A stretch of DNA of 64,000 bases from Bacteroidetes bacterium GWF2_38_335. GTDB taxonomy: Bacteria; Bacteroidota; Bacteroidia; Bacteroidales; GWF2-38-335. The notes below the pieces were generated by a model, which ran no database searches, had not been told where the DNA came from, and was given only the letters and a program-made list of their open reading frames with translations. This document shows, one piece after another, positions 1-64,000 of this stretch; within the stretch, counting starts at the first letter, position 1; each line of letters begins with the position of its first letter. The stretch is from positions 124,001 to 188,000 of the forward strand of contig MEOH01000022.1 in NCBI GenBank assembly GCA_001769535.1, written 5' to 3'. The position numbers and the translations under genes were made by a program.

Positions 1-447
1 ATTCATACCAATTTTAAATTGTCTGCTTCAGGTGAAAAAATTCTGCTTGTAAATTCATCAGGGGATGTTTTGTATGAAACAGCTTATCCATATACCAACC
101 CCGGACTGTCTTATTCAAGGATTCCCAACGGTACAGGAGGCTTTACGGTGAAAGATCCCACTTACAATAAAAAAAATGATGTGATAATTGGAATTGCTGA
201 AAGATACTTTCTTAATGTAAAAGTATATCCCAATCCGGTTAACGATTTTTTCATCGTGGAATCGGGCGACAATGACAATTTTAATCTGACAGTTTATGAT
301 ATATCAGGAAAGGTAATTCTGGAAGAAAAAATTGCCGGAAACAATACGCGTATTAATAGTTCTTCATGGAAAAAAGGAATGTATCTCGTAAAAGTAACCC
401 TGCAGGGAAAATATTCAGGATTGTATAAAATTATTAAACCAGAATAA
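1..447 (+). CDS. C-terminal part of a lamin-tail-domain T9SS surface protein (truncated by window edge)
   Basis: The frame is open from base 1, so the gene begins upstream. The first ~55 residues look like the end of a lamin tail domain (GEKILLVNSSGDVLYE, then LSYSRIPNGTGGF). The last ~75 residues are a T9SS type A sorting domain: the KVYPNPVNDFF start, a YDISGKV strand and a GMYLVKV strand before a short basic end. The product would be exported by Sec and anchored at the surface by T9SS. Lamin-tail plus T9SS ends are common on CotH-kinase-type surface proteins, and the VTC and DUF4956 genes that follow are their usual neighbours, so a CotH protein is the best guess. The CotH domain itself is not in the window. 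Confidence 0.8.
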   Translation: MHTNFKLSASGEKILLVNSSGDVLYETAYPYTNPGLSYSRIPNGTGGFTVKDPTYNKKNDVIIGIAERYFLNVKVYPNPVNDFFIVESGDNDNFNLTVYDISGKVILEEKIAGNNTRINSSSWKKGMYLVKVTLQGKYSGLYKIIKPE

Positions 448-448
448 T

Positions 449-856
449 ATGAAAGTGAGCGCAATAAAAATATTGATTTTTTCGGCGATAATTATATTAT
501 TTCAGGCATGCAAAAAGGATGCCGGGCCGGGAGGTACCTCCAAAATCACCGGAAAAGTATATGTAAAGGAATATAATTACAACTTTACCGAAGTGATTGG
601 TGAACACTGGGCTCAGGATGAAGATGTTTTTATTGTATATGATGACAATACTGTGTATAATGACAAGTTTGCTACCAGCTATGATGGTACATTTGAGTTT
701 AAATATCTGAATAAAGGCAAGTACACCATTTTTGTTTACTCTAAAGATACAACCAGTTTGTACCCTACAGGAGACGTAATTGTGTCGCGCGAAGTTGAAA
801 TTACCGAAAACGGTCAAACCATTAACCTTGATGATATTGTTATAGCCAACAACTGA
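449..856 (+). CDS. small lipoprotein, carboxypeptidase-regulatory-like fold
   Basis: 135-aa protein with a lipoprotein signal: hydrophobic stretch, lipobox FQAC at about residues 18-21, then KKDAGPGG. The rest looks like one beta-sandwich domain (KITGKVYVKEYNYN, then DGTFEFKYLNKGKYTIFVY), which resembles carboxypeptidase-regulatory or SdrD-B-like modules. It starts one base after the previous stop and its own stop overlaps the next start by one base (TGATG), so it is an operon member. Probably exposed in the periplasm or on the outer membrane. The specific role is unknown. Confidence 0.75.
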   Translation: MKVSAIKILIFSAIIILFQACKKDAGPGGTSKITGKVYVKEYNYNFTEVIGEHWAQDEDVFIVYDDNTVYNDKFATSYDGTFEFKYLNKGKYTIFVYSKDTTSLYPTGDVIVSREVEITENGQTINLDDIVIANN

Positions 857-1605
857 TGAACAGTGATTTATTAAATATTGTCAATCGTTTTGAATCAATC
901 TCCCTTAAGCAGGCCGATAAGGTAAAACTTTTTAACCGTACAGATACCAAATTTCTGTTTAATATTTCACAACTTCCGGAACTGTTGGAAAAGGTGATCG
1001 ACAAATACAACATCCTTGAAATAGAGAATACCAGAATACTTGAATACCGCACGCTTTATTATGACACACCTGAAAAACTTATGTATCTGGCACACCATAA
1101 CGGACGGCTTAACCGATACAAGATCAGGCAACGTGAGTATCTTATTTCGGGCACATCATTTCTGGAAATTAAATTCAAATCCAACAAAAACCGGACAATA
1201 AAAAAAAGAGTAAAACTCCCGGCATTTAATCCGGTTCTTGATCAGGCTACTGCTAATTTCATAGCTGATAACTCTTGTTTTTCATGCGGAGCGCTGGTTC
1301 CTGCAATTTCAAACAGGTTTTCAAGGATAAGTTTTGCCCATAAATCAAAAAGTGAAAGGCTCACCATTGATTTTGAGTTGAGTTTTGAAGATAACAACGG
1401 CAATCAGGTGAAGCTTGATAATATTGTAGTTGCTGAGGTTAAACAGGAGGGTTATTCTTTGAAGGCAGACATGATTCAGGCACTCAGATCAATGCATATC
1501 AGGGAATCGGGCATGAGCAAATACTGTATTGGAACTGCTTTGCTCGATAGTAGTGTTAAGCGCAACACATTTAAGGAAAAATTAATGTTAATCAATAAAA
1601 TATAA
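856..1605 (+). CDS. VTC-domain protein (polyphosphate-polymerase fold)
   Basis: 249 aa and nearly all VTC domain (about residues 10-240). The basic and acidic tunnel residues expected of this triphosphate-tunnel fold are visible: RTDTKFLF, then YRTLYYDTP, YKIRQREY, FLEIKFKSNKNR and AEVKQEGY. In eukaryotes the VTC domain makes polyphosphate from ATP. Bacterial homologues beside CotH and DUF4956 genes have no settled function. No signal peptide or membrane segment, so it should be cytoplasmic, probably docked on the DUF4956 membrane partner encoded 2 bp downstream. Polymerase activity is inference. Confidence 0.85.
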   Translation: MNSDLLNIVNRFESISLKQADKVKLFNRTDTKFLFNISQLPELLEKVIDKYNILEIENTRILEYRTLYYDTPEKLMYLAHHNGRLNRYKIRQREYLISGTSFLEIKFKSNKNRTIKKRVKLPAFNPVLDQATANFIADNSCFSCGALVPAISNRFSRISFAHKSKSERLTIDFELSFEDNNGNQVKLDNIVVAEVKQEGYSLKADMIQALRSMHIRESGMSKYCIGTALLDSSVKRNTFKEKLMLINKI

Positions 1606-1607
1606 GT

Positions 1608-2294
1608 ATGAAAACATCAATTCAGGTAGAACAAAAAGAAAAAATATTTGGACTGGAACTATTTAATTCTGAGGATTTTTACCAGTTGATTGTAAGGTTT
1701 GGTTTTAATTTGCTTATTGCAATTATTATTGTCAGGGTGCTGTATTACTCAACACATAAAAGAAAGGATTACCTCTTTACATTTATGCTGATCAGTACAA
1801 CAGTTTTTCTTTTGTGCTTTTTGCTTGATAATGTTAAGCTTGAACTGGGATTTGCTTTGGGATTGTTTGCCATTTTCGGAATCATCAGATATAGAACAAA
1901 TGCAATACCAATTAAGGAGATGACATACTTATTTCTTGTAATTGGATTATCTGTAATAAATGCCCTTGCCAATAAGAAAGTAAGCTATGCCGAATTGCTT
2001 TTCACAAACAGCATTATCATTATAATAATTTATGCACTCGAAAAATTATGGAGTTTTAAGCATGAATCCACAAAACTAATAATTTTTGAAAGGGTAGATC
2101 TGCTTCATCCTGATCAGCATAATGAATTGCTGGCCGAATTGAAAAAACGAACAGGTTTGAATATTACAAAAATTGATATTGGTCGCATCGATTATATGAA
2201 GGATTGTGCAAGAATCATGGTTTATTACATTGAAAAAGGAAAATCAATTAACATGCTCGATAATCAGGAAGCCGATAACACCAGCACAGAATAG
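1608..2294 (+). CDS. DUF4956 membrane protein
   Basis: 228 aa with about four membrane segments in the first ~150 residues (around FNLLIAIIIVRVLYY, FMLISTTVFLLCFLL, FALGLFAIFGIIRYRT and IIIIIIYALEKLW) and a soluble C-terminal domain of ~75 residues. The FGIIRYRTNAIPIKEMTYLF stretch is the DUF4956 hallmark. It follows the VTC gene by 2 bp and abuts the next start exactly. The constant partnership with VTC proteins suggests a membrane complex; the reaction is unknown. Confidence 0.85.
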   Translation: MKTSIQVEQKEKIFGLELFNSEDFYQLIVRFGFNLLIAIIIVRVLYYSTHKRKDYLFTFMLISTTVFLLCFLLDNVKLELGFALGLFAIFGIIRYRTNAIPIKEMTYLFLVIGLSVINALANKKVSYAELLFTNSIIIIIIYALEKLWSFKHESTKLIIFERVDLLHPDQHNELLAELKKRTGLNITKIDIGRIDYMKDCARIMVYYIEKGKSINMLDNQEADNTSTE

Positions 2295-2960
2295 ATGAAT
2301 AAACTTCTGCTAATATTATTGATTATTCCCTGGTTTTGTTTTTCCCAGCAAAAGGATTTTCAGATATGGTCAAGTCTTTCATTGGAAAAGGAAGTAACCA
2401 AAAAGATATCGGCCACATTTGAGGAAGAAATCAGATTTTCGGATAATGTTTCGCGGCTTAAAAAGTTTTATTCTGAACTTGGAGTGGGGTATAAGCTTTC
2501 CAAAAAATTTGATTTATCGGTTTCATACAGATACATCACACAGTATAAAACCGATTATTCGGTCAGTCCCAGATTTTATTACATAATGGCCCTTTCCTGG
2601 GGTGACAAATTTGGCCGCTTCAAGATTAAAGTGCGCGGAAAATACATGATTAAAGGAAGCCGCCTTGTAACTGAGGAAACAATGATAAATCCAATGTTAT
2701 ATTACAGAAACCTTGTTGAGGTCATGTACAATATTCCCAAAGCACCGCTAAACCCATTTCTTTCATACGAATTATTTGTTCCGCTGAATAATCCTTACGG
2801 GGTGTTTATTGACGGGCACCGCACCACATTAGGTGTTGATCTGAAAATAAATAAAAAAAATACAGCAACAGTATATTTCAGAAATGATCGTGAGGCAAAT
2901 GTTGAAAATCCCTTAAATGCTTTTATCTTTGGTTTTGGATACAAACTTGATATTAATTAG
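2295..2960 (+). CDS. DUF2490 outer-membrane protein
   Basis: 221 aa with a Sec signal peptide (LLLILLIIPWFCFSQ, likely cleaved just before QKDFQIWSS). The mature part is an alternating aromatic/polar beta-barrel pattern: FQIWSSLSLEKEVTKKISAT at the start and FGFGYKLDIN at the C-terminus, as in DUF2490 outer-membrane proteins. The start codon directly follows the previous stop, making it the last gene of the five-gene cluster. It may supply the outer-membrane component for the VTC/DUF4956/CotH-type system; that role is inferred from position only. Confidence 0.8.
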   Translation: MNKLLLILLIIPWFCFSQQKDFQIWSSLSLEKEVTKKISATFEEEIRFSDNVSRLKKFYSELGVGYKLSKKFDLSVSYRYITQYKTDYSVSPRFYYIMALSWGDKFGRFKIKVRGKYMIKGSRLVTEETMINPMLYYRNLVEVMYNIPKAPLNPFLSYELFVPLNNPYGVFIDGHRTTLGVDLKINKKNTATVYFRNDREANVENPLNAFIFGFGYKLDIN

Positions 2961-3081
2961 CTAATTAGCAGATTAGCAAATTAGCAGATGATTCAAATAA
3001 CTAATTTGCTAATTTGCACATCAACAAATTTGCACATCAACTAATCTGCACATTTGCTAATTAGCACATCAACAAATTAAC
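2961..3081. repeat. degenerate AT-rich word repeat
   Basis: About 115 bp built from reshuffled short words (attagc, aatttgc, acatcaac) on both orientations, e.g. ctaatttgctaatttgcac and aaatttgcacatcaac. It fills the whole gap between the DUF2490 gene and the next CDS. There are no spacers and no coding signal. Confidence 0.8.
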
Positions 3082-3462
3082 ATGGGATTTAAAGATATAT
3101 TGGACCTTCCAGAAAGAAAGCAGGGGAGCAAAAAGAAAAACGAAAAAAATAACTTTTTGCTTTTTGCGGCATTTTTTGTTGTGGGGGTATCTTTTCTTAT
3201 AAAAAGCTCAAGGCCTGAGATGTTTACTCTTTTGGTTTCACTGAGCGGAGTACTATTTATTCTTTATCAGGTTTTCAATTTTATTGCCTGGGACAACAAA
3301 AAACAATCACATTATTTACTTTTTATCGGAAATGTGGGATTAACTGCCGGTTTGGTAATAAAAATATTGGATTTGGCCTATTCAACCGGGATCATTTTCG
3401 GCTCAATCGGCATAATTTTTCTATCCTTTGTCATTTCTTTTATACTAAACAGCAATAAGTAA
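3082..3462 (+). CDS. small integral membrane protein, unknown function
   Basis: 126 aa. A charged N-terminus (about 25 residues, rich in Lys) is followed by four hydrophobic segments (about NFLLFAAFFVVGVSFLI, FTLLVSLSGVLFILYQ, YLLFIGNVGLTAGLVI and GIIFGSIGIIFLSFVISFIL). No recognised family. It is followed by a hairpin terminator, and the repeat tract separates it from the upstream operon, so it is probably a single transcript. It could also be read-through from that operon. Confidence 0.65.
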   Translation: MGFKDILDLPERKQGSKKKNEKNNFLLFAAFFVVGVSFLIKSSRPEMFTLLVSLSGVLFILYQVFNFIAWDNKKQSHYLLFIGNVGLTAGLVIKILDLAYSTGIIFGSIGIIFLSFVISFILNSNK

Positions 3463-3479
3463 TCACCATTCATAAAAAT

Positions 3480-3507
3480 TGACTGTTTTTTAACAAAAAA
3501 GCAGTCA
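3480..3507 (+). terminator. rho-independent-type terminator after the small membrane protein
   Basis: Stem TGACTG/CAGTCA closing over a T6-AAC-A6 stretch that extends the stem, followed by gttgttatt. It lies 18 bp after the 3462 stop. Confidence 0.5.
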
Positions 3508-3560
3508 GTTGTTATTGCAATTTTCTCTAATATTGGTATGTCATTTAAAACGAAAAATAT

Positions 3561-6500
3561 ATGAAAAGATTTTTACCCATTTTATTAATTGCGATTTCCT
3601 TTTCAATTAATGCACAATTACAGTTTACCAATTATTCGAATATGAATGAGGTAACCTGTATGCTTGAAAATGGAACAAATATTTGGATTGGAACCACTGG
3701 AGGTATCAGTGTTAGAAATAAAAGTACCGGAGCACTTGTTGCCAATTATACAACCAATAATGGCTTGTCGAATAATTATGTTTCAGGCATGGTTAAAGAC
3801 GGTTCGGGAAAAATTTGGGTTGTAACTAATTATGGACTTTCAATTTTTGATGGTACAACATGGACCTACATCACAGAGGCAGAAAGTGGCGTTGGCAACA
3901 ATTTAATTCGTGGAATTGTAGTTGATTTGGACAACAATATCTGGCTTGCGGCGGTTTATCACGGACTTACCAAATTTGATGGTACAACCTGGACCCATTA
4001 CGTTTCAGCCGATGGTCTACCCAGTGACCACGTTTATTCCCTGAATGTTGATAATGGTAACAATATTTGGGTTGGTACAGATTTGGGAATGGCTATGTTC
4101 GACGGGGTTACCTTCACAACATATACCACTGCTTCAACCGGTGGTGCACTTGTCGAAGATTTTGTCAAGAAAATCACTATTGATAATTATAATAACGTGT
4201 GGATTAGCTATAACAATTATTCGGGATTGACTAAATTCACCGGATCTACCTGGTTCACCTATACTGTTGCCAATACTGGTGGCGGACTTCCTATTAATGC
4301 AACTAATATTACCGCTTTTGATGCTCTTGGAAATCTATGGATTGGACATCCTCTGGGCATCACCAAATTTACCGGTTCAACATGGACAACATGGGATACC
4401 GGCGACGGAATGCTCAGCAACAGTGTGGAATCCATCCTCATCGATGCCGAAGGTAATAAATGGGCAGGAAGTTCAAGCGGTCTTATGCGCTACGACGATG
4501 CAAACTGGAGTTCCTATGTGCTTACCAATGGACTCGTTTACAATCTGGTTAATTCCATTGTATCCTTACCTACAGGAGTAACTTATTTCGGAACAAATGC
4601 TGGTTTATCTAAATTGGTGGGAACAAACTCCTGGACTAATACGACCGAATTGACAGGCCTTATTGGTCAGGCAGTTTATGTAATGGCTAAAGATGCCTCA
4701 AACAATGTTTGGATGGGGACCAACTCTGGTCTTGCAAAATATAATGGAACATCATTTGGAACAGAATATTATAACGGAAGTCAGGTATTTGCTCTTACCG
4801 TTGATCAGACAACAGGCAATGTTTGGGCAGGCTTCCAAAGCACCGGGGCAGCAATGTATAATGGAACTACATGGACAAATTATACTACAGCAAGTGGCCT
4901 TGGCAGTAATCAGGTTGAGGATATTGCTGTCAGTTCAACAGGTACTGTTTGGTTTGCTACAACCAATGGTTTAACAAAAAAAACCGGTTCAACCTGGTAT
5001 ACCTACACTACTTCAAACAGCGGTATACTCAGCAACACTGTTAATACTGTAGAAATTGACAATGCAGGAAACATTTGGGTTGGTACCAATTATGGTGCTG
5101 CTAAATTTAATGGTACATCTACATGGACAACTTATACTTATCCTGAAATATCTGATTATTATGTAACTGATATATTTATAGATAACCTGCAAAATGTATG
5201 GGTTGGAACTTTCTCAGGATTCTCTGTTTATGATGGAACCAACTGGGCCCAATATGACGTGCCCGATGGTCTTGTGGGCGAATATGTGAATGCCATTAAA
5301 CAAAACTCCTCAACCAACGATATTTGGGTTGGTACAGGCAATGGTGTTTCGAAAGTTACCTGCGTTAACCCCTTGGTTGATTTTGTTTCTGATACAACAT
5401 GTTATACAGGCTCTGTAACGGAGGTTACAACTATTACCAATACTTCAGAAAATACCGATGAAGTTACTTCTTACCAATGGGATATTGGAAATGACGGATC
5501 TGTCGAATATACCAGTGAATCATTAATTCATTTCTTTGAATCACCCGGAATCTTTGAGGTTAAGCTTACCGCAACAAACCACCATTGTTCCAGCAGCATT
5601 GTTAACGATGTGGTTGTTAATGAGCAACCTATGGTTGAATTATCATTAGCTGGAACGGTTAATGTTTGCGAGGGTTCTGCAGTTTCATTGGTTGCTGAAA
5701 TGTCGTCTGATACTTCAACCATGTTTAATGAAAATTTTAATTATGCTGATCTTTCCTATCTCACCTGGGTACAGGAAGGCCTTGGCATCACCAACTGGTA
5801 TCTTGGGCCCACCTCAAGTTTTGCTGGACAAACTGCTCCTGAACTTGTGTTTAACTTTAATCCCAGTTTTAATGGTGAAAGCAAAATGATTTCGCCGATT
5901 ATCAACACTTCAGGAAACTCAACTGTGTACTTATCATTTTCTCATATGGTTGACCATTATGCTGCCAGTTATGATATTGGGGTCAAAACCACATCAGATG
6001 GTGTTACCTGGAATACAGTATGGTCATCAACTGTTTCCTCGGATATTCCTGCTACGTCGCAAACTGTGGTAATCAGTAATGCAGATGTTGGTTCGTCAAA
6101 TTTCAGAATTGCTTTTTATTTTAATGGTAATTCATATAATATTGATAACTGGTACATTGATAATGTAGTCCTTTCAAAATCACCGGGTGGTGCTTCAGGT
6201 GCTTATTATACTTACCAATGGTCTACCGGCGAAACAACCAACAGCATTTCAATTGTTGAGTATGGACGTTACAATGTAATTGTTACAAATCAAAACTGTG
6301 TCACTTATTCCGATACCGTTGAGGTGAACTTTGCTTCTCCGGTTGAAGAACAGATTTGCCTTGTTACCGTTGATACCGCTTCAGGAAAGAACCTCATCAT
6401 CTGGGAAAAAACGCCCACTGAATCCATTCTCTCTTACAATGTTTATAAGCTTCAGGGAGCCGATTATATGCTTCTGGCAAATATTCCATACGATAGTTTG

Positions 6501-7517
6501 AGTGTTTTTGTGGATCCTACATCTCAACCCGAGGTACACGCCGACAGGTATAAAATCCAAACCGTTGACACTTGTGGAAACATGTCTGATTTAAGTCCCT
6601 TCCATCAAACCATAAACCTCGGTGTGAGCATGGGTACCGGAGCTACTCCGCCCATCGTTCTCGCCTGGAACAATTACGTGGATGAGGCAGGAAGCTTTTC
6701 CCCGCTGTATTATTACATCTATAAAGGAGAGACTCCTGATGCCATGGAACTATTTGATTCATTGTCATTCGGACTGCCTACCAGCTTCAATGTAATTAAC
6801 CCCGGTGTTTTCCAGTATTACAGGGTTTCCGTGGAGAAAGAAGATATGTGTGCCCCGACATACGGCGGTGGCGGATCATCAACCACCTGTCAGTATTCTG
6901 TAGGCTTGGTCGACAGCTATGGTGACGGATGGAATACCAACACCCTGACCATTACAGTTAACGGAACACCTTATACTTATACTTTGGAGGCCGGAGCCGG
7001 ACCAGAAGTTCATTACTTCACAGTTAACACCGGTGACGCTATTTATGCTACTTTCACAGGAACACAGTGGCCCTATGAAAACCAGTATACAATTTATGAT
7101 GCCAATGGTAACGCAATTTTCACCGACGGTGTGGCAGGAACAACAGCTCCTTCGGCAAACAATACCTTTGTTGCCATCGGATCATGTGCAGTAACCAAGG
7201 ACATGACAGGCCCATACAGCCAGTCTGTTTCAAACCTTGAAGACAATGGAATCGCAGTAGGAATAGAAGGCGTACAAACCGGAGTTCTCACTCTGGCTCC
7301 CAATCCATTCAGCGATTACACCATCATCACCCTTCCCGAAAACGAAGCCGACAATTATTCTGTTAAAGTAACCGATGTTACCGGAAAAGTAGTAAGCTTT
7401 GAGTCGGGCATCACAGGAAACAGATACCTGCTCAAGCGCGGCAATCTCGAAAGCGGATACTATTTCGTTGAGATTATGGGCAGAAGCAGATACATTGAGA
7501 AGATTGTGATTAAATAG
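3561..7517 (+). CDS. 1318-aa T9SS surface protein with two-component-type propeller repeats, PKD and jelly-roll domains
   Basis: Signal peptide MKRFLPILLIAISFSINAQ. Residues ~20-605 are repeats of the form NxWIGTxxGxxxFDGTxWTxY, the Reg_prop (two-component regulator propeller) motif, probably forming two beta-propellers. Next come a PKD-like domain (~605-690, YQWDIGNDGS), a MAM/jelly-roll-like domain (~720-880), paired fibronectin-like modules (~930-1090), a DSYGDGWN domain (~1107-1207) and a T9SS type A sorting domain (~1243-1318, APNPFSDYTII, then ESGYYFVEI). There is no kinase or DNA-binding domain, so the propellers are used extracellularly and not for signalling. The linker GPYSQSVSNLEDN just before the sorting domain recurs in the protein at 44076-46733. 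Confidence 0.88.
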   Translation: MKRFLPILLIAISFSINAQLQFTNYSNMNEVTCMLENGTNIWIGTTGGISVRNKSTGALVANYTTNNGLSNNYVSGMVKDGSGKIWVVTNYGLSIFDGTTWTYITEAESGVGNNLIRGIVVDLDNNIWLAAVYHGLTKFDGTTWTHYVSADGLPSDHVYSLNVDNGNNIWVGTDLGMAMFDGVTFTTYTTASTGGALVEDFVKKITIDNYNNVWISYNNYSGLTKFTGSTWFTYTVANTGGGLPINATNITAFDALGNLWIGHPLGITKFTGSTWTTWDTGDGMLSNSVESILIDAEGNKWAGSSSGLMRYDDANWSSYVLTNGLVYNLVNSIVSLPTGVTYFGTNAGLSKLVGTNSWTNTTELTGLIGQAVYVMAKDASNNVWMGTNSGLAKYNGTSFGTEYYNGSQVFALTVDQTTGNVWAGFQSTGAAMYNGTTWTNYTTASGLGSNQVEDIAVSSTGTVWFATTNGLTKKTGSTWYTYTTSNSGILSNTVNTVEIDNAGNIWVGTNYGAAKFNGTSTWTTYTYPEISDYYVTDIFIDNLQNVWVGTFSGFSVYDGTNWAQYDVPDGLVGEYVNAIKQNSSTNDIWVGTGNGVSKVTCVNPLVDFVSDTTCYTGSVTEVTTITNTSENTDEVTSYQWDIGNDGSVEYTSESLIHFFESPGIFEVKLTATNHHCSSSIVNDVVVNEQPMVELSLAGTVNVCEGSAVSLVAEMSSDTSTMFNENFNYADLSYLTWVQEGLGITNWYLGPTSSFAGQTAPELVFNFNPSFNGESKMISPIINTSGNSTVYLSFSHMVDHYAASYDIGVKTTSDGVTWNTVWSSTVSSDIPATSQTVVISNADVGSSNFRIAFYFNGNSYNIDNWYIDNVVLSKSPGGASGAYYTYQWSTGETTNSISIVEYGRYNVIVTNQNCVTYSDTVEVNFASPVEEQICLVTVDTASGKNLIIWEKTPTESILSYNVYKLQGADYMLLANIPYDSLSVFVDPTSQPEVHADRYKIQTVDTCGNMSDLSPFHQTINLGVSMGTGATPPIVLAWNNYVDEAGSFSPLYYYIYKGETPDAMELFDSLSFGLPTSFNVINPGVFQYYRVSVEKEDMCAPTYGGGGSSTTCQYSVGLVDSYGDGWNTNTLTITVNGTPYTYTLEAGAGPEVHYFTVNTGDAIYATFTGTQWPYENQYTIYDANGNAIFTDGVAGTTAPSANNTFVAIGSCAVTKDMTGPYSQSVSNLEDNGIAVGIEGVQTGVLTLAPNPFSDYTIITLPENEADNYSVKVTDVTGKVVSFESGITGNRYLLKRGNLESGYYFVEIMGRSRYIEKIVIK

Positions 7518-7536
7518 ACGAGTAAAATAAATTTTT

Positions 7537-7580
7537 AAAATGCCACTGATACGCGAATGGGTGTTGGTGGCATTTTTTTT
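7537..7580. terminator. terminator after the propeller protein
   Basis: Perfect 10-bp stem AAAATGCCAC (7537-7546) with GTGGCATTTT (7567-7576), followed by T8. It lies 20 bp after the 7517 stop. Confidence 0.85.
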
Positions 7581-7789
7581 GTTTTGATGGGGGGTTGCTA
7601 CTCCGCTGGCTAGCGGATCGCAATGACCGTTAAACAAGGTTGTTGCGAGTAAGCATAAAAACGTAAAAAACAATCGAAGCAAGGTCATCATGAGCGCAGC
7701 GTAATGATCTGCCGAGGATTGGCGAGGGGTTTGTTAAAAGAGATTTTGATGGGGTTGTTGCTATGGCCTTAATTCATTTTCATGTAATC
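7581..7789. repeat. intergenic region with degenerate palindromic repeat
   Basis: Holds a CCGCTGGCTAGCGG palindrome at 7603-7616, the same type found twice near 59.3 kb. It is followed by ATCGCAATGACC and, ~70 bp on, GGTCATCATGAGCGC, which pair partly with each other. This looks like a decayed intergenic palindromic element. No gene seen. Confidence 0.45.
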
Positions 7790-7820
7790 AAAAAAAAAGC
7801 CCCGGTGTTGGCGGGGCTTT
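7790..7820 (-). terminator. terminator of the 2452-aa gene
   Basis: Stem AAAGCCCCG (7796-7804) / CGGGGCTTT (7812-7820). Read on the minus strand it is followed by a run of eight T. It sits 18 bp past the stop at 7838. Confidence 0.9.
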
Positions 7821-7837
7821 AAATTAAATATCATTTC

Positions 7838-10800
7838 TTATTTAGGAATAACAATTTGTTTGGTGATCAAATCAGTTTCAGATTGTATTACAATGTTATA
7901 CAAGCCTGAGCTGAATATTTCCTTGTTGATATTAAACTGCTGGGCAGGATCGGTAATAACAATCTTATTGTTATAAAGTTTCCTTCCGAGCATATCAACA
8001 ACCATCACTTCATATGATTTGCCCTGAGCACCGTTGAAAGAAATCACAATGTTTTCGTTTTCAAGAGCTGAAGAGATGAACATGATGGTTTCGCCACCCA
8101 TATTATAACAGTTCAATGAGATTACCTGTGAAACGGTTGTTGTACCGTCAAAGTCAGTTTGTCTTATTCTGTAATAAACAGTGCTGTTATTTTTATTGAT
8201 GTCGTAATCCAAAGTACTATAATTAAGCACTTCATTTGAGAATCCGGCACCCGGAACAGTGGTAAGCTCTTTCCAGTCAACAGCATTGTAACTTTTTTCT
8301 ACGGTGAAATAATCGTTATTTATTTCGGCAGATGTTGACCAATTCAACTCAATATAGTCATTTTTACAAACGCCATAGAAATCAAGGAGTTCAATTGGCA
8401 GTGGAGCAGGAGCGATACCAATGGCATACTGGCTGAATCCGGTGATGCCGTTTCTGCGGGCATAGCCACCGGCTAAAGTCCTTCCGGCAGTGCCGAATGC
8501 ATTTAACGTTCCTATTGATTCACCAGCCCAGTCTGCCGCAGACACCGAAGAGGAAGCTCTCTTAAGCGGACCAAACTGGTTGTCGAGCAATCCGGCAAAA
8601 GCACCACTTCCGGCAAAATAGAGCAGAATATCATAAGAACCTCCGGTAGGAGCAGTATTAGGATCAATCTGCCAAACACCCTCAGTACAAACTGAAGTAT
8701 AGCTTGTGCCAAAATCGATGGCTAAAGCAGGATTGATTGTACCACCGTTGCTGAATGTTTCCAGGAATTTGGCATCAAGATAAGTCAACCCGTTAAGATT
8801 ATTATTCTTAAGTTGAGAAAGAGTATACCTTGTAGCAGATCCAACAGGAAGATTATAAGTGCCGGTATTGTTTGCAATATATTTTCGGAAGGTACCATTT
8901 ACCCAACTTGTTGAATTACCAGCAGTGGCAGAACCCGGAGTTGTATTGTAAGAGCCGGCAATATTCCCGTTTGTATTAAGCACTCCTGCTGTAAATGTAA
9001 AGGTTCCAGAGGCGCCTGAATACATATGATTATTCATAATAACACCTGAACCAGTATTGTTCATTATAATGTTATTCAGGTTAAGGATACCACCAGCAGA
9101 ATACGTTTGGAGTCCGGTTCCCATAAATTCAAGTGTTCCCGTTAGGCCAACATTTGTATAAGTGGCTGTTCCAAATAAAGTAAAATTACCTCCGATTTTT
9201 ACGTGTTTCCCATTAGTATTGAAAATACTGCTTAGGTTGCTGGTGAGGAAATTTCCATCAGCTCCGAAATCCTGATTAAGCAAAACAGATCCTCCAGTTT
9301 TGTTTACGGTAAAATTTTCAAAAGCAGAAGTTCCGGTTAAATTACCATCCATTGTTTGAGCAGCAGCCCCTTTCATTTGAACTGTAGATGTAGTATTTGC
9401 AATAAGTGAACCAGTATTATTGTAATTACCATAAACTTCAAGAATAAATCCAGGATCAATGGTTAGCGTTGATGACGGATTTATAGTGAGTGATTTTGCT
9501 CTGGCATTGAAACCTACAAGTGGAGCAACCCTATCAATTACGGGTTGATATGAAGAAGATGGTGCAATAATAGCATCAATATTCTCGTTGGGGTAGGCAG
9601 AGCAATCTCCCCAGTTAAGAGGAGTAAACCAATCGGTTGTTCCTGCACCACCTGTCCAGGTAAGTTGAGTAATCGTTCCTGCAAGCGGGTATGTAAGCGG
9701 AGATGAACCAAAGTCAATGCTGAATCCAGAATTTGAGTTTGAGTAGTTTTGAATAACCAGAAAGTATTCTTCGCCGGCTACCACATCAAGTCTTGGCTCA
9801 AATGCGTAATCATAATCCGGTGAGTAAGGTGGAGGTGCTGTTTCATCAGTAGCACTGTAAAGGCCTGTAATACCATCTGAATCAAAATCACATCTTACCG
9901 GACCTGCTGAGGCATTTGCAATTTGTGCACAAGTAACGGCTCCCGATCCAACCATTTTATAAAGGAGGAAGTCATAGTCGGTTTCATTTGTTCCGTCATA
10001 ATCATTGGGCACCAAAGTAAATTCAAGCACGCCGTTGGAACCAATCTTAATATGATACCATACAGCACCTCTTTCTCCAGAGGTACAGTCATCAGTATGT
10101 GTACCCGGGTTATCACAATAATTTCCTACTGCCTGATAACCTGGATCACCAACGGGAAAACTGCTGGCACAAACAGGAATAGCATTGTTTACACCGCAAT
10201 CCTGACCGAAGACCAGCGGGAACCCAACTGCACCGTCAGCAATAGTAATGGTAAATGTGCCAACCAGGTCATTTTCGCCATCAACTGCGATGTAATAAGT
10301 TGTACCGGGAGTCAAACCGGTTAATTCAAGTAATGAGTTGTTGTAGTATTGTGATCCACATGCTGCAACATCAGCATTACATGCTACATAGGTTAATGAC
10401 GAACATGTTCCTGAATATAAAGCAATTTGTGTATCATCCAGTGTTCCTTCATGGGTAATAATGTCAACAGACCCAGAACCAGAAGCTACAAAGGAATACC
10501 AAATAATATTTTGGGCACCGGTTGTCCAGCATGCCGGAGAAGTGATTTCTCCACCTGAACTGCAATCGAGGTTTCCTGATGAGGTTTGTCCCATATCAAG
10601 TGAAGTTGCATTGCAGGGAAGATCATTTACCGGGCCGGTTCCATTTGAGATAATGCTTAAACCAAACGGAGTTGACATAGATCCTGAACCGTCGGTATCA
10701 ATAACAATGTAATAGATTCCGGCTCCCGGGAATGTAACAGACCCACTGAACGGAGCAGCAGCATTATGGTAAGTGCCAAGACATGTTGCTGATGCAGTGC

Positions 10801-13800
10801 CCGGACAATCATCATATACACTAAAAGAAGCATACGAGTTACATCCACTCAGGGTAATTGAAACACATTCTGATCCGGTTGCAGTATAGCTGAAAACATA
10901 ATCTTCACCAGAAAGATAGGAAGAACTGCATGCGCCAGTGCTGGCACTGGTGTAGTCATTTCCCGAACAGGCTGTTGATAGACCCGTTGCAGTATAGGGC
11001 AATGAACCAATAATATTTGGAGTTGCACAGGTAAAACCTGTAGTTGTTCCAGAAGGAGCTGTAATATCAAGATCATACTGGTTATAATCAGGTGCGGGAT
11101 AGGAATCAATCACCAGATAATATTTCAGGCCTGATGTAACAGATGCACACAAACTCTTATCTGCTGTAGATGATTGTGCATAAGCAACACAAGTTCCTCC
11201 ACCTGTGGGACAGCCCTGATATAAGGTTACGCCTGAGTATGAGCCGGAAACGTCAGTAAGGTCAACCATGATGCTTCCTGAAGCGGAAGCAGTAAATACA
11301 TAGGCATAATCCATACCACCGTAATAAAGTGATGAACCACAAATGTTTGTCACATTAGAAGATGTGATATCATTTACCATTGCCTGAGTGGTATGGTTGT
11401 TTGCACTATACGGTAATGTAACATATGAAACACCTGTACCCAGAGGACAATCAACTATTCTGCGGCCTGTGCCGGGATTCGTAACAGTTGGAGTTCTTAC
11501 TATTGCGTTTGCAGTAAGTGCTGTACAACTTGCATCAGCCATGTTGTTGATGGTAGCACCGGCAGGGATATCATAGGTCAGCCAAAAATAATTAGTACCA
11601 CCCAAAAGAGTATACGGCATAGCAGCGCCACTATTAATTGTAAATCCTGCTCCCGGAGCTGCAACAGTTGCGCCCAACTGAGTTGTGGTGGCAAAGGTAG
11701 GACTATTGCCAGTTGACCATAATCTGGCATTGGTAATATCTGTGGCAGGAGCAGTTGTTCCTGCGGTTGTGAATGTAAAAGACGAAACGGTAAAAGGAGA
11801 TAAGGATCCACTGGTTACAATCTGAACACCAATAATTACCTGGTTTGTTGTCGAAAGCATTACATCAGAAGTGTTTGTCTGTGTTGTTGTGCTGGAAACA
11901 AATGCCATTGGTAAAGCATTAATATTGATGGTATAATCTTCTGTTTCTCCATAACTGCTGGCCGGACAAGGAGTATAAGTGTCGTTTTCAGTTGAAATGA
12001 TCCTCATTCTGGTTGTTCCATTGACCGTAGATGTTGGAATGGTAATGTTAAGAGATACCGGTCCTGCAGTAACATCATTGGCAATCAGATAGAATTCATC
12101 CCCGTCAGTAAAATCACCATCACGGTTCCAATCGAAATAAGCCATAACATCCTGGCCATAGGCAGTGCCGCCGAAATCAAAATCAACGGATAAAGCATAG
12201 GTATTGCCTTGGGTAACGGTGGTGGATATTGTAGTATAATCACCGTATTTGTTGGGAAGGTTGGCACCAGAGTTATTGTTTATTGTGTTGAAAGTTACAT
12301 TGGTGATCCACTCATCGTCAGGATCAGAGAAAGTTGCAGTACAATAATTAAGAGTTATTTTTCTATTTCCTGCAGGATCTGTAACGGTTGGAGTTCTTGC
12401 TGATCCAACAGTCAGAGAAGTACATTGTGCATCAATGTAATTATTGATGGTTGCGCTGACAGGAATATCATAAGTTAGCCAGAAATAATTGGTGCCTTCG
12501 GATAATGCCTGTGAACCGGTGATATTATATGAGCCACTTGGAGCGGCTACAGTTGAACCAACCTGAGTGGTAGTTGCAAAAGTGCTGCTGGTTCCTGTGT
12601 ACCATAATTTGGCATTGGTAATATCAGTTGCAGGAGCTGTTGTACCTGTTGTGTTGAAAGTAAAAGATGTGGCGTTCAAAGGTGATAAAGATCCTGTTGT
12701 AACAATCTGAACACCAATTACCTGCTGACTTGTTGTGTTCACGCCTACATCAGAAGTTACTGTTTGTGTAGTTGTGCAAGAATTGTAAACCATTCCCGAG
12801 GGAGCAGCAGTAGTGATTAAAATATTGTCAACAGCAGCAGGAGGATCAGTACCAACACTTCCATCATTTCTCCATGAAAAAACAATTCTTTTTGCAGTTC
12901 CTGCGTTAGCACCATCAAGGGTAAGGTTTACTGTTTGCCAGGTAGATTGCGAATTGTAATTTGACCCAAGTTGGCCTGATGATAATGATGTTCCTGCAAC
13001 CGGAGTGGTTGATGTCGGAACAAGGTATACCTGAAGGTAGTCACAACAACTTTCGCCAACAGCTTTCCAGTCAAAACTCATGTTAATGATGGTTTGGCCA
13101 GCAGGAAAATTGTAATCAAAATAGAAATGTGAAACCTGAGTAACACTGTTTGTATAGGAATTTGCTGATCCGTCATCTGTAATATAAGCACTGTTTGGAG
13201 CACCATTATGGGTTGCAGTTCCAACAATCCAGTAATTTGATGCATTGTTAACAGCAGTCATTGCATTGGCAGTAAAGTTTGTGCCAGAGCCGAAAGTTCC
13301 GTCAAGAACAGGAGCAGCAACAATTGGTCTGCTTCCGGCAGGCGAAGTAACACTTGGTGTTCGTGCAGAACCAACTGTAAGTGATGTACATTGCGCATCA
13401 ATGACATCAGTGACAGTGGCTGTTGCTTTAACATCATAAACCAACCAGAAATAATTGGTTCCTGAAGATAAAGTTTGCGAACCTGTAATATTATAACTCG
13501 CAACAGTTGGAGTATTTTGACCGAAAAGGGTAGTCAATGCAAAAGTACTACTTGTTCCTGTGTAATAAATTTTTGCGGAGTTTGCAGCATTTATATCATT
13601 AATATTTGTTGAACCGGCAGCATTTACCGAGAAGGAAGTAACTGAGAGTGGAGATGCTGTTCCGGATGTAACAATCTGTATTCCAATTATTTCTTGATTA
13701 AACGATCCCTGATAAACACTGCTGGTTACACCTTGGGTAACAGTGCTTGAAACATAAGACATGGGAGTAGCAGCAATAACGTTAAAAGAGTAATCTTCAC

Positions 13801-15196
13801 ATTCACTTGAAGTTGTACCCGGACATGCAACTGGTGAGGAATCGTAATAATCGATTACAATTCTCATACGTGTTGTGCCTGTTAAAGCAGCAACGGGAAT
13901 ATTTATTGTTCCGGTTGTTGTGCTTACATAACCAGTGGTAATATAAGCTTCCTCGCCGGCGTCCAGAAAGTCAGCATCCTGATTCCAGTCAATCCATATT
14001 CCGAATCCAACTGTGCCATAGCCCGAAGTCATAGAAAAGTTAAGGGATGTGCCCTGTACTCCGCCTGCAGTCATTGCAGTAAAGTTACCATAGCCATTTG
14101 TTGAAAACCCGGTATTGTTATTTGTAATGTTTGAAGTACCCCCTGAAGTTGAAAAATCGTCGATAAAATATGAGCTACTTGTAGTATTTGTGTTTGCACA
14201 ATATGAAGGAGGAGTACTCACTGTTATTACAGATGTATTATTAGAACTGATAGCAGAAGAACAGCCACCAGAAGCAAGATTTGTAATGGTAATTGTAGTT
14301 GCTCCGACATTTGAAAGTGATGAAGTTGAAAAGGTTCCGGTTCCGGCAGTTGAAACGGTCATGCTTGTTGTTGCACCGGTAACAGCATTTGGGGCACTTA
14401 AGTTATAGGTAACAGTATAAGTACCAACAGGTAAGTTTGCTACGTTTCCGGTAAGTGTTACAGTAGAGGCATTTCCTGCATAAACAGGAGTTGAACCTGA
14501 TGTAGCGGTTAAGCTGTAGGTTGGACAGGTGTAGGTAATTGTCACTAAACCATTTGCTCCGGCACCACCAATTTTGTTTTTACCATAAGCACCACCTCCA
14601 CCACCACCATAAATAATTCCTGGATTTCCTGGGGCAACAGTACCCCCTGCTCCTCCAGCACCACCGCTGGTAGCAGTTCCTGTCCCTGCTGTTGCGCCAG
14701 ATGCGTTTCCACCTGCACCACCGGTTCCGGCGCCACCACCGCCACCACCAGATGTTGTACCTGTAACACCCGTTCCTCCTGTTCCGCCATCATATTTTGT
14801 TGTCCCGGTACAAGCAGATGCTTGGCCACCTAAAGCTCCCGCAGTTGTTGTAGTGGTTGAACCGCCAACAGCTACAACACTTGTTCCATTAAAAGTGGAG
14901 TTGTTTCCAATTGCGCTACCTGCGCCACCGGTACCAACAACATAAGCATAAGAATCGCCTGGTGTAACAGTAAGAGTGCTTGATGCAAAAGCACCACCAC
15001 CGCCACCACCACCACCATAATTATTGGTTCCGGGAGTTGAGCAGCCACCACCACCGCCGCCCCAACAGTTTACTGTTGCTGAGGTAACTCCGGCAGGGCA
15101 TGTCCATGACCCAGATGTGGTAAAAGTTACAGTTGTTTGCCCAAATAAAACAACCGAAACAACTATCGCTGCAAATAATGTAATAACCTTTTTCAT
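7838..15196 (-). CDS. giant T9SS surface protein (2452 aa): Gly-rich head, GEVED and BNR_assoc_N modules
   Basis: Signal peptide MKKVITLFAAIVVSVVLFGQ. Order by residue: glycine-rich domain (~22-222), GEVED domain (~332-474, WIDWNQDADFLDAGEEA), BNR_assoc_N-like module (~476-632), jelly-roll domain (~632-799), a second BNR_assoc_N (~799-949), a second GEVED (~955-1092, DWNRDGDFTDGDEF), a third BNR_assoc_N (~1095-1252), several pre-peptidase-C-like domains (~1255-1730), a beta-helix-like stretch and a T9SS type A sorting domain (~2369-2452). The BNR modules share TGSQ.LS.GTNYFWL.YD. No sialidase or other catalytic domain is recognised, so an adhesin or structural role is inferred. It follows the small secreted gene by 2 bp, an operon. 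Confidence 0.88.
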   Translation of the reverse strand: MKKVITLFAAIVVSVVLFGQTTVTFTTSGSWTCPAGVTSATVNCWGGGGGGCSTPGTNNYGGGGGGGGAFASSTLTVTPGDSYAYVVGTGGAGSAIGNNSTFNGTSVVAVGGSTTTTTAGALGGQASACTGTTKYDGGTGGTGVTGTTSGGGGGGAGTGGAGGNASGATAGTGTATSGGAGGAGGTVAPGNPGIIYGGGGGGAYGKNKIGGAGANGLVTITYTCPTYSLTATSGSTPVYAGNASTVTLTGNVANLPVGTYTVTYNLSAPNAVTGATTSMTVSTAGTGTFSTSSLSNVGATTITITNLASGGCSSAISSNNTSVITVSTPPSYCANTNTTSSSYFIDDFSTSGGTSNITNNNTGFSTNGYGNFTAMTAGGVQGTSLNFSMTSGYGTVGFGIWIDWNQDADFLDAGEEAYITTGYVSTTTGTINIPVAALTGTTRMRIVIDYYDSSPVACPGTTSSECEDYSFNVIAATPMSYVSSTVTQGVTSSVYQGSFNQEIIGIQIVTSGTASPLSVTSFSVNAAGSTNINDINAANSAKIYYTGTSSTFALTTLFGQNTPTVASYNITGSQTLSSGTNYFWLVYDVKATATVTDVIDAQCTSLTVGSARTPSVTSPAGSRPIVAAPVLDGTFGSGTNFTANAMTAVNNASNYWIVGTATHNGAPNSAYITDDGSANSYTNSVTQVSHFYFDYNFPAGQTIINMSFDWKAVGESCCDYLQVYLVPTSTTPVAGTSLSSGQLGSNYNSQSTWQTVNLTLDGANAGTAKRIVFSWRNDGSVGTDPPAAVDNILITTAAPSGMVYNSCTTTQTVTSDVGVNTTSQQVIGVQIVTTGSLSPLNATSFTFNTTGTTAPATDITNAKLWYTGTSSTFATTTQVGSTVAAPSGSYNITGSQALSEGTNYFWLTYDIPVSATINNYIDAQCTSLTVGSARTPTVTDPAGNRKITLNYCTATFSDPDDEWITNVTFNTINNNSGANLPNKYGDYTTISTTVTQGNTYALSVDFDFGGTAYGQDVMAYFDWNRDGDFTDGDEFYLIANDVTAGPVSLNITIPTSTVNGTTRMRIISTENDTYTPCPASSYGETEDYTININALPMAFVSSTTTQTNTSDVMLSTTNQVIIGVQIVTSGSLSPFTVSSFTFTTAGTTAPATDITNARLWSTGNSPTFATTTQLGATVAAPGAGFTINSGAAMPYTLLGGTNYFWLTYDIPAGATINNMADASCTALTANAIVRTPTVTNPGTGRRIVDCPLGTGVSYVTLPYSANNHTTQAMVNDITSSNVTNICGSSLYYGGMDYAYVFTASASGSIMVDLTDVSGSYSGVTLYQGCPTGGGTCVAYAQSSTADKSLCASVTSGLKYYLVIDSYPAPDYNQYDLDITAPSGTTTGFTCATPNIIGSLPYTATGLSTACSGNDYTSASTGACSSSYLSGEDYVFSYTATGSECVSITLSGCNSYASFSVYDDCPGTASATCLGTYHNAAAPFSGSVTFPGAGIYYIVIDTDGSGSMSTPFGLSIISNGTGPVNDLPCNATSLDMGQTSSGNLDCSSGGEITSPACWTTGAQNIIWYSFVASGSGSVDIITHEGTLDDTQIALYSGTCSSLTYVACNADVAACGSQYYNNSLLELTGLTPGTTYYIAVDGENDLVGTFTITIADGAVGFPLVFGQDCGVNNAIPVCASSFPVGDPGYQAVGNYCDNPGTHTDDCTSGERGAVWYHIKIGSNGVLEFTLVPNDYDGTNETDYDFLLYKMVGSGAVTCAQIANASAGPVRCDFDSDGITGLYSATDETAPPPYSPDYDYAFEPRLDVVAGEEYFLVIQNYSNSNSGFSIDFGSSPLTYPLAGTITQLTWTGGAGTTDWFTPLNWGDCSAYPNENIDAIIAPSSSYQPVIDRVAPLVGFNARAKSLTINPSSTLTIDPGFILEVYGNYNNTGSLIANTTSTVQMKGAAAQTMDGNLTGTSAFENFTVNKTGGSVLLNQDFGADGNFLTSNLSSIFNTNGKHVKIGGNFTLFGTATYTNVGLTGTLEFMGTGLQTYSAGGILNLNNIIMNNTGSGVIMNNHMYSGASGTFTFTAGVLNTNGNIAGSYNTTPGSATAGNSTSWVNGTFRKYIANNTGTYNLPVGSATRYTLSQLKNNNLNGLTYLDAKFLETFSNGGTINPALAIDFGTSYTSVCTEGVWQIDPNTAPTGGSYDILLYFAGSGAFAGLLDNQFGPLKRASSSVSAADWAGESIGTLNAFGTAGRTLAGGYARRNGITGFSQYAIGIAPAPLPIELLDFYGVCKNDYIELNWSTSAEINNDYFTVEKSYNAVDWKELTTVPGAGFSNEVLNYSTLDYDINKNNSTVYYRIRQTDFDGTTTVSQVISLNCYNMGGETIMFISSALENENIVISFNGAQGKSYEVMVVDMLGRKLYNNKIVITDPAQQFNINKEIFSSGLYNIVIQSETDLITKQIVIPK

Positions 15197-15198
15197 GG

Positions 15199-15675
15199 TT
15201 AATTCTTTATTATAAATGAATATTTTTCTTCAAGTTCGCTGTCGCCGTAAATGGCATTGTAGAGTTCTTTGTACTCGGCCTGGTAAAAATTTTTCCATTC
15301 TCTGGCGGCCTTTTCAAAGTTTTCCTTGTCAATATTGGGTTTTCCTGTATCAATATACTGTGGAAAATATTTATTGATGCTGAACCATCTTGCACAGGCA
15401 CGGTCGTAAGTCTTTTGGTCTTCTTCCGGATTCCCGTTGTTAATGTACATTGGAAACGCAGGATGTGATTTGGCATATGCAGCCATAGCACTCAAATAGT
15501 TTTCTTCATTTGCTCTTTTATCTCCTGTGATTTCTTTAACAGGGAAGTTGGGGTCGAGGTACTTTAGAATGATATCATTTTCCTCAACATTCGATTCCGA
15601 AATATCCGGCTTCTGTGCCTTTAAACAGAAGGCTGCAAATAAAAATACAGCCACCAAAAAAACAGTTTTTTTCAT
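15199..15675 (-). CDS. small secreted protein, paralogue of 23217-23666
   Basis: 158 aa with signal peptide MKKTVFLVAVFLFAAFCLKAQ. The mature part is charged and mostly helical, with no cysteine after the signal. It aligns with the 149-aa protein at 23217-23666: DPNFPVKEITGDK versus DPVFPVYDESGDK, MAAYAKSHPAFP versus MEVYAKNHPPCP, and WFSINKYFPQYI versus WFTQYRYFPRYI. Both paralogues sit immediately 5' of a giant T9SS protein. No known family recognised. A helper, chaperone or co-secreted partner of the giant protein is an inference from the duplicated arrangement. Confidence 0.8.
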   Translation of the reverse strand: MKKTVFLVAVFLFAAFCLKAQKPDISESNVEENDIILKYLDPNFPVKEITGDKRANEENYLSAMAAYAKSHPAFPMYINNGNPEEDQKTYDRACARWFSINKYFPQYIDTGKPNIDKENFEKAAREWKNFYQAEYKELYNAIYGDSELEEKYSFIIKN

Positions 15676-16090
15676 GGTTCAGTAATTTTTCTTAGTACTT
15701 TTTATCTGTTGCATCCGTAGTACAACCTATGCTTTATTAGTTATTAGACGTAAAAATACGTGTAATGGTTGCTTTTTATACTGATCAACTTAACTGCTGA
15801 AAAGCATAAATAATTGATAAAAGTATTTATTCAAATGATTAAATGCAATGGTATTTTGATCAAATGTTGTTAAAAATTTCATAAAAGTCAGATAAAATAC
15901 CTATTTGGAGTCAGTAATGATACTTAGGGATGGGTTTGGGTAATTGATTTTCAGGAAATAATGCTCGGAAATGCATTTTTTGATGGGTGTTGCTAAACAT
16001 ATCGCGGGTTGCTGTCTTAAAATTTGTTTTCCAAAATTATTTTCAAATGCTATATCCTTGATCTCTAAAGGCAAACCATGGAAAATTAGA

Positions 16091-16400
16091 TTTTTTCACA
16101 GGGTTGCACTATGTTTCCCCCTGTGGTGTTACAAATCGGTCTTTCAGACCTTTTAAATTGTATGATGCAAGGGCATCGCCTTGGGATTGTATCCACGTAG
16201 GGGGAAATAAAATGCAACCTATGCGAAAAAGACCATGTTGAGTTATACTCATCGGGTGTTTAAAATACAAAGAATTTTTTACACTGATTGATACTGATGG
16301 CACTGATAAACACTGATTTTATCTGATACTCGGAAGATCAGTTAAATCAGTCAAATCAGTGTTAAAGTTTTAAAATGTTTTCGGTTTTTAAGTGAAAAGT
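16091..16400. repeat. palindromic intergenic element, copy A, with CACTGAT tail
   Basis: Core 16091-16230 begins TTTTTTCACAGGGTTGCA and ends TGCAACCTATGCGAAAAA, imperfect terminal inverted repeats. Inside is a hairpin GGTCTTTCAGACC and a pairing around AGGGCATCGCCT. The tail to ~16400 carries alternating CACTGAT/ATCAGT words that form a second long imperfect stem (CACTGATTGATACTGATGG, later ATCAGTCAAATCAGTG). Repeated as copy B from 16445. Confidence 0.85.
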
Positions 16401-16444
16401 TTAAACAACTTCTCCTGACATAGTCAATGCACCCCATACTTGTT

Positions 16445-16745
16445 TTTTTCACAGGGTTACACTATGTTTCACCCTGTGGTGTTACAAATCGGTCTTTCAG
16501 ACCTTTTAAATTGTATGATGCAGGGCATCGCCTTGGGATTGTATCCACGTAGGGGAAAATAAAATGCAACCTATGCGAAAAAGTCTTGTTGAGTTATACT
16601 CATCGGGTGTTTAAAATACAAAGAATTTTTTACACTGATTGATACTGATGGCACTGATAAACACTGATTTTATCTGATGCCCGGAAGATCAGTTAAATCA
16701 GTCAAATCAGTCGAATCAGTGTTAAAGATTAAACGTGTTCAGTTT
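16445..16745. repeat. palindromic intergenic element, copy B, with CACTGAT tail
   Basis: Near-identical second copy of the 16091 element, ~354 bp away in the same orientation: core 16445-16581, tail to about 16745. A few bases differ (an extra TCGAATCAGT word in the tail), so the duplication is recent but not brand new. Its 5' flank, TCAATGCACCCCATACTTG, matches the flank of copy C at ~36.4 kb, so the unit may extend ~30 bp to the left. Confidence 0.85.
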
Positions 16746-16786
16746 TTTTTATCGAAAATTTTAAACATCCCCTATGTGAAAACTCC

Positions 16787-19700
16787 TTATTTTGGCATTA
16801 CCACCTGCTTGGTAATTACAGTCTTATCCGATTGAATAACAATGTTGTAAACTCCCGAACTAAACATTCCTCCTTCAATAAAATATTGATGGTTTTCACT
16901 GGTAACCATTACCTCATTATTAAATAGTTTTCTGCCAAGCATATCTACAACAGTAATCATATAAATATTGCCTTCTGCTCCGGCAAATGAAACCACTATA
17001 TCTCCTGTTTCTGAGGATGATGAAATATAAATATTTGATTCGTTTGTAACTGAATAACAATTTATTGAAATTACCGGCGAAATGGAAAACTGTCCATCGT
17101 AATCGGTTTGTTTTAACCTGTAGTATACTGGACGGTCTTCTCCCGGTAAATCGTAATCTTTACCGTCGTAATGAATCAGGGTATTGGAATTTCCGGCTCC
17201 CGGAATAATGTTGAAAGCACTCCAAATATTACCATCGCCGCTTTTTTCAAGGGTGAAATAATCATTGTTTGTCTCCGATGATGTCGACCATTTTAGCAAT
17301 GTGTACTCCTTAAAACAATATGCCTGAAAATCGGATAACTCTATTGGCAATGGTGAATTGCTTATTCCAATTGAATATTGCGAAAAAGTAGTCCACCCGC
17401 TTCTTTGCGCATAACCGCCTGAGACAGTCCGCCCCGGTGTGCCCGCCGCGTTAATTGTTCCTCCAACTGCTGTCCATGCCGAAGCAAGTAACGAGCCATC
17501 GGGTCTTTTTAACGGGGCAAACTGGTTATCTGAAAGTCCTGAGAAACCATCAATGTATAGTTTGATATCATAAGATCCACCTGTGGGAGCTGCATTGGGG
17601 GTAATCTGCCATATTCCTTCAGTGGCAACCGATGAGTATGGCGTTCCACCGTCCTGTGCAATAGCTGTATTTAAACTTCCCGAATTGGTGAATGATGATG
17701 TGAAAAATGCATCCAGATAGGAAATGCCGACCAGGTTATTATTCTTCAGTTCAGCAAGCCTGTAAGCTGATGATACCCCTACCGGGAAATAATAGGTTCC
17801 TGTATTGTTCGCGAAATAGCGCCTCAGGTTTCCATTGACAAAACTCAGCGGATTGCCTGAATTGACTGCTGTGGGAGCTGTATTGTTTACCCTCACAATA
17901 AAACCACCGGTGGTAACAATTCCATTATTGAATGTAAGTATTCCCGAGTTTCCGGTTATCAGGTTGTTTGATAGGCTTACACCTGCGCCGCTGTTATTTA
18001 CAACCACGTTGTTCAGAGTCAGATCACTGCCTGTGGTGTAGGTTTGTAAAGCTGTCCCGTTAAATTCCAAAGTTCCGGTTCCAATATTGCTATAAGTTGC
18101 AGGCGATGACAAACTAACATTTCCTGCCACGGAAATATACCTGCTGTTGGTGTTCAGAATACTTGTATTGCTTGATGTTGTTAAATTGCCTCCAACATCA
18201 ATGTCGTTGTTTAAGGTAACAGTGCAGTTAGTGCCAAGTATTTGATCTGTAATGGTCAGATTTCCAAGCTTACTGGTTCCAACAATGTTCCCGCTTATCT
18301 GATGAGTGGTTACATTATCATTAAAAAGTATCGTGGACGTAGGACTTGCAGTGATGATTCCATTGTTGGTCAGATTGCCGCAAATGGTCAAAACTGCTCC
18401 GGCGTTTAATGTCAAAGTGGCTCCCGGATTGATGGTTAAGTTTTTCACATTAACCGACCCGGTAATTACCGGCTGATAAGATGATGCTGCTGTTACAACT
18501 GCATCAATGGCGCAATTTGGTGTGGAACATCCCCCCCAGTTTGTGGTGGTACCCCAAGCTGTGGTTTCTGCTCCTCCCGTCCAGGTAAGTGATGGAGGCA
18601 GAGTATAATTTACAACACCTCCGGCGGTGGAGGTAAGATCAAGTGTAAATCCCGAAGTACTGTTCGCGAAATTCTGAATGGCAAGCAGATAAACTTCTCC
18701 GGCTGCCACCGCAACCCCTGGTTCATAAGCTCCATCGAAACATGTTGAGTAGGGAAGTGGGGCTCCGCCTGTCGGACTTAAACCTGTGATTCCGTAGGCT
18801 GAGAAATTACAGGATACATAACCTCCGCCGCCAGAGCTAATAATATTGGCGCAATTAGTCGCTCCCGCTCCTGCAATTTTCCACATAACAAAGTCGTAAT
18901 CTGTTTCAGATAGACAGGATGATGGTGTGGCATCATTTGGAATGATGTTGAAATATAATGTGCCTGCTGATGCAATGGTGATGGTATACCATGCCGAACC
19001 TTTTTCACCATCAGTACAGTTTCCATCTCCGGTGTGATCACATATATTTCCCAGTGCCTGATACCCTGGGTCACCAATGCTCATGTTGTCGCTGCACACG
19101 GCCAGTGAAGTAACGCAATCCTGCCCCGGTATACCGGGTAATGAGGTCGTTGCCGGATCAATGGCTGCAATATTATACGATCCCACGTAATTATCACGGC
19201 CATCTACACAAACATAATATGTCGCTCCCGGGGTTAGTCCGGTTACAGTAATCTCAGAATTTCCATAGGAGTTCCATCCGCAAATGGGCGCTGTTTGATT
19301 GCATCCCGATGCAACTTCTGTAAGTGAACTGCAAGTGCCCTGGTATAAAGCAATCTGGGTTGCTGTAATTGAAGCGAGCGTGGTTCTTACTCTCAATTGT
19401 CCAGATGTAGGAGCGATAATGCTGTACCACAATGTGTTCAGACTACCAGCTGTCCAGCAACTCGCTGCGCCCGGTTCGTTTGCCCCATTGCTACAATTGT
19501 TGTTGTCGCTTAAGATCGTTCCAAGCCCCATTGGTGTTGCATAACATGGTTCATTGTTAGGCGGAGTAGTTACTGTGGTTGTGACATTTACCGGTGTTGA
19601 ATTTGTTGATATTCCGCTGTTGGTGCAGGTGATTACACATCTGAACCAAACATTGGCTGTAATGGAAGCAATATAGGATGTATTTGTTGCTCCGGTAATA

Positions 19701-22700
19701 TCTGACCATGGGCCGGTAGAGGTATTAGCCATTTGCCATTGATAAGACCAGCCTGCTCCCGAATAAGTTGTTGTCAATGACAATGTGGAAGTAGTTGATA
19801 AGCATGAAGTAATGGAAGCCGGAGAAGCATTTGTGTTGCTGGCGGCCGGCGTTCCGGCGCAAGGAGTGAGAGATACACATGAGATGGTCAGATCAAATCC
19901 GGCACCTGAAACACTGCCGTCGGATGAGAATAAAACAGTAAGGGCACCCGATGGATCTGTTGATGATTGTAAAGGTACGGCACCTGAACTGGCAACGCCA
20001 GACCAAAGGAGCGTTCCTCCGGTTCCCACACCGTTATAAATATACAGGTAATCGCAACATGCTTCACCTGAAATAGTTCCCGAAACCTCAATAATATTTC
20101 CGGCAACCGATGGATAAAGCACTGTGTATCCATACCAGCTGGTACCATAATCACCGGTGCTTCCGCCGTTATCATACAAATGTCCTGAACAAACGTTAAA
20201 TGAGTTGTTTCCTGATGAAGGTACAAGCATTTCACAAGAACTTACTGTTATTCCTGAAGAAGTATATGTAACATTGCCCGGTCCGCAACTTCCTGTGTTA
20301 TTAGCAAACCAGCAGTCTCCCTCAACAACAATATCAAAGGTAAGATTGTTGGCTCCAGCTGCCGGTGCAGTCATGGTCAAGGTATATGTTTGTGTTGCCC
20401 CTGAAACTAAATTTCCTGCATTTACTCTTACAAGATAATCAGGATCTCCGTTCCATTTACAGCCAATATTTACATCCGGTGCACCATCAGTCCAGGTAGC
20501 TGTTCCGGTATTGGTAACGGTTACGGTGACATTTCTGGTTTCGCCGGCGCACCATGTAGCCGCGCCTGTATTCATGGAAACCCATGAACTTTGATAGGCA
20601 GGAGGGCTTACACAAGCAATATTGATGTCAAAACCTGCTCCGGTTACACTTCCATCCGAATAGAAATAGACAGTCAGGATACCCGAAGGATCTGAAGAGG
20701 TAATAGTTGGTATGGCCGTACCCATATAATAGGTTCCGAGCACAGTTCCGCCAGTACCTGATCCATTGTAAATTCTTACATAATCGCAGCAAGCTTCTCC
20801 AGAACTTGTTCCGGAAATCTGAATTCTGTTTCCGGCAACGCTGGGTGTGAGAACAGTATATCCCGACCAGCTTGTGCTGTAATCGCCAGCGCTTCCGCCA
20901 AAATCATACAGATGGCCTGCGCATACATTATATGAATTGCTTCCGGTGTTGGGAACCATCATAACTGCTGAAAGTGGAATGCATGAAATTGTAAGGTCAA
21001 ACCCTGCTCCGGTAACACTACCATCAGATGTGAACATAACAGTCAATGCCCCTGAGGCATCTGTGGATGTCTGAATCGGAACGGTACCTGAGCTTGCAAC
21101 TCCTGACCATAGTAATGTTCCTCCGGTTCCCACTCCGTTATAAATGTAAAGATAATCACAACAGGCCTCACCCGAAATTGTTCCGGATACCTGCATCAGG
21201 TTGCCGCCGGTAGGATACAAAACGGTGTATCCGCTCCAGCTGTTGCTGTAGTCACCACCACTGCCGCCAAAATCATATAAATGTCCGGAGCAAACAGTAT
21301 AGCTGTTATTACCCGAACTGGGTACCATCATTGCTGAAGCGGCCGGAACGCATGAAATGGTCAGATCGAATCCAGAGCCAGTGACACTGCCATCAGAAGT
21401 AAAACGTATTGTTAAAGCGCCGGATGCGTCTGTGGATGTCTGAAGGGGGACAGCGCCTGAGTTTGCTACACCTGACCAAAGCAGTGTTCCACCTGTTCCA
21501 ATGCCGTTGTAAATGTAAAGATAATCGCAACAGGACTCGCCCGCTATTATTCCTGAAACCTGCACCATGTTACCTGCAGTCGGGTATAATATAGTATATC
21601 CATCCCAACTGTTGTCATAATTACCTGCGCTGCCTCCGTCATCGTACAATTGACCTGAACAAACAGTATAACTGTTGCTTCCGGTGGAAGGCACTTCCAT
21701 TTCGGCCGGAGCAATACAGGATACGGCAATATTGAAGCCGCTTCCGGTAATACTTCCATCGGAATAAAACAAAACGGTTAAAGCACCAGTGGCATCTGTT
21801 GAGGTAAGAGTTGGTATTGCTGTGTTCACGTAATAAGTTCCAAGCAGAAGTCCACCTGTGCCTGAGCCATTATAAACCTGAACATAGTCGCAGCAAGACT
21901 CACCCGAGGTAGTTCCTGAAATCTGAATTTTATTTCCGGAAATGCTGGGGTTTAAAATTGAATACCCATTACAGCTGCTGGTGTAATTTCCAGTGCTTCC
22001 TCCATTGTCATAAAGATTTCCAGAGCAGACATTATAAGTGTTTGTGCCGGAATTAGGTACCGTCATTTCACAACTGTTAATGGTAATAGCAGGTGAAGTA
22101 TACACTATGTTACCCGGGCCACAAGCTCCGGAATTGTTTCCAAACCAGCAGTTTCCTTCATTGACAATGTCAAAGGAGAGATTTTCAGCACCTGCACCGG
22201 GAGCAGTCATCGAAAAGGAATAAGTCTGGGAAGAGCCCGGGGCAAGTCCGCCAGCATGCACCCTTACAAAGTAATCGGCATCGGAATTCCATTTACAACC
22301 GATATTGATATCGGGAGCGGCGTCGGTCCATGTGGCCGAGCCAATATTCTGAACCGTAACCGAAACGCTTCGGGTTTCACCGGCACACCAGGTTGCGGCT
22401 CCGGTGTTCATGGTAATCCACTGACTTTGGTAAGCAGCCACCGAAACACAGGAAATGGTAATGTCAAAACCACTTCCGACTACACTGCCGTCTGAATAGA
22501 ATAAAACAGTTAATGCGCCAGAAGCATCCGAAGAAGTAAGTGTGGGAATAGGACTGTTCATGTAATATGTTCCAAGCAAAGTTCCGCCAGTACCAGAACC
22601 ATTGTAAACCTGAACATAATCACAGCATGCTTCGCCTGAGGTAGAACCTGAAATTTGTATTTTATTTCCGGCTGTACTTGGAGTTAGTACAGTATAACCA

Positions 22701-23206
22701 TTACAGCTGTTAGTATAGCTTCCGGCGCTTCCTCCCACATCATAAAGATTTCCTGAACAAATGGTGTAGCTGTTGCTTCCGGAACTAGGCACAGTCATTC
22801 CACCTCCGCCACCCGGACAAGTATATGTGTAAATTGTACCTGTGGTAGGGGTTGGCCCGGCTGAATAAACTATTGATCCGTTTAAATCAATATTATAAGA
22901 GTTTTCAGATTCCCAGCTTCCTGAATAATATGTTACTGAAATGCTTTGACCGGCCGTGATGTTGATATTTGCAGTAGAGCCATAGCCTGAAGCTGAATAA
23001 GTTCCATATAATAATCCGTCTATATACACTTCAAGGTAACCACCATTCCAGCCATCTCCATAAGAATCACTCATGTTAAAAGTATATGAGCATTGGGAAT
23101 TAGCCGGCTTGTATAGAAACGAGAAGAAAATCATCAGGATCACAGCAACCCGGAATCCAAATGATGATTTTACAGAAGAGATCTTATTTTTTAAAAGTGC
23201 ACTCAT
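16787..23206 (-). CDS. giant T9SS surface protein (2139 aa): six CUB-like domains with NBR1-like Ig domains
   Basis: An in-frame ATG at 23242 would overlap the upstream gene. The ATG at 23206 leaves a 10-bp gap and gives MSALLKNKISSVKSSFGF plus a hydrophobic core ending PANSQ, so it is preferred. Order: DSYGDGWN domain, CUB1, NBR1-type Ig (WCAGETRSVSVTVQNIGSAT), CUB2-CUB5, a second NBR1-type Ig, CUB6, an Ig-like domain, pre-peptidase-C-like domains, a beta-helix-like stretch and a T9SS sorting domain (SSSSETGDIVVSFAG, then SSGVYNIVIQS). Each CUB repeat carries VCSGxLYDxGGSxGxY, GExCCDYxxIYNG and LTVxFxSDGSVxGxGFD. The C-terminal third resembles that of the 2452-aa protein. Likely a cell-surface adhesin or matrix protein. 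Confidence 0.88.
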   Translation of the reverse strand: MSALLKNKISSVKSSFGFRVAVILMIFFSFLYKPANSQCSYTFNMSDSYGDGWNGGYLEVYIDGLLYGTYSASGYGSTANINITAGQSISVTYYSGSWESENSYNIDLNGSIVYSAGPTPTTGTIYTYTCPGGGGGMTVPSSGSNSYTICSGNLYDVGGSAGSYTNSCNGYTVLTPSTAGNKIQISGSTSGEACCDYVQVYNGSGTGGTLLGTYYMNSPIPTLTSSDASGALTVLFYSDGSVVGSGFDITISCVSVAAYQSQWITMNTGAATWCAGETRSVSVTVQNIGSATWTDAAPDINIGCKWNSDADYFVRVHAGGLAPGSSQTYSFSMTAPGAGAENLSFDIVNEGNCWFGNNSGACGPGNIVYTSPAITINSCEMTVPNSGTNTYNVCSGNLYDNGGSTGNYTSSCNGYSILNPSISGNKIQISGTTSGESCCDYVQVYNGSGTGGLLLGTYYVNTAIPTLTSTDATGALTVLFYSDGSITGSGFNIAVSCIAPAEMEVPSTGSNSYTVCSGQLYDDGGSAGNYDNSWDGYTILYPTAGNMVQVSGIIAGESCCDYLYIYNGIGTGGTLLWSGVANSGAVPLQTSTDASGALTIRFTSDGSVTGSGFDLTISCVPAASAMMVPSSGNNSYTVCSGHLYDFGGSGGDYSNSWSGYTVLYPTGGNLMQVSGTISGEACCDYLYIYNGVGTGGTLLWSGVASSGTVPIQTSTDASGALTVMFTSDGSVTGAGFDLTISCIPLSAVMMVPNTGSNSYNVCAGHLYDFGGSAGDYSTSWSGYTVLTPSVAGNRIQISGTSSGEACCDYVRIYNGSGTGGTVLGTYYMGTAIPTITSSDPSGILTVYFYSDGSVTGAGFDINIACVSPPAYQSSWVSMNTGAATWCAGETRNVTVTVTNTGTATWTDGAPDVNIGCKWNGDPDYLVRVNAGNLVSGATQTYTLTMTAPAAGANNLTFDIVVEGDCWFANNTGSCGPGNVTYTSSGITVSSCEMLVPSSGNNSFNVCSGHLYDNGGSTGDYGTSWYGYTVLYPSVAGNIIEVSGTISGEACCDYLYIYNGVGTGGTLLWSGVASSGAVPLQSSTDPSGALTVLFSSDGSVSGAGFDLTISCVSLTPCAGTPAASNTNASPASITSCLSTTSTLSLTTTYSGAGWSYQWQMANTSTGPWSDITGATNTSYIASITANVWFRCVITCTNSGISTNSTPVNVTTTVTTPPNNEPCYATPMGLGTILSDNNNCSNGANEPGAASCWTAGSLNTLWYSIIAPTSGQLRVRTTLASITATQIALYQGTCSSLTEVASGCNQTAPICGWNSYGNSEITVTGLTPGATYYVCVDGRDNYVGSYNIAAIDPATTSLPGIPGQDCVTSLAVCSDNMSIGDPGYQALGNICDHTGDGNCTDGEKGSAWYTITIASAGTLYFNIIPNDATPSSCLSETDYDFVMWKIAGAGATNCANIISSGGGGYVSCNFSAYGITGLSPTGGAPLPYSTCFDGAYEPGVAVAAGEVYLLAIQNFANSTSGFTLDLTSTAGGVVNYTLPPSLTWTGGAETTAWGTTTNWGGCSTPNCAIDAVVTAASSYQPVITGSVNVKNLTINPGATLTLNAGAVLTICGNLTNNGIITASPTSTILFNDNVTTHQISGNIVGTSKLGNLTITDQILGTNCTVTLNNDIDVGGNLTTSSNTSILNTNSRYISVAGNVSLSSPATYSNIGTGTLEFNGTALQTYTTGSDLTLNNVVVNNSGAGVSLSNNLITGNSGILTFNNGIVTTGGFIVRVNNTAPTAVNSGNPLSFVNGNLRRYFANNTGTYYFPVGVSSAYRLAELKNNNLVGISYLDAFFTSSFTNSGSLNTAIAQDGGTPYSSVATEGIWQITPNAAPTGGSYDIKLYIDGFSGLSDNQFAPLKRPDGSLLASAWTAVGGTINAAGTPGRTVSGGYAQRSGWTTFSQYSIGISNSPLPIELSDFQAYCFKEYTLLKWSTSSETNNDYFTLEKSGDGNIWSAFNIIPGAGNSNTLIHYDGKDYDLPGEDRPVYYRLKQTDYDGQFSISPVISINCYSVTNESNIYISSSSETGDIVVSFAGAEGNIYMITVVDMLGRKLFNNEVMVTSENHQYFIEGGMFSSGVYNIVIQSDKTVITKQVVMPK

Positions 23207-23216
23207 AGTTTCAATT

Positions 23217-23666
23217 TTATTCAGATTCAGGTGTTGATTCAACCAGATCAGGATTCTTTTTTATCCAGAGTTTAACCGCAGCAAAGAAAAATTTCTCATC
23301 ATCCTGAGGTGTCAGCTTGTTATTATACAGGTGATAAGGTATGTATCTGGGGAAATATCTGTATTGCGTAAACCAATTGTCAACATTGTTTTGCCATGCT
23401 TCCATGTCATATTCACTGTTTCCTGTGTTTTGCATTACAGGACAAGGGGGGTGGTTTTTTGCATAAACTTCCATTTCATTGATAAAGCGTCGTTGGCTGT
23501 CTTTATCACCGGATTCATCATAAACCGGAAAAACCGGATCAGTATATTGCTGGAAAATACCATAACAGTTTTCAATTTCTTTTGCTTTGGAATAGGAATA
23601 ATCTCCCTGCGCAAAACAAAATTCAAACAAAAAAGAAAAAACAATTAGCATCAAACACGCTTTCAT
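23217..23666 (-). CDS. small secreted protein, paralogue of 15199-15675
   Basis: 149 aa with signal peptide MKACLMLIVFSFLFEFCFAQ. Same conserved core as the 15199 protein: DPVFPVYDESGDK, then YAKNHPPCP, WFTQYRYFPRYI and a final helical Lys-rich segment. Its stop lies 10 bp before the start of the 2139-aa gene, an operon. No family recognised. Because both copies keep the same position upstream of unlike giant proteins, a conserved functional link to giant-protein export or assembly is the simplest reading. Confidence 0.8.
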   Translation of the reverse strand: MKACLMLIVFSFLFEFCFAQGDYSYSKAKEIENCYGIFQQYTDPVFPVYDESGDKDSQRRFINEMEVYAKNHPPCPVMQNTGNSEYDMEAWQNNVDNWFTQYRYFPRYIPYHLYNNKLTPQDDEKFFFAAVKLWIKKNPDLVESTPESE

Positions 23667-24110
23667 ATCTAAAGTTTTTTAATCAGAAATTCAATTTCTG
23701 AGAATTTATGATTATGTATTAATACTTAAAATCCGGGTAAAATCTGCCTGCTTCTAATATCCTTATAAATATAGGTAATAATATTCTGTTCAACAATGGA
23801 TTATACTTAAATTAAATCACGTATATTTTTGAAATAGCTAAATTCTTTGACGAATAGTAAGAATTTGTACATAGGTATTTATACTTGATAATTAATTTTG
23901 ACTAAAACATAAAATTGTGGGATAAATAACGGGCATTTATATTTGAAAAACAGCAGTTAATAATATGATTTTTACAAAATTGGGCTATAATGGCTGTAAA
24001 ATCATGTGTTATTATTGTATGGGTTAATCCTCAACTTCTGATTATTCGAAATTCTTGTTCACATGGAATTGCCATTTAAATATTGATTATTTTCGCAAAA
24101 AAAATCTCCT
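23667..24110. other. divergent intergenic region (444 bp)
   Basis: Very AT-rich. Contains the 17-bp palindrome at 23684-23700 and otherwise nothing I can support; the promoters of the 23666 gene (minus) and folC (plus) must lie here. No convincing TTG-N19-TAnnTTTG pair was found for folC. Confidence 0.7.
23684..23700. promoter_or_regulatory. 17-bp perfect palindrome upstream of the small secreted gene
   Basis: CAGAAATTCAATTTCTG, arms of eight bases about a central C, 18 bp upstream of the start at 23666. It could be an operator or a 5' UTR hairpin. No counterpart was seen upstream of the paralogue at 15675. Confidence 0.35.
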
Positions 24111-25397
24111 GTGAACTACAAAGAAACAACGGAATTTCTTTTTAACAAACTGACATCATTTCAGCTGTCAGGAAAATCAGCTTATAAACCGGGGTTGGAT
24201 AATATTATTGCGCTGGATGATTCTTTGGGTAACCCCCACAAATCATTTAAATCCATTCATGTAGCCGGCACAAACGGCAAAGGATCTGTATCACATATGC
24301 TGGCGTCAATTTTGCAGGAAGCAGGTTACAAAACGGGTTTGTTTACTTCTCCACACCTGCGCGATTTCAGGGAAAGAATCAGGATAAACGGCGAAATGAT
24401 ATCTGAAGAAAATGTTGTGGATTTTGTCCGGAAAAACATTGCTGTCATTAACCGTATTCAGCCCTCTTTCTTTGAAATATCTACTGCAATGGCTTTTGAC
24501 TATTTCAGAAATTGCGGCGTGGAGGTGGCGGTTATTGAAACCGGATTGGGTGGTCGCCTCGATAGCACCAACATCCTCGCTCCACTGGTTTCAGTCATTA
24601 CCAACATCGGGATGGATCACACCGACCTGCTCGGCGATTCTCTCGAAAAAATTGCTTTTGAAAAAGCCGGGATCATCAAAAACCAGATTCCTGTTGTAAT
24701 TGGGCGTTCACAATCTGAAACAGCCCATGTGTTCAGGAAAAGGGCAATTGATTGCAAATCAGAAATATCTTTTGCCGATCAGGAATTTACATGCAATTAT
24801 TCAATGCTTACATTGGATAATAAGCAGTCGTTCAATATTGCAAAAAACGAAAATATTTTGTGGCCAAACCTGAAAACTGATTTGCTGGGACAGTACCAGA
24901 TCGAAAATTCAAAAACCGTTTTGGCCACATTGACTTTTCTGGAAAATCACCTTAAAATTTCAAAGGATGCCGTGTATAATGGATTTTCTGACGTTATGGA
25001 AAACACGGGGTTGTCCGGGCGATGGCAGGTGCTTTGCCAATCACCCCTGACTGTTTGCGATACCGGACATAATGTTGATGGTATTTCCAAAGTGGTAGAA
25101 CAGTTGAAAAACACGGCATATAAAAACCTCCATTTCATTTTTGGGGTGGTTAATGATAAAAATATTGACGGCATCCTGAACTTACTCCCAAAAAATGCCA
25201 TGTATTATTTTACAAAGGCTTCAATTCCGCGAGCCCTGGATGAAAAAGTTCTTCTCGAAAAAGCATTAAAATTTAACCTTCAGGGCAAAAGCTTTCCAAC
25301 TGTTCAGGAAGCACTTGAAGCAGCAAAAAATATCGCTGAAATTGAAGATATGATTTTTATTGGAGGAAGTACTTTTGTGGTGGCTGAGGTTGTTTAG
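24111..25397 (+). CDS. folC: bifunctional dihydrofolate / folylpolyglutamate synthase
   Basis: 428 aa, GTG start (MNYKETTEFLFNKL is the usual beginning of the Bacteroidota protein). Motifs: ATP-binding P-loop GTNGKGSVSHML (~52-63), SPHLRDFRERIRING, TGLGGRLDSTN, NIGMDHTDLLG, and the C-terminal-domain CDTGHNVDGI. It adds glutamate to dihydropteroate and to folates in the cytoplasm. Full family length. It stands alone, convergent with the SpoIIE gene. Confidence 0.95.
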   Translation: MNYKETTEFLFNKLTSFQLSGKSAYKPGLDNIIALDDSLGNPHKSFKSIHVAGTNGKGSVSHMLASILQEAGYKTGLFTSPHLRDFRERIRINGEMISEENVVDFVRKNIAVINRIQPSFFEISTAMAFDYFRNCGVEVAVIETGLGGRLDSTNILAPLVSVITNIGMDHTDLLGDSLEKIAFEKAGIIKNQIPVVIGRSQSETAHVFRKRAIDCKSEISFADQEFTCNYSMLTLDNKQSFNIAKNENILWPNLKTDLLGQYQIENSKTVLATLTFLENHLKISKDAVYNGFSDVMENTGLSGRWQVLCQSPLTVCDTGHNVDGISKVVEQLKNTAYKNLHFIFGVVNDKNIDGILNLLPKNAMYYFTKASIPRALDEKVLLEKALKFNLQGKSFPTVQEALEAAKNIAEIEDMIFIGGSTFVVAEVV

Positions 25398-25404
25398 CGA
25401 AATT

Positions 25405-25440
25405 GCAAGGGCGAGATAAAATGCAACCCTATGCGAAAAA
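25405..25440. repeat. 3' fragment of the palindromic intergenic element
   Basis: GCAAGGGCGAGATAAAATGC followed by AACCCTATGCGAAAAA matches the last ~36 bases of the 16091/36427 element. It lies between the stop codons of two convergent genes and ends 4 bp before the 25445 stop. Confidence 0.75.
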
Positions 25441-25444
25441 AACT

Positions 25445-27721
25445 TTACGACAGTCTGAACCCCACAACAAGCACATCATCAGTCTGTTCGTATGTTTTTT
25501 TGGCGGTATTGCTCCAGTCGCTGAATTCCTTTTCAATAATGTTTTGGCGCTCTTCCATTGAACGATTGTTAACAGCAAGCAACAGTTCTTTGAATCTTTT
25601 TTGCATGTATTTTCGGCCATCCGGACCACCAAACTGGTCAAAGAAACCGTCGGATGACAGGTACACCGAATCGCCCCGGGTCAGGTTAAATGAAACCGGA
25701 CTGAAGCTTATATTCTGATTGACGTGCAATCCAACAGGCATCTTATCGCCTTTTATTTCTATAAGGGATTTATTGTTTTCAGAAATTAACGAAATCCGTT
25801 CGGTGAATGCATCCGAATGATCTGATAAAAATTCTTTTATTCTATGCTCGGTTTCATCAGATAAAACAATGTAAATGGAATTATTTGCACCCGAAAATTC
25901 AACATTCATTGTTTTGCGGTCAATAACACAAACCACAATATCCATCCCGTCGCCCAGTTGTGCATTGATGTTGCTGTGACCCACCGAGGATATTACCTGT
26001 TCCCTTAACCGGTTTAGAATTTCGGGTGCAGAGGTAATTCTGTTTCGATCGACAATTTCATTTAGAAGAGAAATTCCCAGCATGCTCATAAAACCACCGG
26101 GAACACCATGTCCGGTGCAATCAGCCACCGCAAAAACGGTTTTGTCTTCTATCTCACGTATCCAGTAAAAATCTCCTGAAACAATGTCTTTGGGTCTGTA
26201 AAAAACAAAATGCTCGGGGAATGATTTTTTAAGTTCATTTTCTGAAGGCAACACGGCCGTTTGAATCCTTTTTGCATAAATGATGCTGTCGGTCAGTGAT
26301 TTATTGATTGTTTCAATGTGCGATTTCTGTTCGTGCAGCAAATCATTCTGTGACTCAATTTCATCCCGCTGGGTTTCAATTTCTTCCTTTTGCTGAAGAA
26401 TTTCTTCGTTTTTCATTTTCAACAAACGGTTGGCACGCATTTTTGCTCTGATCTGTATAAAAAGTACTACAGAAAAAGCACCAATTAAAATAAGTACAAT
26501 ATATATAATGGTGTTTTCCCTTTGTTTTATTTCATTTTCTCTTTTCTGTCTTTCAATATCTTTGTTTTTATTTTTCAGCTCAACCTTCTGGAGGCTAAGT
26601 TCCCTGTCTTTCTTTTCGGTCTCATAAATGGTTTCCAGTTCGAGCATCCGCTGCTCACTTTCCATATTGAAAATGGTGTCGCTCAGTTCTTTAGATTTTA
26701 TAAATGCAGCCAGCGCATTTTTAAAATCACCCGATTCATTATAGGCTTGATAAAGGTCATTGTATGCCTGTTCCAGCTCATAAATTGCATCAATTTTTTC
26801 GGCCATATCAATGGCGTTTTTCAGATATGAAATTGCCTGAGGATATTTTTCTTGTCTGGTAAAAAGATTAGCCAGAGTGCAAAGAGAAACAATGGCGCCG
26901 GACTGGTTGCCCAAATCAATTTCCTTTTCAAAGGACTCGTTCAGGTATTTATAGGCAAGATCGTATTTGCCCATGAACATATAAGTTTCACCCATGTTGT
27001 GCAACGCTCGGGTAACACCACCGTTATCGTTGCTTTCAGTATATATTTTAAGTGCTTTTTCAAAAAGATCAAGGGCATCTTTGTATTTTTCTTCTTCCAT
27101 AAAAGTCAATCCCAAATTGCCATACGATTGCGCAATGGCATTTTCGTCATTAAGTTTTTTTTGTATTTCTAAAGCCAAATAATGATGTTCCTTTGCCTTA
27201 TCATACATTTTACGCATGGAATAAATAATTCCAATATTACCCTGGATGGTTGCCACACCAATTTCCTTACCCGATTCCATTTCAATTTTAAGGGCTTTTT
27301 GATAATATTCTAAAGCCAGATCAAGCTGTCCGAGGTTTTTATTTATCACACCAAGTCCGTTCAACGCCCGTCCCTCAAGATAAGGAATTTTATTATCGCG
27401 GCTGAGTTTCAGCGCCCTAAGCATGTTTTCCTCTGCTTTCTTGAAATTACTCTGATAATGATAGGCTACCCCCAGGTTGATATAGGACTTGATCATGCCG
27501 TCGGGATAGTTTATCTCATTGGAATATTCGTTGGCTTTTTTTGAATAATTGTATGCTTTTTCAAAAGATAATTCGGAGTATAAAAAGGAGAGCCGGTTTA
27601 AAGCTTCGGATTTTTCTTTCCCTTCAATTTTTGGCAAAATACGTTCAAGACTGTCAATCTCATTACTCGAAAATCCTGAGATACAGACCAATAAAAACGC
27701 AAATAGAAGAAATCTCACCAA
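25445..27721 (-). CDS. TPR-repeat membrane protein with SpoIIE (PP2C-type) phosphatase domain
   Basis: 758 aa. Signal peptide (1-17), about eight TPR repeats (~40-330; typical YxNLGxxYxxxxxYxKAxxxxxxAL), a long charged coiled coil (~345-490) interrupted by one membrane segment near 405-425 (IIYIVLILIGAFSVVLFIQI), then a SpoIIE domain (~505-758) with SGDFYWI, VADCTGHGVPGGFMSMLG, GDGMDI and LSSDGFFDQFGG. The metal-binding Asp residues are present. Periplasmic TPRs probably sense a signal and control a cytoplasmic Ser/Thr phosphatase. This architecture could serve the SiaB/SiaC pair at 39576-41065, but the genes are 12 kb apart, so that is speculative. Confidence 0.9.
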   Translation of the reverse strand: MVRFLLFAFLLVCISGFSSNEIDSLERILPKIEGKEKSEALNRLSFLYSELSFEKAYNYSKKANEYSNEINYPDGMIKSYINLGVAYHYQSNFKKAEENMLRALKLSRDNKIPYLEGRALNGLGVINKNLGQLDLALEYYQKALKIEMESGKEIGVATIQGNIGIIYSMRKMYDKAKEHHYLALEIQKKLNDENAIAQSYGNLGLTFMEEEKYKDALDLFEKALKIYTESNDNGGVTRALHNMGETYMFMGKYDLAYKYLNESFEKEIDLGNQSGAIVSLCTLANLFTRQEKYPQAISYLKNAIDMAEKIDAIYELEQAYNDLYQAYNESGDFKNALAAFIKSKELSDTIFNMESEQRMLELETIYETEKKDRELSLQKVELKNKNKDIERQKRENEIKQRENTIIYIVLILIGAFSVVLFIQIRAKMRANRLLKMKNEEILQQKEEIETQRDEIESQNDLLHEQKSHIETINKSLTDSIIYAKRIQTAVLPSENELKKSFPEHFVFYRPKDIVSGDFYWIREIEDKTVFAVADCTGHGVPGGFMSMLGISLLNEIVDRNRITSAPEILNRLREQVISSVGHSNINAQLGDGMDIVVCVIDRKTMNVEFSGANNSIYIVLSDETEHRIKEFLSDHSDAFTERISLISENNKSLIEIKGDKMPVGLHVNQNISFSPVSFNLTRGDSVYLSSDGFFDQFGGPDGRKYMQKRFKELLLAVNNRSMEERQNIIEKEFSDWSNTAKKTYEQTDDVLVVGFRLS

Positions 27722-27773
27722 TTGTTACTTAAATAACATAGACTTTTACCGTTGAAACAGGGAAAAGGTTACG

Positions 27774-27891
27774 TTTGGGTTTGGGTTATAAGTTATGGGT
27801 TATGGGTTATGGATGATGGGTTATGGGTGATTTGCACAATTGTGGACGTGACAACTCCCCTTCCTGGAGGGGTTGGGGGAGGGTAGGTAAC
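27774..27891. repeat. GTTATGG word repeat and G-rich hairpin
   Basis: 27780-27832 is a degenerate tandem of ggttatg/gggttatgg. It is followed by CCCCTTCCTGGAGGGG, a hairpin, and GGTTGGGGGAGGGTAGG, a G-rich run. Fills the gap between the SpoIIE gene and the dehydratase. Confidence 0.65.
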
Positions 27892-28842
27892 CTAAAACGG
27901 CAGCTTATTTAAATCTACATTGCCTCCGGAAATGATGAGCCCGGTCTTCTTATTTTTAAATTTTTCAGGGTTTTCCAGAACAACAGCCAGAGTCACTGCC
28001 GAGGAGGGTTCAATGATAATTTTCATTCGTTCCCAAACCAGCCGCATTGCCCGGATAATTGTTTCTTCCCTCACGGTAATAATTTCATCAACATTTTTGC
28101 GGATAATGGATAATGTAAGATCGCTGAGTGAAGTGAGCAATCCGTCGGCGATGGTTTTCGGGTTGAGGGAAGGAACAAGTTTGTCTGAATAATAGGATTT
28201 AAAAGCATCATTGGCCATTTCGGGCTCGGCTGCAATAACTTTTATGCCGGGTTTCATGCTTTTTGCTGAAATGGAAGTCCCGCTGAGCAAGCCACCCCCG
28301 CCCACCGGTGCCATCACAATGTCCAGATCAGGAAAATCCATGATCAATTCCCGGGCTGCAGTTCCCTGTCCCGCCACAATATTCGAATTGTCAAAAGGAT
28401 GGATAAAAGCTGCGCCGGTCTTTTCAACAACCATCTGAAGGATTTCTTCCCTTGCCTGCAGTGTCGGTTTGCAAAATGTTATTTGAGCACCGTACCCCTT
28501 TACAGCAATTTTCTTTATTTCCGGAGCATTTTCCGGCATTACAATGTAGGCAGGCAGTCCGTTTATTTTTGCCGCCAAAGCCAAAGCAGCTGCATGGTTT
28601 CCCGAGGAATGGGTTGCCACACCTTTTATGGCCTTTTCTGGATCAAGCAGCAAAACAGCATTGGTGGCGCCCCGGTATTTAAAGGCTCCCACACGCTGAA
28701 AATTTTCACATTTGAAAAACAGACTTGCTCCGGTTATTTCGTTCAGTGAGCGTGAGGTCATAACCGGTGTGCGGTTAATAAAGGGTTTTATTCTTTCGTG
28801 CGCTGCACAAACATCATTGAAATCAGGAATTCTGCTGTTCAC
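27892..28842 (-). CDS. PLP-dependent threonine/serine dehydratase-family enzyme
   Basis: 316 aa, fold type II PLP enzyme. The PLP lysine lies in GAFKYRGATNA (~50-60); the phosphate-binding loop is APVGGGGLLSG; THSSGNHAAALA and ISGGNVDLNKLPF (the C-terminal Ser/Gly motif) are present. No regulatory ACT domain, so it matches the short catabolic threonine dehydratase / serine racemase group rather than biosynthetic IlvA. The substrate cannot be fixed from sequence. Its first 20 bases overlap the end of the glycosyltransferase gene upstream, so the two are co-transcribed. Confidence 0.85.
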   Translation of the reverse strand: MNSRIPDFNDVCAAHERIKPFINRTPVMTSRSLNEITGASLFFKCENFQRVGAFKYRGATNAVLLLDPEKAIKGVATHSSGNHAAALALAAKINGLPAYIVMPENAPEIKKIAVKGYGAQITFCKPTLQAREEILQMVVEKTGAAFIHPFDNSNIVAGQGTAARELIMDFPDLDIVMAPVGGGGLLSGTSISAKSMKPGIKVIAAEPEMANDAFKSYYSDKLVPSLNPKTIADGLLTSLSDLTLSIIRKNVDEIITVREETIIRAMRLVWERMKIIIEPSSAVTLAVVLENPEKFKNKKTGLIISGGNVDLNKLPF

Positions 28843-29869
28843 TTATCTTAAAATTAAGTTGTGAGAAATGGGTCTTTTTTCCGACATAGTAATCAAAAAC
28901 AAGACTGTGCGGGTAAATTTCGGGGTGGTCAAAAAATACTGATCTTTCGAGAATGATTTTTCTCTTTTTTCTGAGGGATCCCAGCTTTGCATAAAAGGAA
29001 AAATGTGCTTCGATCACCGAAAAGAAATTATCCAATTCACCTTTCATGAAAAATCTTAATCCTGCTACTCCATCCAAAATAAGCCTTACAAACAGGGTTG
29101 AAAACAATTTACCCGGTTTGATGTTTTTATATAACATGTACAGGTTGTTTCGGAAATTAAGGTAGGTTTTGCGCGGACTGGCTTTCGAAAGAGTAGCGGC
29201 ACCCACATGGTAAATCACCGATTCGGGAACATATTCAAATTTGTAGCCCATGTTTTTTAAGCGCCAGCACAAATCAATTTCTTCCATGTGTGCGAAAAAA
29301 TCCTCATCTAAACCACCGTTTTCGAGGAACAGCGAACTTCTGATCATCAAACAAGCCCCGCTGGCCCAAAAAATACTGCCCGAAAGATTGTATTGCCCGT
29401 TGTCGGTTTCTTCGGTATCAAAAACTCTTCCGCGGCAAAAAGTAAATCCGTAATTATCAATAAAACCGCCGGCTGCACCTGCATATTCAAATTTTGTTTT
29501 ATCGTTAAAAGCAAGAATTTTTGGTGCACAGCCTGCAATTTTTTCATTGCTGTCCATTTTTTTCACCAGTGCTGTGAGCCAGCCCGGAGCTACTTCCACA
29601 TCAGAATTGAGCAAAACAAAATAGCTGGCCTCTATTTTTTCCAAAGCACGGTTGTATCCGCCTGCAAAGCCGTAGTTTTTGTCAAGGCATATTACTGAAA
29701 CAGAGGTGTAATGTGTTTTTAGAAATTCAAGTGAATCATCGGAGGAGTTATTATCCGCAACGTAAATCCTGACATCATCTCCATCCGAACAGGCAACCAC
29801 CGATGGCAGAAATTTTTCGAGCAGTGCTTTTCCGTTCCAGTTTAATATGACAACAGCCGTTTTAATCAT
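28823..29869 (-). CDS. family 2 glycosyltransferase
   Basis: 348 aa. GT2 (GT-A fold) N-terminal domain: VVILNWNGKALLEKFLPSV, YVADNNSSDDSLEFL, GFAGGYNRAL and the DxD-type LLNSDVEVAPGW. Then ASGACLMIRSSLF and DEDFFAHMEEIDLCWRLK, typical of rhamnosyl/galactofuranosyl-type surface-glycan transferases. The C-terminal third is basic and membrane-associating. It likely adds sugars to LPS or cell-surface glycan. It is 59 bp from the acyltransferase gene and probably co-transcribed. Confidence 0.9.
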   Translation of the reverse strand: MIKTAVVILNWNGKALLEKFLPSVVACSDGDDVRIYVADNNSSDDSLEFLKTHYTSVSVICLDKNYGFAGGYNRALEKIEASYFVLLNSDVEVAPGWLTALVKKMDSNEKIAGCAPKILAFNDKTKFEYAGAAGGFIDNYGFTFCRGRVFDTEETDNGQYNLSGSIFWASGACLMIRSSLFLENGGLDEDFFAHMEEIDLCWRLKNMGYKFEYVPESVIYHVGAATLSKASPRKTYLNFRNNLYMLYKNIKPGKLFSTLFVRLILDGVAGLRFFMKGELDNFFSVIEAHFSFYAKLGSLRKKRKIILERSVFFDHPEIYPHSLVFDYYVGKKTHFSQLNFKISEQQNS

Positions 29870-29928
29870 TTACAATATTTTACAGGTGATAAAAGTAATG
29901 AATATCAGCGAATGAAAAAACCGGAACG

Positions 29929-30792
29929 TTAATATTTCCATCTCCGGTGCGTCCACAGCCAGTAAGCTGGTTCGGCTTTAATCTTTTCTTCAAGATATTT
30001 CATGTGTCTGTTGGTAATTTCATAATCGGCGGTGTGGGCAGGATTTTCAAACAGCATCACATATTCAAGCGAATAATAACCGCGTTTTACTTTTTTAAGA
30101 TCCATAAAAACAACCGGTTGATTGAGCTTTCGCGAAATTTTCTCCACCCCAAGAAATACCGGAGTGTCCTGGTTCAAAAAATTCATTCTGTAGTGTATTT
30201 CTGTGCGCACAGGTGACTGATCGGAAAGAAAAACAACCAATGTTCTTACATTTTTTTGTTGGTATTCCATAATGCAGCGAAGGGTGTTTTTCATGGCTAC
30301 CATTTCCATTCCGAATTTCTTGCGGATATCCAGAGACAGTTTATTGAAATACTTATTGCTCTGTGGTTTGTAAATGGAAATATTGCGGTGCTTTATCTGC
30401 ATCGGAATGCCCAGGGTAATTTCCCAGTTTGCATAATGGGTGAAAACGGCAATAATACTTTTTTCTTTATGGTATAATTCATCCAGAAATTTAGGATTTT
30501 TGATGGTAATGCGTTTTCTGATTTCTTTTTTACTGATATTCAAACATTTGAATGTTTCAAAAAACATATCGCAGAAGTGCTTGTAGAATTTTTTTGCGAC
30601 AGATTTTATCTCTTCGTCGCTTTTTTCGGGAAATGAATTTCTCAGGTTTTTAAAAACAACCTTTTTCCTGTACCCAACAATATGGTAAACGAAAATGTAC
30701 AAAAGATCGGAAAAGAAAAACAGCACAGGCATTGGAAGCAGTGAGATGGTCCACAGGAAAGCAAAAGCCAGATAAAAACTGATTCGCTGCAT
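29929..30792 (-). CDS. LpxL/HtrB-family lipid A acyltransferase
   Basis: 287 aa from the ATG at 30792 (MQRISFYLAFAFLWTIS). An upstream in-frame ATG at 30825 adds 11 residues and cannot be excluded. One N-terminal membrane segment, then the HxxxxE catalytic motif in VFTHYANWEITLG, VFLSDQSPV and the C-terminal WLWTHRRWKY typical of this family. It should transfer a secondary acyl chain to lipid A at the inner membrane. Sits in an envelope-biogenesis run with the GT2 gene downstream. Confidence 0.9.
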   Translation of the reverse strand: MQRISFYLAFAFLWTISLLPMPVLFFFSDLLYIFVYHIVGYRKKVVFKNLRNSFPEKSDEEIKSVAKKFYKHFCDMFFETFKCLNISKKEIRKRITIKNPKFLDELYHKEKSIIAVFTHYANWEITLGIPMQIKHRNISIYKPQSNKYFNKLSLDIRKKFGMEMVAMKNTLRCIMEYQQKNVRTLVVFLSDQSPVRTEIHYRMNFLNQDTPVFLGVEKISRKLNQPVVFMDLKKVKRGYYSLEYVMLFENPAHTADYEITNRHMKYLEEKIKAEPAYWLWTHRRWKY

Positions 30793-30874
30793 TGTTTTTT
30801 TATGCAAATGTATAAAAAACGGCAAATACTGATGCCGGACAAAAATAAAAAATCTATCCGGTTAACGGGCATTT

Positions 30875-32311
30875 CTACTGGTCGTACCAATTCTGGAGTT
30901 TGCTATCGTATTTTTTTGTGCCGTCTTTCACATACGGGTTCATGGTGTCGTCTTCCATGCCGGTCATCCAGTTATAATTTTGGATTTCTCCGACCATATC
31001 CGAATGAAGCAGACGCAGATTGCAGCCAAGTCCCATGTTGTCGTAGAAAACAAATTTGATGTTATTCTGGTTTTTTACCTGGAAATAATGCCAGAATTCA
31101 ACCGTTTTTCCATTTATGCCTTCTTTTTCATGGATGATTTCATTTGGCGGGCCATATTGCAGGTAAACCCTTCCTTGTTCAGATTTATAACCTTTGATGT
31201 TCAGGCAATTGTAGGCTGAGTTAACTTTTTTGACCTCTTTATGGTATTTTTCCCATTCACTTTTTGGATCAAGCATGTTTCTTTTATACCAGAAATTATA
31301 GAAAAATTTTTGCATATAAACCAGACTGTCTTTTTTAATCAGATTCTCAGCAAACATCCTTTCGTTTATGTCAGAAATGGGGAACAGATAGTCGACATAT
31401 TGCTTCATCGAGTCTGAATTGTTGATTTCAAAAGCAAAGGTGTTTTCAATTTCCAGAGTATTGATATCGGCAAGGTTCAGCTTTGCAGCAGGATTGCTTC
31501 GATAGAAAAACTTTTTGTTGAAAGAGAGCAGTTTGTTGTTTTTGTTTCTGACCTCGGTAACCAGATTGTAATTGCCCGAAGGAAGTTTTAAAAGTGAAAA
31601 CTCACCGAAAACAACAATTACCGGAGTAACTTTTCGTTTCAGGAACTTATTGTAATCCTGCATGGGGGTATTTGTCTGGGCATTTTCAATGTAATATCTG
31701 ATCAGTACCATATCCAAACTGTCGCCTTTGTCGGAATTGTAAAGCTCGGAATAGAAAATCAGCCGTTCCATATTATCAGGCATGAAATCAGAATTGTATG
31801 GAATCATATCATAACCGATTTTTGTCAGAATGTTTTCCTTCTCGGTAGCTTTATAAGATTCAATAAGTTGTATTCCTGAAAATTGCAGGTCATTGGTAAA
31901 ATTTATCGCAACCATTTCTGAGGCTTTTACCGGTGCATTTTTACCGTAATTATCTGAAATGGACACCTCAAGCTGATACACTCCATTTTCGATGGAAATT
32001 CGCTGAAAGTCAATAAAATTGGGAAAAATAGTATCTCCTTCATTGATCTCAGGGCTTAGCAGGTCGTATTTGTCAAATTTTACAATTTTGTCTTCTTTAG
32101 TGAAAGTGATGGTCACGCCCATGGACGCCTGCATTTTGCCGTTGGCATTTTTGTTGAAAACAAATGTTTTACCGATGGCGGTAATGGAGGTTTCAATGTA
32201 CGGACCGTTGGGTGAATTGAAAGGCACATAGCTGAAAAAAGCTTCAATATTTTGTGCGCCGGCAAATAAAGTTAAAATAAGTAAGAGATTCAGGGAAATT
32301 ATTTTTTTCAT
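30875..32311 (-). CDS. GWxTD-domain secreted protein
   Basis: 478 aa from the ATG at 32311; the frame extends upstream to 32422, but only this start gives a signal peptide (MKKIISLNLLLILTLFAGAQ). Residues ~25-340 are beta-rich. The C-terminal ~120 residues match the GWxTD family: FYNFWYKRNMLDP, then QGRVYLQYGPPNEI and KTVEFWHYF. The name-giving motif is degraded to GYKSE in this protein. GWxTD proteins are common in Bacteroidota but lack an assigned function. Probably periplasmic or outer-membrane. Confidence 0.8.
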   Translation of the reverse strand: MKKIISLNLLLILTLFAGAQNIEAFFSYVPFNSPNGPYIETSITAIGKTFVFNKNANGKMQASMGVTITFTKEDKIVKFDKYDLLSPEINEGDTIFPNFIDFQRISIENGVYQLEVSISDNYGKNAPVKASEMVAINFTNDLQFSGIQLIESYKATEKENILTKIGYDMIPYNSDFMPDNMERLIFYSELYNSDKGDSLDMVLIRYYIENAQTNTPMQDYNKFLKRKVTPVIVVFGEFSLLKLPSGNYNLVTEVRNKNNKLLSFNKKFFYRSNPAAKLNLADINTLEIENTFAFEINNSDSMKQYVDYLFPISDINERMFAENLIKKDSLVYMQKFFYNFWYKRNMLDPKSEWEKYHKEVKKVNSAYNCLNIKGYKSEQGRVYLQYGPPNEIIHEKEGINGKTVEFWHYFQVKNQNNIKFVFYDNMGLGCNLRLLHSDMVGEIQNYNWMTGMEDDTMNPYVKDGTKKYDSKLQNWYDQ

Positions 32312-32451
32312 CTGGTTTTCTTTGATACGTTTATTTTTAAGATACTGCAAGTTACGAAAAAAAATATACAATTCAAACGCATATTTTTCCTGCGGTTGTT
32401 TTTTTATTCCGAAATCAACCATCCGGAAGATTAATGGTTCATATCAGACCA

Positions 32452-33249
32452 TTATCGGCTTAAGAAACCTTTGACATTTTTCAGAAATTCATCATAAACC
32501 TTGTCGCTGGTTGCAATGATTTCCTTACCGAAAATATAATTGCTGTGGCCCGAAAAATCTGAAACTTTTCCTCCGGCTCTTTCCACTATTAAAGCTCCGG
32601 CAGCAACGTCCCAGGGCGACAGACTGTATTCATAGAAAGCTTCAAACCTGCCACAGGCCACATAGGCCAGATCAGTAGCAGCCGAACCCAAACGTCTGAC
32701 TCCATGTGAATTTTTCATAAAGAAGGCCAGTGATTCAAGAAATTTATCCATCCTGGTGAAATCATAGTAGGGAAAACCTGTTGAGATAAAAGAGTCTGAA
32801 ATCCTTTCTGCTTTTGAAACAGTGATGATTTTTCCATTAAGAAATGCCGGTGAATCTTTCCATGCATAAAAACATTCATGCAGGCTGACTTCATGGACCA
32901 CGCCCAAAATTACCTCATCGTTTTTCATCAGGGCAATGCTCACCGCAAAGGGAGAAATACCATGGATAAAATTTGTGGTGCCGTCGAGCGGATCTATAAC
33001 CCAGTTGTACACTTGTCCGCCAACCTCCGTTATGGTTTTTTCCTCAGCAATAAACCCGGCGCCTTCAACAAGCAGTTTCAGTTGTTCCACAATCATTCGT
33101 TCCGATTCCTTATCAACATAGGTTACGAAGTCGTGCAGACCTTTAACCTCCACAATTTCAGCAGATATTTTATCTTTTTCTCTTCGGATAAAGGTTCCGG
33201 TTTCCCGTGCAATATCGCATACTTTGGTGCAAAGGGCTTCTAGATCCAT
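32452..33249 (-). CDS. suhB: inositol-monophosphatase-family phosphatase
   Basis: 265 aa, full length for the family. Metal-binding motifs: FIAEEKT (~66-72), WVIDPLDGTTNF and SPWDVAAGALIVERAGG. A cytoplasmic Mg2+-dependent sugar-phosphate phosphatase; the true substrate (inositol phosphate or another small phosphomonoester) is not determined by sequence. Its start overlaps the end of the Lgt-like gene by 10 bp. Confidence 0.92.
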   Translation of the reverse strand: MDLEALCTKVCDIARETGTFIRREKDKISAEIVEVKGLHDFVTYVDKESERMIVEQLKLLVEGAGFIAEEKTITEVGGQVYNWVIDPLDGTTNFIHGISPFAVSIALMKNDEVILGVVHEVSLHECFYAWKDSPAFLNGKIITVSKAERISDSFISTGFPYYDFTRMDKFLESLAFFMKNSHGVRRLGSAATDLAYVACGRFEAFYEYSLSPWDVAAGALIVERAGGKVSDFSGHSNYIFGKEIIATSDKVYDEFLKNVKGFLSR

Positions 33250-34421
33250 GCTTTGTCGTCTTTATAGGTTTTCAGTTTTTCGCGCCTTTTCCAAAGGAAA
33301 ATTATTCCGGCAACACCAATAAAAATTGAAAAGGTGGAGATGATTTCGGCCTGTGAAACATTCAATCCGAACATCGGGTATTCCACATTGACACGGATTT
33401 TTTCGATGAAAAACCGCTCCAATCCCTGCATCACCATAAATATGGAGAATAGCATTCCGGGAATGTGTATTCTTTTCCGCAGGTTCCACAAAATCACAAA
33501 TATCAACAGCGCCATCAGCGTTTCATAAAGCGGTGTGGGAAAAACAGGAGCTTCGAGTACGCGGCAATGATCGCCTGAGCAACTGTGGATGGGAATTCCT
33601 TCGTTGTTCACGTTATGCGGGTAATTGAATGACCAGAGCCAATCGGGAAGAAAGCCCATCCAATCGGGTTTTGGTGCGGTATTGACCACACCCCAGCAAC
33701 CGTCACCGGCAAGATGGCAGCCCATCCGACCAACACCATAACCGAGTGCAACTGCTGTTGCTCCCGAATCAAGCATATACAAGGGTTTTATTCCGTTATT
33801 TTTGCCAAAAACCACCAGGGCAGCGCCACCCACTATTAATCCGCCATAAAAGGCAAGGTTATTGAGTGAAAATAATTCGCCAATGGGATCGGCAGCAAAT
33901 TCCTTGTAATTTTCAATATGTCCGAAGATTTTTGTTCCAAGAAGTCCGAAAAACGCAGCAACAATCAGAAAATTGGGTACCATCTGGTACAGGTGAATTT
34001 CTTCTTCAACCCATTTGGGCTTGTCAAGTTTTTCCTTTTTCTTTTCACTGTATTTGAGGTAAGCACCCAAACCGGCACCAATCAACCCGCCGAAAAAATT
34101 TCCCCTGAAAGACAGGACAAATTCCTGAGGGCTGGCAACCAGATCGGAATAGTAAAACATGGCTTCAACAATCTTAAAACCCAGGATAAAACCAACAATT
34201 CCGGCAATTACCAGTTGTTTTTGAGTAGCTGGTAGTCCTTTTTGGGTTTTTCTTATTTGTATCTGAAAAATTCCTTCGCGTTCCTTGCGCCTGAATTCAA
34301 GCATCAGAATGAAACTGGCTATAATGAATGCCGATGCAACGAGCAATCCGTACATCTGTATGGGCAGTGGAATATCAATTCCGAAGATATCCCTTATAAA
34401 ATCAGATAATGTTGGGTACAT
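33240..34421 (-). CDS. divergent prolipoprotein diacylglyceryl transferase (Lgt) family protein
   Basis: 393 aa with about eight membrane segments, longer than the usual ~270-300 aa. The Lgt signature region appears as GYGVGRMGCHLAGDGCWG, with the key Arg kept, but E. coli Asn146 is Cys and Glu151 is Asp here. The SFHGG motif that holds catalytic His103 reads RGNFFGGLIG. These changes place it in a divergent Lgt subfamily. It may still lipidate prolipoproteins or act on another phosphatidylglycerol-linked substrate. First gene of the lgt-suhB pair. Confidence 0.8.
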   Translation of the reverse strand: MYPTLSDFIRDIFGIDIPLPIQMYGLLVASAFIIASFILMLEFRRKEREGIFQIQIRKTQKGLPATQKQLVIAGIVGFILGFKIVEAMFYYSDLVASPQEFVLSFRGNFFGGLIGAGLGAYLKYSEKKKEKLDKPKWVEEEIHLYQMVPNFLIVAAFFGLLGTKIFGHIENYKEFAADPIGELFSLNNLAFYGGLIVGGAALVVFGKNNGIKPLYMLDSGATAVALGYGVGRMGCHLAGDGCWGVVNTAPKPDWMGFLPDWLWSFNYPHNVNNEGIPIHSCSGDHCRVLEAPVFPTPLYETLMALLIFVILWNLRKRIHIPGMLFSIFMVMQGLERFFIEKIRVNVEYPMFGLNVSQAEIISTFSIFIGVAGIIFLWKRREKLKTYKDDKAWI

Positions 34422-34517
34422 TATTTTTTATTTAAAATTTATGCAAAGTTATTTATTGAAAATTATAAAAAAACTGTTTGAGTGTAAAATAGTGTAAACG
34501 AATTTGGATTGAAGTTT

Positions 34518-34665
34518 TAATTCTACTTTAGCAGATTAACAAATCAACCTGTTTTTACCCTTAATCCCTAAAGGGAACAGGTTGATTTTTCAGTATTCAC
34601 CCTTTAGGGATGGGGCAAAAAGGCTGAAAAATCCTTAAAAACTCAAATGTGATAAAGTAGAATTA
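34518..34665. repeat. nested palindromic element (MITE-like)
   Basis: Outer perfect 13-bp inverted repeat TAATTCTACTTTA (34518-34530) / TAAAGTAGAATTA (34653-34665). Inside, AAATCAACCTGTT (34541-34553) pairs with AACAGGTTGATTT (34576-34588) over a loop containing the palindrome CCCTAAAGGG. A second CCCTTTAGGGA follows at 34601-34611. No coding capacity. Either a small non-autonomous insertion or a structured RNA/terminator region between lgt and the response regulator. Confidence 0.75.
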
Positions 34666-34721
34666 TTTAGAAAACCGGACAGTCGGGAAAATGAAGAAAT
34701 TGTTACTTATGCAACAATAAA

Positions 34722-35111
34722 TTACTTGTTAAAATAATCGTCAATACGTTTTTTCAGTATTTCCTTGTCAATGGGTTTTGACATATAAACATCACATCCG
34801 GCTTCGATGCTTTTTTCTTCAACACCTTCCATGGCATATGCTGTTTGGGCAATTATTGGAAGATCTTTCCTGAATTCCTTTATTTGGCGTGTGGCTTCAT
34901 AACCATCCAGTTCGGGCATCTGAATATCCATCAAAACCAAATCGATATCGATGTTGTTGCGACACATTTCAACGGCTTTAAGACCATTTTCGGCCCACAA
35001 AAGCCTTACATTGGTTTTTCGGAAAACACCCATGAAGTAGTAGTAGTTGGCTTCAACATTATCTACCACAAGAATCAATTTATTTTCCCAGTTGTATTCC
35101 TTATTTTCCAT
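34722..35111 (-). CDS. stand-alone response-regulator receiver domain
   Basis: 129 aa, a single CheY-like REC domain with no output domain. The phospho-accepting Asp lies in VLMDIQMPELDGYEA (~60), the switch Thr in IIAQTAYA, and Lys in MSKPIDKEIL. The acidic pocket is altered: the usual DD/ED pair reads VVDNVEANYYYF. Probably a shuttle between kinases or a receiver for a hybrid kinase encoded elsewhere. Promoter visible upstream. Confidence 0.9.
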   Translation of the reverse strand: MENKEYNWENKLILVVDNVEANYYYFMGVFRKTNVRLLWAENGLKAVEMCRNNIDIDLVLMDIQMPELDGYEATRQIKEFRKDLPIIAQTAYAMEGVEEKSIEAGCDVYMSKPIDKEILKKRIDDYFNK

Positions 35112-35136
35112 GTAGTTTCAGGTTCGTAACAGAAAC

Positions 35137-35167
35137 CAAACTTAATAATAACATATTTTTTTTACAA
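35137..35167 (-). promoter_or_regulatory. Bacteroidota sigma-ABfr-type promoter of the receiver gene
   Basis: On the minus strand TTTG (TTG at 35167-35165), a 20-bp spacer, then TAAGTTTG (35144-35137), a perfect TAnnTTTG -7 box. It is 26 bp upstream of the ATG. Confidence 0.6.
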
Positions 35168-35221
35168 ATAACATTGACAGTCATTTTGACTTAACTGCAT
35201 ATTTGTTACTTCGGGTAATTA

Positions 35222-36310
35222 TTATTCGTTACTGTTTAGTACTATTTTTTTGACAAATGATTTTCCTTCTGAGGTAAATTTCAGAAAATATACTCCTTTT
35301 GTAAGTGTTTTATCAGATAAATCGAGTTTTAATTTATTTATTCCGCGATGTCCTGAGCCCTGAAAAATAAATCCGTAACTTTTTCCTTCCAGATCAATAA
35401 TTTCAATACTGACTGCATTTTGTTTATCCAATCTGAAATGTACGTTGATATTTTCTGTTGCAGGATTCGGGAAAACCTTTGCCTGGAAATCATCATATAA
35501 CTCATTTGTGCCAACGATGCTGGTTCTAACAGAATCTTTATACACTGCGGTAGCCGGACTGGCAGCATCCGAAATTTGCAAAACCGGAATGTACTGTCCG
35601 TTTGCCAGCCATTTATATTCATGAGAAACAGGTCTGGGGTAATTGAAACCCATTCCGTATGATTCCACATAAATTGTATCTGTAAGGTATAGGTCAGATC
35701 TAACCCGTACGCAATCAAATGTTCCAAATGGTGTGGCAATCTGTCCCCAGCCATCGATATAATTTACTCTTTTAATTGTCTGACCGTAATATCCGAAAGT
35801 TGGAACAGAAATGTCGTAAAATGAAAGAGATGAATCGGGCGCATTGCCATAAGTCAGGGGAAAAGTATAGATCAGTTCGGGGTTGTCATATTTTCTTGGA
35901 GTTGGCAGGTCGTTGATTTTGGCAGCAAATCCGGCTTTTACAAAAGAAGAGGAGCTTTCCTTGAAAAAATCATAGGATTCGGCAACGGTAATCGGAGCCA
36001 TTTCGGGAACATTTGGCGACTCGGCGGGTTTTGCAATTGTTGCTACCACAGGATAAATGAAAATCAGCGCGTAAGAAAAAGGTGCATCATTTACATGCAC
36101 AAAGGAATCAATATCCTGTGAGTCATATTCCAGTGCTGAAAAATCCCAGAAATAGTCCTCGCCTGTGAGGGTATGGTCAATAGGGATGTTAATTGTTGTG
36201 CTGATTCTGAAAGTGTCATCCACACTAGGCATGTCGGATGATGTTATGGTGATTTGGGCATTGGAACAAGCAATTACAAAAAGACCAAGGGAAAGTAATA
36301 TCAGTTTCAT
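35222..36310 (-). CDS. T9SS-secreted protein, unknown function
   Basis: 362 aa. Signal region MKLILLSLGLFVIACSNAQ; the ACS looks lipobox-like, but cleavage after NAQ fits a T9SS cargo better. The ~260-residue middle is beta-rich with no recognised enzyme motif (TLTGEDYFWDFSALEYDSQD, WGQIATPFGTFDCVRVRSDL). The C-terminal ~75 residues are a type A sorting domain (VFPNPATENINVHF, IDLEGKSYGF, KGVYFLKFTSEGKSF). Monocistronic between a strong promoter and the receiver gene. Confidence 0.85.
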   Translation of the reverse strand: MKLILLSLGLFVIACSNAQITITSSDMPSVDDTFRISTTINIPIDHTLTGEDYFWDFSALEYDSQDIDSFVHVNDAPFSYALIFIYPVVATIAKPAESPNVPEMAPITVAESYDFFKESSSSFVKAGFAAKINDLPTPRKYDNPELIYTFPLTYGNAPDSSLSFYDISVPTFGYYGQTIKRVNYIDGWGQIATPFGTFDCVRVRSDLYLTDTIYVESYGMGFNYPRPVSHEYKWLANGQYIPVLQISDAASPATAVYKDSVRTSIVGTNELYDDFQAKVFPNPATENINVHFRLDKQNAVSIEIIDLEGKSYGFIFQGSGHRGINKLKLDLSDKTLTKGVYFLKFTSEGKSFVKKIVLNSNE

Positions 36311-36329
36311 GTGTTTATTTTTTATTTTT

Positions 36330-36358
36330 CAAAATTAGCAACAAATCCTATCCCGCAA
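36330..36358 (-). promoter_or_regulatory. promoter of the 362-aa T9SS gene
   Basis: Minus strand: TTG (36358-36356), 18-bp spacer, TAATTTTG (36337-36330), a perfect TAnnTTTG box, 19 bp before the start codon. Confidence 0.65.
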
Positions 36359-36369
36359 AACAAAAAACG

Positions 36370-36398
36370 AAAAAAGTCCCGCAGGCGCGGGACTTTTT
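36370..36398. terminator. bidirectional hairpin terminator, copy 1
   Basis: A5-GTCCCGC-AGGC-GCGGGAC-T5, symmetrical, so usable on both strands. It is identical over ~35 bp to the hairpin at 36708. Confidence 0.85.
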
Positions 36399-36426
36399 CC
36401 TGGCTTCGTCAATGCATCCCTATCTT

Positions 36427-36568
36427 GTTTTTTCACAGGGTTGCACCGTGTTTCACCCTGTGGTGTTACAAATCGGTCTTTCAGACCTTTAACTCAGATG
36501 ATGCAAGGGCAAAGCCCTGGGATTATATCCGCGTAGGGTGAAATAAAATACAACCCTATGCGAAAAAA
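36427..36568. repeat. palindromic intergenic element, copy C
   Basis: Starts TTTTTTCACAGGGTTGCA, ends ACAACCCTATGCGAAAAAA. Contains GGTCTTTCAGACC, AGGGCAAAGCCCT (a perfect hairpin here, decayed in copies A/B) and the inner pair TTTCACCCT/AGGGTGAAA. It lacks the CACTGAT tail. Best-preserved copy for folding. Confidence 0.85.
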
Positions 36569-36580
36569 GCTATTGTAATA

Positions 36581-36607
36581 CAAAGGGTTGCACTATGTTC
36601 CATCCTC
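36581..36607. repeat. 5' fragment of the palindromic element
   Basis: AGGGTTGCACTATGTTCCAT matches the first ~25 bases of the element, directly after copy C. Confidence 0.5.
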
Positions 36608-36707
36608 TTATTTTGCTAGTGCACCTCCCAATTCTCAAATTAATTTTTTTTTATCTTCTTGTAATTTAAAGCTTTGGTGTTTTAATGAGGCAGAGTCAGG
36701 AAAAACG

Positions 36708-36736
36708 AAAAAAGTCCCGCAGGCGCGGGACTTTTT
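36708..36736. terminator. hairpin terminator, copy 2, after the outer-membrane barrel gene
   Basis: Same A-run/GTCCCGC/AGGC/GCGGGAC/T-run hairpin as copy 1, 40 bp past the stop of the gene at 36776 (minus). Confidence 0.85.
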
Positions 36737-36775
36737 AACTGTTAAAATAAACGTATTTAGAAAGGTAAGAAACTG

Positions 36776-37582
36776 TTAGTCGAATGGAATAATCAGTCCG
36801 AAAGAGAACGGATAGAGTTCGGGGCCTTTGTTTTCTTCAAAAAGCGGAGTTACATCATAATGCGCGTAGAGCATGAATTCGTCTGTTCCAACTCTGGCAG
36901 TAAATCCGTAAAAGTAAGGTGAAAGGTTGTAATCGTCGGTCATTTTAATTTTCTCTTTGCCATTGTCATCTCTCATTTTCAGTTTTGTGAAAGTGTGGAT
37001 TCTTACTCCGCCTTCAACACCGGCAGCAAAAATCAAATGATGGTTATCTTTTTTAAGTGGAATATGAAAATTGATCATCAGGGGCATTACCACAGAATAG
37101 CTGGCCAGCTTGTTTTTCTTGTAGTTGTTGACCATGTCGTAGGAGTATTGCAGGGAGTCGCCCGGACTAAGATAAGTTGGTTGCAGGATGGTGTTGTTGT
37201 TGAAGCGGTAATTGTTCATCCTGAGTCCGAGTCCGGAATTCAGTCCAACAAAGTCTTTTACAATTCCCAAATCAAAATTAAAAAGATTAAGGCTTACTTC
37301 CCATGATTTGCCTACATTGAGTTCCATGAATTCGGCATCAGATGGAAGTGTTGTTTCAAAATCGGATGCAAAATAGCTGTTGATACCGAGTCCGATTGAC
37401 GACCAATGTGAATAAAAATCCCGTTCTCTTTTTATCTCAAGGGTATCCTGTGTTTCGTCATCAACAATAATGATATTTTTTTTCCCGAGGCGGAATGTTG
37501 TTGTATCTGTTTCTTCCTCATTCTGTGCAATCATCCAGGAAGAAATTAAAAGCATTGCGAACAGTAGTGTTATTGTTTTCAT
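36776..37582 (-). CDS. outer-membrane beta-barrel protein, probable ECF-sigma target
   Basis: 268 aa. Signal peptide MKTITLLFAMLLISSWMIAQ. Then a short acidic linker (NEEETDTTTFRLGKKNIIIVDD) and a ~200-residue beta-barrel pattern (WEVSLNLFNFDLGIV, ENKGPELYPFSFGLIIPFD at the end), like the outer-membrane beta-barrel family found beside ECF sigma genes in Bacteroidota. Its promoter matches the sigma gene's own promoter over ~27 bp. Likely an envelope-stress output or sensor barrel. Confidence 0.85.
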   Translation of the reverse strand: MKTITLLFAMLLISSWMIAQNEEETDTTTFRLGKKNIIIVDDETQDTLEIKRERDFYSHWSSIGLGINSYFASDFETTLPSDAEFMELNVGKSWEVSLNLFNFDLGIVKDFVGLNSGLGLRMNNYRFNNNTILQPTYLSPGDSLQYSYDMVNNYKKNKLASYSVVMPLMINFHIPLKKDNHHLIFAAGVEGGVRIHTFTKLKMRDDNGKEKIKMTDDYNLSPYFYGFTARVGTDEFMLYAHYDVTPLFEENKGPELYPFSFGLIIPFD

Positions 37583-37625
37583 TTTATTTATTGTTTTTTA
37601 TTAATTTTTGTTGTTTTGACTGTAT

Positions 37626-37652
37626 GACGCCCGGGGGTATAAATTTGTTACA
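37626..37652 (-). promoter_or_regulatory. ECF-type promoter of the barrel gene
   Basis: Minus strand TGTAAC (37652-37647), 17-bp spacer ending CCCCCGGG, then CGTC (37629-37626), 44 bp before the ATG. The spacer is also conserved with the promoter at 39300-39274. Confidence 0.7.
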
Positions 37653-37662
37653 GCAGAGACGC

Positions 37663-37690
37663 AAAAAACCCCGGCATTTATGCCGGGGTT
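37663..37690 (-). terminator. terminator of the sigma/anti-sigma operon
   Basis: Perfect 10-bp stem AACCCCGGCA (37667-37676) / TGCCGGGGTT (37681-37690) with T-run on the minus strand, 28 bp after the stop at 37718. It separates this operon from the barrel gene's own promoter. Confidence 0.9.
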
Positions 37691-37717
37691 ATTGAATATC
37701 AGCTTTTTAATATTATA

Positions 37718-38761
37718 CTAATTTGATTTATAGGCAAACAAACGGGTATTGATTTCGACCTTTTTCACCGAACCATCTTCATTATATTCATTGTCGATGA
37801 CTTTCTTGCCCCCTGCCAGTCCGGATACAGTATTCACCCCGGTTTCAATTGTTTTCCAGAGACTGAATTTTTTTGAACGGCCGGTTTTATTTTCGGCAAT
37901 CAGGTCTTTGTTTTCATTGCGAAGGTCAGTTACACTGTCATTTTTGACTATTTCGGGGATAATTTTTTCTTCGGCTATATTATTGTTTTCGGGCAAAACA
38001 ATTCTAAAGGTGTCTTTTTTGATTTTTTCCTCGGCAAAATGAGGAACGATGAGGTCTGAAGAATCGTTGACCGGATTATTATCAATATAGACCTTCTTTT
38101 TATTTACCCTGAAAATATTGTTGTTTGTTTTTTCGGCAAATTGTTCTTTAACCTGAGGGACAGCGTTTCCGTTATTTTTAATAATTATTTCGGGCAAGGT
38201 AATTTCATGAGCGCCCGAAATACTTTTTGCCGTATTTGTTTCATTGTTGATAAAGGCGGGGATCACCGATGTGATCATGAAAATCAGTACCGCTGCAGCT
38301 ACTGCAACAGATAAATAGACTGCCGGTTTTCTGAAATCAAACAAAACTGTTTTTCTTTGTTTAAGTTTTGACTTGTCTTTGTAAACAATAGAAAAATCGG
38401 GTTTTAACCGAACCGCAGCAAACAATTCAAAGTCCTTATTATATTGAGGATTTTTTTTAAGGAACAGTTCTGTTTTCTGTTTTTGAATTTGATTCAGGTC
38501 GTTTTCGTGGTAAGCAACAGCAAAGTCATTAAAATTTGATGAAGAAATTTCAGCAGTAAAGTCAAATTTTTTCAGGTTTTGTTTGCCGGTAAATTCAACG
38601 GTCGGAATTTCCAAGTCAAGATTTCTGAGGTCATTGAGCTCCTGCTCCAGGTCAGGATTTTCAACAAGAAAAGCCATGAGCACTGCTATTTGCAGTTCAT
38701 TCAGGTTACCATCGAGGTAATCCATAAAGTACAACTCATAATTTTTTCTGTTGATATCCAT
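37718..38761 (-). CDS. putative anti-sigma factor (single-pass membrane protein)
   Basis: 347 aa from the ATG at 38761; a TTG three codons upstream overlaps the sigma stop. The cytoplasmic N-terminal ~140 residues (MDINRKNYELYFMDYLDGNL, helical, acidic) fit a sigma-binding region. There is one membrane segment near 145-170 (VYLSVAVAAAVLIFMITSVI). The ~170-residue periplasmic tail is low-complexity and charged. It lies 5 bp after the sigma gene. No zinc-finger HxxxCxxC is present, so it is not the ZAS class. The anti-sigma role follows from position and topology. Confidence 0.7.
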   Translation of the reverse strand: MDINRKNYELYFMDYLDGNLNELQIAVLMAFLVENPDLEQELNDLRNLDLEIPTVEFTGKQNLKKFDFTAEISSSNFNDFAVAYHENDLNQIQKQKTELFLKKNPQYNKDFELFAAVRLKPDFSIVYKDKSKLKQRKTVLFDFRKPAVYLSVAVAAAVLIFMITSVIPAFINNETNTAKSISGAHEITLPEIIIKNNGNAVPQVKEQFAEKTNNNIFRVNKKKVYIDNNPVNDSSDLIVPHFAEEKIKKDTFRIVLPENNNIAEEKIIPEIVKNDSVTDLRNENKDLIAENKTGRSKKFSLWKTIETGVNTVSGLAGGKKVIDNEYNEDGSVKKVEINTRLFAYKSN

Positions 38762-38766
38762 TTTTT

Positions 38767-39252
38767 TCAAATTACCATGTCCATACTTCCGATATATTCT
38801 TTCAGGAACACCCTGGCCCTGTAGATATATACCTTTACCTGAGATTCATTTAATCCGGTTATTTCAGCAATTTCTTCGTATGAGTAACCTTCATAATCGC
38901 GCAACATCAAAACAGATTTTTGTGATTCGGGAAGCTTTTCGATGGCTTTTCCGAGGATTTCACCGAGATCTGAATATTGTGAATAATCTGAATGTTCAGA
39001 AATATCTGCTTTTTCATATTCACTTCTGCGTTTTTCTTTTCTGGTGAGGTCAATCATGGTATGATACGCTGCAGTGAAAATGTAAGACTTAACTTTAGCA
39101 AAATCCACATTTTCAACATTCATCCACAATTTCTCATAAGTATCCTGTACAATATCGCGGGCCTTCTCAGTGTCCCTGATATTCTTCAGGATAAATCTGT
39201 AAACATTATCCGAATATAAATCAACGCTTTTGTTATATTCTTCGATACCCAT
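38767..39252 (-). CDS. ECF sigma-70 family RNA polymerase sigma factor
   Basis: 161 aa. Sigma region 2: RFILKNIRDTEKARDIVQDT, then YEKLWMNV and KVKSYIFTAAYHTMIDLTRK. Sigma region 4: LPESQKSVLMLRDYEGYSYE, then EIAEITGLNESQVKVYIYRA. No FecI-like neighbour (no FecR or SusC/D), so it is a stress/envelope-type ECF rather than a carbohydrate-uptake one. Preceded by a promoter that matches the barrel gene's, indicating autoregulation. Confidence 0.93.
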   Translation of the reverse strand: MGIEEYNKSVDLYSDNVYRFILKNIRDTEKARDIVQDTYEKLWMNVENVDFAKVKSYIFTAAYHTMIDLTRKEKRRSEYEKADISEHSDYSQYSDLGEILGKAIEKLPESQKSVLMLRDYEGYSYEEIAEITGLNESQVKVYIYRARVFLKEYIGSMDMVI

Positions 39253-39273
39253 TCAACCGAATTTTGAACTTAT

Positions 39274-39300
39274 GACGCCCGGGGTGTATATTTTGTTACA
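39274..39300 (-). promoter_or_regulatory. autoregulatory ECF-type promoter of the sigma gene
   Basis: Minus strand TGTAAC (39300-39295), 17-bp spacer ending ACCCCGGG, CGTC (39277-39274), followed by AT as in the barrel promoter. 22 bp before the start codon. Confidence 0.7.
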
Positions 39301-39513
39301 GGCAAAAAAAATATTTTTTCAAAATTACAAATTTTTTTAGACCGGAGTACGATAACTTAGGCACGGAGTAATCCTTCATCAAGAAATTAACAAGTGTCAT
39401 TCTCAAAAAAATACGCAGTGTTAATATAATTTTTCAATCGTCAAAATACCTGCCAAAAGCGACATTTGGAACATATTCGGAACAAAATACGTTTAAGGGT
39501 TATATTAAACAAT

Positions 39514-39543
39514 TTGGTATAATAGTATAAAGTATTATATTTA
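39514..39543 (+). promoter_or_regulatory. promoter of the SiaB-like gene
   Basis: TTG (39514-39516), 19-bp spacer, TATATTTA (39536-39543), then 32 bp to the ATG. Matches the Bacteroidota -33/-7 consensus except the last G. Confidence 0.6.
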
Positions 39544-39575
39544 TAAGTTTTTTAAGGAATAATATACCTGAAGAT

Positions 39576-40691
39576 ATGGAAAACAGCCCTCTGACATTTG
39601 CCCTGGAACTGTTTAAAGCAATGCAGAAAGATAACCTTGGATATATTTACAGGGGTAAATTCACGCAGGAAATTACCGACAGCATTCTTTCATTGACAGA
39701 GCATAATCTTGATAAGGAAGAAGAATCGCCCAAAATCAAAAAAAGGGTATATTCCATTATGGTTGAATGTCTTCAGAATATTACCCGCCATCAGGATGAT
39801 ACCAAGGAAGATTCAGTAGAAAGTTATGGCGTTTTTGTAATACAGAAAGAACTGGAAAATTATTATATCACATCAGGAAACCTTGTTGGAAACGAAACCA
39901 TCCCTATTATCTCAAAACTGATTGAAAAAATCAACAGTCTCGAAAAAGATGAACTGAAGGATTACTATAAAGAGGTTTTATCTACCGGTGAACTTTCGAA
40001 CAAGGGTGGGGCAGGACTCGGATTGATTGATATGGCCAGAAAATCCGGCAACAAACTATCCTATGAATTCAGACCTGTTTCTGACAAGTATTCATATTTT
40101 TACCTGCACACAGTTCCTTCTCTTTCTATCGACGATGCAGCTATTGATCCCGGAAAGGAATCGCTTCACAACATTATAAATATCCACCAAATCCTTAACA
40201 ACAAAAATGTATTGCTAATTTTTAACGGGATATTTAATCAGAACAACCTGTTGAACCTGCTTTCGACCATTGAACATCAGATGGCCGGACCAACGGGAAC
40301 CAAAAAGAAGGTTTTTTACATTATTGTTGAAATGCTTCAGAATATTGTAAAACACGGTTACAGCAACAACAATCCAAATGGAAACCCCGGAATTTTCCTG
40401 ATTAGCGAGGAAGAAGGGGATTATTTCCTGACCACCGGTAACTATATTGAGACCTCGTCCGTAGAAAAGCTGGAAAAGAAGCTGGATAAGGTTAATAATT
40501 TAAGCCCGGATGAATTGGATAATTATTACAACCAGAGTTTGTTTAATTTTGAAATTAACGATAATAAAAAATCCGGATTAGGAATTATTGATCTGAGAAT
40601 AAAAAGTGATAACAAAATGTTGTTTGAGTTCCATAAACTTGATAAACAAATTTCATTTTTTGTTCTGCAAACTAAAGCTCAAACAATTTGA
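39576..40691 (+). CDS. tandem SiaB-type (DUF6272) protein kinase
   Basis: 371 aa made of two homologous SiaB-like (histidine-kinase-fold) domains, ~1-190 and ~200-371. Matching motif pairs: KKRVYSIMVECLQNITRH / KKKVFYIIVEMLQNIVKH (N-box), GVFVIQKELENYYITSGN / GIFLISEEEGDYFLTTGN, and GGAGLGLIDMARKSGNKL / KKSGLGIIDLRIKSDNKM (G-box). In Pseudomonas, SiaB phosphorylates SiaC on Thr to control biofilm signalling. Known SiaB proteins are single-domain, so this duplicated form is unusual. The DUF1987/SiaC gene follows immediately. Confidence 0.85.
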   Translation: MENSPLTFALELFKAMQKDNLGYIYRGKFTQEITDSILSLTEHNLDKEEESPKIKKRVYSIMVECLQNITRHQDDTKEDSVESYGVFVIQKELENYYITSGNLVGNETIPIISKLIEKINSLEKDELKDYYKEVLSTGELSNKGGAGLGLIDMARKSGNKLSYEFRPVSDKYSYFYLHTVPSLSIDDAAIDPGKESLHNIINIHQILNNKNVLLIFNGIFNQNNLLNLLSTIEHQMAGPTGTKKKVFYIIVEMLQNIVKHGYSNNNPNGNPGIFLISEEEGDYFLTTGNYIETSSVEKLEKKLDKVNNLSPDELDNYYNQSLFNFEINDNKKSGLGIIDLRIKSDNKMLFEFHKLDKQISFFVLQTKAQTI

Positions 40692-40693
40692 TT

Positions 40694-41065
40694 ATGGATG
40701 CGTTAATTCTTGCAGCTACTGACGATACACCTGGAATTATTTTTGATCCTCAGTCAGATAATTTTGAAATTAACCACAGGTCATTGCCCGAAAATGCCAT
40801 TGATTTTTACAATCCAATTTTCGAATGGATCAACAATTATTTTTCTTCCACTCCCGGTAAATTCGCACTTAACGTTAAACTCGAATATTTCAATACTGCC
40901 TCTGCCAAGCAAATTGCCAAACTTCTGCTTTTACTGGAAAAATTTAATGCCAGAACCAAAGTGATAGTTAACTGGTATTACAAACCCGAGGATAAGGATA
41001 TGCTTGCATCCGGAATCAGGTTTTCAAAATTGATTCCCATTGAATTTAACTTTATCGAGTTTTAA
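40694..41065 (+). CDS. SiaC-family (DUF1987) phosphoprotein
   Basis: 123 aa from the ATG 2 bp after the kinase stop; an in-frame TTG two codons upstream is unlikely to be used. DUF1987 throughout: TPGIIFDPQSDNFEINHRSL, PIFEWINNYF and the phosphosite region LEYFNTASAKQIAKLLLLLE, where the Thr/Ser after FN corresponds to the SiaC site phosphorylated by SiaB. A SiaB-type kinase, this target and an SpoIIE phosphatase elsewhere would make a partner-switch module. Convergent with, and overlapping by 14 bp, aroC. Confidence 0.9.
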   Translation: MDALILAATDDTPGIIFDPQSDNFEINHRSLPENAIDFYNPIFEWINNYFSSTPGKFALNVKLEYFNTASAKQIAKLLLLLEKFNARTKVIVNWYYKPEDKDMLASGIRFSKLIPIEFNFIEF

Positions 41066-42053
41066 GAATTCTTATTATTTTTTGTTCCCTCATCATCAAA
41101 TCAGCCAGTACCATAGCTGTAACCGACTCAATAATTACCGGCATACGCAGTGCAATGCACACATCGTGTCTTCCGCCAACTACCAGTGAATCGGCTTTTC
41201 CTGTTTTCAGATTCAGGGTTTTTTGCTCTTTTTGAATGCTGGAGGTGGGCTTAACGGCTACGTTAAATATTACGCAGTTTCCATTGGTAATACCTCCGTT
41301 GATGCCTCCTGCAAAATTTGTTTTTGTTTTACCCGATTTGTCGGCAATAATATCATTGTGGGCACTGCCCTTCATGGCTGCAGAAGAAAACCCCGAACCA
41401 AATTCAATTCCTTTAATTGCGGGTACCGAAAACACTGCATGGGAAATCAGTGACTCCACCGAATCAAAAAACGGTTCGCCCAATCCGGCCGGAATTCCCT
41501 CTGCTTCGCACCTGATGATGCCTCCGATGGAATCCTCCTCCTTAATGGCTTTTTTTACTGCTTTTTCAATGTTCACATCTCCGCCTGCCTCAGTTAAAAA
41601 AGCATTTACCTTTATCGGCTTAATCATTTTTTTTGCAATTACCCCTGCTGCTATCAACCCAAGAGTCAACCGCCCCGAAAAATGCCCCCCGCCACGGGGA
41701 TCGTTGAACCCTCCATATTTCATAAGGGCTACAAAATCCGAATGTCCGGGCCTGGGAATAATTTTCAGCTTGTCGTAATCGGATGATTTGATGTTTTTAT
41801 TTTCAAATACAATGGCAATGGGTGCACCAGTGCTAAAACCCTCGTAAATGCCACTGAGAATTACCGGATGATCTTCCTCAATACGCGGGGTGGTTCCGGG
41901 CAACCCCGGCTTGCGCCTTTCAATATCCTTAATAAAATCCTTCTCCGAAATTTTTAGTCCGGCAGGACAACCATCAATAACCACTCCAAGCCCTTTGCCG
42001 TGTGATTCCCCAAAAATACTTACCTTGTATAAGGTTCCGAATGTGTTTGCCAT
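41052..42053 (-). CDS. aroC: chorismate synthase
   Basis: 333 aa from the ATG at 42053 (MANTFGTLYKVSIFGESHG, the conserved start); six extra codons upstream are possible. Motifs: GESHGKGLGVVIDGCPAG, RRKPG, GGFNDPRGGGHFSGRLTLG and GGINGGITNG. It makes chorismate from EPSP with reduced FMN. Slightly shorter than the common ~355-aa form, at the C-terminus. Stands alone with its own promoter. Confidence 0.95.
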   Translation of the reverse strand: MANTFGTLYKVSIFGESHGKGLGVVIDGCPAGLKISEKDFIKDIERRKPGLPGTTPRIEEDHPVILSGIYEGFSTGAPIAIVFENKNIKSSDYDKLKIIPRPGHSDFVALMKYGGFNDPRGGGHFSGRLTLGLIAAGVIAKKMIKPIKVNAFLTEAGGDVNIEKAVKKAIKEEDSIGGIIRCEAEGIPAGLGEPFFDSVESLISHAVFSVPAIKGIEFGSGFSSAAMKGSAHNDIIADKSGKTKTNFAGGINGGITNGNCVIFNVAVKPTSSIQKEQKTLNLKTGKADSLVVGGRHDVCIALRMPVIIESVTAMVLADLMMREQKIIRILKTR

Positions 42054-42071
42054 GGTATTATTTTGATTCAA

Positions 42072-42101
42072 TAAAAGTAAACATTCCTGAGATTAAAACA
42101 A
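42072..42101 (-). promoter_or_regulatory. promoter of aroC
   Basis: Minus strand TTG (42101-42099), 19-bp spacer, TACTTTTA (42079-42072), 18 bp before the ATG. One mismatch to TAnnTTTG. Confidence 0.6.
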
Positions 42102-42283
42102 AAAACTTCCTTTGTCAGTGAAATCCTAATTTGCATTGATTATTAAAACTTATATGAATAAAAATGAGTTTGTTTTGGAAAAATATGAACAAATGGATAA
42201 AAAATCACAGGAGGGAAGTTATTTTTTGCATAAACAGCATTAAAACACCTGTTTTCATTGTACAAAATGATACTGAAAAGTTT

Positions 42284-43297
42284 TTAAAGACTATATATAA
42301 TTGAAAAATTCAGGGTCATTTTTCTGTTTACCAGGACAAACCAATAATCCATATAATACTTTACATAGTATGAGACGCTTATTCCAGGTTTGAATTTATT
42401 AAAAGAGTGGTAAAAACTGGCTGTATATAAATTGTTCTCCACCCCGTAAAATCCATTCTTATAATTATTATTTAAAACTGTTTCTCCGTATTCAAAGAAG
42501 ATTTCAGATTTGTCGATTTTTGATTTTAAGCCAATATATAAATTGAAACCGGGCTTTGATTCTATTATCTTGGTATCAGAGTTAAAAAAGATGCACCTTG
42601 AAGTGACAAAACTTAAATAGGGGCTGAAAAATAGTTCAGCACCCGGTTTATTTTCAATGAAAAAACTTGTAATCAAGGCGTCTGAAAATAAAAAATCTTC
42701 AAAAATATAAATACCGTATAAATTAATATTAATCGGATTGATTAAAGAATTAATAATAAGATGACTTTGAATTCCAATGTTTTTACTTTTTAAGAGGAAC
42801 ATTAGGTCAACTCCAAAGTTTGAATTTTTATTTGCTGAATAACTATCGTGATTATACCTATTGGTTTTAAGCATTATTCCTCCTTCAATAAAGGAATTTT
42901 CATCAATATTACTGCGTCCTATCAATGCAAGACCCGCACTAATCCCAGAATAAATATCATTTTGCGGTTCAGAAATTAATGTTACAGGCGGGATTACCAA
43001 AGTCTTATTATTTTTATTATTGAAGTACAAAGGAGTTAACACACATCCAATTTCTATGTTCTTTTTCTTGAGTTTATCAGATGCATACCTCAGTGAAATT
43101 TTGGAAAAGTGATAAATATTCGGGAATAATACTTTGTTTTCAAATTGTGAATCAAAAGAATAACCTAATTTAAAATTTTCCTTTTCTTTTGTTTCCAGTT
43201 TTAATTGCGAAAAAAAACTCTCAGAAAGGTAATTTCCCTGCGGAAATGATTTCATTGAAATCAGTAAAAAGATATAAATCAGAGTTTTTTTAATCAT
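42284..43297 (-). CDS. PorP/SprF-like outer-membrane barrel protein
   Basis: 337 aa. Signal peptide MIKKTLIYIFLLISMKSFPQ; the rest is a beta-barrel pattern ending MTLNFSIIYSL. Length, the GNYLSESFF start, a GISAGLALIGRSN-type strand and repeated NxGVDLMFLLKSKN strands resemble PorP/SprF proteins, which anchor T9SS cargo to the outer membrane. The similarity is weak by eye. More AT-rich codon use than its neighbours. Alone, between aroC and the Rrf2 regulator. Confidence 0.6.
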   Translation of the reverse strand: MIKKTLIYIFLLISMKSFPQGNYLSESFFSQLKLETKEKENFKLGYSFDSQFENKVLFPNIYHFSKISLRYASDKLKKKNIEIGCVLTPLYFNNKNNKTLVIPPVTLISEPQNDIYSGISAGLALIGRSNIDENSFIEGGIMLKTNRYNHDSYSANKNSNFGVDLMFLLKSKNIGIQSHLIINSLINPININLYGIYIFEDFLFSDALITSFFIENKPGAELFFSPYLSFVTSRCIFFNSDTKIIESKPGFNLYIGLKSKIDKSEIFFEYGETVLNNNYKNGFYGVENNLYTASFYHSFNKFKPGISVSYYVKYYMDYWFVLVNRKMTLNFSIIYSL

Positions 43298-43600
43298 TTG
43301 TAAAAGTCTGAATTGAACTGATCAATTTATTGTTATTATCGTTCTAATAAAAAATTAAGATATAGAGCAAAATTAAGAAAATTCAGCAAAAAAAAAGGAA
43401 ATCAGTTATTATGCTTTAAACGTAGTCGTGAGATTTGATTTCTTTTATTAAAAGAAATTGATCAGGACAAATCATTGCAATAATTAATTCAGATAATTGC
43501 TTTCTTAAAATAAGTAACCTTGCTGAAAATTAAATTCCAAACTCATTTTTATTTGATAACAAATAATTAAAATGTATATTTACCGAATAAACAGTTTTTT
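43298..43600. other. divergent AT-rich intergenic region (303 bp)
   Basis: Contains the Rrf2 promoter (43553-43582) and presumably the promoter of the 43297 gene. No gene or repeat. Confidence 0.7.
43553..43582 (+). promoter_or_regulatory. promoter of the Rrf2 gene
   Basis: TTG (43553-43555), 19-bp spacer, TATATTTA (43575-43582), 18 bp before the ATG. Same -7 box as the SiaB-like gene. Confidence 0.6.
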
Positions 43601-44041
43601 ATGCTTTCAAATACATGTAAATATGCAATACGCTCTGTGTTATATATTGCATTGCATTCTAAGAATAATGAAAAAATTGGTATTAAACCCATTTCTGAAG
43701 GACTGAACATTCCTTCTCCGTTTCTGGGAAAAATCCTTCAGGTATTATCCAAGAAAAAAATCCTCAACTCCTCAAAAGGTCCGCATGGCGGATTTTCTCT
43801 GAGGAAAGATGTTGACGATATTTGTATGATTGAAATTGTTGAGGCTATTGACGGACTTGATTTTTTCAACTCCTGCATCATCGGACTTAACAGCTGCACT
43901 GAAAACCCAAACGAAGCACCTTGCCCCCTTCATAATAAATACGGTGCCATCAGGGATCAGGTTTTCGAACTGTTTAAAACCGAAACCATTGGCGGTATGG
44001 TTGAGAAAATCAAGGAATCAAAGGGAAAAATTCATTTGTAA
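43601..44041 (+). CDS. Rrf2-family Fe-S transcriptional regulator
   Basis: 146 aa. Winged-helix N-terminus (TCKYAIRSVLYIALHS, then PSPFLGKILQVLSKKKILNS and SSKGPHGGFSLRKD). The three cluster cysteines are present: CIIGLNSC, then C in EAPCPLHNKYG. It probably senses Fe-S status, NO or redox and represses nearby or distant genes. It is not next to isc/suf genes, so its targets are unknown; it may repress itself. Confidence 0.93.
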   Translation: MLSNTCKYAIRSVLYIALHSKNNEKIGIKPISEGLNIPSPFLGKILQVLSKKKILNSSKGPHGGFSLRKDVDDICMIEIVEAIDGLDFFNSCIIGLNSCTENPNEAPCPLHNKYGAIRDQVFELFKTETIGGMVEKIKESKGKIHL

Positions 44042-44075
44042 TCCCCAAATTCTCTTTCAATTTTTTGTAGCCTTC

Positions 44076-46733
44076 CTAATCTTTTGAAATCACAATCTTT
44101 TGTGTGCTGTAATATTTTTTCCCTTTTATCTTTATTGTGTATACCCCTGACTTAAGATGTGTCAAATCAATATTTTCCAAATCGGTTCCCAGTTTTTTTT
44201 CACTAACCTTTCTTCCATGCATGTCATATACCTGTATGGTAATCTGGTCGTCTTTACTGCTTACAGATAAATTGAACAGTCCGTTTGCCGGATTGGGATA
44301 AATAACTGTCCGGCCTACAAAAAGCTCATCTATGCCCGAGTCAAAATTCAGGTCTTCGAGATTTGATACCGACTGACTGTATGGTCCGCCCACATCTTTG
44401 GTTCCAAGACACTCTCCATCCGGTTTAGCTACCGCAACGGCATAGGTTATTATTCCTGCCGGAGGATCATTGTCGGTAAATGAATTCAGATTCGAGGGAA
44501 GCGACGACAACAATTCAAATCCCAGAGATGTCGAATATCTGTATATATTATATGTGTAGTATTCAAATCCCTCGTAATTATCCCATAACAGGTTAATGGA
44601 GCTTCCCAAACCCAGATTCACAGTGAGGTGTATGGTCTTGTGCAATTCGCTAGGCTCCGATTCGTTTCCGCATAAATCCACTGCAGATATTTTGTATCTC
44701 CATGCCCGAACAACCGGACTAGACAGATAATCAAGGTAAACCGAGATGCCGGTGTACGGAACGGTATCTACCAGTTGGTAAACATCCGCCATGGTTGTTT
44801 CTTTATATATATTGTAATGGCTGATGCCTTCGCTGGCAACTTTCTCCCAAACGACCAGATTACGGGCTGCAAAACTGTCAACAGTAACCACACAGATGGG
44901 CTGAATGGCGGGTATGTCCACACCTATTTCTTCCATGATGGTGCTGATGCAACCGTCGGAGTCAGTAACAGTAAGCGAATAATTGCCGGGGGCTACGCCC
45001 TCAAGATCCGATGATCCGCTTGAACCGTCGGACCATAAAATTCCTGTGTATGGTAAAGTACCTCCAAAAACAGTGGTGTAAATACTTCCTTCTGATACGC
45101 CACAGGATGCATTGATTATTGAATCGACCTGTATTTCCGGTCCTCCCGTATCATGCAGCGGGATGTGACGTACCCTGTGGCATCCGTGACTGTCGGTAAC
45201 GGTCAGGTGATACATTCCGGCTGCCAGTCCGCTTACCGTTCCGGTTGTTGCTCCGGTAGACCAGCTAAAACTGTAAGGTACTACGCCTCCTGATACCACT
45301 GCCTGAAGCGATCCGTTTGATTCCCCACATCCTGCCGGAATAACATTGAATAAAACTTCAATGGGATTGGGTTCGTTGATGGTAATGCTTTGCATGGCGA
45401 TACAACCGGCATCATCGATTACCTCAACTTCGTAAGGTCCGGGCTGCAAATCCGAAATATCTTCGGTGGTGGCTCCGTTCCACCAGATAATCTCAACAGG
45501 TGGTGTTCCTCCGGTTACCGTGATGTTTATCGCTCCGTCGTTTGCTCCAAAGCAGGATACGTGGATAATAGAATCTACAGATATTTCGGGAGCTCCGATA
45601 TCCGAAATCATAACATACCCGTGTGCAAAAGCACCGTTGGCATCGGTAACCTGCACCGAATACATTCCGGCTGCCAGTGAATCGGCTGTTGCCAGGGTAT
45701 CGCCGCTTGACCAGACAAAAGTGTATGGGGGAACCCCTCCGGTAACAGCGGCAGCAGCACTTCCTGTAACCGAGCCACAGGTGTTGTCAACAGATGTAAT
45801 AATTATGCTCAGCGGGTCGGGTTGCCCAACCATGGCCGATGTTACAAGAAAACAGTTGTTGGCATCAATGACAGTAACATTGTATATTGTTGCGCCCACA
45901 AGATTAAACACTGTATCGTTAGCGGTGTGGGAGGCATCATTCCAAGTATAGGTATAAGGAGGAGTTCCGCCTCCGGACTGAACATAGGCAGCGCCATCCG
46001 GGTAACCGTAAATGGTGGCATCATTCAGGGTAAAAGTTTCTGCGGTAAAACCGGCACAGGGATTGGGCATATTATATAAATCCAGAATCTGAACATCAGT
46101 AAGAGCGCAATCATAAACGATTACTTCGTCCATTTTTCCTTTGAAATCACGGACAGAAACATAGCCCTCGTCGTGGACGCCCAGAATCAGATTTTCGGTT
46201 TGAATAATATTGCCTGTGAAAAGAGCCTGGTTATCGAATACACCATTATAATATATCTTCAGGTACGAACCCTCGCGCATGATGGTGATCATCTGCCATT
46301 GGTTGGGGACAATGGGTGAAACACTCTCAACGGCTGTTGTGGCGTTATGTCTGACAACTATATTGGGCTCGATAAGATTATCAATCTCAACCATAAAACG
46401 GCCGTTTGGCGTGGCAGAGGTTTCAAATTGACCGAAAAGGGAATTTCCTGTGGCAAAATTGAACTCCGAAGGATTGATCCACATGTTGATTGACCAATCG
46501 GCCGACTCAGGAATAAGCGGCGCATTGCAATTGACATAGGCATTGGCAAATTTCATGGCTCCCGAAACCTGACTGAACCGGTTTGCAGCCGGAGTGGCTC
46601 CGTTGTTGGTGCCGTGGTGCACACCCAGTTCGTCTAAAGTATTGCCGTTGAAACGGTATATGGCTGTTTCGCATTGGGAAAAGGAATAAAAAGTTATTAC
46701 AATCGAAATCAGGGTAAGTATTTGTTTCTTCAT
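44076..46733 (-). CDS. LamG and SprB-repeat T9SS surface protein (885 aa)
   Basis: Signal peptide MKKQILTLISIVITFYSFSQ. Laminin-G-like lectin domain ~24-215 (RFSQVSGAMKFANAYVNC, then DFKGKMDEVIVYD), about five SprB-like repeats ~225-600 (GGxPPYxxxWSxGxTxxxxxxLxxGxYxVxVTDxxGC), fibronectin-like modules ~610-800 and a T9SS type A domain ~808-885 (IYPNPANGLFNLSV). The fibronectin pair and the GPYSQSVSNLED linker match the 1318-aa protein at 3561. SprB repeats suggest a mobile adhesin or glycan-binding role. Confidence 0.88.
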   Translation of the reverse strand: MKKQILTLISIVITFYSFSQCETAIYRFNGNTLDELGVHHGTNNGATPAANRFSQVSGAMKFANAYVNCNAPLIPESADWSINMWINPSEFNFATGNSLFGQFETSATPNGRFMVEIDNLIEPNIVVRHNATTAVESVSPIVPNQWQMITIMREGSYLKIYYNGVFDNQALFTGNIIQTENLILGVHDEGYVSVRDFKGKMDEVIVYDCALTDVQILDLYNMPNPCAGFTAETFTLNDATIYGYPDGAAYVQSGGGTPPYTYTWNDASHTANDTVFNLVGATIYNVTVIDANNCFLVTSAMVGQPDPLSIIITSVDNTCGSVTGSAAAAVTGGVPPYTFVWSSGDTLATADSLAAGMYSVQVTDANGAFAHGYVMISDIGAPEISVDSIIHVSCFGANDGAINITVTGGTPPVEIIWWNGATTEDISDLQPGPYEVEVIDDAGCIAMQSITINEPNPIEVLFNVIPAGCGESNGSLQAVVSGGVVPYSFSWSTGATTGTVSGLAAGMYHLTVTDSHGCHRVRHIPLHDTGGPEIQVDSIINASCGVSEGSIYTTVFGGTLPYTGILWSDGSSGSSDLEGVAPGNYSLTVTDSDGCISTIMEEIGVDIPAIQPICVVTVDSFAARNLVVWEKVASEGISHYNIYKETTMADVYQLVDTVPYTGISVYLDYLSSPVVRAWRYKISAVDLCGNESEPSELHKTIHLTVNLGLGSSINLLWDNYEGFEYYTYNIYRYSTSLGFELLSSLPSNLNSFTDNDPPAGIITYAVAVAKPDGECLGTKDVGGPYSQSVSNLEDLNFDSGIDELFVGRTVIYPNPANGLFNLSVSSKDDQITIQVYDMHGRKVSEKKLGTDLENIDLTHLKSGVYTIKIKGKKYYSTQKIVISKD

Positions 46734-46853
46734 TTTTGCCTTTTTTAAAAAGGAAATATACAGCTTTATTCAATATTATTTTAATAATTTGCGATCAATT
46801 TGTTAAACGAAGTTTTATCTGTGGATAAACGGTTTGGGTAAATTGATGAAAAT

Positions 46854-47237
46854 ATGCAAATAAAATATTTTTTAAAAACGATTATCTGGGTTTTGGTGAT
46901 TTTCATTCTGAGCTCCGTTTCAGGTGATACTGCCGATGATATAAGTTTTATTGACATTCCGCATTTTGATAAAATGGCACATTTTGCAATGTATTTTGTT
47001 CTTTCACTCTTAATGATGAACGCTTTTTCAAAAATGAACCGCCGGGTTAAGGATAAGGCCATTTACACCATTCTTGCGGGTGCGTTTTATGGAGGATTGA
47101 TGGAGGTTATGCAGGAATATGTATTTGTCAAAAGAAGCATGGATATTTATGATTTTGCAGTTAATCTGATTGGTACAATAATGGCTGTGGTTCTTTACCG
47201 TTTTATTTCGCGGTTGAGGATTAACGGGTTTTTATAA
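46854..47237 (+). CDS. VanZ-family membrane protein
   Basis: 127 aa with four membrane segments. VanZ motifs: HFDKMAHFAMYFVLSLLM and GALYG-type GAFYGGLMEVMQ, then SMDIYDFAVNLIGTIM. The family was named for teicoplanin resistance, but most members are of unknown function; nothing here implies resistance. Ends at a hairpin, monocistronic. Confidence 0.88.
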   Translation: MQIKYFLKTIIWVLVIFILSSVSGDTADDISFIDIPHFDKMAHFAMYFVLSLLMMNAFSKMNRRVKDKAIYTILAGAFYGGLMEVMQEYVFVKRSMDIYDFAVNLIGTIMAVVLYRFISRLRINGFL

Positions 47238-47261
47238 CCAAGGCCTTAAGCCCGTGGTTAT
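47234..47261. repeat. short palindromic repeat / hairpin overlapping the VanZ stop
   Basis: ATAACCAAGGCC then TTAAG then CCCGTGGTTAT: the ends ATAACCA/TGGTTAT pair perfectly. Similar to the ATAACCCCGGCCTTCAGGC units at 57174 and 57577. May double as the VanZ terminator. Confidence 0.55.
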
Positions 47262-47311
47262 GGGAAAGTAAGACTTTTCTTTTTTTCGGCATAATAGTGC
47301 CGGATTTTTTT

Positions 47312-47319
47312 TATTTTTG
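47312..47319 (+). promoter_or_regulatory. -7 box of the C1B peptidase gene
   Basis: TATTTTTG, a perfect TAnnTTTG, 27 bp before the ATG. No clear TTG at -33. Confidence 0.45.
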
Positions 47320-47346
47320 TACTCATAAATTTTAAAATTCAATACC

Positions 47347-48534
47347 ATGAAAAAGTTATTTCCGCTATTTCTCTCTCTTTGCTTAACAATTGGACTTTTT
47401 GCACAAGACAGCAAACCTGAAGGCTACATCTTCACCGTTGAAAAGGAAGTTAAAACCACAACTGTAAAAGATCAGTACCGCTCGGGAACATGCTGGAGTT
47501 TTTCATCACTGGCTTTTATCGAAGCCGAAATGCTCAGAATGGGTAAAACCGAAATCGATCTTTCTGAAATGTTTGTTGTCAGAAAAGTGTATTTTGATAA
47601 AGCTGTTAAAGCAGTAAGAATGCATGGTGAATTCAATTTTGGCGGGGGCGGAGCGGTTAACGATCCCTTTGATGTGATCAGAAAATACGGAATTGTTCCC
47701 GAACAGGCTTATCCCGGATTGTGCTATGGAACTAAAAAACACGTTCATGGCGAAGTTGACAAGGTAATGGACTCATTCGTTACCGGTGTAATCACAAATG
47801 AAAACGGCGAGCTTTCAACTGCATGGAAAGCTGCTGTAAACGGAATTCTTGATGCCTATTTCGGAAAAGATGTTACCGAATTTGATTTTAATGGTAAAAA
47901 ATATACTCCCGCAACTTATGCAAAAGAAATAGTGGGAATCAATCCCGATGATTATATGTATTTCTCCTCTTTTTCGCACCATCCCTTTTATAAGCAATTT
48001 CAGCTTGAAGTTCCCGATAACTGGTCATGGGCTTCATTTTACAACCTTCCGCTTGACGATATGATCGCTCTTATTGACAACGCCATCAACAGCGGATACA
48101 CCATCGGTTGGGCAAGCGATGTGTCTGAAAAAGGATTCTCATGGAAAAATGGTGTTGCCATTGTTCCCGATGAGGAGATTGAAAATCTGGACGGATTGGA
48201 ACAGGCGAAATGGGATGACCTTAGCGACAAAGAAAGACAAAACCTGTTTTACACTTTCAGCGGTCCCATCAAGGAAAAAACCATCACACAGGAACTCAGA
48301 CAGGAAGCTTTCGATAATTTTCAAACCACTGATGACCACGGGATGTTAATTTGCGGTATCGCAAAAGATCAGAAAGGAAATAAATTTTATATCGTGAAAA
48401 ATTCCTGGGGAGATGCAGGAAAATATAAAGGTTATTTTTACGCATCAGAAGCATTTGTGAGATATAAAACCCTTTCAATGGTTGTGCATAAAGGTGCTGT
48501 TCCTAAGAAAGTTATGGATAAACTGATTAAGTAA
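47347..48534 (+). CDS. C1B-family cysteine peptidase (aminopeptidase C / bleomycin hydrolase type), exported
   Basis: 395 aa with signal peptide MKKLFPLFLSLCLTIGLFAQ, so the enzyme is exported, unlike cytoplasmic PepC. Catalytic residues: oxyanion Gln and Cys in DQYRSGTCWSFSSLAFIEAE, His in DDHGMLICGIA, Asn in VKNSWGDAG. The large middle insertion typical of bleomycin hydrolases is present. Probably trims peptides from their N-terminus in the periplasm. The lipoprotein gene follows 17 bp later and may be co-transcribed. Confidence 0.92.
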   Translation: MKKLFPLFLSLCLTIGLFAQDSKPEGYIFTVEKEVKTTTVKDQYRSGTCWSFSSLAFIEAEMLRMGKTEIDLSEMFVVRKVYFDKAVKAVRMHGEFNFGGGGAVNDPFDVIRKYGIVPEQAYPGLCYGTKKHVHGEVDKVMDSFVTGVITNENGELSTAWKAAVNGILDAYFGKDVTEFDFNGKKYTPATYAKEIVGINPDDYMYFSSFSHHPFYKQFQLEVPDNWSWASFYNLPLDDMIALIDNAINSGYTIGWASDVSEKGFSWKNGVAIVPDEEIENLDGLEQAKWDDLSDKERQNLFYTFSGPIKEKTITQELRQEAFDNFQTTDDHGMLICGIAKDQKGNKFYIVKNSWGDAGKYKGYFYASEAFVRYKTLSMVVHKGAVPKKVMDKLIK

Positions 48535-48551
48535 TCACTTTTATTTTGCAG

Positions 48552-49661
48552 ATGAATTTGCGGTTTTTTAAAATACTTTTTCCGGGACTTCTGTGGATTA
48601 TTTTGAATTCTTGCGGGGGCGAACAATCGGAAAAAAACCTTGAAGATCTGGGGCTGCCCGAAGGAAAAAAGAAAAGCATGAATATGCTTAAGGGTGCTGA
48701 GCTCAAGCCTTTTGCCGGAACGTATGTTTTCAAGGATAAAAACCCCAATTACAACCATTTTCTCAGACTGGAATTTGCCGACAGCATAATAAAAGCCGAA
48801 TATATGGGCTGTGAAATGATGAACGACAGCTCGGTATCTTATTTTCTAACCCCTGTTTTTGACTTGCAGATTACCGAAGGCGGTGACATTTCCTTTAAAC
48901 TCGGCGAACGCATGCTGTTCTTTGAGCCTGTCAGGTTTAACCAGAAGCAGTTCGATAATAAATTTGAGATTTCAAAGGATGAGATTCAGTACAAAGGTCT
49001 CATTACAGGCAATGAAATGACATTGAGCTGTAAAAGCAGAAAAAAATGCTGCTGGAAAGAAACCATGAACTTTATTAAAGAATCCGTGGATATTGAACTT
49101 TCGGAGCCCACAACCGCTACCTCTTTTAAGAAAATTGTTGAGGTGGGAACCTATGCCTCATGCGGGGTTTATGAGATCCAGAATGGTTATGGTGAAAAAA
49201 TTGGTTTACCCGAAGAAGTAGAGTATTTCCTCGATTGCCCGCCATATATCGACATTGCCCCCGATTTTAGCTATATTGTTTATGGTGATTTGGGTGAAAT
49301 GAAAATTTACAGTTTCAGAACACTCGAATCAAAAACAGTAATGAAATTTGGAAAGGGATGCGAGGGCATTTCAGGAATGGTTTGGTCACCAAATAAAAAT
49401 AAGATGATGTTTGTTGAGGTGAACCAAAAAAAGCTGTCTGCCAAAACACGGATTCACGTGGTGGATATTTCCATGGGAAGTCCCAGAAACAGGGAATATT
49501 TTGATGTGCCGGTAAATTTTGAGTGTGGCAGTTTGTGCGGATCAGCACCCGATGAAGACTTCAAATTCAAGAATAATTCAACCATAATTTATAAGAAACA
49601 CTGGGCCAGTGAGATTGATCCCGAAACGGAACAAATAATAGAATTAGAGAAAAACAAATAA
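48552..49661 (+). CDS. lipoprotein with beta-propeller-like C-terminal domain
   Basis: 369 aa from the ATG at 48552; an upstream in-frame TTG adds two codons. Lipoprotein signal MNLRFFKILFPGLLWIILNSC. The first ~190 residues are unassigned. The second half has short WD/TolB-like stretches (PDFSYIVYGDLGEMKIYSFR, GMVWSPNKNKMMFVE, TRIHVVDISMG). No enzyme motif seen. It lies between the peptidase and SDR genes with close spacing (17 and 2 bp), suggesting one operon. Confidence 0.75.
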   Translation: MNLRFFKILFPGLLWIILNSCGGEQSEKNLEDLGLPEGKKKSMNMLKGAELKPFAGTYVFKDKNPNYNHFLRLEFADSIIKAEYMGCEMMNDSSVSYFLTPVFDLQITEGGDISFKLGERMLFFEPVRFNQKQFDNKFEISKDEIQYKGLITGNEMTLSCKSRKKCCWKETMNFIKESVDIELSEPTTATSFKKIVEVGTYASCGVYEIQNGYGEKIGLPEEVEYFLDCPPYIDIAPDFSYIVYGDLGEMKIYSFRTLESKTVMKFGKGCEGISGMVWSPNKNKMMFVEVNQKKLSAKTRIHVVDISMGSPRNREYFDVPVNFECGSLCGSAPDEDFKFKNNSTIIYKKHWASEIDPETEQIIELEKNK

Positions 49662-49663
49662 CC

Positions 49664-50386
49664 ATGAATTACATTTATATTACAGGAACAAGCCGCGGAA
49701 TTGGAAAGGCTTTTGCAGAACTTTTGCTTAAAAGGGAAAATAATTTTGTTACAGGTATTTCAAGAACCTGTACTATTAAACATCCCAGGTTCAGGCACGT
49801 TAAACTTGATCTGGCAAAAGTGGATGATGTGCTCAAATTCACATTCGAGAATCATAAAGATGCCAGAGCAGTGATGCTGGTCAATAATTCGGGCGCCATA
49901 GGTGAGGTAAAGCAGATGGGCCGTTTGGCTTCCACTTCAGTTGTCGAAACCATGAACATCAACGCAGTTAGTCCGGCCATCCTGATGAACGAGTTTGTAA
50001 AAACCCATGAAAAATCGGATGCCATCAAACTGATTCTGAATATTTCTTCGGGAGCAGGCCGTCACCCCATCGAATCATGGAGCAGTTACTGTGCCTCTAA
50101 ATCGGCCATTGATATGTTTTCGCAGGTTTTGAGCGTTGAGCAGACAAATGGTGATCCATCAAGGCATTTTCATATTTTCTCGGTTGCTCCGGGAATAGTG
50201 GATACGCACATGCAGGATGAGATCAGAAAGATATCTGCAGATGATTTCCGGAACGTTTCAACATTCATAGGATACAAGGAAAAAAACATGCTTACCACTC
50301 CCGAAACGGTAGCCGAAAAGCTATTGGAATTAATCAATAATCCCGATAACTATCCCAATGTGTTGATGGATGTGAGGGAGATGTAA
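49664..50386 (+). CDS. short-chain dehydrogenase/reductase, sepiapterin-reductase-like
   Basis: 240 aa classical SDR. Cofactor motif TGTSRGIGKAF (residues 8-18), NNSGAIGEV (NNAG variant), catalytic Ser in LNISSGAGR, YCASK with Tyr/Lys, SVAPGIVDTHMQ. NADP preference is suggested by the basic ISRTC after strand 2. Resembles sepiapterin/benzil reductase-like SDRs; the substrate is unknown. 2 bp after the lipoprotein gene. Confidence 0.88.
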   Translation: MNYIYITGTSRGIGKAFAELLLKRENNFVTGISRTCTIKHPRFRHVKLDLAKVDDVLKFTFENHKDARAVMLVNNSGAIGEVKQMGRLASTSVVETMNINAVSPAILMNEFVKTHEKSDAIKLILNISSGAGRHPIESWSSYCASKSAIDMFSQVLSVEQTNGDPSRHFHIFSVAPGIVDTHMQDEIRKISADDFRNVSTFIGYKEKNMLTTPETVAEKLLELINNPDNYPNVLMDVREM

Positions 50387-50425
50387 TCTGCATAGAGGGT
50401 AACTATAGGACACCCGGTGAGCAGA

Positions 50426-51118
50426 CTATTTCATCATACTCTTAACCAATGAACCGATAATGGCCAGTCCGTCGGTACTGCGCAATTCCTTGTCAGCGGC
50501 TCTTTCGGGGTGCGGCATCATACCAAAAACATTTCGTCCGGTATTACAAATTCCCGCAATATTTTCAAGTGAGCCGTTGGGATTTGAGCTTTCGCTGATG
50601 TTGGCTTTTTCGTCGCAATATCTGAATAATATCTGATCGTTGAGGTGCATATTCTGCAGCGTTTCTTTATCTGCAAAGTACCTTCCTTCGCCATGGGCAA
50701 TGGGTATTTTCATGGCCTTTGTGGTATCTAATAAAGCAGTAAAAGCTGTTTTCTTGGTCTCGGTTTTGATATAAATATTTTTGCAAATGAATTTCTGGTT
50801 GTTGTTATGCAAAAGGGCACCCGGAAGCAAACCTGATTCGCAGAGAATCTGAAAACCGTTGCAAACGCCAAACACATATCCGCCTTTATTGGCAAAGGCA
50901 ATCACCTTTTCCATGATGGGCGAAAATTTTGCCAGCGCACCCGAACGAAGATAATCACCATAAGAAAATCCACCCGGAAGGGCAATGGCATCAACCTTTT
51001 TAAGATCTGTATCCTTATGCCAGAGTTCAACCACCTCTTGTCCGAGTTTTTCCCTCAGAACATATATCATATCATGGTCACAGTTGGATCCCGGAAATAT
51101 TACAACACCAAATTTCAT
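50426..51118 (-). CDS. purQ: phosphoribosylformylglycinamidine synthase, glutaminase subunit
   Basis: 230 aa class I glutamine amidotransferase. FPGSNCDHDM (start), LPGGFSYGDYLRSGA, nucleophile Cys in GVCNGFQIL, AHGEGRYF and MMPHPERA with the catalytic His/Glu. A stand-alone PurQ implies separate PurL and PurS subunits elsewhere, not the fused enzyme. It supplies NH3 for FGAM synthesis. Confidence 0.95.
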   Translation of the reverse strand: MKFGVVIFPGSNCDHDMIYVLREKLGQEVVELWHKDTDLKKVDAIALPGGFSYGDYLRSGALAKFSPIMEKVIAFANKGGYVFGVCNGFQILCESGLLPGALLHNNNQKFICKNIYIKTETKKTAFTALLDTTKAMKIPIAHGEGRYFADKETLQNMHLNDQILFRYCDEKANISESSNPNGSLENIAGICNTGRNVFGMMPHPERAADKELRSTDGLAIIGSLVKSMMK

Positions 51119-51250
51119 ATGTTTTATTTTTTATCGGATTCAAAGATATTCATAAATAGACAGAGAACCTATCCCGAAAAATCAATTTTTATCAACAACG
51201 TTTCATCCCCGATATTTCAACCCGTTCAAAGCAAATGCATTGCCAAAACA

Positions 51251-51934
51251 TTACTCTTCAACCAGCTTTTTTATATCCTCAATTTTGCCATATACCACCA
51301 GGGTGTCTCCTTGCTCCAAAACCGATTCGGCTGAGGCTATCCCCTGTATTTTCTTTACTTTGCGCGGAATACCGATCATGTTTTTTTCTGTTACTGTTTT
51401 TATTATGGACAAAACCAGGACATTATGTTTTTTCGGAAACTCAATCTGCGCAAGGGTTTTTCCGATATATTCCCGGGAAACCAATATCTCGGCAATGTTA
51501 TACTGACCTGCAAGTTCATAGGAATCAACAATGCCCGAAAAGTTCAGCTTTTTTGCCCAGCGTTCGGCAGTTTCTTCTTCAGCATGGATGATGTCATCAA
51601 CTTCCATGGTTTGTAAAATTGTTTCATGAAGCGGCGAAACTGCCCGGGAAATGAGCTTGTTTACTTTCATCTGCTTCATCAGCGCAGTGGCCATGATATT
51701 TTCACCTTCGTTTTCGCCAATGGCAATGATGACAGTATCTGTGTCTTTCAGTGGCAGGATGGATACAGCACGTGTGTCGGTGCAGTTCAGACAGATGGTG
51801 TGTGAAATATATTCCTTAAGGGCTTCAACCACCTCCATGTTGCGGTCAACACCAATTACTTCATTGCCCAGTTCAGTAAGCTTTTTCGCCAATGACGATC
51901 CAAAATTTCCAAGGCCTATAACGATGTATTTCAT
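51251..51934 (-). CDS. KtrA/TrkA-type K+ channel regulatory subunit
   Basis: 227 aa. RCK_N domain with the NAD/ATP-binding GLGNFGSSLAKKL (7-19) and the acidic VIGVDRNMEVVE; RCK_C domain in the last ~80 residues (ILVSREYIGKTLAQI). A cytoplasmic gate for the TrkH/KtrB-type transporter encoded just upstream on the same strand. Confidence 0.93.
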   Translation of the reverse strand: MKYIVIGLGNFGSSLAKKLTELGNEVIGVDRNMEVVEALKEYISHTICLNCTDTRAVSILPLKDTDTVIIAIGENEGENIMATALMKQMKVNKLISRAVSPLHETILQTMEVDDIIHAEEETAERWAKKLNFSGIVDSYELAGQYNIAEILVSREYIGKTLAQIEFPKKHNVLVLSIIKTVTEKNMIGIPRKVKKIQGIASAESVLEQGDTLVVYGKIEDIKKLVEE

Positions 51935-51965
51935 AAATAATTAGTTTCTATGGGGTTACTTTTAG

Positions 51966-52125
51966 TTTTTCAGTTGTTTATTTGTTCAGTTGTTTATTTG
52001 TTCAGTTGTTTAGTTGTTTATTTGTTCAGTTGTTTATTTGTTCAGTTGTTTATTTGTTTAGTTGTTTATTTGTTTATTTGTTTATTTGTTTAGTTGTTTA
52101 TTTGTTTATTCGATAGCTTTCGGGA
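51966..52125. repeat. CAGTTGTTTATTTGTT word repeat between the K+ transport genes
   Basis: ~155 bp of tandem, imperfect 8- and 16-bp words (CAGTTGTTTATTTGTT and TAGTTGTTTATTTGTT), the variable positions being C/T. Lies inside the likely ktrB-ktrA transcript. Confidence 0.9.
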
Positions 52126-52147
52126 TGTTTAGGTTGTTCCTTTTTTT

Positions 52148-53878
52148 CTAGTTTATTAAAATTTCTTCACTGGGATACCTGTAATTCAAAAACCTGGTCC
52201 GGCGCATCAACGCCACCAAAATTGTAAGCATGCTTACCCTTCCGATAAACATCACAATGGTGAGAATTATTTTACCCCCGTCACTCAGATCAAAAGTAAT
52301 TCCCATGCTCAGTCCCACGGTGCTATATGCCGAAACGGTTTCATACACAAGTTTGATCAGACCTTTATCGCCGTCGGTAAACGACAAAATCATAACCGCA
52401 AAACCGATTACCACAAACGACAGAAAGATCATGGAGTAGGCACGCATTATAGACAGACTGGATATTTCACGGCGGTATACTTCGATTCGTTTTTTTCCTC
52501 GGGCCAGACTAATTGCATTCAGGATGCTCACGGCAAAAGTGGTGGTTTTTACTCCACCCCCTGTTCCGCCGGGCGATGCCCCAACCCACATAAGAAATAG
52601 CACCAGCAAAATGGTTGCTCCCGAAATGGCAGAATTATCAATGGTGTTAAATCCTGCAGTTCTGGGGGTAACGGAGCAGAAAAATGCTTCGATGACTTTC
52701 CCGATGCCACTGTGCTCTTTAAGGGTATTGTTATATTCGAAAAAATAAAAGAGGATTGTTCCCGATACAATCAAAAATGTTGTGGTAATCAGTACAATCC
52801 TTGTGTTCATGCTGATAACCCAGGGGATGTGCTTAACTTTCCGGGTAAACCATTTATTGAGAACAAGATGCTTGATATAGTGCAAAAAATTAAAAACTAT
52901 GGGAAATCCCAGTCCGCCCATAATCAGCAACCCCGCAACAATCAGGTGCAACGGATAGTTAAACGCAAATCCCGGCTCCATCAGATTGTTTTGCAAGGTA
53001 GAAAATCCTGCATTGCAAAATCCTGAAACAGCATGAAACAAAGAAAAGAAAACCCTGTTGTCGAATGATGGCATGATAGCCGGGTCAAGGGTAAGAAAAA
53101 TCAGAAATGCTCCTGCTATCTCCAACAAAAAGGTAAAATACAGAATCCTCATCAGCATTTTAAAAACCTCGGCCAGTTTATCGGTATTGGTCACTTCTTT
53201 TTGGAATAGCTGATTTTCAAGAGACAAGCCACCCCTGAAAAAATAACTGAAATAAGCAGCAAAAGTCATGATTCCCAAACCGCCAATCTGAATCAGGATC
53301 ATGATTATTATCTGACCGAAAAAGGTAAAGCTGGATCCGGTGTCAACCACCGATAATCCTGTAACACATACCGCACTTGTTGATGTAAAAAGGGAATCAA
53401 TAAAGGATATTCCGGCCGTTGTGGCATTGGGCAACATCAACATGCCCGCACCGGTAAAAATGATTGTTATAAAACTGATCACAAAAAGCAGGGCAGGGTT
53501 ATAAAAAATATTTTTCAGCTTAATCCTGAGAAAGGAAAATTCACGGAAGGATGAAAAAATGACAGCAAAATACACCGACAAAAAACTTCTGAAAAATGGC
53601 AAGTCAATTACTTTAAGAAAGTCAAGTAGAATAACCGATAAATAAACAAGAAAAATAAAGTCAAAGACCCATACCCTGAAAACGGGAATTTTACGCGAAG
53701 AAACATATGGTATGGGAATAAACAATATCTCACAGGCCACAAGGAAAATGTAAAAGCTATTGATTACATTCTGCATGAAAGCAGGCTGGTCGAAACCAAG
53801 ATCATATATCAGCAGCAACACCCCGAAAAGAGTAATGGTAAAGGAAATGCGCCGCATGTATTTACTGAAAAGCTTCAT
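52148..53878 (-). CDS. TrkH/KtrB-family K+ transporter
   Basis: 576 aa from the ATG at 53878, three codons inside an alternative start at 53887. ~12 membrane segments; the four P-loop filter glycines are in SAVCVTGLSVVDTG, SGFCNAGFSTL, TPRTAGFNTID and STVGLSMG, with GASPGGTGGGVKTTTFAV after the third. The unusually long N-terminus (~130 residues with membrane segments) precedes the core. Imports K+ with the RCK subunit downstream. Confidence 0.94.
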   Translation of the reverse strand: MKLFSKYMRRISFTITLFGVLLLIYDLGFDQPAFMQNVINSFYIFLVACEILFIPIPYVSSRKIPVFRVWVFDFIFLVYLSVILLDFLKVIDLPFFRSFLSVYFAVIFSSFREFSFLRIKLKNIFYNPALLFVISFITIIFTGAGMLMLPNATTAGISFIDSLFTSTSAVCVTGLSVVDTGSSFTFFGQIIIMILIQIGGLGIMTFAAYFSYFFRGGLSLENQLFQKEVTNTDKLAEVFKMLMRILYFTFLLEIAGAFLIFLTLDPAIMPSFDNRVFFSLFHAVSGFCNAGFSTLQNNLMEPGFAFNYPLHLIVAGLLIMGGLGFPIVFNFLHYIKHLVLNKWFTRKVKHIPWVISMNTRIVLITTTFLIVSGTILFYFFEYNNTLKEHSGIGKVIEAFFCSVTPRTAGFNTIDNSAISGATILLVLFLMWVGASPGGTGGGVKTTTFAVSILNAISLARGKKRIEVYRREISSLSIMRAYSMIFLSFVVIGFAVMILSFTDGDKGLIKLVYETVSAYSTVGLSMGITFDLSDGGKIILTIVMFIGRVSMLTILVALMRRTRFLNYRYPSEEILIN

Positions 53879-54043
53879 GGTTATCATTAATTCAATGCGA
53901 ATTTAAATTAAATTCATGGACATTTTTCAAAATCCCCGTTTTTTTGTTCACTCTAAATTCCGGATGTGTTTAATAATATTTTTTTTCATATTAATTTTTT
54001 ACAATTTTGGCTGTCGTATAATATTCACAAAAAATAAATAGTT

Positions 54044-54919
54044 ATGAAAAACAAATTTTGGATTTTTGGTCTGGCTTTTTTATTGTCAGTTTCATTTGTC
54101 AATTGTAATAACGATGATGAAGATGACGATTTACCACCCGTCGATGAAATTCCCAATGGAACCATGGTTGCAACAATTAATGGAGCTTCATGGTCAACTG
54201 ATGAAGCCAAAGCATTTCTGGCAATAAATGGGGGTATTGCAATACAGGGAATTGCTGATGATGGAAGTAACATCTCAATAAGTGCCGAGGAACTTGCTGT
54301 CGGGACCTACACTATTGATTTTATGGACACAGAGAACACTGCTGCCTACAATGTAGATAATTCGGGCTCAACTGTAACTTACACAGTAAGTAAGGAGGAT
54401 ATGGGCGGCGAATTGGTTATTACCAGCATTAACACTACCGATAGTCTGATGTCGGGTACATTTCATTTCGTATTATTCAGGCATTCCGACAGCACAAGTG
54501 TAAGTATTACGGAGGGTGAATTTGTAAATATTCCATATACTAAAGAGTTACCAGTAGTTGACGGCAATGATATGTCGTGTAAAATTGACGGAACAGTTTT
54601 TAATCCTACCACAATTTCAGGAACAGATATGATTGTTTTGAACGGGACAAACGGCACTACTACCGTGGGCCTTGCCATGCCGGCAACCGTTACAGCCGGA
54701 ACTTATTCACTTACCAGCATTGGAGATTACAGGGGAATTTATTCCGTTGGATCAACAATAAATTATTCTTCTACCTCTGGAACGCTTGTTGTTACTTCCC
54801 ATGATTCGACAACCAGAAGAATTGAGGGCACATTTACCTTTGTGGCAAACAATTTTGCAGGTACAGGAACAAATGTAAACATTACTGAAGGAAGTTTTGC
54901 AATAACATATCTGGATTAA
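54044..54919 (+). CDS. DUF6252-like lipoprotein, two repeats
   Basis: 291 aa. Lipoprotein signal with VNC lipobox (MKNKFWIFGLAFLLSVSFVN), then an Asp-rich NNDDEDDDLPP stretch. Two homologous ~115-residue beta-rich domains (ATINGASWSTDEAKAF... and CKIDGTVFNPTTIS..., both ending in ITEGEF/ITEGSF), which match the DUF6252 pattern. Function unknown; likely surface or outer-membrane lipoprotein. Monocistronic, with a strong terminator. Confidence 0.78.
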   Translation: MKNKFWIFGLAFLLSVSFVNCNNDDEDDDLPPVDEIPNGTMVATINGASWSTDEAKAFLAINGGIAIQGIADDGSNISISAEELAVGTYTIDFMDTENTAAYNVDNSGSTVTYTVSKEDMGGELVITSINTTDSLMSGTFHFVLFRHSDSTSVSITEGEFVNIPYTKELPVVDGNDMSCKIDGTVFNPTTISGTDMIVLNGTNGTTTVGLAMPATVTAGTYSLTSIGDYRGIYSVGSTINYSSTSGTLVVTSHDSTTRRIEGTFTFVANNFAGTGTNVNITEGSFAITYLD

Positions 54920-54960
54920 CCGTAAAAAGTATAAAAAGCATAATATAGCAAAACACTTAC

Positions 54961-55009
54961 AAATCATCTGAGGATGCAATTATTTATCAGCATCTTCAGA
55001 TGATTTTTT
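54961..55009. terminator. terminator of the DUF6252-like gene
   Basis: Perfect 11-bp stem AAATCATCTGA (54961-54971) / TCAGATGATTT (54996-55006), with inner GATGC/GCATC pairing and T-rich 3' end. Near-symmetrical. Confidence 0.9.
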
Positions 55010-55115
55010 GTATAACTGATTTGTCAATGCATGGAAAAACGAGGGAATTCTGCTAAAACCTTGCATTTTATTTATAAAAATTAACATTTTATCGACTTCT
55101 GTCGGAGTGAGTCGG

Positions 55116-55172
55116 CTTTGAGGTGAAGGTGAGCTGAAGGAGAGGTGAAGGTGAGCTGAAGGTGACACGGAG
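55116..55172. repeat. GAGGTGAAGGTGAGCTGAAGG direct repeat
   Basis: Two nearly exact copies of gaggtgaaggtgagctgaag, joined by gag, then a further ggtgac. Purine-rich on the plus strand. Confidence 0.7.
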
Positions 55173-55338
55173 GGATAATGCTCAAAAAAGAGCCAAACAA
55201 TAGTGTAAACAGATGAAATCTTTATTCATCGTATCTGCCGGTAACAAGACAGACGGGTTAGACAGGTTTTTAGACATATCAACATCCGATTGAGGATATC
55301 TTATTAAGCTTTTCTCCTTTCATCAAAAACCGAATTTC

Positions 55339-55346
55339 TATTTTTG
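55339..55346 (+). promoter_or_regulatory. -7 box of the DapA-family gene
   Basis: TATTTTTG, a perfect TAnnTTTG, 22 bp before the ATG. The -33 region has CTTTC, not TTTG. Confidence 0.45.
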
Positions 55347-55368
55347 TAAAAACCAAAAAAAATCCGCC

Positions 55369-56250
55369 ATGGAAAAAGGATCCTATACATTAATCATTAC
55401 GCCCTTCAGGGATGACTTATCGCTCGACGAAGAGGGTTTAAGAACGCTTGTTCAGAGACAGGTTGATGCCGGAGTAACCGGAATTGCTCCGCTTGGGGTA
55501 ACCGGAGAAAATACTTTGCTGCGGGTTAGCGAAATTCGCCGTCTGGTCGAAATCATTGTCGAAGTGGCCAAGGGCAAATGCAAAATCGTTCCCGATACCT
55601 GCACTACCAGTCTGTGGGAAGCCAAAGAGCGCATCGATATGTTCACCGAAATAGGTGCTGATTATATTTCTGTTTTTACTCCGTTTTTTATCCTTCCAAA
55701 AGATGACGGACTAATTGATTTTTACCTGAAACTGGCCGATTACTCAAAACTCCCGCTGGTACTGCACAACGCCAAGGAAAGAACAGGCGTTGAACTTTCT
55801 CCGGTCATGACTGCCCAGCTCGCCAAACACCCAAACATCATTGGCATCAAAGACGGCAACAAGGGCCTCGACCACCTTGCCAAAGTGATTTACCTTACCA
55901 AAGATGAAAATTTCGAAGTGTTCACAGGTAAAGATACCACTGCCTATCCGACTATTTGCATCGGCGGAGCAGGTTCGTTCTCCGTGGCCGGAAATGCCAT
56001 TCCGGGTGTCATGGAAAACATGCTCCAGCTGGCTTTATCAGGGAAAAAAGAAGAGGCACAACAAATTCATTACGACTATTATAACCTTTATGAGGCGTTC
56101 CGCTTCGAGACCAATCCAATGGCTGCGAAAATGGCGCTCAAATTGATGAACTTACCGGGCGGAACATTACGTCCTCCTTTAGGGGATCTTTCCGAAGGAA
56201 AAACAAAAATTCTCAAAAAACTGCTTGAGGAAAAAGGGTTAGTCAAATAA
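55369..56250 (+). CDS. DHDPS/NAL-family aldolase, atypical active site
   Basis: 293 aa TIM-barrel of the DapA/NanA superfamily. The Schiff-base Lys is in NIIGIKDGNKGLD (~160). Two canonical DapA residues are changed: GTTGE reads GVTGE, and the catalytic Tyr in VLYNVPxRTG reads VLHNAKERTG. It is therefore unlikely to be the housekeeping dihydrodipicolinate synthase and may act on another 2-keto acid. Spaced 12 bp from thrB, suggesting an operon. 4-hydroxy-tetrahydrodipicolinate synthase remains possible but less likely. Confidence 0.8.
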   Translation: MEKGSYTLIITPFRDDLSLDEEGLRTLVQRQVDAGVTGIAPLGVTGENTLLRVSEIRRLVEIIVEVAKGKCKIVPDTCTTSLWEAKERIDMFTEIGADYISVFTPFFILPKDDGLIDFYLKLADYSKLPLVLHNAKERTGVELSPVMTAQLAKHPNIIGIKDGNKGLDHLAKVIYLTKDENFEVFTGKDTTAYPTICIGGAGSFSVAGNAIPGVMENMLQLALSGKKEEAQQIHYDYYNLYEAFRFETNPMAAKMALKLMNLPGGTLRPPLGDLSEGKTKILKKLLEEKGLVK

Positions 56251-56262
56251 AAAAAAGTATTT

Positions 56263-57177
56263 ATGAAAGAAATATTACTCAGGGCACCTGCCACATCGGC
56301 CAATGTTGGTCCGGGCTACGATATCTTCGCCATGGCTCTTAAAGAACCTTATGATGACATTCATATCAAGTTGAACGACACCAAAAAAGTTACCATTGAA
56401 TTTGTGGGATCAAACCAGAACATCCCATGTGAAATAAACGACAACACCGGCGGTTTGGCCATCATGGAGCTGTTCAGGAGATATAATATCCGGCAGGGAA
56501 TGCATGTGCAGATCATCAAAAACATGACCTCAGGCTGTGGGATGGGAACAACCGGTGCAACTGCCTCGGGCTGTATTTATGGTCTGAACAAGCTGCTCGA
56601 AATGAATCTCAGCAATGATGAAATGATCGACCTTGCCCGCATGGGTGAAGTGGCTTCAGGTGGTTCGCCGCATGCCGATAACGTGGCAGCAGCGCTTCTG
56701 GGAGGTTTTACGCTCATCAAAAGTTACAAACCATTGAAGGTGATTAAGCTGAATATGCCCGAGTTTCCTGTTGTGCTTGCCGTCATCAAAAAAGGACAAA
56801 GAACAACAAGGGGTTTTATCACTTATGAAATTGGCGAAGAAAAACTTAAGGAGCAGATCGCCCGCTGTTCAACGGTGATTCATGCCATCCACATGAACGA
56901 TGTTCACATGTTCGGTCAGGCAATTATCGTTGATCATATTGCCGAACCTGTTAGAGGATCAGCTATTCCGGGTTACAAAGAAGTGAAGAAAGAAGTACTG
57001 GAGCATGGTGCTTGTGGTTGCAACATCTCCGGCGGTGGATCGTCAATTTTTGCCGTATGCGAAAAATGTGACACTTCAAAAATTGCCGAAATCATGGAGC
57101 GCGGCTTTGCCAAAAATCCCCTTTTCGAAAAGGTAATCATCACCTCAACCTCCAATCTGGGAGTTCGGGAGCTATAA
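56263..57177 (+). CDS. thrB: homoserine kinase
   Basis: 304 aa GHMP kinase. N-terminal PATSANVGPGYDIFAMAL, ATP motif TSGCGMGTTGATASG (a Met/Thr variant of GLGSSAA), ASGGSPHADNVAAALLGGFT, and C-terminal ISGGGSSIFAV. It phosphorylates homoserine in threonine synthesis. Not beside thrA or thrC as is usual in Bacteroidota, but paired with the DapA-family gene. Confidence 0.88.
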   Translation: MKEILLRAPATSANVGPGYDIFAMALKEPYDDIHIKLNDTKKVTIEFVGSNQNIPCEINDNTGGLAIMELFRRYNIRQGMHVQIIKNMTSGCGMGTTGATASGCIYGLNKLLEMNLSNDEMIDLARMGEVASGGSPHADNVAAALLGGFTLIKSYKPLKVIKLNMPEFPVVLAVIKKGQRTTRGFITYEIGEEKLKEQIARCSTVIHAIHMNDVHMFGQAIIVDHIAEPVRGSAIPGYKEVKKEVLEHGACGCNISGGGSSIFAVCEKCDTSKIAEIMERGFAKNPLFEKVIITSTSNLGVREL

Positions 57178-57693
57178 CCCCGGCCTTCAGGCTATAGCCG
57201 TCAGGCTAATATTTGCAATCGAAATGATTACAGAAAGTTGTAATGATTTTCTGCTACCGCCTAAGACGATGGTTTTAATAAACACACTTTTACAAAAGTT
57301 GAATATTGAACAAAGCCTGCCCCGAACTATTTGTCGGGGGAACACCCCTGCTTGCTGCAGGCAAGGATTTTAGATTTATGAACTTCATTAACTTCTCATA
57401 TCGAATATCGATGTTCCCCCGATTAAAATACGGGGCAGGCTTTGTTCTTAAATCATTATCATTTTATAGCCGAGTCATTATTAATAAACCATCTTAATAT
57501 AAAGTTGATTTTCAAAATATATTAAAGGACAAAACATTAATAAAGAACAGAAATGCTGATAATTACAAATATATACCTGACGGCAATGGCCTTCAGGCCG
57601 GGGATTAACACCTGTGCATAAGTATTAAAAAAAAATCTTCTCCGGCATCTAAGTTTTCACCACTTTTACGTCTGTAAAATAAACATAAAACTT
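57178..57693. other. intergenic region with nested inverted repeats (516 bp)
   Basis: Outer pair CCCCGGCCTTCAGGC (57178-57192) and CCTTCAGGCCGGGG (57590-57603), extended with GCCGTCAG/CTGACGGC to 57204 and 57577. Inside lies the 140-bp palindromic element 57308-57447. A 63-codon frame at 57306-57497 is formed by the palindrome and is not called a gene. The promoter of the 57694 gene must lie near 57630-57680, not clear. Confidence 0.75.
57308..57447. repeat. 140-bp perfect-arm palindromic element (MITE-like)
   Basis: Terminal arms GAACAAAGCCTGCCCCG (57308-57324) and CGGGGCAGGCTTTGTTC (57431-57447), 17/17 paired. Second arms TCGGGGGAAC (57334-57343) and GTTCCCCCGA (57413-57422), 10/10. The ~70-bp centre has CTTGCTGCAGGCAAG and no coding sequence. 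Confidence 0.8.
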
Positions 57694-59100
57694 ATGAGCG
57701 GTTTTTTCGGCAGCGTTTCAAAAACAGATTGCGTTTCAGATGTATTCTATGGAACTGATTATCACTCTCATTTAGGGACTAAAAGGGCCGGACTGGCTTT
57801 TTACTGTGAAGAGAAGGGTTTTCAAAGGGTGATTCACAGTCTGGAAAACTCCTATTTCAGAAATAAATTTGAAGACGACCTCAGAGGATTCAGTGGCAAG
57901 GTCGGTTTGGGTATCATAAGCGATACTGAAGCCCAGCCGGTTGTAATGACCTCGCACCTTGGCAGGTTCGCAGTGGCATCAGTTTCAAAAATTGTAAATA
58001 TTAAGGAACTGGAGGATCGCTGTCTCGAAAAACAGTCGGTTTTTTCAGAAATGACTATGGGTCAGATTAATCCCACCGAGCTCATTGCCAAAATTATCGC
58101 CGAGGGAAAGGATTTTGCTGATGGAATCGGCAGGGTGCAGGAGTTGGTTAAAGGATCATGCTCTGTTATGGTGCTTACCAAAGATGGTATTTTTGTGGGG
58201 CGTGATAAGCTTGGCCGGACTCCCATCATCATAGGGAAAAAGGAAGATGCGTATGCTGCCACTTTTGAAACATGCGCTTTCCCCAATCTTGAATATGAAA
58301 TAGATCATTATATGGGTCCGGGTGAGATCGGAAAAATCACCGCCGAAGGATACACCATGCTTAAAAAGCCACAGGAAAAAATGCAGATATGCGCTTTCCT
58401 CTGGGTGTATTACGGATACCCGCCCTCATTCTATGAAGGAATCAATGTCGATGAATGCCGCTACAAATGCGGTGCCGCTCTTGCCCGCCGCGACAATGTG
58501 GAAGCCGATTTTGCAGCCGGGGTTCCCGATTCGGGCATAGGCCACGCTTTGGGCTACAGCAATGAAAAGCACATTCCGCACAAACGCCCCTACACCAAAT
58601 ACACCCCCACATGGCCCCGCAGTTTTATGCCGCAGAGCCAGGAAATGCGCGATCTGGTTGCAAAGATGAAACTCATTCCGAACACCTCAATAATAAAAGG
58701 CAAACGCGGCGTTTTTTTCGATGACTCGATTGTCCGGGGCACGCAATTAAAAGACAATGTGAACGATTTGCATAAAGCCGGAATAAAAGAAGTACACATG
58801 CGCATTGCCTGTCCGCCCCTCACTTTCCCCTGTCAGTTTCTGAATTTCAGTCGTTCAAGGTCAAACATGGATCTGGCCACATACATTGCGGTGAAAGAGA
58901 TCGAAGGGAAGGAGGGAACCGACATGAGAAAATACTCCGAGCCCGACTCCGAGCCCTACAGACAGATGGTTGAAAAAATCAGGATACGTCTTGGCCTCGA
59001 CACCCTCATGTTCCAGAATCTCCATGATCTTGTGGAAGCCATCGGCTTGCCCAAGGAAAAATTGTGCACGCATTGTTTTGATGGGACGGGGTGTTTTTAA
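57694..59100 (+). CDS. amidophosphoribosyltransferase-like protein without the nucleophile Cys
   Basis: 468 aa. Class II glutamine amidotransferase fold plus PRTase. The sequence begins MSGFFGSVSK: PurF normally exposes an N-terminal Cys (MCGI), so the Ntn nucleophile is absent here (Ser at position 2). The PRPP loop is intact, GVFFDDSIVRGTQLKDNV, and a GVPDSGIGHALGYS segment is present. The Cys-rich end (LCTHCFDGTGCF) resembles PurF Fe-S cysteines. It may use free NH3, be regulatory, or have another substrate; a canonical PurF is expected elsewhere. Confidence 0.82.
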   Translation: MSGFFGSVSKTDCVSDVFYGTDYHSHLGTKRAGLAFYCEEKGFQRVIHSLENSYFRNKFEDDLRGFSGKVGLGIISDTEAQPVVMTSHLGRFAVASVSKIVNIKELEDRCLEKQSVFSEMTMGQINPTELIAKIIAEGKDFADGIGRVQELVKGSCSVMVLTKDGIFVGRDKLGRTPIIIGKKEDAYAATFETCAFPNLEYEIDHYMGPGEIGKITAEGYTMLKKPQEKMQICAFLWVYYGYPPSFYEGINVDECRYKCGAALARRDNVEADFAAGVPDSGIGHALGYSNEKHIPHKRPYTKYTPTWPRSFMPQSQEMRDLVAKMKLIPNTSIIKGKRGVFFDDSIVRGTQLKDNVNDLHKAGIKEVHMRIACPPLTFPCQFLNFSRSRSNMDLATYIAVKEIEGKEGTDMRKYSEPDSEPYRQMVEKIRIRLGLDTLMFQNLHDLVEAIGLPKEKLCTHCFDGTGCF

Positions 59101-59127
59101 AAATTTTTTGCGTTTTTTTTGAACTTC

Positions 59128-59369
59128 CCGTAGGTTGCACCTACGGCTATTGTTGTTGAACCCATAGGGTTCGAAGCATCCTCGGTTGCTTTCCCCTGTA
59201 GGTTAAAACCTACAGTAATGCTTGTTTTTTGCACCCCCTGTAGGTTAAAACCTACAGTTATGTTTGGGGAACCCGCTGGCCAGCGGGTTCTTTGTATCCT
59301 CAGCCACATCCACGAACAACCCGCTGGCTAGCGGGTTGCCCAATCATCCCCGTAGGTTTTAACCTACGG
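59128..59369. repeat. cluster of six short palindromes, two families
   Basis: Family 1 (GTAGGTT): 59128-59146 CCGTAGGTTGCACCTACGG; 59196-59215 CTGTAGGTTAAAACCTACAG; 59238-59257 the same; 59350-59369 CCGTAGGTTTTAACCTACGG. Family 2 (CCGCTGG): 59271-59288 ACCCGCTGGCCAGCGGGT; 59318-59337 AACCCGCTGGCTAGCGGGTT, also seen at 7603-7616. REP-like intergenic hairpins; no transposase nearby. Confidence 0.85.
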
Positions 59370-59521
59370 TCAATAACAAAAAAGAAATATCTTTTCAATC
59401 CACACGCAAACAAACGAACCAATATCACCGCCGCAAAATATCAAATATCCAAATCCCCCCAAAAAAAAAATCCATTTCCCCACCCTCACAACCCCCTACA
59501 AATCAACCCCCTGCAAAATTT

Positions 59522-59544
59522 CCCCCACCCCATCCCCCACCCCC
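59522..59544 (-). other. G-quadruplex-capable tract
   Basis: On the plus strand C5-A-C4-AT-C5-A-C5; on the minus strand four G-runs of 4-5 with loops of 1-2 bases, a canonical tight G4 motif (i-motif on the plus strand). It is ~90 bp upstream of the 53-codon ORF. Confidence 0.8.
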
Positions 59545-59632
59545 GCAAAAAAACACTTATAAACAATTTGTTGTTAATTAAATTTTTTTCATTATTTTTA
59601 CCCGTTATAGATAAACTTAAAAATTGTTTGCT

Positions 59633-59794
59633 ATGGATGAAAATATTGAGCATTCGGATATTAATTCTTGCTATAAGAATATTGAAAGAGTTAAATTGGA
59701 TTGGGAAAAACCTGATTATATAGAATTAACCTTCATTAAAACCGAGAATAGTGGACCCTCTACAGGGGCAGATGGTGCTTCATATGCTAGCTAA
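59633..59794 (+). CDS. 53-aa peptide, lasso-peptide-precursor-like (RiPP candidate)
   Basis: ATG to TAA, 53 codons, no signal peptide. The N-terminal ~22 residues are acidic/polar (MDENIEHSDINSCYKNIER). Residues 24-38 read WEKPDYIELTFIKTE. Spacing of W1, P4, L9, F11 and T14 matches the leader of paeninodin-type lasso peptides, whose Thr is at -2 of the core. The remaining 15 residues NSGPSTGADGASYAS would be the core, with Asp at position 9 as a possible ring acceptor. No maturation genes (B1/B2/C) are in the window, so the modification is unproven. 15 bp from the giant gene, hence probably co-transcribed. Confidence 0.5.
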   Translation: MDENIEHSDINSCYKNIERVKLDWEKPDYIELTFIKTENSGPSTGADGASYAS

Positions 59795-59809
59795 AATGTA
59801 ATTTTTAAA

Positions 59810-62800
59810 ATGAAAATTATGAGAACATTAAGTTTTTTCATTATGTTTTTTTTGATTGTTTTTTCTGTAAAAAGTCAAAACATCGACCTTTTATGGACAA
59901 AAAATTTCACCGGGACTGGTAATAATCAACCGATAAAAATGGTTTCTGACGTTTCAGGAAACATATATATTATAGGTATTTTTTCAGGCACAGTAAATCA
60001 AGATGCTCTTTCGTTGTCAGCGACTGGTGCAAACGATATTTTTATTGCAAAATACAGTAAAATTGGTCAAATTATTTGGTTGAAACAAGTCGGCGGAACT
60101 CTTGGGGAAACACCCACTTCGATTGCTCTAAGCAATGATGGAAATTATTTTTATATTTCTGGAACAACTAGTAGCAATCCTTGCGTTTTTGATGCAACAA
60201 ATTTAGCTACAACTGGAGGATCAGATATTTTTATTGCAAAATATGCAATAGATGGAACCTTGCAATGGGCTCATAATTCAGGATATAGTGCAACAAATCA
60301 ATTTGGAGGAAATATTTCCATTGATAATTCGGATAATATTGTAATGACAGGGATGTTTCTTGTGGATATTACATTTTATGGAGGGGTAACAACTTTGACC
60401 TCACCAGCTCCTGCAGTAAGACAACCCTTTATCTCAAAGTTTGATATTGATGGAAATTTAACTTGGGCTAAAATGATTGTTACAGATAATTCTCTAACAA
60501 CCTTTAGAAATGTTAGTTCTGATGGTACTGGTTATTATTTTAGTGGCAATTATAATGGTACTTTAAACTTTGATGTTGGTGCAGTTACGTGCATAGGAAC
60601 TTCTGATGGTTTTATTTTTAAGACGGATTTTAATGGTACAGGTCAGTGGGTAAGAAAAGTTGTTGGTACTAGCGCTGAAGTTATTTGGAGGCATCATGGC
60701 GATAACACTGGATATCAGTACATTCTTGGGTATTATAATAGCCCTACTTTATCTATTGATTCGACAGGGGTTGTATCTTCATTATTGACATATCCAAATG
60801 CGGGAAATAATGATTTAATTTTGCTAAAATATGCTCCTGATGGAACCTTACAATTTGCAAAAAACTACGGTTCTAATGGTGATGACCAAGGAAATGCAAT
60901 ATCTGTTAATGATGATCATGTAATCATTGGCGGTCAATATTCCGGTTCCATAAACTTTGGCACTTTTAATCTTACAAATACTGGTGCTGATGCCTTTATG
61001 GTTGAAACAGATCTTGACGGCAATGTTCTTTCTGCTAAAAAAGCCACAGGTGCAAATACAGAATTTACCAAAACTACGAGGATTGCAAGTGACAACACCA
61101 ACATCTTCTGCGGCGACTTCACCTCCGCCACCATCGACATCGACGGCAAAACCCTAACCAACGCCTCAGCCGGTACCCGCGACATGTTCATAGCCAAATA
61201 CGGCAAAATAACCCTCGACACCATCGTTACCAAAGCCAATTGCGACCATACGCTGGATGGGGCTATTGATTTGACTGTTAGCGGGGATGGTACTGCTCCT
61301 TATACTTATTTGTGGTCGGGACCTTCGGGGTATACCAATAATATTGAAGATATTTCAGGGTTGGCAGTTGGTGCTTACAGTTGTACTGTTACCGATGCCA
61401 ATGGCGCTACTAAAACCATTGCTGTTAATATTACCAACAAACCATCACTGACCGGTGGAATGGACGACCATTATCTCATCGTTCCCTGTTCCAGCAGCAC
61501 CAACGGTGAAACTACCATGCTGTATGCTGATGGTGTGGCTCCTTTTACTTTTACCTGGACTGCCGAGGCTGGTGTGACTGCTTCAACAAGCATCAGCAAT
61601 TTTGCCGATGACCTTGGCGTTGGAAAACATTACTGTACCGTAAATGACTTCTGCGGTCACCCGATTACCGACTCTGTTTCGGTTTATTATTTCCCCACAT
61701 TGGTCATTTCTACCGCTATTATTGAAGATGCCACCTGCGAATCGGTTTGCGACGGCGAACTGGTTATGGACATCAGCTCAGGTTTACCTCCATATACTAT
61801 TGCGTGGTCAGGCTCTCCTTCAACCACTTCAACTGCTTCGAACCTGTGCACCGGATGGCATTATATAACTGTAACCGACCTTTGCGGCGACCATGTGGAC
61901 TCTGCTTATGTTGATTTTAATACTCCGGTTACTTCTGAAACTCATTTCCTGAGCAATGTAACTTGTCCGGCTATCGAAGACGGTTCGGCTTATGCTGTTG
62001 TCAGCGATGGTACTGCTCCTTTCTCATTCTTCTGGTCTTCAGCTGCTGCTGAATCAAATGATACCGCTGTGCTGCTCGAATTCGGATGGAACTATGTTAC
62101 CATCGTCGATGCCTGCCGCACAATTATTGACTCTGTTTACATTCCCAGCGATCCTTTAATGACCACCGATGTTATGGCTGCCACTACCGCAACTTGTGCT
62201 GCCATAAACGACGGTTCGGCCACTGCCACTACAACGGGAGCCACCGCTCCTGTTACCTACACCTGGCAGGCCCCGTCAACTTCGGTTACCTCCAGTGCCA
62301 ATGACCTGCAGGTGGGATGGAATTACGTAATTATTGCCGACGCTTGTACATCAATTCTGGATTCTGTTGAAATTGAATCTGATCCTTTGATGACCATAGA
62401 TATTACCTCATCAACCAATGCCACCTGCGCCGCCATCAATGACGGAACGGCTTCTGTAAGTGTTTTCGGTTCAACGGCTCCAATTACCTACGCATGGTCA
62501 GCCCCGTCAATATCTGTTGCCAACAGTGCCAATGACCTTGATGTGGGATGGAATTACGTGACTGTTACCGATGCGTGTATCGCTTTGGTTGACTCTGTTA
62601 ACATCCTCAGCAATCCGCTGATGACAATAGATATTACTTCATCTGATAACGCAACCTGTGCTGCCATCAATGATGGTTCGGCTTCGGTTTCTGTTTTCGG
62701 ATCCACCGCTCCGGTTTCCTATGCATGGTCATTGCCATCAACTTCAATTACAAATTCTGCAAACGATTTACCTGTTGGCTGGAATTATGTCACTGTGACT

Positions 62801-64000
62801 GATGCATGTACATCTGTTGTGGATTCTGTTGATATCCTAAGTGATCCACTTATGACCACCAGTATCACTTTCTCAAGCGGTGCAACCTGTACCGGACTTC
62901 AGGATGGTGAGGCAACCGTAACTGCATTTGGCGCAACCGCACCAATTAGCTATGCATGGAGCCTGCCTTCGACATCAACTGCTGCCTATGCTGGTGATCT
63001 GCCAACCGGCTGGAGTTATGTCACTGTGACTGATGCTTGTACATCTAACAGGGATTCGGTTAACATTGGTTCCGACCCATTGATGACAATTGATATTACC
63101 TCATCCAACCCTGCCACCTGTGCTGCCATTAATGATGGTACTGCCCACGTTACCCTTACTGGTGCTGTGGCTCCTTTTACCATTGCCTGGTCAGCTCCTT
63201 CTACTTCAACTTTAGAAGATGCTACAGATCTGCACGTTGGATGGAACTACGTAACTGTTACTGATGCTTGTACAGCGGTTGTTGATTCTGTAAATATCGC
63301 CAGTGATCCTACAATTTCTTCGGATATTGCTTCTTCAACTGCTGCGACCTGTATTGCCATTAATGACGGTACTGCCTCAGTGGTAGTATACAGTGCGACC
63401 GGCACAGTTACCTATTTATGGGGTGCACCGTCAATAAGCACACTGGCTTCGGCAACAGACCTTGAAGTGGGATGGAACTACATCACCATTACCGATGCCT
63501 GTACCGCAATCGTTGATTCGGTTGATATACCAAGTGCTCCGGCTACCCTCGCCACATCAATAATTTCCTCAACGGTTGCTTCATGTGCTGGTGTAAACAA
63601 TGGTTCTGCTGAAGTTTCTGCATCCGGAACCAATGGCGCAGTGACCTATGCATGGTCTGCTCCTTCAGTATCCGTGGCTGCTACCGCTGCCGATTTGCAG
63701 GTTGGATGGAATTATGTCACCGTAACCGATATCTGTACTTTTAAAGTTGATTCAGTAGATATCGGAAGTGCTCCGCTCATGACCATCGACATAACCGATT
63801 CACTGGATGCATCCTGTGCTGCCGTTAACAATGGTTATGCTGTTGTTTTGGCATCAGGCGCCACTGCACCGATAACCTATGTTTGGTCAGCTCCATCGGT
63901 TACACTTAACGATACAGCTTATGATCTTGCAGTGGGATGGAACTATGTAACTGTTACAGATGCGTGTACTTCATTGATTGATTCGGTTGAGCTGTTTAGC
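59810..64000 (+). CDS. giant SBBP- and SprB-like-repeat secreted protein (5' part; runs off the window)
   Basis: Open without a stop from the ATG at 59810 to the last base (1397 codons). Signal peptide MKIMRTLSFFIMFFLIVFSV, with cleavage near KSQ. Residues ~25-465 carry seven SBBP beta-propeller blades (DIFIAKYSKIGQIIWLKQVG, then DIFIAKYAIDGTLQWAHNSG and similar). Then come SprB-like repeats; from 62150 on they are regular, with a 231-bp (77-aa) period: DPLMTIDITSSTNATCAAIN, then TYAWSAPS and DLxVGWNYVTVTDACT. Likely a T9SS adhesin; the sorting domain, if any, lies outside. Codon use changes sharply near 61075. Confidence 0.85.
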   Translation, partial: MKIMRTLSFFIMFFLIVFSVKSQNIDLLWTKNFTGTGNNQPIKMVSDVSGNIYIIGIFSGTVNQDALSLSATGANDIFIAKYSKIGQIIWLKQVGGTLGETPTSIALSNDGNYFYISGTTSSNPCVFDATNLATTGGSDIFIAKYAIDGTLQWAHNSGYSATNQFGGNISIDNSDNIVMTGMFLVDITFYGGVTTLTSPAPAVRQPFISKFDIDGNLTWAKMIVTDNSLTTFRNVSSDGTGYYFSGNYNGTLNFDVGAVTCIGTSDGFIFKTDFNGTGQWVRKVVGTSAEVIWRHHGDNTGYQYILGYYNSPTLSIDSTGVVSSLLTYPNAGNNDLILLKYAPDGTLQFAKNYGSNGDDQGNAISVNDDHVIIGGQYSGSINFGTFNLTNTGADAFMVETDLDGNVLSAKKATGANTEFTKTTRIASDNTNIFCGDFTSATIDIDGKTLTNASAGTRDMFIAKYGKITLDTIVTKANCDHTLDGAIDLTVSGDGTAPYTYLWSGPSGYTNNIEDISGLAVGAYSCTVTDANGATKTIAVNITNKPSLTGGMDDHYLIVPCSSSTNGETTMLYADGVAPFTFTWTAEAGVTASTSISNFADDLGVGKHYCTVNDFCGHPITDSVSVYYFPTLVISTAIIEDATCESVCDGELVMDISSGLPPYTIAWSGSPSTTSTASNLCTGWHYITVTDLCGDHVDSAYVDFNTPVTSETHFLSNVTCPAIEDGSAYAVVSDGTAPFSFFWSSAAAESNDTAVLLEFGWNYVTIVDACRTIIDSVYIPSDPLMTTDVMAATTATCAAINDGSATATTTGATAPVTYTWQAPSTSVTSSANDLQVGWNYVIIADACTSILDSVEIESDPLMTIDITSSTNATCAAINDGTASVSVFGSTAPITYAWSAPSISVANSANDLDVGWNYVTVTDACIALVDSVNILSNPLMTIDITSSDNATCAAINDGSASVSVFGSTAPVSYAWSLPSTSITNSANDLPVGWNYVTVTDACTSVVDSVDILSDPLMTTSITFSSGATCTGLQDGEATVTAFGATAPISYAWSLPSTSTAAYAGDLPTGWSYVTVTDACTSNRDSVNIGSDPLMTIDITSSNPATCAAINDGTAHVTLTGAVAPFTIAWSAPSTSTLEDATDLHVGWNYVTVTDACTAVVDSVNIASDPTISSDIASSTAATCIAINDGTASVVVYSATGTVTYLWGAPSISTLASATDLEVGWNYITITDACTAIVDSVDIPSAPATLATSIISSTVASCAGVNNGSAEVSASGTNGAVTYAWSAPSVSVAATAADLQVGWNYVTVTDICTFKVDSVDIGSAPLMTIDITDSLDASCAAVNNGYAVVLASGATAPITYVWSAPSVTLNDTAYDLAVGWNYVTVTDACTSLIDSVELFS
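62150..64000 (+). repeat. 231-bp in-frame tandem repeat array
   Basis: Unit starts (the DPLM/APLM codons) at 62150, 62381, 62612, 62843, 63074, 63305 and 63536: exactly 231 bp each; the next is 234 bp away (63770). At least eight units, diverged mostly at synonymous and loop positions. Continues past the window edge. Confidence 0.85.

Follow-up and report, generated by a model that had tools for sequence, protein, structure and literature searches.

A probable lasso peptide precursor encoded beside a giant type IX-secreted surface protein and apart from its predicted maturation enzymes in a Bacteroidales genome

Introduction

What is made by a 53-codon open reading frame (ORF) that carries a lasso-type leader motif, stands directly ahead of a gene for a giant surface protein and has no maturation enzymes around it? 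The ORF lies near the end of a 64,000-nucleotide stretch of the Bacteroidetes bacterium GWF2_38_335 genome, the whole of which is called the window here. The original prediction took it for a possible RiPP precursor with a paeninodin-type leader and cited the giant neighbour as a location only.

The natural role of most lasso peptides is unclear, and clustering with the precursor is usual for their genes, though not strictly defining. According to the accessible text of earlier work, lasso leaders carry Thr at -2 and an aromatic-x2-Pro motif (PMC10368454), B1 binds the leader (PMC5067487) and a lasso cluster is known in the Bacteroidota symbiont Amoebophilus (PMC8831229). In the open-access literature, outside which most subscription papers lie, no report joining lasso peptides with type IX secretion (T9SS) was found; lasso combined with SprB matched only a Streptomyces review, and a Bacteroidales RiPP mining paper, as far as its text is accessible, names lasso solely in a reference and in the glossary (PMC10352776). 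Here, we report that the product of this tiny gene is very probably a knotted lasso peptide, matured by enzymes that, judging from their sequences, are encoded elsewhere in the genome, and we examine what its giant neighbour may have to do with the product.

Materials and methods

The own genome, which was searched throughout, spans 29 contigs and 5.27 Mb at 96.7% completeness and 0.4% contamination. For comparison we fetched four sets of loci: the B2 loci of all 14 B2-bearing relatives among 98; 17 giant-homologue loci, most of them high-ranking matches; 53 named PqqD loci; and the 18 loci at which B2 was matched when 395 genomes of the class, the own genome among them, were drawn. A precursor profile was built from 18 precursors, with both own-genome peptides left out, and searched over 12 genomes; its matches in seven other genomes are training members. 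A cyclase profile (A1) was built from the own-genome cyclase and six others. An ABC exporter was called when our own model scored above 150 bits at a locus holding cyclase and B2.

Results and discussion

Anatomy of the precursor

Translation of the ORF gives MDENIEHSDINSCYKNIERVKLDWEKPDYIELTFIKTENSGPSTGADGASYAS (Table 1). Its leader residues W24, P27, L32, F34 and T37 form W-x2-P-x4-L-x-F-x2-T-x, so that the spacing claimed at first sight is confirmed, and after T37-E38 follows a core of 15 residues with the expected Asp at position 9 (D47) and a C-terminal Ser53. Both hallmarks of a lasso leader, aromatic-x2-Pro and Thr at -2, are thus present, and Asp9 falls within core positions 7-9. The place of cleavage was assigned because Thr sits at -2.

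Table 1. Features of the precursor-giant gene locus, in window positions
Feature	Position	Strand	Remarks
Lasso-type precursor ORF, 53 aa + stop	59633..59794	+	Translation; top of own-genome profile search
Leader recognition segment W24-E38	59702..59746	+	W -15, P -12, L -7, T -2
Predicted core NSGPSTGADGASYAS	59747..59791	+	Predicted ring N1-D9, tail G10-S15, C-terminal Ser
Giant gene start	59810..64000	+	15 nt after precursor stop; runs beyond window end
N-terminal SBBP seven-bladed-type beta-propeller domain, residues 4-466	59819..61207	+	
SprB-repeat region, start approximate	61208..64000	+	

The core begins with Asn1, an uncommon first residue, and we know of no characterised lasso peptide with Asn at this position. 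Across 20 related precursors the first core residue is Gly in eight, Ser in six, Asn in three, and Ala, Glu and Gln in one each. A C-terminal Ser is found in 17 of the 20, which fits kinase-tailored lasso peptides. Asp or Glu stands at core 7-9 in 18 of the 19 precursors parsed by script, the exception being L065; the L072 precursor, which has one extra residue and falls outside the parsing rule, was read by eye (Asp8 and Asp9) and is counted among the 20.

No known lasso precursor family matched the window ORF. The paeninodin family model NF033524 gave no match to it, and in the own genome returned three weak matches, none above the cut-off and none at this ORF. As a control, a Fictibacillus precursor (L162), whose leader spacing equals that of the window precursor, passes the same model with 59 bits against a cut-off of 27.

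The gap upstream of the precursor (59198-59367) is filled by perfect palindromes: one family, GTAGGTTNNAACCTAC, occurs there three times, where shuffles give an expectation of 0.03, and between its copies lie palindromes of the CCCGCTGG type. The exact words were absent from ten other own-genome stretches checked.

Relatives of the precursor

A lack of homologues had been named beforehand as a sign against a lasso precursor. It held true only for single-peptide look-ups and was overturned by synteny and the profile. With the 53-aa peptide as the query, no relative was found among genome contigs and viral contigs, and 22 of 99 genomes (own included) gave matches at E <=1, none of them significant. 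The best match outside the own genome (G001, E 0.044) was discounted as it falls within a 769-aa frame, and an own-genome match on contig C16 was dropped, having 30% identity and one internal stop. The second best outside match (G047, E 0.073) is a real precursor when judged by its neighbours: this 56-aa ORF is flanked by a cyclase-like gene on one side and a giant-protein homologue on the other, and its 10-kb contig also carries B2.

In the out-of-sample profile search of the own genome (5.27 Mb), the window ORF ranks first (E 2.7e-5). The second match (E 0.10) has an internal stop, and the third (E 0.18) is an ORF on contig C6, which is the second lasso-type precursor of this genome (L104:4314-4472, minus strand, 52 aa), located beside another giant SBBP protein. 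The same profile gave E 0.33, E 0.58 and no match in three genomes without B2. The homologous precursors retain Pro and Thr of the leader and mostly the C-terminal Ser; at the place of Trp they have Trp or Tyr, and for Asp9 an acidic residue at 7-9. In the relatives, precursors directly adjoin lasso cyclase and B2 genes.

How much the motif itself can carry was gauged with shuffled sequence. Among window ORFs of 30-110 aa the exact motif W..P....L.F..T occurs once, and 60 dinucleotide shuffles did not produce it, whereas a looser rule (W/Y, P, T and D/E at core 7-9), defined only after related precursors had been examined, gives 0.18 matches per shuffled window, with a maximum of two. Since the looser rule matches shuffled windows, the motif by itself is only suggestive, and the case for a gene is made by homology and position. 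That the ORF arose by chance, or is an untranslated leader of the giant gene, gains a little from the loose-rule background but is scarcely credible given the rank and E-value in the out-of-sample search and the repeated synteny. A strict rule applied to 919 kb of fetched DNA returned 17 ORFs from the 280 kb that lie no more than 500 nt from a lasso or SBBP gene and two from the rest, which serves as a consistency check only, because the rule was set after examples had been seen and the stretches had been picked for lasso or SBBP genes.

Maturation enzymes elsewhere in the genome

That the window holds no maturation enzymes, as noted at the outset, is correct: matches to PqqD, B2, asparagine synthase and cyclase profiles throughout the genome all lie on other contigs. 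The RRE protein and the protease that the original prediction proposed to seek were both found above curated cut-offs. A lasso-type B1 (PqqD-type) on contig C12 scores 98.9 bits with NF033536 (cut-off 80), and B2 on C18 scores 78.8 bits with NF033537 (cut-off 33). The third enzyme sought, an asparagine-synthetase-like cyclase, was found in part as hoped: the best NCBIfam model of the gene on C9 is the lasso cyclase NF033535, but its 272.8 bits are under that model's cut-off of 525. This protein scores lower with asparagine synthase (157.7 bits) and aligns over its length with cyclases found beside precursors. High scores of the seven training cyclases with profile A1 are built in, as A1 contains them; in genomes outside training, A1 gave a best score of 453 bits in G001 (next 203) and 438 in G037 (next 230). 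As a separate observation, the own-genome cyclase gene lies 14 nt downstream of a gene for a TraB/PrgY/gumN-domain protein (L038:6212-11862).

Candidate tailoring enzymes accompany this set. B1 stands in a row with an HprK-like kinase (Hpr_kinase_C 41.5 bits, cut-off 33.3), which adjoins it, and a sulfotransferase (PF00685 94.7 bits, cut-off 22), and about 3 kb from B2 there is a nucleotidyltransferase-like gene (NTP_transf_5 160.1 bits, cut-off 31.2). Ser53 at the end of the core and a kinase next to B1 are the two features of a kinase-tailored lasso system.

A complete B1, B2 and cyclase set occurs in nine of nine genomes having the pair or a cluster. In the own genome the lasso genes are not clustered with the precursor but lie on three other contigs, whereas they are clustered in G097, G008 and others. 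An absence of lasso genes from the genome, another sign that had been expected to speak against the prediction, is contradicted, with the qualification that they are scattered. The B1, B2 and cyclase genes are all 56 kb or more away from a contig end, so the scatter is no assembly effect.

Scatter of this kind, together with Asn at core 1, might mean that a former cluster has broken up and that the window precursor is a relic no longer matured. We consider this improbable. The leader, acidic residue and C-terminal Ser of the precursor are intact; key motifs are kept in the enzymes (Cys and His of B2, the kinase P-loop and LSGGLDSG of the cyclase) as well as in B1; a second precursor has been retained with its own giant gene; and enzyme genes are likewise scattered without decay in G001, G037 and G053.

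A different type of RiPP, RRE-guided with a lasso-like leader but trimmed and phosphorylated or otherwise cyclised without a knot, has an equally slim chance. The PqqA model matches the window ORF weakly (12.6 bits, below the cut-off of 21.1), the predicted tail is a short six residues, and a second PqqD-like gene on C12 (L026:10841-12233, plus strand) overlaps an ATP-grasp gene; this last pair may be a separate RRE-guided peptide system. Precursors in relatives, however, are directly beside lasso cyclase and B2 genes. The lasso precursor reading is thus supported both by enzymes in the genome and by homologues with a conserved motif.

The giant neighbour

The full product of the neighbouring gene (2023 aa) begins with a hydrophobic, signal peptide-like segment; next come the SBBP propeller and the SprB repeats, and a type B T9SS tail closes the protein. 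The tail (residues 1936-2023) and a downstream PorP/SprF gene are both beyond the window. PF13573 (SprB) matches in 15 stretches, and the sorting domain is recognised by PF13585 (90.2 bits) and TIGR04131 (58.4 bits); having both repeats and sorting domain, the neighbour is a T9SS-secreted SprB-repeat protein.

A structure model of residues 1-467, made from four sequences, has a mean pLDDT of 79.4 and a pTM of 0.80. Among solved folds its best counterpart (E 5.4e-18, TM-score by query 0.71) is CylK, the alkylating beta-propeller enzyme of the cylindrocyclophane pathway, and the sequences also match (E 6e-32) in stretches of the C-terminal propeller of CylK. The propeller fold is shared, but the N-terminal Ca-binding domain is not: that CylK domain has no significant counterpart in the giant protein. 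In the accessible text, this is the domain that supplies CylK Arg105 (PMC8916777). CylK-like catalysis was set aside because the significant match is limited to the C-terminal propeller region; lacking a counterpart of the Arg105 domain, the giant protein is not expected to perform CylK chemistry, and binding would be its likelier task. A lasso isopeptidase was also considered. Such enzymes combine an open propeller with a hydrolase domain (PMC9266682, accessible text), and this reading was set aside since a scan of seven giant proteins revealed no hydrolase domain.

Recurrence of the precursor-giant gene pair

Homologues of the giant protein recur beside lasso precursors, which gives the neighbour more weight than a mere location. 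In eight further genomes or loci (G047, G097, G043, G053, G037, L125, L136 and L151, the last three being Bacteroidales metagenome assemblies), precursor and giant homologue share a strand, with the precursor just upstream. The gap is 15 nt in the window, 119 nt in G047, 12 in G097, 26 in G043, 12 in G053, 200 in G037 and 11 in L125; it is 28 nt in L136 if the giant gene starts at 10902, and in L151 the genes touch. All of these giant homologues have an SBBP beta-propeller, and those whose sequence was followed to its end have SprB repeats and a type IX tail as well. In G008 a cyclase-precursor unit adjoins two giant genes; in G063 a cluster and a giant gene are present, with no precursor detected.

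The association follows B2. A precursor ORF lies within 500 nt of the giant gene at five of eight loci in B2 genomes and at none of nine in genomes without B2, four of these nine loci belonging to one genome (p 0.009). SBBP proteins themselves are widespread, with matches in 10 of 15 B2 genomes and 36 of 84 others (99 genomes). On a tree of 28 SBBP domains, from which six rows were left out (five duplicates and one under 260 aa), the precursor-linked label needs five changes against a shuffled mean of 9.6, and 2 of 500 shuffles were as low; well-supported branches force at least three changes (bootstrap not settled). The counts indicate that the link is clustered yet recurrent in several lineages. 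Beside SBBP giants without a precursor, in three genomes without B2 (L110, L112 and L115), we observed ORFs that resemble sulfotransferases by their starts, which are of the HIGYPKTATTW type.

Seen from the lasso side, a giant gene occurs within the fetched stretch at 4 of the 14 relatives' B2 loci, 3 of the 53 named PqqD loci (3 of the 14 Bacteroidota ones) and 0 of the 18 class-level loci, all lower bounds as several contigs are short. Owing to this low frequency, the pairing must be regarded as confined to certain members of one order and not as a trait of lasso peptides generally. An ABC exporter was called at none of seven loci with the giant gene and at 24 of 40 without it (p 0.004); within Bacteroidota, cluster-linked exporters being counted, the figures are 0/7 and 8/19, which is not significant (p 0.06).

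The recurrence of a small gene with a giant gene suggests, by synteny alone, that peptide and surface protein work together. Nevertheless, the precursor might be real and the giant gene a mere neighbour, sharing a promoter for regulation while the peptide acts by itself, for example as an antibiotic or signal. The majority of lasso loci lack a giant gene, many SBBP genes lack a precursor (12 of 17 loci by the strict rule) and the order of the pair varies: the precursor is downstream of the second giant gene in the own genome (L104, C6), and the two genes are divergent in the same-genus genome G001 (L105). We nevertheless hold this explanation to be rather unlikely, though deserving of attention, for three reasons. 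The first is that several families of one order have the two genes close together on one strand, either touching or 11-28 nt apart. The second is the clustering of the linked label on the SBBP tree across several lineages, and the third is that precursor ORFs beside SBBP genes occur solely in B2 genomes.

Proposed maturation and role of the peptide

It is likely, in our judgement, that the precursor is matured in trans and that its product acts with the surface propeller protein; the first part draws on sequence and the second on synteny. B1 would bind the W..P....L.F..T leader of this class-II-type precursor, and the adjacent kinase probably phosphorylates the C-terminal Ser, which the nucleotidyltransferase and sulfotransferase may tailor further. 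B2 is predicted to cut two residues after Thr37, i.e. after Glu38, whereupon the cyclase would close a ring about the threaded tail by linking the amine of Asn1 with the side chain of Asp9. One enzyme set would act in trans on no fewer than two precursors, those of C22 and C6, each adjoining its own giant protein with a signal peptide-like start and an SBBP propeller, to which that of the window adds SprB repeats and a type IX tail. No dedicated ABC exporter encoded in a cluster would be needed for the mature peptide to leave the cell, and the peptide would act with the surface protein, most likely as a propeller-held ligand; the gene order prompts this guess at binding.

A bolder proposal is that lasso peptides in this lineage do not act as free antibiotics and instead belong, as dedicated components, to giant surface proteins. 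Every precursor would then share its locus with a T9SS-secreted SBBP/SprB protein of its own, several precursors would be matured in trans by a single enzyme set, the usual ABC exporter would be dispensed with, and the propeller would hold the knotted, C-terminally tailored peptide at the cell surface, where it would serve as ligand, cofactor or tip. Taken as a whole, this proposal is speculative and we would sooner doubt it than accept it.

If the partnership is true, a conserved secreted surface partner gives a lasso peptide a testable role, lasso peptides would include components of a surface machine besides diffusible compounds, and there is an initial clue to a possible ligand of an SBBP/SprB surface protein. 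Moreover, precursors distant from their enzymes escape cluster-based mining, and synteny with the giant gene finds them.

Comparison with known systems

The window system resembles the paeninodin type (PadeA; NF033524) in W/Y at -15, P at -12 and T at -2, the acidic core residue 9, the C-terminal Ser, separate B1 and B2 and an HprK-like kinase. In paeninodin, PadeK phosphorylates the C-terminal Ser on the precursor (PMC9266682, accessible text). It differs in that NF033524 does not recognise the ORF, the enzymes are unclustered, the core begins with Asn, no ABC exporter is adjacent to the precursor and the precursor is paired with a giant T9SS protein. The pseudomycoidin type (PsmN) shares with the own genome a kinase and a nucleotidyltransferase-like gene (NTP_transf_5 here); a nucleotidyltransferase homologue is there linked to hexose addition at the C-terminal Ser, besides phosphate (same source and extent). 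Unlike in those clusters, the gene here is near B2 on another contig than the precursor, and its action is a prediction. SprB-type gliding and adhesin proteins share the SprB repeats, type IX secretion tail and downstream PorP/SprF gene of the giant, which is distinguished from them by its N-terminal SBBP propeller and the adjacent lasso precursor. Outside this group, a zetaproteobacterial lasso locus (L167:6220-6900) contains three precursor-like ORFs that resemble one another; their cores are rich in Lys/Arg and lack an acidic residue at 7-9.
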